Shown here piece by piece: positions 1-11,506 of a stretch of 11,506 nucleotides of DNA; the first letter of the stretch is position 1, and every line of letters begins with the position of its first letter. The notes below the pieces were generated by a model. It was not told the DNA's origin. It saw only the letters and a list, made by a program, of their open reading frames with translations, and ran no database searches. The stretch lies in assembly GCA_003162495.1 (NCBI GenBank), contig PMOF01000029.1:18634-30139 (forward strand), given 5' to 3'. The position numbers and the translations under genes are program-made. Origin of the DNA: Acidobacteriaceae bacterium. GTDB taxonomy: Bacteria > Acidobacteriota > Terriglobia > Terriglobales > Acidobacteriaceae.

Positions 1-345
1 CGCGCTGTCGCCGACCGCGGAACCGGCGCGGCCGCCGCCCAGCTCAACCATCCCCTCGGCGGCAAGACCGGGACAACCAGCGACTTCACCGACGCCTGGT
101 TCCTGGGGTTTTCCCCCTCGGTCACCTGCGGCGTATGGGTCGGCTATGACAGCCGCGAGTCTCTCGGCGAAAAAGAGACCGGCGCCAAAGTCGCCCTCCC
201 CATCTGGATCAACGTCATGCGCGCGGCCATCGCCGGCAAAGACGACGAACGCTTCCTCGGCGATAGCGCCGAGATCCCAAACGGTTCACTCCAGGCCGCC
301 GCGCCACTCGCGCGGACGGTTAAGCCAGGCCACCCAACTCCGTGA
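1..345 (+). CDS. Penicillin-binding protein 1A-like, C-terminal end of transpeptidase domain (5' truncated by window)
   Basis: The reading frame is open from the first base and ends at TGA 343-345, giving the last 114 residues of a longer protein. It carries the third active-site box of penicillin-binding transpeptidases, KTGTT at residues 22-26 of the fragment. Typical flanking sequence follows: a GTGAAAA helix before the box, and SDFTDAWFLGFSP then VWVGYD after it. This order is characteristic of class A bifunctional PBPs (glycosyltransferase plus transpeptidase), which polymerise and cross-link peptidoglycan in the periplasm. The Ser-x-x-Lys and Ser-x-Asn boxes and any glycosyltransferase domain lie outside the window, so class A rather than class B is inference. 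The tail after the last conserved block is short and contains no further domain. The gene converges on the cytochrome b gene, with 45 bp between the two stop codons. Confidence 0.9.
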   Translation, partial: RAVADRGTGAAAAQLNHPLGGKTGTTSDFTDAWFLGFSPSVTCGVWVGYDSRESLGEKETGAKVALPIWINVMRAAIAGKDDERFLGDSAEIPNGSLQAAAPLARTVKPGHPTP

Positions 346-347
346 TA

Positions 348-378
348 CTGGCTCCGCGCATGTGAAGAATGGAGCCGG
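348..378. terminator. Possible hairpin between convergent genes
   Basis: The 45-bp gap between the stop of the PBP gene and the stop of the cytochrome b gene contains GGCTCC (350-355) and GGAGCC (371-376). They form a 6-bp GC-rich stem, extendable to 8 bp with one G-U pair, around a 15-nt loop. No clear T-run follows on either strand, and the loop is long for an intrinsic terminator. The position between convergent genes is where a bidirectional terminator would be expected, but the structural evidence alone is weak. Confidence 0.25.
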
Positions 379-390
379 CAGGTTTCAGAA

Positions 391-3030
391 TCATTGCCCG
401 CCGGCAGGCATCGAGCGAATGTACGCAACCAGCCCCTGCATGTCCTTGGCATTCATGTTGGTCAGGGGCATGCCGCCCTGCTGCATCCGGATGCTGTGGT
501 GGCGAAGCAGGTCTTCCAGGACCGAAGCCGGAAGGATCGACGCCGTGCCGGCAAGTCCCGGAGCGGCTACGGTTCCGTGCAAGCCGGCCACGCCATGGCA
601 GGTTTCGCAGCGGTTGCTCTGGAATACGAGCTGGCCGCGCATCGCCACAGCGCTGAGCACAACAGGCGCGGTTGCTTGCGCGGGCGTCTGAGGTTTTGCT
701 CCAGTGGCAACGGAAGCCGGTTGAGCCCCCGCCGCGCCGACAGCGGGAGTTCCCTGGGCATTGGGTGCGCTGGCCGGCGCAGTCGATAGGGTGTTGAGAT
801 AGGCAACCAGTTGCACCATCTGTGCGTCGTTCACCTTCACCGAAGGCATGCCCCCGTTCCGCATCTTGGCGGTGGGGTGGTGCAGCAACGTGGGCAGCGC
901 GTCGCCAGGAAACTTCTTTCCGACGCCGATCAGAGAGGGAGCGAAGTGGGTTCCCTCGGCTGTGGGGCCGTGGCAGGCGGAGCAGCCCTGCGAGACGAAT
1001 AGCTCGCGGCCAGGCGTCGGCTTTGTGCTGGCCGCAGCAGTCGTGTTCGCCGCCGCATTCGCCGGCGGCGGCGCAGCAGCCGGAGCGGCAGCATTCGGTG
1101 CAGCTGTTGGCTCGGGCGAGGGCGTCGCGTAGGTTTCAGTCGTCTCGGGGGTCGTCTGCTTGCCCGCTGGCGGAGCCGTAAGCGTCCGCAGATAGGCAAC
1201 GATCGAACCAAGTTCTTCCGGCGTCCCCGCGACCGGCGGCATGGCGCCGGCTTTCATCTTGGCGTTGGGGTTTTGCAGCAGCTGCGTGATCTGTGCATCG
1301 GAAACATTTTTGATCAGCGGAGCCAGCGCCGGCGCTTTCCCTCCTACGCCGGCCGGTCCGTGACACGCGAAGCATCCGCGCTCCTGGAACATTTGTTGGC
1401 CTGCCGCCGCGGGGGCTGAAAGCTTCGCCGCCGCGCCGCCTTCTGCAGCGGTTGGCGATCTACTCTTGCCGGTTGGGTTGGAAGCGCCTTCGTCGGTTTC
1501 CGAAGGAGGCTGCGCAGAGATGCCCGTCATAGCCGGAACATTTGCGGCGCTGGTGCCGAGCACGCCCAGATAAGCAAGTAAATGCGACATGTCGTTCGCG
1601 GAAATGTCCACCGCTGGCATGTGTCCCGCGCGCATTTTGGCATTCGGGTTGTGCAACAACGCGATCAATTGCGGCTCGGGGAACTTGGTTGTTACGCCGA
1701 CGAGACTGGGGGCTGCCGTTGTTCCCGTTCCAGTTGCGCCGTGGCAGCCGGCGCATCCGTGCGCCTCAAAGATGCCCTTGCCCTGCGCCACCAGCGGATT
1801 GACCGGCCCGGTGGGAAGCGCCATCGGGCCGGTTCCCCCAGGGGACTCGACATATGGTTCGAACGGTGCGGCGGTGTATGCCTTTTCCTGATGATCCTGG
1901 GTGGAGAGCTGTGCCGCCACGCTGGGGTCATGCCGGTCGTCCCATTCGCTTTTTTCTCCCAGGTAGATAATTCCAAGCATGACGAAAGCTACGGCCAGCA
2001 CGGGAATGGGCCTGCGCCATGGCCTGCGCTCCAGCTTGCGATCCAGAAACGGCATGAGGAAAAACAGCGTGGCCAGCAAGCCGGGAATGACGACGACGGC
2101 GAAAACCACCTTCGGCCCTTCCCAGTACTTGAGCCACTCGAACATGGGCAGGTAATACCACTCCGGGCGGGGCAGAAACTGCGTGTCTGCGGGGTTGGCA
2201 ATGGGGCCAAGGCTTGCGGGATGGAAGTAGGAAAGAAAGCCCAGGCCAACCATGATGAGCAGCGCCATGCCCATATCCATCAACACCTGACGCGGATAAA
2301 AGTTTTCCGGCGCAAGCTTCGGCTCGACAGGGTCTTCGTGAATAGGGCCGGCCGCACCGGCCTTGCGGAACAGGAAGATGTGCGCAGCTATAAATGCGAA
2401 GATGGCGCCTGGAATCAAGAAAACGTGCGCAACATAAAAACGCGATAACGTGAGCGTGCCGATGGTGTCGCCGCCGCGCAGCAAACGAGTCAGCCAGTTA
2501 CCGATGAGTGGGATCTGGCCGACGATATTTGTGCCCACCGCGGTGGCAAAATACGCCTTCTGGTCCCAGGGCAGCAAATAGCCGGTGAAGCCCATGCCCA
2601 GCACCAGCAAGGAGAGCACCGCCCCGGACATCCACAACAATTCGCGCCGTCCCTTGAATGATCCATACAGAAACGTCTGTAGAAAATGCAGCGCCAGCAC
2701 AATAATCATTGCGCTGGATCCGTAGTAATGCAGGCTGCGCAGAAACGCGCCCGCGGCAACCTGTTTGGTGATATAGGCTACGCTGGTGTGCGCCGTCTCG
2801 GCGGAGGGAACATAATAGAGCGCAAGACAAATACCGGTGATGATCTGCGAGATGAAGATGAAGAGCAGGCCGGAGCCGAACACATAGGCCAGTCGCGCGC
2901 CGCCTGGAATCGGCTCGTCGAGAGACTCCTTCATCAGCTTGTCTACGCCGGCGCGCCGATCCAGCCAGCGAAACAGCCGCTTCGGAAGGCTTCCGGCTCC
3001 GGCAGCGCCCACTTTCTCCTTTTCGTCCAC
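391..3030 (-). CDS. Cytochrome b (b6/subunit IV-like) fused to four haem c domains
   Basis: Inner-membrane quinol-oxidising core of a Rieske/cytochrome b complex, 879 residues. Residues about 44-358 hold seven predicted membrane helices in the 4+3 pattern of cytochrome b6 plus subunit IV. Haem b ligands are H101/H115 (13 residues between) and H202/H217 (14 between, the b6-type spacing). The Qo-site PEWY motif is at 289-292. With a cytoplasmic N-terminus, seven helices place the remainder in the periplasm. That part has four similar domains of about 75 residues with CxxCH at 426-430, 553-557, 683-687 and 808-812. Each has a later G-x-MP segment supplying a likely axial Met (M471, M597, M728, M854). 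Ala/Pro/Thr-rich linkers separate the domains. The start is GTG, preceded by AAGAAGGG at proper spacing and 20 bp after the Rieske stop. No separate cytochrome c1 gene is visible, so the fused domains probably replace it. Cyt b identity is certain; the physiological partner is not. Confidence 0.95.
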   Translation of the reverse strand: MDEKEKVGAAGAGSLPKRLFRWLDRRAGVDKLMKESLDEPIPGGARLAYVFGSGLLFIFISQIITGICLALYYVPSAETAHTSVAYITKQVAAGAFLRSLHYYGSSAMIIVLALHFLQTFLYGSFKGRRELLWMSGAVLSLLVLGMGFTGYLLPWDQKAYFATAVGTNIVGQIPLIGNWLTRLLRGGDTIGTLTLSRFYVAHVFLIPGAIFAFIAAHIFLFRKAGAAGPIHEDPVEPKLAPENFYPRQVLMDMGMALLIMVGLGFLSYFHPASLGPIANPADTQFLPRPEWYYLPMFEWLKYWEGPKVVFAVVVIPGLLATLFFLMPFLDRKLERRPWRRPIPVLAVAFVMLGIIYLGEKSEWDDRHDPSVAAQLSTQDHQEKAYTAAPFEPYVESPGGTGPMALPTGPVNPLVAQGKGIFEAHGCAGCHGATGTGTTAAPSLVGVTTKFPEPQLIALLHNPNAKMRAGHMPAVDISANDMSHLLAYLGVLGTSAANVPAMTGISAQPPSETDEGASNPTGKSRSPTAAEGGAAAKLSAPAAAGQQMFQERGCFACHGPAGVGGKAPALAPLIKNVSDAQITQLLQNPNAKMKAGAMPPVAGTPEELGSIVAYLRTLTAPPAGKQTTPETTETYATPSPEPTAAPNAAAPAAAPPPANAAANTTAAASTKPTPGRELFVSQGCSACHGPTAEGTHFAPSLIGVGKKFPGDALPTLLHHPTAKMRNGGMPSVKVNDAQMVQLVAYLNTLSTAPASAPNAQGTPAVGAAGAQPASVATGAKPQTPAQATAPVVLSAVAMRGQLVFQSNRCETCHGVAGLHGTVAAPGLAGTASILPASVLEDLLRHHSIRMQQGGMPLTNMNAKDMQGLVAYIRSMPAGGQ

Positions 3031-3050
3031 GGATTCACCCTTCTTCGCGA

Positions 3051-3608
3051 TCAGCTGATCTTTTCCTGGTTCGGTACGTTGGAACGAAAATACTCAAAGT
3101 GGACTTGCAGCTTACCTTCTTTGAGCTGGGCGGGTAACCGATCCATCGCACGCGGGGGCGGCCCGAAGATGTGCTGTCCATCCGACTTGAATTCGCCGCC
3201 ATGGCATGGGCACACGAATTTGTTATTGCCGGCCTGCCAGGAGACGCTGCAACCCAGGTGGGGACAAATCGCCGAAAGAACCGCGAGCTGGCCGCTTTCG
3301 TCGCGGCTCACGTAGACCGATTGGGATGACACGACCTCTCGCCATCCGTCGCGCTGGGTGAATGTGATGGTTTTGCGCACCGGCTCTTTGCTGTCGGCAA
3401 ATTCGCTTTCCTTGCCGACGTCTGACCACTCGGTTCCCGCCGCTTTCGCATACAGGGGATAAAGCACATAGCGCAGAACAGGCACCGCGAGCACGGCTCC
3501 CATTCCGGCTGAACCGATGGCCATCAGGGCTCCGAAGAAAGATCTCCGATTGACGACCAGGACGTTTTGATTCCCGCCGGCTTCGCGGATTTTGTTTTCC
3601 TGCTCCAC
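3051..3608 (-). CDS. Rieske [2Fe-2S] protein of the bc-type complex
   Basis: Iron-sulfur subunit that takes the first electron from quinol at the Qo site and passes it to haem c; 185 residues from the chosen start. The cluster motifs are intact. CPHLGC (C115, H117, C120) and CPCHG (C133, C135, H136) give two Cys and two His ligands plus the disulfide pair. A Pro-rich GPPPR loop follows, as in Rieske proteins of quinol oxidases. The N-terminus has a twin-arginine NRRSFF motif (Arg 21-22) just before a single hydrophobic helix, fitting Tat export with a retained anchor. I chose GTG at 3608 because AGGAG lies 5 nt upstream; the frame is also open to a GTG at 3632, which would overlap the preceding gene and has no better ribosome-binding site. 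The gene follows the Cyc2-like stop by 8 nt and precedes the cytochrome b gene by 20 nt, so all three are very likely co-transcribed. Confidence 0.93.
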   Translation of the reverse strand: MEQENKIREAGGNQNVLVVNRRSFFGALMAIGSAGMGAVLAVPVLRYVLYPLYAKAAGTEWSDVGKESEFADSKEPVRKTITFTQRDGWREVVSSQSVYVSRDESGQLAVLSAICPHLGCSVSWQAGNNKFVCPCHGGEFKSDGQHIFGPPPRAMDRLPAQLKEGKLQVHFEYFRSNVPNQEKIS

Positions 3609-3613
3609 GCGAT

Positions 3614-3618
3614 CTCCT
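3614..3618 (-). promoter_or_regulatory. Shine-Dalgarno AGGAG overlapping the upstream stop codon
   Basis: Read on the minus strand, the TAG stop of the Cyc2-like gene (3619-3617) runs into TAGGAGATCGC followed by GTG. The AGGAG is 5 nt from the GTG at 3608. It decides the Rieske start and suggests that translation of the two genes is coupled. Confidence 0.6.
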
Positions 3619-4936
3619 AGAAATTCAGCCACAACGCCGCATACACGGTGTTGTTGTCGGATGCATTGCGGTTGGCGCCGTCGTAGTTGGTGGTCGCGCC
3701 GTTGAACTTGAAGTATCCGGTGTAGTTCAAACTTAGGTCGATATTCTGCACCGGCCAGTACGCAAACTGCGTGGTAAAGCCGCTGGTGTCGGGGCTGCCG
3801 TTGTTGCTGCCCGTAAGCGGCCCGGGCGCGTACAGCAAGGGGTCGTTGTTCCCCGTGGTCGCGAAAATGGCTCCCGTCGCGGTGTATTTGTTGGTCCAGT
3901 GATAGGTGCTGTCCAGCTTGAATGCATTCAGGTGGTTCGCCGCCGTGCTGGCGCCACCCGCGCCAAACGTCGCGCCCAGATTCGTTTTCTCATACGTGTA
4001 GGTTCCGTGCACGTCCAGCAGGTTGGGTCCGAAGGGCCGCTCATACTGAAAGTCGAACGAGGGGTCTGCGTATCGATCCTCCGGGCCGGTGATCGCGCCA
4101 GGGAAGGAGCTCATGTAGATGCCGTAGGTGCCGATTTCCAGATAATTGCCGCCCCAGTTTTGTTGCCACGCTGCCCGCCAATAGGGTGCAACCCCGCTGA
4201 TGTTGAAGGTCGAGCCTGTTCCGGTCACTGGAGTGGACGCGCCGGCGTGCTCTGAACGATAAATAGACACGTTCGTGTACAGGTGGTTGTTCCACATGCT
4301 ATAGGCGCCAATTCCGGCCACATCCTGGCCCAGCGCGCCGTCGATGAGCGGAGAAGCGATCGAGCCGACGCCCGATGCCGTCGAGATCCACGGAAAACCC
4401 CAGGCCGGCGTGCTGTTCCATACGTCTTCAACCGTTGGATTGTTGTTCAAGGTAATGCCATACTCCCAATCCTTGCCGCCCAGCTTCCCCTGGTCGGCGT
4501 AGCGCAGGTCGGTGTTGTCCATGCCGAAGTGGTCGTCCGCATGGGTGTAAGTCAATTGCGCCAAACCGCCAAAGTGGGAAGCATACCCTCCAGCCAGAAA
4601 CAGGCTCAATTGCTGCGGGAAACCCGCCGCATTGTTCTGTGTGCCCGGCTGGTTGGCCTGGAAGGAAGTGTTTGACAACAACACCATCACCGACAGCGGG
4701 ATGTATCTGGACAGCAGCAGATCTTTGGTGTTGCCTACCTTATCAGTGGCAGTCATGTCAGTGAGCACATAGCCCTTCAGCTTGAAGTTGCGTCCGAAAG
4801 CTGTCAGCTCCGGTGGATTGCTATGGCACACATTGCAGGAGAGCCCGGTCTGCCGCGCAAAACTCGGAACCGCATTAGCGGGCCGCAGACTGAGAATAAG
4901 AAACACGGCCGCAGCCATGCGCACGATCAATTTCAT
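3617..4936 (-). CDS. Cyc2-like outer-membrane monohaem cytochrome-porin
   Basis: 439 residues. An N-terminal signal peptide (1-22, cleavage likely after ANA) is followed at once by VPSFARQTG and a single haem c site CNVCH (34-38). ELTAFGRNFKLKGY follows at about 44-57. The rest, about 365 residues, is rich in aromatic residues, Gly, Asn and Thr with alternating patterns. It ends in LWLNF, a C-terminal Phe typical of barrels inserted by the BAM machinery. This design, one haem c plugged into the N-terminus of a porin-sized barrel, matches the Cyc2 family known from Fe(II)-oxidising bacteria, and the PSFARQTG...C..CH...FGR.FK motif is as I recall it for that family. Related fused cytochrome-porins exist without a proven iron role, so the substrate is unknown. 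ATG 4936 is well supported by GAGGA 6 nt upstream. First gene of the Rieske/cytochrome b operon. Confidence 0.8.
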   Translation of the reverse strand: MKLIVRMAAAVFLILSLRPANAVPSFARQTGLSCNVCHSNPPELTAFGRNFKLKGYVLTDMTATDKVGNTKDLLLSRYIPLSVMVLLSNTSFQANQPGTQNNAAGFPQQLSLFLAGGYASHFGGLAQLTYTHADDHFGMDNTDLRYADQGKLGGKDWEYGITLNNNPTVEDVWNSTPAWGFPWISTASGVGSIASPLIDGALGQDVAGIGAYSMWNNHLYTNVSIYRSEHAGASTPVTGTGSTFNISGVAPYWRAAWQQNWGGNYLEIGTYGIYMSSFPGAITGPEDRYADPSFDFQYERPFGPNLLDVHGTYTYEKTNLGATFGAGGASTAANHLNAFKLDSTYHWTNKYTATGAIFATTGNNDPLLYAPGPLTGSNNGSPDTSGFTTQFAYWPVQNIDLSLNYTGYFKFNGATTNYDGANRNASDNNTVYAALWLNF

Positions 4937-5319
4937 TGCCTGTCCTCAAGCCTTCCTGTGATCGGCTCGTTGCCGCGCTTCCATTCAACCGTTGACTCAA
5001 CCGGAGAGCATGCACACCGAGCCGCAAACTATTGTGCGCAAGGGCAGCCGAAGGAGGATTGGCCCGGAAGCGCATTGATCGAGCGCCAGATGCGACTCTT
5101 TCTCCCGCCGCAATGGGGAAGGAGCGTCGCATGAAATTTGCCAGTGTGCAAGTTAAGCATTGAGGGCGCCAGAGCGTTGTGGCATTCCTCAGTGATTGAA
5201 ACAGCGATGTTTAGGAAAGGCTGTGCTGTTTTGCTCAGGTGGGCTGGTGCATTAGTTAAGTCAGAGCAACGCGCGGCCCTCCGCCCCAACGCGAGCCGGG
5301 AGTTGCTTGCAGTCGCAAG
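4937..5319. other. 383-bp gene-free leader region upstream of the Cyc2-like operon
   Basis: The gap separates the end of ribF from the start of the Cyc2-like gene. It should hold the promoter for the electron-transfer operon and the end of the upstream transcript. A ribosome-binding site (GAGGA, 4943-4947 on the minus strand) lies next to the start. I found no near-consensus -35/-10 pair on the minus strand, no convincing terminator hairpin with a T-run behind ribF, no riboswitch and no RNA gene. Short open frames cross the region, but none has a ribosome-binding site or recognisable protein features. A direct repeat at 4985-5003 is described separately. Confidence 0.5.
4985..5003. repeat. 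Direct repeat TCAACCG, two copies 12 bp apart
   Basis: TCAACCG occurs at 4985-4991 and again at 4997-5003, a centre spacing of 12 bp, close to one helical turn. The spacer also creates TTGACTCAA (4992-5000), a small dyad. The repeat lies about 50-70 bp upstream of the Cyc2-like ATG. Paired direct repeats at about one turn are a common layout for response-regulator sites, so it could be an operator. With only two short copies it could also be chance. Confidence 0.3.
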
Positions 5320-6291
5320 TTATAAGCTGGACGCCGCTCTAAGCCGGAAATACCGCTTTGCCCGCGCCACATCCCGGAAAATCTGCGCCTTCAGCGCTTC
5401 CACTGAAGGCCACTCCATCTCTCCCCGCAGGCGCATCAAAAACTCCAGACCAATTGGCGTTTCCTCATCCAGGTCCACCGGCTCAAAATCCAGAATATGT
5501 GACTCTACCGCAAATGAAGCCTCGCCAAACGTAGGCCGATTGCCGACGTTCGTTACGGCCTGAAAACACCGCCCCCGCACCGTCAGCCGCGTCACATAAA
5601 CCCCAAACCCCGGCAGCAGCTCCGCATAGGGCGCAAGATTCAGTGTCGGCACCAGAAGCTTCGTCCCAATCCCGCGTCCGCGCGCCGGTGTCGATCGCAC
5701 TCCAAACACCCGTCCCAGCATCCACCGCGACCGCCTCATGTCGCCTGCCGTCACCAGCCGGCGTATTGCGGAACTTGAAACCTCCAGCCCATGCACCCTC
5801 ACTGCCTCATGCGTGTGCACGGCAAAGCCAAACTTTGCCCCGAATATTTCGAGCTCTCGTATCCCCGCCTCCGCGTGGCATCCAAACCGGAAGTTGCCGC
5901 CTTCATGCAGAGACGATACGCCCATCGCCTCCACCAGCACCCGCTGCACAAATTCCCTCGCCGTCAATTCCGCCAAAGCCGCGTCAAACGGCAACACCAC
6001 TACCGCATCGATCCCCGTTGCAGCCAGCAGCCGAAGCCGCTCCGTCATCGGGGTAATGAGCCGGGGCGCCGTTTCCGGCCGCAGAAACTGTTCCGGGTGC
6101 GGGTCGAACGTGATCGCCACCGCACGCTTCCCCGTTTCTCGAGCCTCGGTCACCGCCGCCGACAGAATTTGGCGGTGACCCCGATGCACCCCATCGAAGT
6201 TGCCGATCACGCCCACCGTCGGCCCAAACTGCAAAGGGATTTCCTGGATGCCTCGGTAAACGGGAATCATGCTGCCTGCGCAATCGTTCAT
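5320..6291 (-). CDS. ribF: Bifunctional riboflavin kinase / FMN adenylyltransferase
   Basis: Cytoplasmic enzyme converting riboflavin to FMN (kinase) and FMN to FAD (adenylyltransferase); 323 residues, the normal size. The N-terminal nucleotidyltransferase domain has GNFDGVHRGH (30-39), ITFDPHP (60-66) and GNFRFG (132-137), followed by SSSAIR (172-177). The C-terminal kinase domain has GRGIGTKLLVPTLNL with the PTLN motif at 215-218, then VYVT, NVGNRPTFG and VESHILDF. The sequence preceding PTLN departs from the commonest form but keeps the key Thr and Asn. The ATG at 6291 overlaps the TGA of the preceding gene as ATGA. Met8 (MIPVYRG) is a possible alternative start, but the overlap favours Met1. 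It is the last gene of the ygfZ-ribF string. Confidence 0.95.
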   Translation of the reverse strand: MNDCAGSMIPVYRGIQEIPLQFGPTVGVIGNFDGVHRGHRQILSAAVTEARETGKRAVAITFDPHPEQFLRPETAPRLITPMTERLRLLAATGIDAVVVLPFDAALAELTAREFVQRVLVEAMGVSSLHEGGNFRFGCHAEAGIRELEIFGAKFGFAVHTHEAVRVHGLEVSSSAIRRLVTAGDMRRSRWMLGRVFGVRSTPARGRGIGTKLLVPTLNLAPYAELLPGFGVYVTRLTVRGRCFQAVTNVGNRPTFGEASFAVESHILDFEPVDLDEETPIGLEFLMRLRGEMEWPSVEALKAQIFRDVARAKRYFRLRAASSL

Positions 6292-7100
6292 ACAGTCCCA
6301 AGCTCGACAGGCACGCTCAGTCCGTCGTAAGCGAGCGCCATGCCCTCAGGGAGCGTGGCGTTGGTCGCCTGGTGACCCAGTTCGTGCGCAATGTGAGTAA
6401 ACCAGGTCTGCCGCGCACCAATGCGGCGGGCCCACTCCACCGCCTGCTCCACTGTCGCGTGGCTGGGGTGCGGCTTGTAGCGCAGTGCAGACACCACTAG
6501 ATGGTCAAGCCCCGCAAGCAGCGCAAAGCTCCGCTCCGGAATCTCGCTCACATCCGTCAGATAAGCGGTTCGTCCAAACCGGAATCCCGCAATCTCCATC
6601 TGCCCATGCATCAGCGGAACGCGCCGAAACTCCACTCCATGCACCACCGTGCTCTCGCCCAGTGTTTTCAGCTGAACCCGCGCTCGATTCGGATAAGTGG
6701 CCTGGGCCGAAAACGTGTACTCGTAAATCCGCTCCAGTGTGGCTGCCGTCGCCGCGGAAGCGTAGAGCGGAATCGGCTCGCCCTCGCGAAAGGCCTTGTA
6801 GCTGAGCGGCCGCAAATCGTCCAGCCCTAGAATGTGATCGGCATGCGCGTGGGTATAAAACACCGCGTCTACGCGCGTCAGCCCATTGCGCAAAGCCTGT
6901 TCGCGAAAGTCCGGACCGGTATCGATAACCACCACGCGTTCACGCCCGCCGTCCGGTGTAGCGTCATTCCAGCGCACCAGCACGGAGGGCCGCAGCCGCC
7001 GGTCGCGCGGATCGGTCGAGGTGCATACCGCGCAACCGCACCCCACCGTGGGTACTCCCATCGATGTTCCCGTCCCTAGAAATGTCAGCCGGCCGTCCAT
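6288..7100 (-). CDS. Metallo-beta-lactamase-fold hydrolase, PhnP-like
   Basis: 270 residues. The opening LTFLGTGTSMGVPTVGC and CGCAVC are typical of the PhnP branch of the metallo-beta-lactamase fold. Cys21, Cys23 and Cys26 are spaced like the extra structural zinc site described for E. coli PhnP, and His239 or His243 near the end could supply the fourth ligand. The catalytic metal site is complete: HAHADH at 84-89, H165, D183 and a late His in WFTHIAHE (H236 or H239). PhnP itself hydrolyses 5-phosphoribosyl 1,2-cyclic phosphate in phosphonate breakdown, but no phn genes are seen here. The substrate is therefore open, and a cyclic nucleotide or other cyclic phosphodiester is plausible. The ATG at 7100 has GCGAGAAG just upstream. 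The gene lies 55 bp after DUF1844 and overlaps ribF by 4 bp. Confidence 0.85.
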   Translation of the reverse strand: MDGRLTFLGTGTSMGVPTVGCGCAVCTSTDPRDRRLRPSVLVRWNDATPDGGRERVVVIDTGPDFREQALRNGLTRVDAVFYTHAHADHILGLDDLRPLSYKAFREGEPIPLYASAATAATLERIYEYTFSAQATYPNRARVQLKTLGESTVVHGVEFRRVPLMHGQMEIAGFRFGRTAYLTDVSEIPERSFALLAGLDHLVVSALRYKPHPSHATVEQAVEWARRIGARQTWFTHIAHELGHQATNATLPEGMALAYDGLSVPVELGTV

Positions 7101-7110
7101 AGCTTCTCGC

Positions 7111-7123
7111 GGGAACTGTTCCC
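7111..7123. repeat. 13-bp perfect dyad next to the PhnP-like start
   Basis: GGGAAC, one T, GTTCCC forms a perfect inverted repeat with 6-bp arms. It lies 11 bp upstream of the ATG of the PhnP-like gene and overlaps the end of the heptamer repeat. It may be a by-product of that repeat or a small operator; a one-base loop rules out a simple RNA hairpin of full length. Confidence 0.35.
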
Positions 7124-7153
7124 TGATCCCTGGTTCCTGATCTCTGATCTCTG
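7112..7153 (-). repeat. Degenerate tandem heptamer repeat (CAGRGAT-like, six units)
   Basis: On the minus strand, from 7153 down to 7112, the sequence divides exactly into CAGAGAT, CAGAGAT, CAGGAAC, CAGGGAT, CAGGGAA and CAGTTCC. All six units begin with CAG and keep a 7-base period. The array fills most of the 55-bp gap between the DUF1844 stop and the PhnP-like start. The purine-rich units may offer extra ribosome-binding sequence or may be a short repeat family scattered in the genome. Confidence 0.6.
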
Positions 7154-7155
7154 CT

Positions 7156-7767
7156 TTATCTCTTCCCCGGCGGAGGCGGAGGAGGAGGCTGCATAGCCTG
7201 CACGCTGATCATGCTGGTCAGCTCCAGGAACGCCATTCGCACCTCGAAGAGCACGCTATCCAGGGTGCGGGTCTCGGCATCGGTAAGGTTCCCGCGCGTT
7301 TTCTCGGACAGCACGCCCAGCAGATCGATGGTGGTGCGCGCGCCCACAATATCCACCCGCGGCCGCTGGCCTTCCTGCGTCCCCGCTCCCATCTGGATCA
7401 TGGCGGATACATAGAACTGCTGCACCAGGTTCTCAAAGGTGACAGCCGGCTGCGGCCCCATCCCCGGATTCTGTGCCCGCAACAAGTCTTCCACTCGCTG
7501 CGCGCTGGCCTCGTAAGCGGCATGCTGTTCGCGGCTCTCTTCCGTGGTTGGCGCCGGCGGAAGGCCCCCGCCCGTTCCCTCATCCAGCGGGGCAGCCTTG
7601 GCAACCTCGGCTTTGCTCTCGTTCACCACCAGCCTCGGTCCACTGCTCGCCTCGGCCGGTGCAACTGAATGGCCCTCCGGCTCTGTTGCCGCCCTGTGCG
7701 CGCTTTCTTCTTCTTCCGCTTTGTACTTGCGGCGGTCAACCACCGTAAATTTCGGAGTGTCGCTCAT
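7156..7767 (-). CDS. DUF1844 domain protein
   Basis: 203 residues, soluble, no signal peptide. The N-terminal 105 residues are charged and Ala/Glu/Pro-rich, probably disordered. Residues about 108-183 match the DUF1844 pattern: FENLVQQFYVSAMIQMG, then VDIVGARTTIDLLGVLSEKTRGNLT, then LDSVLFEVRMAFLEL, a predicted helical bundle. The family has no known activity. The C-terminus ends with a run of seven prolines before GKR and the stop. The ATG overlaps the TGA of ygfZ as ATGA, so the two are translationally coupled. The family assignment is by recognition of the conserved TIDLL...KT.GNLT block; nothing in the sequence suggests a catalytic site. Confidence 0.85.
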   Translation of the reverse strand: MSDTPKFTVVDRRKYKAEEEESAHRAATEPEGHSVAPAEASSGPRLVVNESKAEVAKAAPLDEGTGGGLPPAPTTEESREQHAAYEASAQRVEDLLRAQNPGMGPQPAVTFENLVQQFYVSAMIQMGAGTQEGQRPRVDIVGARTTIDLLGVLSEKTRGNLTDAETRTLDSVLFEVRMAFLELTSMISVQAMQPPPPPPPGKR

Positions 7768-8921
7768 GATTCCAGGTTTCCAATCCGTTCCGCATTCAAG
7801 CTAGGCGGCGCGGCCAATATCCGGGCAGTCCCGGTGGCCGTTCCGGCAGTGTAGGTCAGGGGCAGGTCGCGCAACTCGGCTTCGCCGCGAATCATGCCCA
7901 ACGCAAAAATACGGTTCCCGGCCGCCAACTTCAGCTCCGCCGCACTGGTGATGTGTCCGGCAGCCGCGGCATTCCCGGCCGCATCTCTGAGAGTCAGCTC
8001 CGAGCCGCCGGCCGCCGCGGGCCCCGTCAATTCCAGTGCCCGCAGATGCCGGTGCACGTTTCCCCGCGACCGGATCCGCTCCACAATCTCCTGCCCCAGG
8101 TAGCATCCCTTATTGAAGTGCATGGCCCGCATCTGCGAAGTCTCCTGCGGCAAGTCCCTCTCCGCAATATCGATCCCATAGGCCGGAATTCCTTCGGCAA
8201 TCCGAAACGCTTCCAGCCGCACACTCCCCACCGCCGTCGCTCCCGCGGTGCGCAGCGTCTTCCACAGACGCTGCAGCCCCGTCAGCGGCGCCCAAATTTC
8301 ATAGTGCGATGCCAGCACGCCATACCCTCGTGTCACACGAAGATCGAATCCGTTCCACTCCACCCGCGTGCTGGTCAGCGGCTCCGCCGGCGCAGGCAAC
8401 CCGGCGCGGTCCAGAACCTCCATCGCCGTTGGCCCGGTCAACCCTAGCGCGGTCTCTCCGCTCAGCGCCACCAACTCCACATCGTCCATGATGATGAAGT
8501 GTTCCAGGTGGGCCATCAGCCTCTCGTACTGGTCCGCCGCAATCTCCAGCTCCAGTTGCCCGCCGGGCTCTGCGGTGTCACCCTCGCGCCACGCGTACAG
8601 ATCGCCCTGAATCCGCCCCTGCGCATTTAAAACCAGATTCCACGCGCCGGTGTTCGCTGCCATGTCGTTCACCATGTTGGTGACCATCCCACTCAGCCAG
8701 CGAAACCGGTCTTCTCCACGCACCGCGACCCGGCGCAGCCAGCCCAGATCGTGAACCGCCGTTCCCGCCGCCAGTGCCGATGTTTCCCGCTCCGGCGCGT
8801 CCAACTCCCGTGGGGTCAGCGCTCCTCGGTACATGCCCAGCTCCGGCGGCGCAGCCGAGGAGCATAACAGCGAAGCCAGCGGGGTAACGGGAGTTGATGC
8901 GGCAAGTGCGGTTTCAGTCAT
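7764..8921 (-). CDS. ygfZ: Folate-binding YgfZ-family protein (GcvT-like)
   Basis: 385 residues, somewhat longer than E. coli YgfZ (about 326). The diagnostic motif KGCYLGQE is at 271-278, followed by the RSRGNVHRHLRAL stretch that is standard in the family. Upstream blocks such as VRGEDRFRWLSGMVTN, LNAQGRIQGDLY and the acidic LEIAADQYERL region fit the aminomethyltransferase-like fold. YgfZ binds tetrahydrofolate and supports repair or assembly of iron-sulfur enzymes such as MiaB in E. coli; this role is from the family, not visible here. The extra length is mostly an N-terminal extension and Ala-rich loops. The ATG at 8921 has only a weak ribosome-binding site. It is the first gene of a four-gene string, with a possible TATAAT box 67 bp upstream. 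Confidence 0.9.
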   Translation of the reverse strand: MTETALAASTPVTPLASLLCSSAAPPELGMYRGALTPRELDAPERETSALAAGTAVHDLGWLRRVAVRGEDRFRWLSGMVTNMVNDMAANTGAWNLVLNAQGRIQGDLYAWREGDTAEPGGQLELEIAADQYERLMAHLEHFIIMDDVELVALSGETALGLTGPTAMEVLDRAGLPAPAEPLTSTRVEWNGFDLRVTRGYGVLASHYEIWAPLTGLQRLWKTLRTAGATAVGSVRLEAFRIAEGIPAYGIDIAERDLPQETSQMRAMHFNKGCYLGQEIVERIRSRGNVHRHLRALELTGPAAAGGSELTLRDAAGNAAAAGHITSAAELKLAAGNRIFALGMIRGEAELRDLPLTYTAGTATGTARILAAPPSLNAERIGNLES

Positions 8922-8987
8922 AGGATAGATTTTCTGCAGCGTGAAGCGTAGATTTCCAGTGGAAAGAGCGCGCCAAGCCGCATCTTA

Positions 8988-8993
8988 ATTATA
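8988..8993 (-). promoter_or_regulatory. Candidate -10 box TATAAT for the ygfZ-ribF string
   Basis: The minus strand reads GGCTATAATTAAG here, with a consensus -10 hexamer 67 nt upstream of the ygfZ ATG. The -35 region at 16-18 bp spacing is poor (TTCCGC or similar). It is one of the few AT-rich spots in the divergent ygfZ/peptidase gap, so the opposite-strand promoter may overlap it, but I see no good plus-strand pair. Confidence 0.35.
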
Positions 8994-9052
8994 GCCTTGG
9001 GATTGAGATGCGGAATGATCGGCCCCAAAGCCGCTCGCCGCCGGGAGAACCG

Positions 9053-10774
9053 ATGAGAGAGCAGCAAGCGATGGTGAGAACAAGCTGGCAGACATTTGCC
9101 CTCCTGGCAGCGCTCGCCGTCGCTGCGGCAGCGCCGTCCGCGGCAAGCGCAGCCGCGCAACAGCCGTCGCCCGCAGCCACCCCTCAAGCCCAATCTCCAA
9201 CCCAGTCCCCCGACAAGGAAAAGCCTGCCACCCACATCACCCCCGAGCAGGCCAAAGAGCTGTTCGCCATGGTCGATGTATTGCTCAAGTTTTCTTCCGA
9301 TGAAACCGGCCTGCCAATCGAGACCACAGTCAAGCGGCGGATGACCACCCGCGCCGCCGTCGAGAGCTACATGAAAGAGAAATTCGACGAAGACGAAAGC
9401 GCCAAACGCCTCCAGCATGGCGAAATCGTCCTTAAGAAATTCGGCCTTCTCGATCACGACTTCGCGCTCAAGCCCTTTCTGCTCGCTATGCTCACTGAAC
9501 AGATCGAAGCCTATTACGACTCCAAAACCAAGACCGTCAACATGCTGGACTGGGTGGACATCGAAGATCAGAAGCCGGTGCTGGCCCATGAACTCACCCA
9601 CGCCCTCCAGGACCAGCACTCCGATCTGGAAAAGTGGAACGACCAGACCCCGGACGATGTCTCCCTCAACGCCGCCGCCGACTCTGACCACATCGCCAAG
9701 GACGAGCTTGACACCGCCCGCGACGCCGTCGCCGAGGGTCAGGCCACAGCCGTCATGATGGACTACATCCTCAAGCCCATGGGCAAAAGCCTGGTCAAAG
9801 ATCCGGAAGTCATGGATTTCGTCAAGCAGCAGATGTCCGCTTCTGATAGCTCCCCGGTTCTCGCCCGCGCCCCCATTCTGCTCAGTGAGTCGCTCCTTTT
9901 TCCCTATCGCGAGGGACTCAGCTTTGAACAGGACGTGTGGATGGGCCAGGGTCAGGCTGCCGCCTTTGCCGGAGCGCTCGACCGCCCGCCTACCTCAACC
10001 TGGGAGATCATCAATCCTCTTGAATACGAGAAAAAGCACGTCCCACCCGTGCCTATCCTGCCCGATATTCATCCCCTCGTCGACAAGCTTTACAAGCCCT
10101 ACGACATCGGCCAGGTCGGCCAGCTTGATCTGCACATTCTCGCTGAAATCTTCGCCGGTGACGCCGCGGCCCGCGATCTTACACCGGCCTGGGATGGAGG
10201 CATTTATTGGGCCGGACAGCGCCTCAGCGCCAAAACTCCCGAAGCACAGGCCAGCACCAAATCCCTTGCCCTCTTCTATCTTTCCGCCTGGAAGAATGCC
10301 GCCTCGGCGCAGGCCTTCGCCAAGCTCTATGCCGACGATCTGGGCCGCAAATACTCCGGCCTCAAGCCCGGGGTCCCCGGCGACGGGTCTTCGTCGCTGG
10401 GGCAGAAGCCCGACCTCGACGCCCAGCGCACCATCGCCGCCGATCTTCCCCCTGGAACCACTGAGCAGGTCTTCTCCACCAACGAAGGGCCGGTCCTGAT
10501 CACCACCCGGGGTAAATTCGTCTTCACCGCCGAAAGCTTTGACCTCGATCTGGCCCGCAAACTCACCACCCTCATCCTCGACGCCCAGGACACCGGCGAT
10601 CTCCGCATCGCCGAAGCAACCAATCCGGGCACCCCGTCCTTGCGGCTTCTTTCCGGCGCGGGGGAAGGAGAGTCCGAATCCGGCCAGCCGCTCACCGCTG
10701 ACCTCGTCCGGTTCCTCTCCAACTGTGGCGTGATGAAATTCGCCGTGACCGCCGCGAGGAGAGTTGGGAAATAA
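9053..10774 (+). CDS. Secreted HEXXH zinc metallopeptidase-like protein, function unknown
   Basis: 573 residues from the chosen ATG at 9053, which has GGGAGA about 4 nt upstream. ATG 9071 gives a shorter signal peptide, and ATG 9008 adds 15 residues with no clear ribosome-binding site. A Sec-type signal (hydrophobic ALLAALAVAAAAP) ends near an Ala-rich SAASAAA stretch; there is no lipobox Cys. After a Pro/Gln linker, the motif AHELTHALQDQHSDLEKW contains HELTH (179-183) and a possible third zinc ligand E228 in VAEGQA, a gluzincin-like arrangement. Downstream blocks LLFPYREGLSFEQDVW and RPPTSTWEIINPLEYEKKH resemble conserved segments I recall in uncharacterised HEXXH proteins of other phyla. 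The residues for zinc binding are intact, but the substrate is unknown. It is transcribed alone, divergent from ygfZ. Confidence 0.8.
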   Translation: MREQQAMVRTSWQTFALLAALAVAAAAPSAASAAAQQPSPAATPQAQSPTQSPDKEKPATHITPEQAKELFAMVDVLLKFSSDETGLPIETTVKRRMTTRAAVESYMKEKFDEDESAKRLQHGEIVLKKFGLLDHDFALKPFLLAMLTEQIEAYYDSKTKTVNMLDWVDIEDQKPVLAHELTHALQDQHSDLEKWNDQTPDDVSLNAAADSDHIAKDELDTARDAVAEGQATAVMMDYILKPMGKSLVKDPEVMDFVKQQMSASDSSPVLARAPILLSESLLFPYREGLSFEQDVWMGQGQAAAFAGALDRPPTSTWEIINPLEYEKKHVPPVPILPDIHPLVDKLYKPYDIGQVGQLDLHILAEIFAGDAAARDLTPAWDGGIYWAGQRLSAKTPEAQASTKSLALFYLSAWKNAASAQAFAKLYADDLGRKYSGLKPGVPGDGSSSLGQKPDLDAQRTIAADLPPGTTEQVFSTNEGPVLITTRGKFVFTAESFDLDLARKLTTLILDAQDTGDLRIAEATNPGTPSLRLLSGAGEGESESGQPLTADLVRFLSNCGVMKFAVTAARRVGK

Positions 10775-10820
10775 AACCACGGGCCAAGCGACCATGTAGA
10801 ACGTCTATAACGATTGGTAG

Positions 10821-11506
10821 TCAGATCTGCGAAAACATCAGATTGCAACCCATCTGCTTAAAACATTCGTACCCGCGCCCAGCAAGGAATTCAATAATTT
10901 CAGATCGCCTGACATCGCCATTTCCCTCACAGATAACAACTTCCGGACGCATCGAATCCCAATCGATCCCCTTCAGCACCGACAGGTCGTGTCCCTCCGT
11001 ATCAACGGAGAGGACCAGCACTGGGTTGGGAGCCAGATGGGTTCGATACAACGCGGCGACTGTCGTCACTGAAACTGGATATTTTCTCAGCAACCTGGCT
11101 GTGCCACCGCTCACTGCCTTCTCCGCTTCATCCGAATCGCATGTGGACAGCACCGAGGGAACGAGCTCATAGAAAGTGACTTCACCTTCCACTGCGTTGG
11201 CCGCCGCATTGATGTGGATATCTCGCGGGCGCAGTCTTTTGTGTTTTGCATAGAGACTCTGGACCGGCTCGACAATCATGCCTCGCCAACCCATCCGATA
11301 GAGGAGATAAGTATTGCTAAGCCTGATAGGATGATTCGCGCCAATCTCGATGTAAATGCCCTGGCGCGTTCCAAACCTGCGCCGCAATTCAAGATCTTCG
11401 CCATATTGCGAAAAGCTCTCGCGTTTTGAAGCTTTGAATAACTCCATATAATCGCGAAACCAATCTAACACTCCAAATAATCCACTTTTGTGCAGCGCAA
11501 GACCTA
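10821..11506 (-). CDS. FkbM-family SAM-dependent methyltransferase (5' end uncertain, probably beyond window)
   Basis: The fold is recognised from SQYGEDL, then the SAM-binding strand YIEIGANHP, the acidic VEP after the second strand, and LVLSVDTEGHDLSVLKGIDW with the DxEG motif. This order is typical of FkbM methyltransferases, which usually O-methylate sugars or polyketides and are common in surface polysaccharide loci; the acceptor here is unknown. The first candidate start is GTG 11471 (216 residues), but no spaced ribosome-binding site precedes it. The frame stays open to the window edge, encoding LHKSGLFG, so the true start may lie outside. Another in-frame Met is at 11447. The stop TGA is at 10823-10821, 46 bp from the convergent peptidase stop, and no terminator hairpin is evident between them. 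GC content by eye is lower (near 50%, about 40% at the 5' end) than in the neighbours. Confidence 0.85.
   Translation of the reverse strand, partial: GLALHKSGLFGVLDWFRDYMELFKASKRESFSQYGEDLELRRRFGTRQGIYIEIGANHPIRLSNTYLLYRMGWRGMIVEPVQSLYAKHKRLRPRDIHINAAANAVEGEVTFYELVPSVLSTCDSDEAEKAVSGGTARLLRKYPVSVTTVAALYRTHLAPNPVLVLSVDTEGHDLSVLKGIDWDSMRPEVVICEGNGDVRRSEIIEFLAGRGYECFKQMGCNLMFSQI

Follow-up and report, generated by a model that had tools for sequence, protein, structure and literature searches.

A putative surface-to-quinone electron-transfer operon joining a Cyc2-like porin cytochrome to a Rieske/cytochrome b-tetrahaem c complex in Acidobacteriaceae

Cyc2 proteins and related electron conduits

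The characterised Cyc2 proteins of A. ferrooxidans, Leptospirillum (Cyt572), and Mariprofundus PV-1 carry out Fe(II) oxidation and combine a single N-terminal c-haem with a porin barrel, for which 16 strands are predicted in PV-1 (PMC8406198). The motif given for the family by Keffer et al. 2021 is AXPXFAR[Q/K][T/Y]...CXXCH...PXL, and the same source regards much of Clusters 2 and 3 of Cyc2 as functionally unverified (PMC8406198). In the literature consulted, cyc2 stands alone, next to a mono- or dihaem cytochrome gene, or in a rus/cox operon (PMC10654088, PMC10715153), which in A. ferrooxidans comprises cyc2, cyc1, rusticyanin, and an aa3 oxidase. The bc complexes of this organism are encoded by the petI and petII operons, apart from rus, in a system with soluble carriers, and are proposed to connect Cyc2 and the quinone pool, whichever way electrons flow (PMC8790237). 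For the direction toward iron, Cyc2B and bc1 complex II have been reported in Fe(III)-reducing A. ferrooxidans (PMC8790237), and Cyc2 and Cyc1 isoforms are described as a path of Fe(III) reduction in acidithiobacilli (PMC10715153).

Other systems provide more distant parallels. MtrCAB, MtoAB, and PioAB likewise couple an outer-membrane conduit to an inner-membrane quinone enzyme (PMC10654088), using a haem-free porin and a separate decahaem protein. Anammox genomes encode several Rieske/cytochrome b complexes with a multihaem c part (Kustd1480-1485 and Kuste4569-4574), and those containing an NAD(P) oxidoreductase are proposed makers of NAD(P)H (PMC12954380).

The locus described here occupies positions 391-4936 on the minus strand of the window, that is, the whole stretch of 11,506 nt analysed from an Acidobacteriaceae genome (contig PMOF01000029.1), and consists of three consecutive open reading frames for a barrel protein, a Rieske protein, and a cytochrome b with c-haems. 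In contrast to the characterised settings of cyc2, the cyc2-like gene is the first of a Rieske-cytochrome b-tetrahaem operon, and no cyc1, rusticyanin, or oxidase gene accompanies it in the window. Unlike in the petI and petII complexes, the cytochrome b here carries four fused c-haems and shares its operon with the outer-membrane cytochrome gene, whereas the difference from the MtrCAB type lies in the single haem fused to the barrel and the difference from the anammox complexes in the lack of an NAD(P) module and of a separate subunit IV. No earlier description of a Cyc2-bc operon in Acidobacteria was found in a literature search that had most subscription journals outside its reach.

The Cyc2-like barrel and its bc partners

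The first gene (3617..4936, minus strand) encodes a fused cytochrome-porin of 439 aa that ends in a C-terminal Phe. Its haem motif, CNVCH (residues 34-38; 4823..4837, minus strand), stands between an upstream AVPSFARQT and a downstream PEL, thus matching the published Cyc2 signature on both sides of the haem site, and C34, C37, and H38 are invariant in an alignment of ten rows. The signal peptide in the Cyc2 definition is represented by a hydrophobic segment at residues 3-21, and the length of the protein, together with its modelled barrel, agrees with that definition, which asks for a porin barrel and no fewer than 365 aa. In the best of five AlphaFold2 models (mean pLDDT 81.7; 67.6-79.4 for the other four), 16 long strands (17 are listed, one of only four residues) are predicted behind a short helical domain bearing the single CxxCH; the weak part of this model is residues 11-80, with block means of 49-67. 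Foldseek matched the model to general porins, with a best E of 3e-8 and TM-scores of only about 0.4-0.5, and Pfam, NCBIfam, and PDB sequence searches with the barrel returned no match.

Exactly one CxxCH is present in all 81 barrels compared (those of the best 80 named loci and that of the window), which identifies a monohaem barrel family and not one of haem-less porins. Within this set, the strict Cyc2 pattern occurs in 53 barrels, or in 64 once Y or W is accepted in place of F, and 27 of the 28 that miss the strict pattern fall outside the window clade. Beyond the phylum, the named relatives are carried on plasmids (9 records, 29-40% identity), among them a gene next to a c-type cytochrome on plasmid pACRY03 of Acidiphilium cryptum JF-5. 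Signature, single CxxCH, and predicted porin fold all agree with the apparent outer-membrane monohaem cytochrome-porin put forward in a preliminary description of this locus.

The second gene (3051..3608, minus strand) encodes a Rieske [2Fe-2S] protein and starts with GTG at 3608, while a longer frame opens at 3632. The cluster ligands CPHLGC...CPCHGGEF fit the pattern CxHxGC...CxCHG, a hydrophobic segment at residues 35-57 provides the anchor, and the motif RRSFF is one that we take to be twin-arginine-like. At the positions of the Ser and Tyr of high-potential proteins, the window protein carries Gly and Phe; a low-potential assignment on this ground was set aside and given no weight, because an anammox Rieske protein with Phe still measures +335 mV (PMC12954380) and the Ser position is retained in many relatives.

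In bc complexes, cytochrome b is marked by two pairs of His residues and by the motif PEWY at the quinol site. Both hallmarks are found in the third gene (3030-391, minus strand; 879 aa), whose cytochrome b part (1951..3030) contains H101/H115, H202/H217, PEWY at residue 289, and approximately seven hydrophobic segments. Its C-terminal tetrahaem c extension (391..1950) carries CxxCH at residues 426, 553, 683, and 808, with Met residues about 40-46 positions beyond each. Pfam matches to Rieske (E 6e-14), Cytochrome_B (E 2e-49), Cytochrom_B_C, and four stretches of Cytochrom_C, together with the four CxxCH motifs, confirm the Rieske protein and the cytochrome b with four haem c domains that had been claimed. 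A canonical cytochrome c1 or f subunit is absent from the operon, with the four fused cytochrome c domains in its place; some relatives have five tethered domains.

The intervals between the three genes, 8 nt (3616-3609) and 20 nt (3050-3031) as read from the sequence, are those given previously. They are too short for a terminator and none was seen in either, with scan counts no higher than in shuffled sequence. Upstream, a 383-nt intergenic region (4937..5319, minus strand) separates the operon from ribF on the same strand and is presumably the site of the operon promoter; a promoter scan of this region found no sigma-70-like site.

Conservation of the operon and its relatives in Acidobacteriota

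The three-gene order had been expected to recur in other genomes, and a search of related genomes showed that other strains share it. Among the matches listed, 49 related loci encode a barrel at least 57% identical to that of the window; three of these end at the barrel, and the Rieske/cytochrome b pair adjoins the barrel in all 46 of the testable loci. Since every testable relative keeps the order, it exceeds what chance would give. The other flanking genes, compared unannotated, recur in at most eight loci upstream (41 loci with at least 3 kb there) and at most five downstream (31 loci). Barrels of the window type form a single clade (50 rows, SH-aLRT 99) in a tree that also joins long plasmid branches flagged as unsafe by the program, of which only the clade structure within Acidobacteriota is used. 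Across 47 operons, barrel distances correlate with those of the Rieske protein and of cytochrome b (r 0.74 each; permutation maxima 0.26 and 0.38), less tightly than the two partners correlate with each other (0.91), and some of the barrel-partner correlation would come from common descent alone.

Occurrence of the operon is patchy, as barrels of at least 57% identity are present in 54 of 398 genomes of the family (the window's own included). The carriers are acidophilic bacteria of soil and mine water. The one isolate found among them is Acidipila rosea DSM 103428, a species entered in a published table as an acidophilic aerobe (PMC6435174); neither Acidobacterium capsulatum nor Acidicapsa is among the 80 best named loci with a barrel. 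A different bc complex adjoins the terminal oxidase in four of the five operon-bearing genomes examined, and the window-type bc complex therefore looks dedicated. In agreement, the Cyc2-linked cytochrome b forms a group (SH-aLRT 94) apart from both the COX1-adjacent bc and the b6-like cytochrome b of the same genomes.

A sample of the phylum extends the association. Of 86 other places with Cyc2-like barrels, 27 encode a Rieske/cytochrome b pair within the flank retrieved, always on the barrel strand, a frequency set against a chance rate that is a rough estimate rather than a computed control; in the fetched flank of the other 59 the pair was not found. At 7 of the 86 places, molybdopterin-like or NrfD genes of a quinone-reactive complex are present. 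In 24 of the 27 bc-paired places, the genes belong to a larger cluster with a GltD-like NAD(P) oxidoreductase and 6-8 haems. Such clusters share with the anammox complexes a b6-like cytochrome b, a subunit IV-like protein, an 8-haem c protein, and an NAD(P) oxidoreductase, a likeness of description and not of sequence. It is conceivable, though doubtful, that a phylum-wide family ties a Cyc2-like cytochrome to a dedicated Rieske/cytochrome b complex, with the window as its compact form, and that the larger form would bifurcate menaquinol electrons, one passing via Cyc2 to Fe(III) and one to NAD(P)+. If true, the role of Cyc2 would go beyond iron oxidation to carrying electrons outward and driving the formation of NAD(P)H.

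Direction of electron flow and its meaning for acidophilic Acidobacteria

A wire between cell surface and quinone pool, as previously suggested for this operon, is supported by the clade-wide linkage and the Cyc2 signature, and this putative reading is strengthened by the Rieske/cytochrome b pairs found next to Cyc2-like barrels across the phylum (27/86). In such a role, the three genes would link the respiratory chain to the cell exterior, with iron outside the cell as the probable donor or acceptor. The Rieske/cytochrome b part would exchange electrons with the inner-membrane menaquinone pool, the four tethered cytochrome c domains would extend into the periplasm, and the one-haem barrel, if in contact with them, would move electrons across the outer membrane. 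With modest confidence, we favour the reading that the three genes form one dedicated trans-envelope module from the menaquinone pool to the Cyc2-like surface cytochrome, most likely working outward, such that under acid conditions the bc part would oxidise menaquinol and pass the electrons to an acceptor outside the cell, be it Fe(III) or another. Menaquinone genes of the MqnA/MqnD family (PF02621) are present in all six genomes examined; MenB exceeded the cut-off in none of the six, with sub-threshold matches in five, and the menaquinone argument thus rests on PF02621. Outward flow is the better guess given this menaquinone use and the presence of RuBisCO in only one of the five operon-bearing genomes (G273). 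The menaquinone argument is purely thermodynamic and is weaker toward neutral pH. Heterotrophic Acidobacteria (Acidobacterium capsulatum and Acidicapsa) and Acidiphilium cryptum JF-5 are described as reducing Fe(III) at acid pH (PMC8790237).

Inward flow, in which the barrel would oxidise Fe(II) outside and pass electrons through the tethered haems to the bc complex, then uphill to menaquinone with a downhill branch to an oxidase as in A. ferrooxidans, appears possible but on the unlikely side. Fe(II) oxidation is the activity of the characterised Cyc2 proteins, COX1 genes are found in all six genomes, RuBisCO occurs in G273 and also in G112, a genome with the larger cluster only, and in Caballeronia an HiPIP gene, the barrel gene, and a c-type cytochrome gene are adjacent, partners of the kinds named for acidithiobacilli (PMC10715153). 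Against this, the operon lacks an oxidase, rusticyanin, or Cyc1 gene, and the step from Fe(II) at pH 2 (770 mV; PMC8406198) to menaquinone (about -70 mV; PMC12954380) is some 0.84 V uphill. Moreover, RuBisCO was not found in four of the five operon-bearing genomes, including Acidipila rosea and the window's own assembly, which is 71% complete.

The module could instead exchange electrons with an extracellular compound other than iron, for instance Mn, copper, humics, or a redox shuttle, or it could serve redox balancing, running inward or outward. A part in Mn(II) oxidation has been suggested for Cyc2 in Manganitrophus (PMC9040806), and cupredoxin-like genes, one product of which matched Pfam Copper-bind, lie near many sister-clade barrels; the Cyc2 signature, however, points first to iron, and this reading is quite unlikely. 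Far less probable is that the barrel works as an ordinary porin whose haem is vestigial or structural, its bc linkage being a relic of operon history with no electron transfer between the parts. While barrel function in distant Cyc2 homologues is still putative, the barrel model resembles general porins of the PDB with moderate TM-scores, and the haem domain is the poorly modelled part, the CxxCH is retained in every one of the 81 barrels, the bc linkage stays as other neighbours change, and several distinct arrangements pair Cyc2-like barrels with quinone-reactive complexes.

In the literature found, no mechanism is given for Fe(III) reduction by acidophilic Acidobacteria. Under the favoured outward reading, the clade-conserved unit of a Cyc2-like cytochrome with its own bc complex offers a specific candidate mechanism, and one that is testable, as the cultured Acidipila rosea DSM 103428 carries the operon. 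Cyc2 homologues should not be taken as markers of iron oxidation alone, since those encoded next to a menaquinol-linked bc complex may run outward.

The three-gene operon and its conservation

The operon occupies 4936-391 on the minus strand with intergenic gaps of 8 and 20 nt, which, read directly from the sequence, confirms the tight three-gene order claimed in the preliminary description. Gene 1 (3617-4936) encodes a 439-residue barrel protein: a hydrophobic stretch at the N-terminus is followed by AVPSFARQTGLSCNVCHSNPPEL and then by 16 long strands predicted to form the barrel, which ends in Phe. Gene 2 encodes a Rieske protein with RRSFF close to its N-terminus, and gene 3 a cytochrome b with two His pairs, PEWY, and four cytochrome c domains fused at its C-terminal end, both on the minus strand. 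Downstream, a convergent gene ends whose match to a penicillin-binding-protein transpeptidase is weak and falls below the cut-off, and upstream, beyond 383 nt, are ribF and other genes on the operon's strand. Elsewhere, 9008-10774 (plus strand) encodes a protein of 588 aa for which Pfam gave no match above cut-off; its HELTH motif we take to be HExxH zinc-protease-like. The assembly containing the window is from Acidobacteriota (2.82 Mb, 330 contigs, 71% complete).

A scan of GTDB genomes for the barrel gave 557 relatives, and the best 80 were analyzed, all from Acidobacteriota and including the isolate Acidipila rosea DSM 103428. In 49 of these 80 loci, the barrel shares at least 57% identity with the window's; three of the 49 (L068, L097, and L105) meet a contig edge at or just past the barrel and were excluded from the gene-order count. 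In all 46 remaining loci, Rieske and cytochrome b genes (the bc pair) adjoin the barrel, downstream in 45 and upstream in L104, extending the three-gene order beyond this strain. No other gene recurs in more than eight loci upstream (41 loci with at least 3 kb there) or more than five downstream (31 loci), and the window's own neighbor genes occur in none of these flanks. Since the bc pair is kept while other flanking genes change, the conserved unit is barrel, Rieske protein, and cytochrome b only. In the barrel tree, the 49 loci and the window form one clade (50 rows, SH-aLRT 99), and sister clades adjoin different genes. In a family sample of 398 genomes, the barrel was found at E ≤1e-40 in 108 and at ≥57% identity in 54 (own genome included, rows counted by hand); its distribution is patchy, within the window's genus too.

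Uncut cytochrome b frames contain four haem motifs, except L101-L104 and L132 (five) and L072 (three), whose frame stops 285 nt short of the contig end. Overall, the tail of Cyc2-linked cytochrome b varies among one, four, or five c-haems (L101-L104, L132; L106, L109, L110, L126). Some genome bins hold two barrels: LL4.bin32 has two distinct window-type barrels (L068, L087), while BP9.bin131 (L060, L119) and JA1.bin47 (L062, L122) pair the window type with a larger type of cluster.

A Cyc2-like barrel with a probably dedicated bc complex

Keffer et al. 2021 (PMC8406198) characterize Cyc2 as a porin of at least 365 aa with one CXXCH, which is preceded by an AXPXFAR[Q/K][T/Y] motif that they regard as specific to Cyc2 and followed by PXL. 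The window gene has every one of these features as defined there, and exactly one CxxCH occurs in each of the 81 barrels compared, in agreement with the earlier proposal of a Cyc2-like haem porin. The strict motif is present in 53 of the 81, and 27 of the 28 misses fall outside the window clade. By sequence, the barrel had no match in Pfam, NCBIfam, or PDB. Foldseek with the barrel model returned 256 PDB matches at E ≤0.001 to general porins (best E 3e-8, TM-scores ~0.4-0.5), the haem domain being the weak part of the predicted structure. Judged by published motifs, length, and predicted porin fold, the barrel is likely Cyc2-like.

Six genomes were compared: the window's own, G007, G273, Acidipila rosea, Granulicella sp. 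(L090), and G112. Five carry the operon, and G112 has the larger cluster only. A second cytochrome b lies ~3 kb from a COX1 gene in four of the five operon-bearing genomes. In the cytochrome b tree, the Cyc2-linked group (21 rows, SH-aLRT 94) stands apart from the oxidase-linked (4 rows) and b6-like larger-cluster (9 rows) forms. All three kinds occur together in G007, G273, and the Granulicella genome; the Cyc2-linked kind is the only one seen in the window's own, incomplete assembly.

In A. ferrooxidans, cyc2 is described as heading the rus operon, which also includes an oxidase (PMC10654088), whereas here a cyc2-like gene is first in a bc operon, with the cytochrome c part fused and multiplied.

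Proposed electron path and direction

Electrons would pass between the menaquinone pool and the outside through cytochrome b and the Rieske protein, the tethered c-haems, and the barrel haem. All six genomes have MqnA/MqnD-family genes, which belong to the futalosine route to menaquinone, and none of the six gave a MenB match over cut-off. Given a menaquinone potential near -70 mV (PMC12954380) and +770 mV for Fe(III) at pH 2 (PMC8406198), Fe(III) would be a strong acceptor at this acid pH, and outward flow, being downhill, could drive a Q-cycle.

Flow may instead run inward, from Fe(II) toward menaquinone, as the Cyc2 proteins described as characterized oxidize Fe(II). A table in PMC6435174 also gives Acidipila rosea as an aerobe. 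However, transfer from Fe(II) to menaquinone at pH 2 would be steeply uphill; this potential-based argument for outward flow weakens near neutral pH. RuBisCO was found in G273 alone of the five operon-bearing genomes, and in G112. Fe(III) reduction at acid pH is ascribed to heterotrophic Acidobacteria and A. cryptum JF-5, and Cyc2B with bc1 complex II to Fe(III)-reducing A. ferrooxidans, in one review (PMC8790237); Cyc2 and Cyc1 isoforms are described elsewhere as the path of this Fe(III) reduction (PMC10715153). We infer that flow is more likely outward, from menaquinol to Fe(III) or another extracellular acceptor.

Relatives beyond the clade and larger clusters

Outside the phylum, nine plasmid records (Caballeronia, Paraburkholderia, Acidiphilium, Methylocystis, and others) hold barrel relatives with 29-40% identity at ≥92% query coverage. 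Electron-carrier genes adjoin the barrel in all three inspected: in Caballeronia a c-type cytochrome together with a gene annotated as HiPIP, in Acidiphilium cryptum JF-5 one c-type cytochrome, and in Methylocystis three. The JF-5 plasmid, pACRY03 (L140), is typed conjugative, and its host is a known Fe(III) reducer.

Across Acidobacteriota, 73 of 297 genomes have a Cyc2-like barrel match. Surroundings were surveyed at 86 barrel places in 72 genomes, excluding the window's own and counting short-contig places as misses. Both bc genes lie in the flank (mostly ~8 kb) at 27 places, always on the barrel's strand. As these genomes span a few megabases and have zero to five cytochrome b genes each, chance would place the pair there at ~1% or less per place, a rough estimate rather than a computed control. 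The pair was not found in the fetched flank at 59 of the 86 places; thus, many Cyc2-like genes in the phylum have other partners. Molybdopterin-like or NrfD genes occur at seven places, two among the 27, and also at L108, a closer relative. At L108:11170-16354 and L051, the barrel is near multihaem c, a QrcB-like molybdopterin-family protein, and ferredoxin and/or NrfD; BLAST alone points to comparable sets at L052, L206, L211, L220, L234, and L246. Near many sister-clade barrels (e.g., L039:59-640) is a secreted-looking protein with Pfam carboxypeptidase-regulatory-like and copper-binding (plastocyanin-like) matches, a possible small copper carrier.

Of the 27 places, two are window type and L051 additionally has the molybdopterin/NrfD-type complex. 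At the other 24, a GltD-like NAD(P) oxidoreductase is present, in every case with a 6-8-haem frame close by, giving larger clusters of barrel, oxidoreductase, Rieske protein, cytochrome b, and 6-8-haem cytochrome c (L039, L040, L043-L046, L049, L054, L055, L204, L215, L217, L222, L225, L229-L232, L235, L238, L243, L246, L253, and L255). In composition rather than sequence, these resemble the anammox Rieske/b complexes, for which PMC12954380 describes a hexa- or octahaem cytochrome alongside an NAD(P) oxidoreductase, and they may prove more interesting than the window operon.
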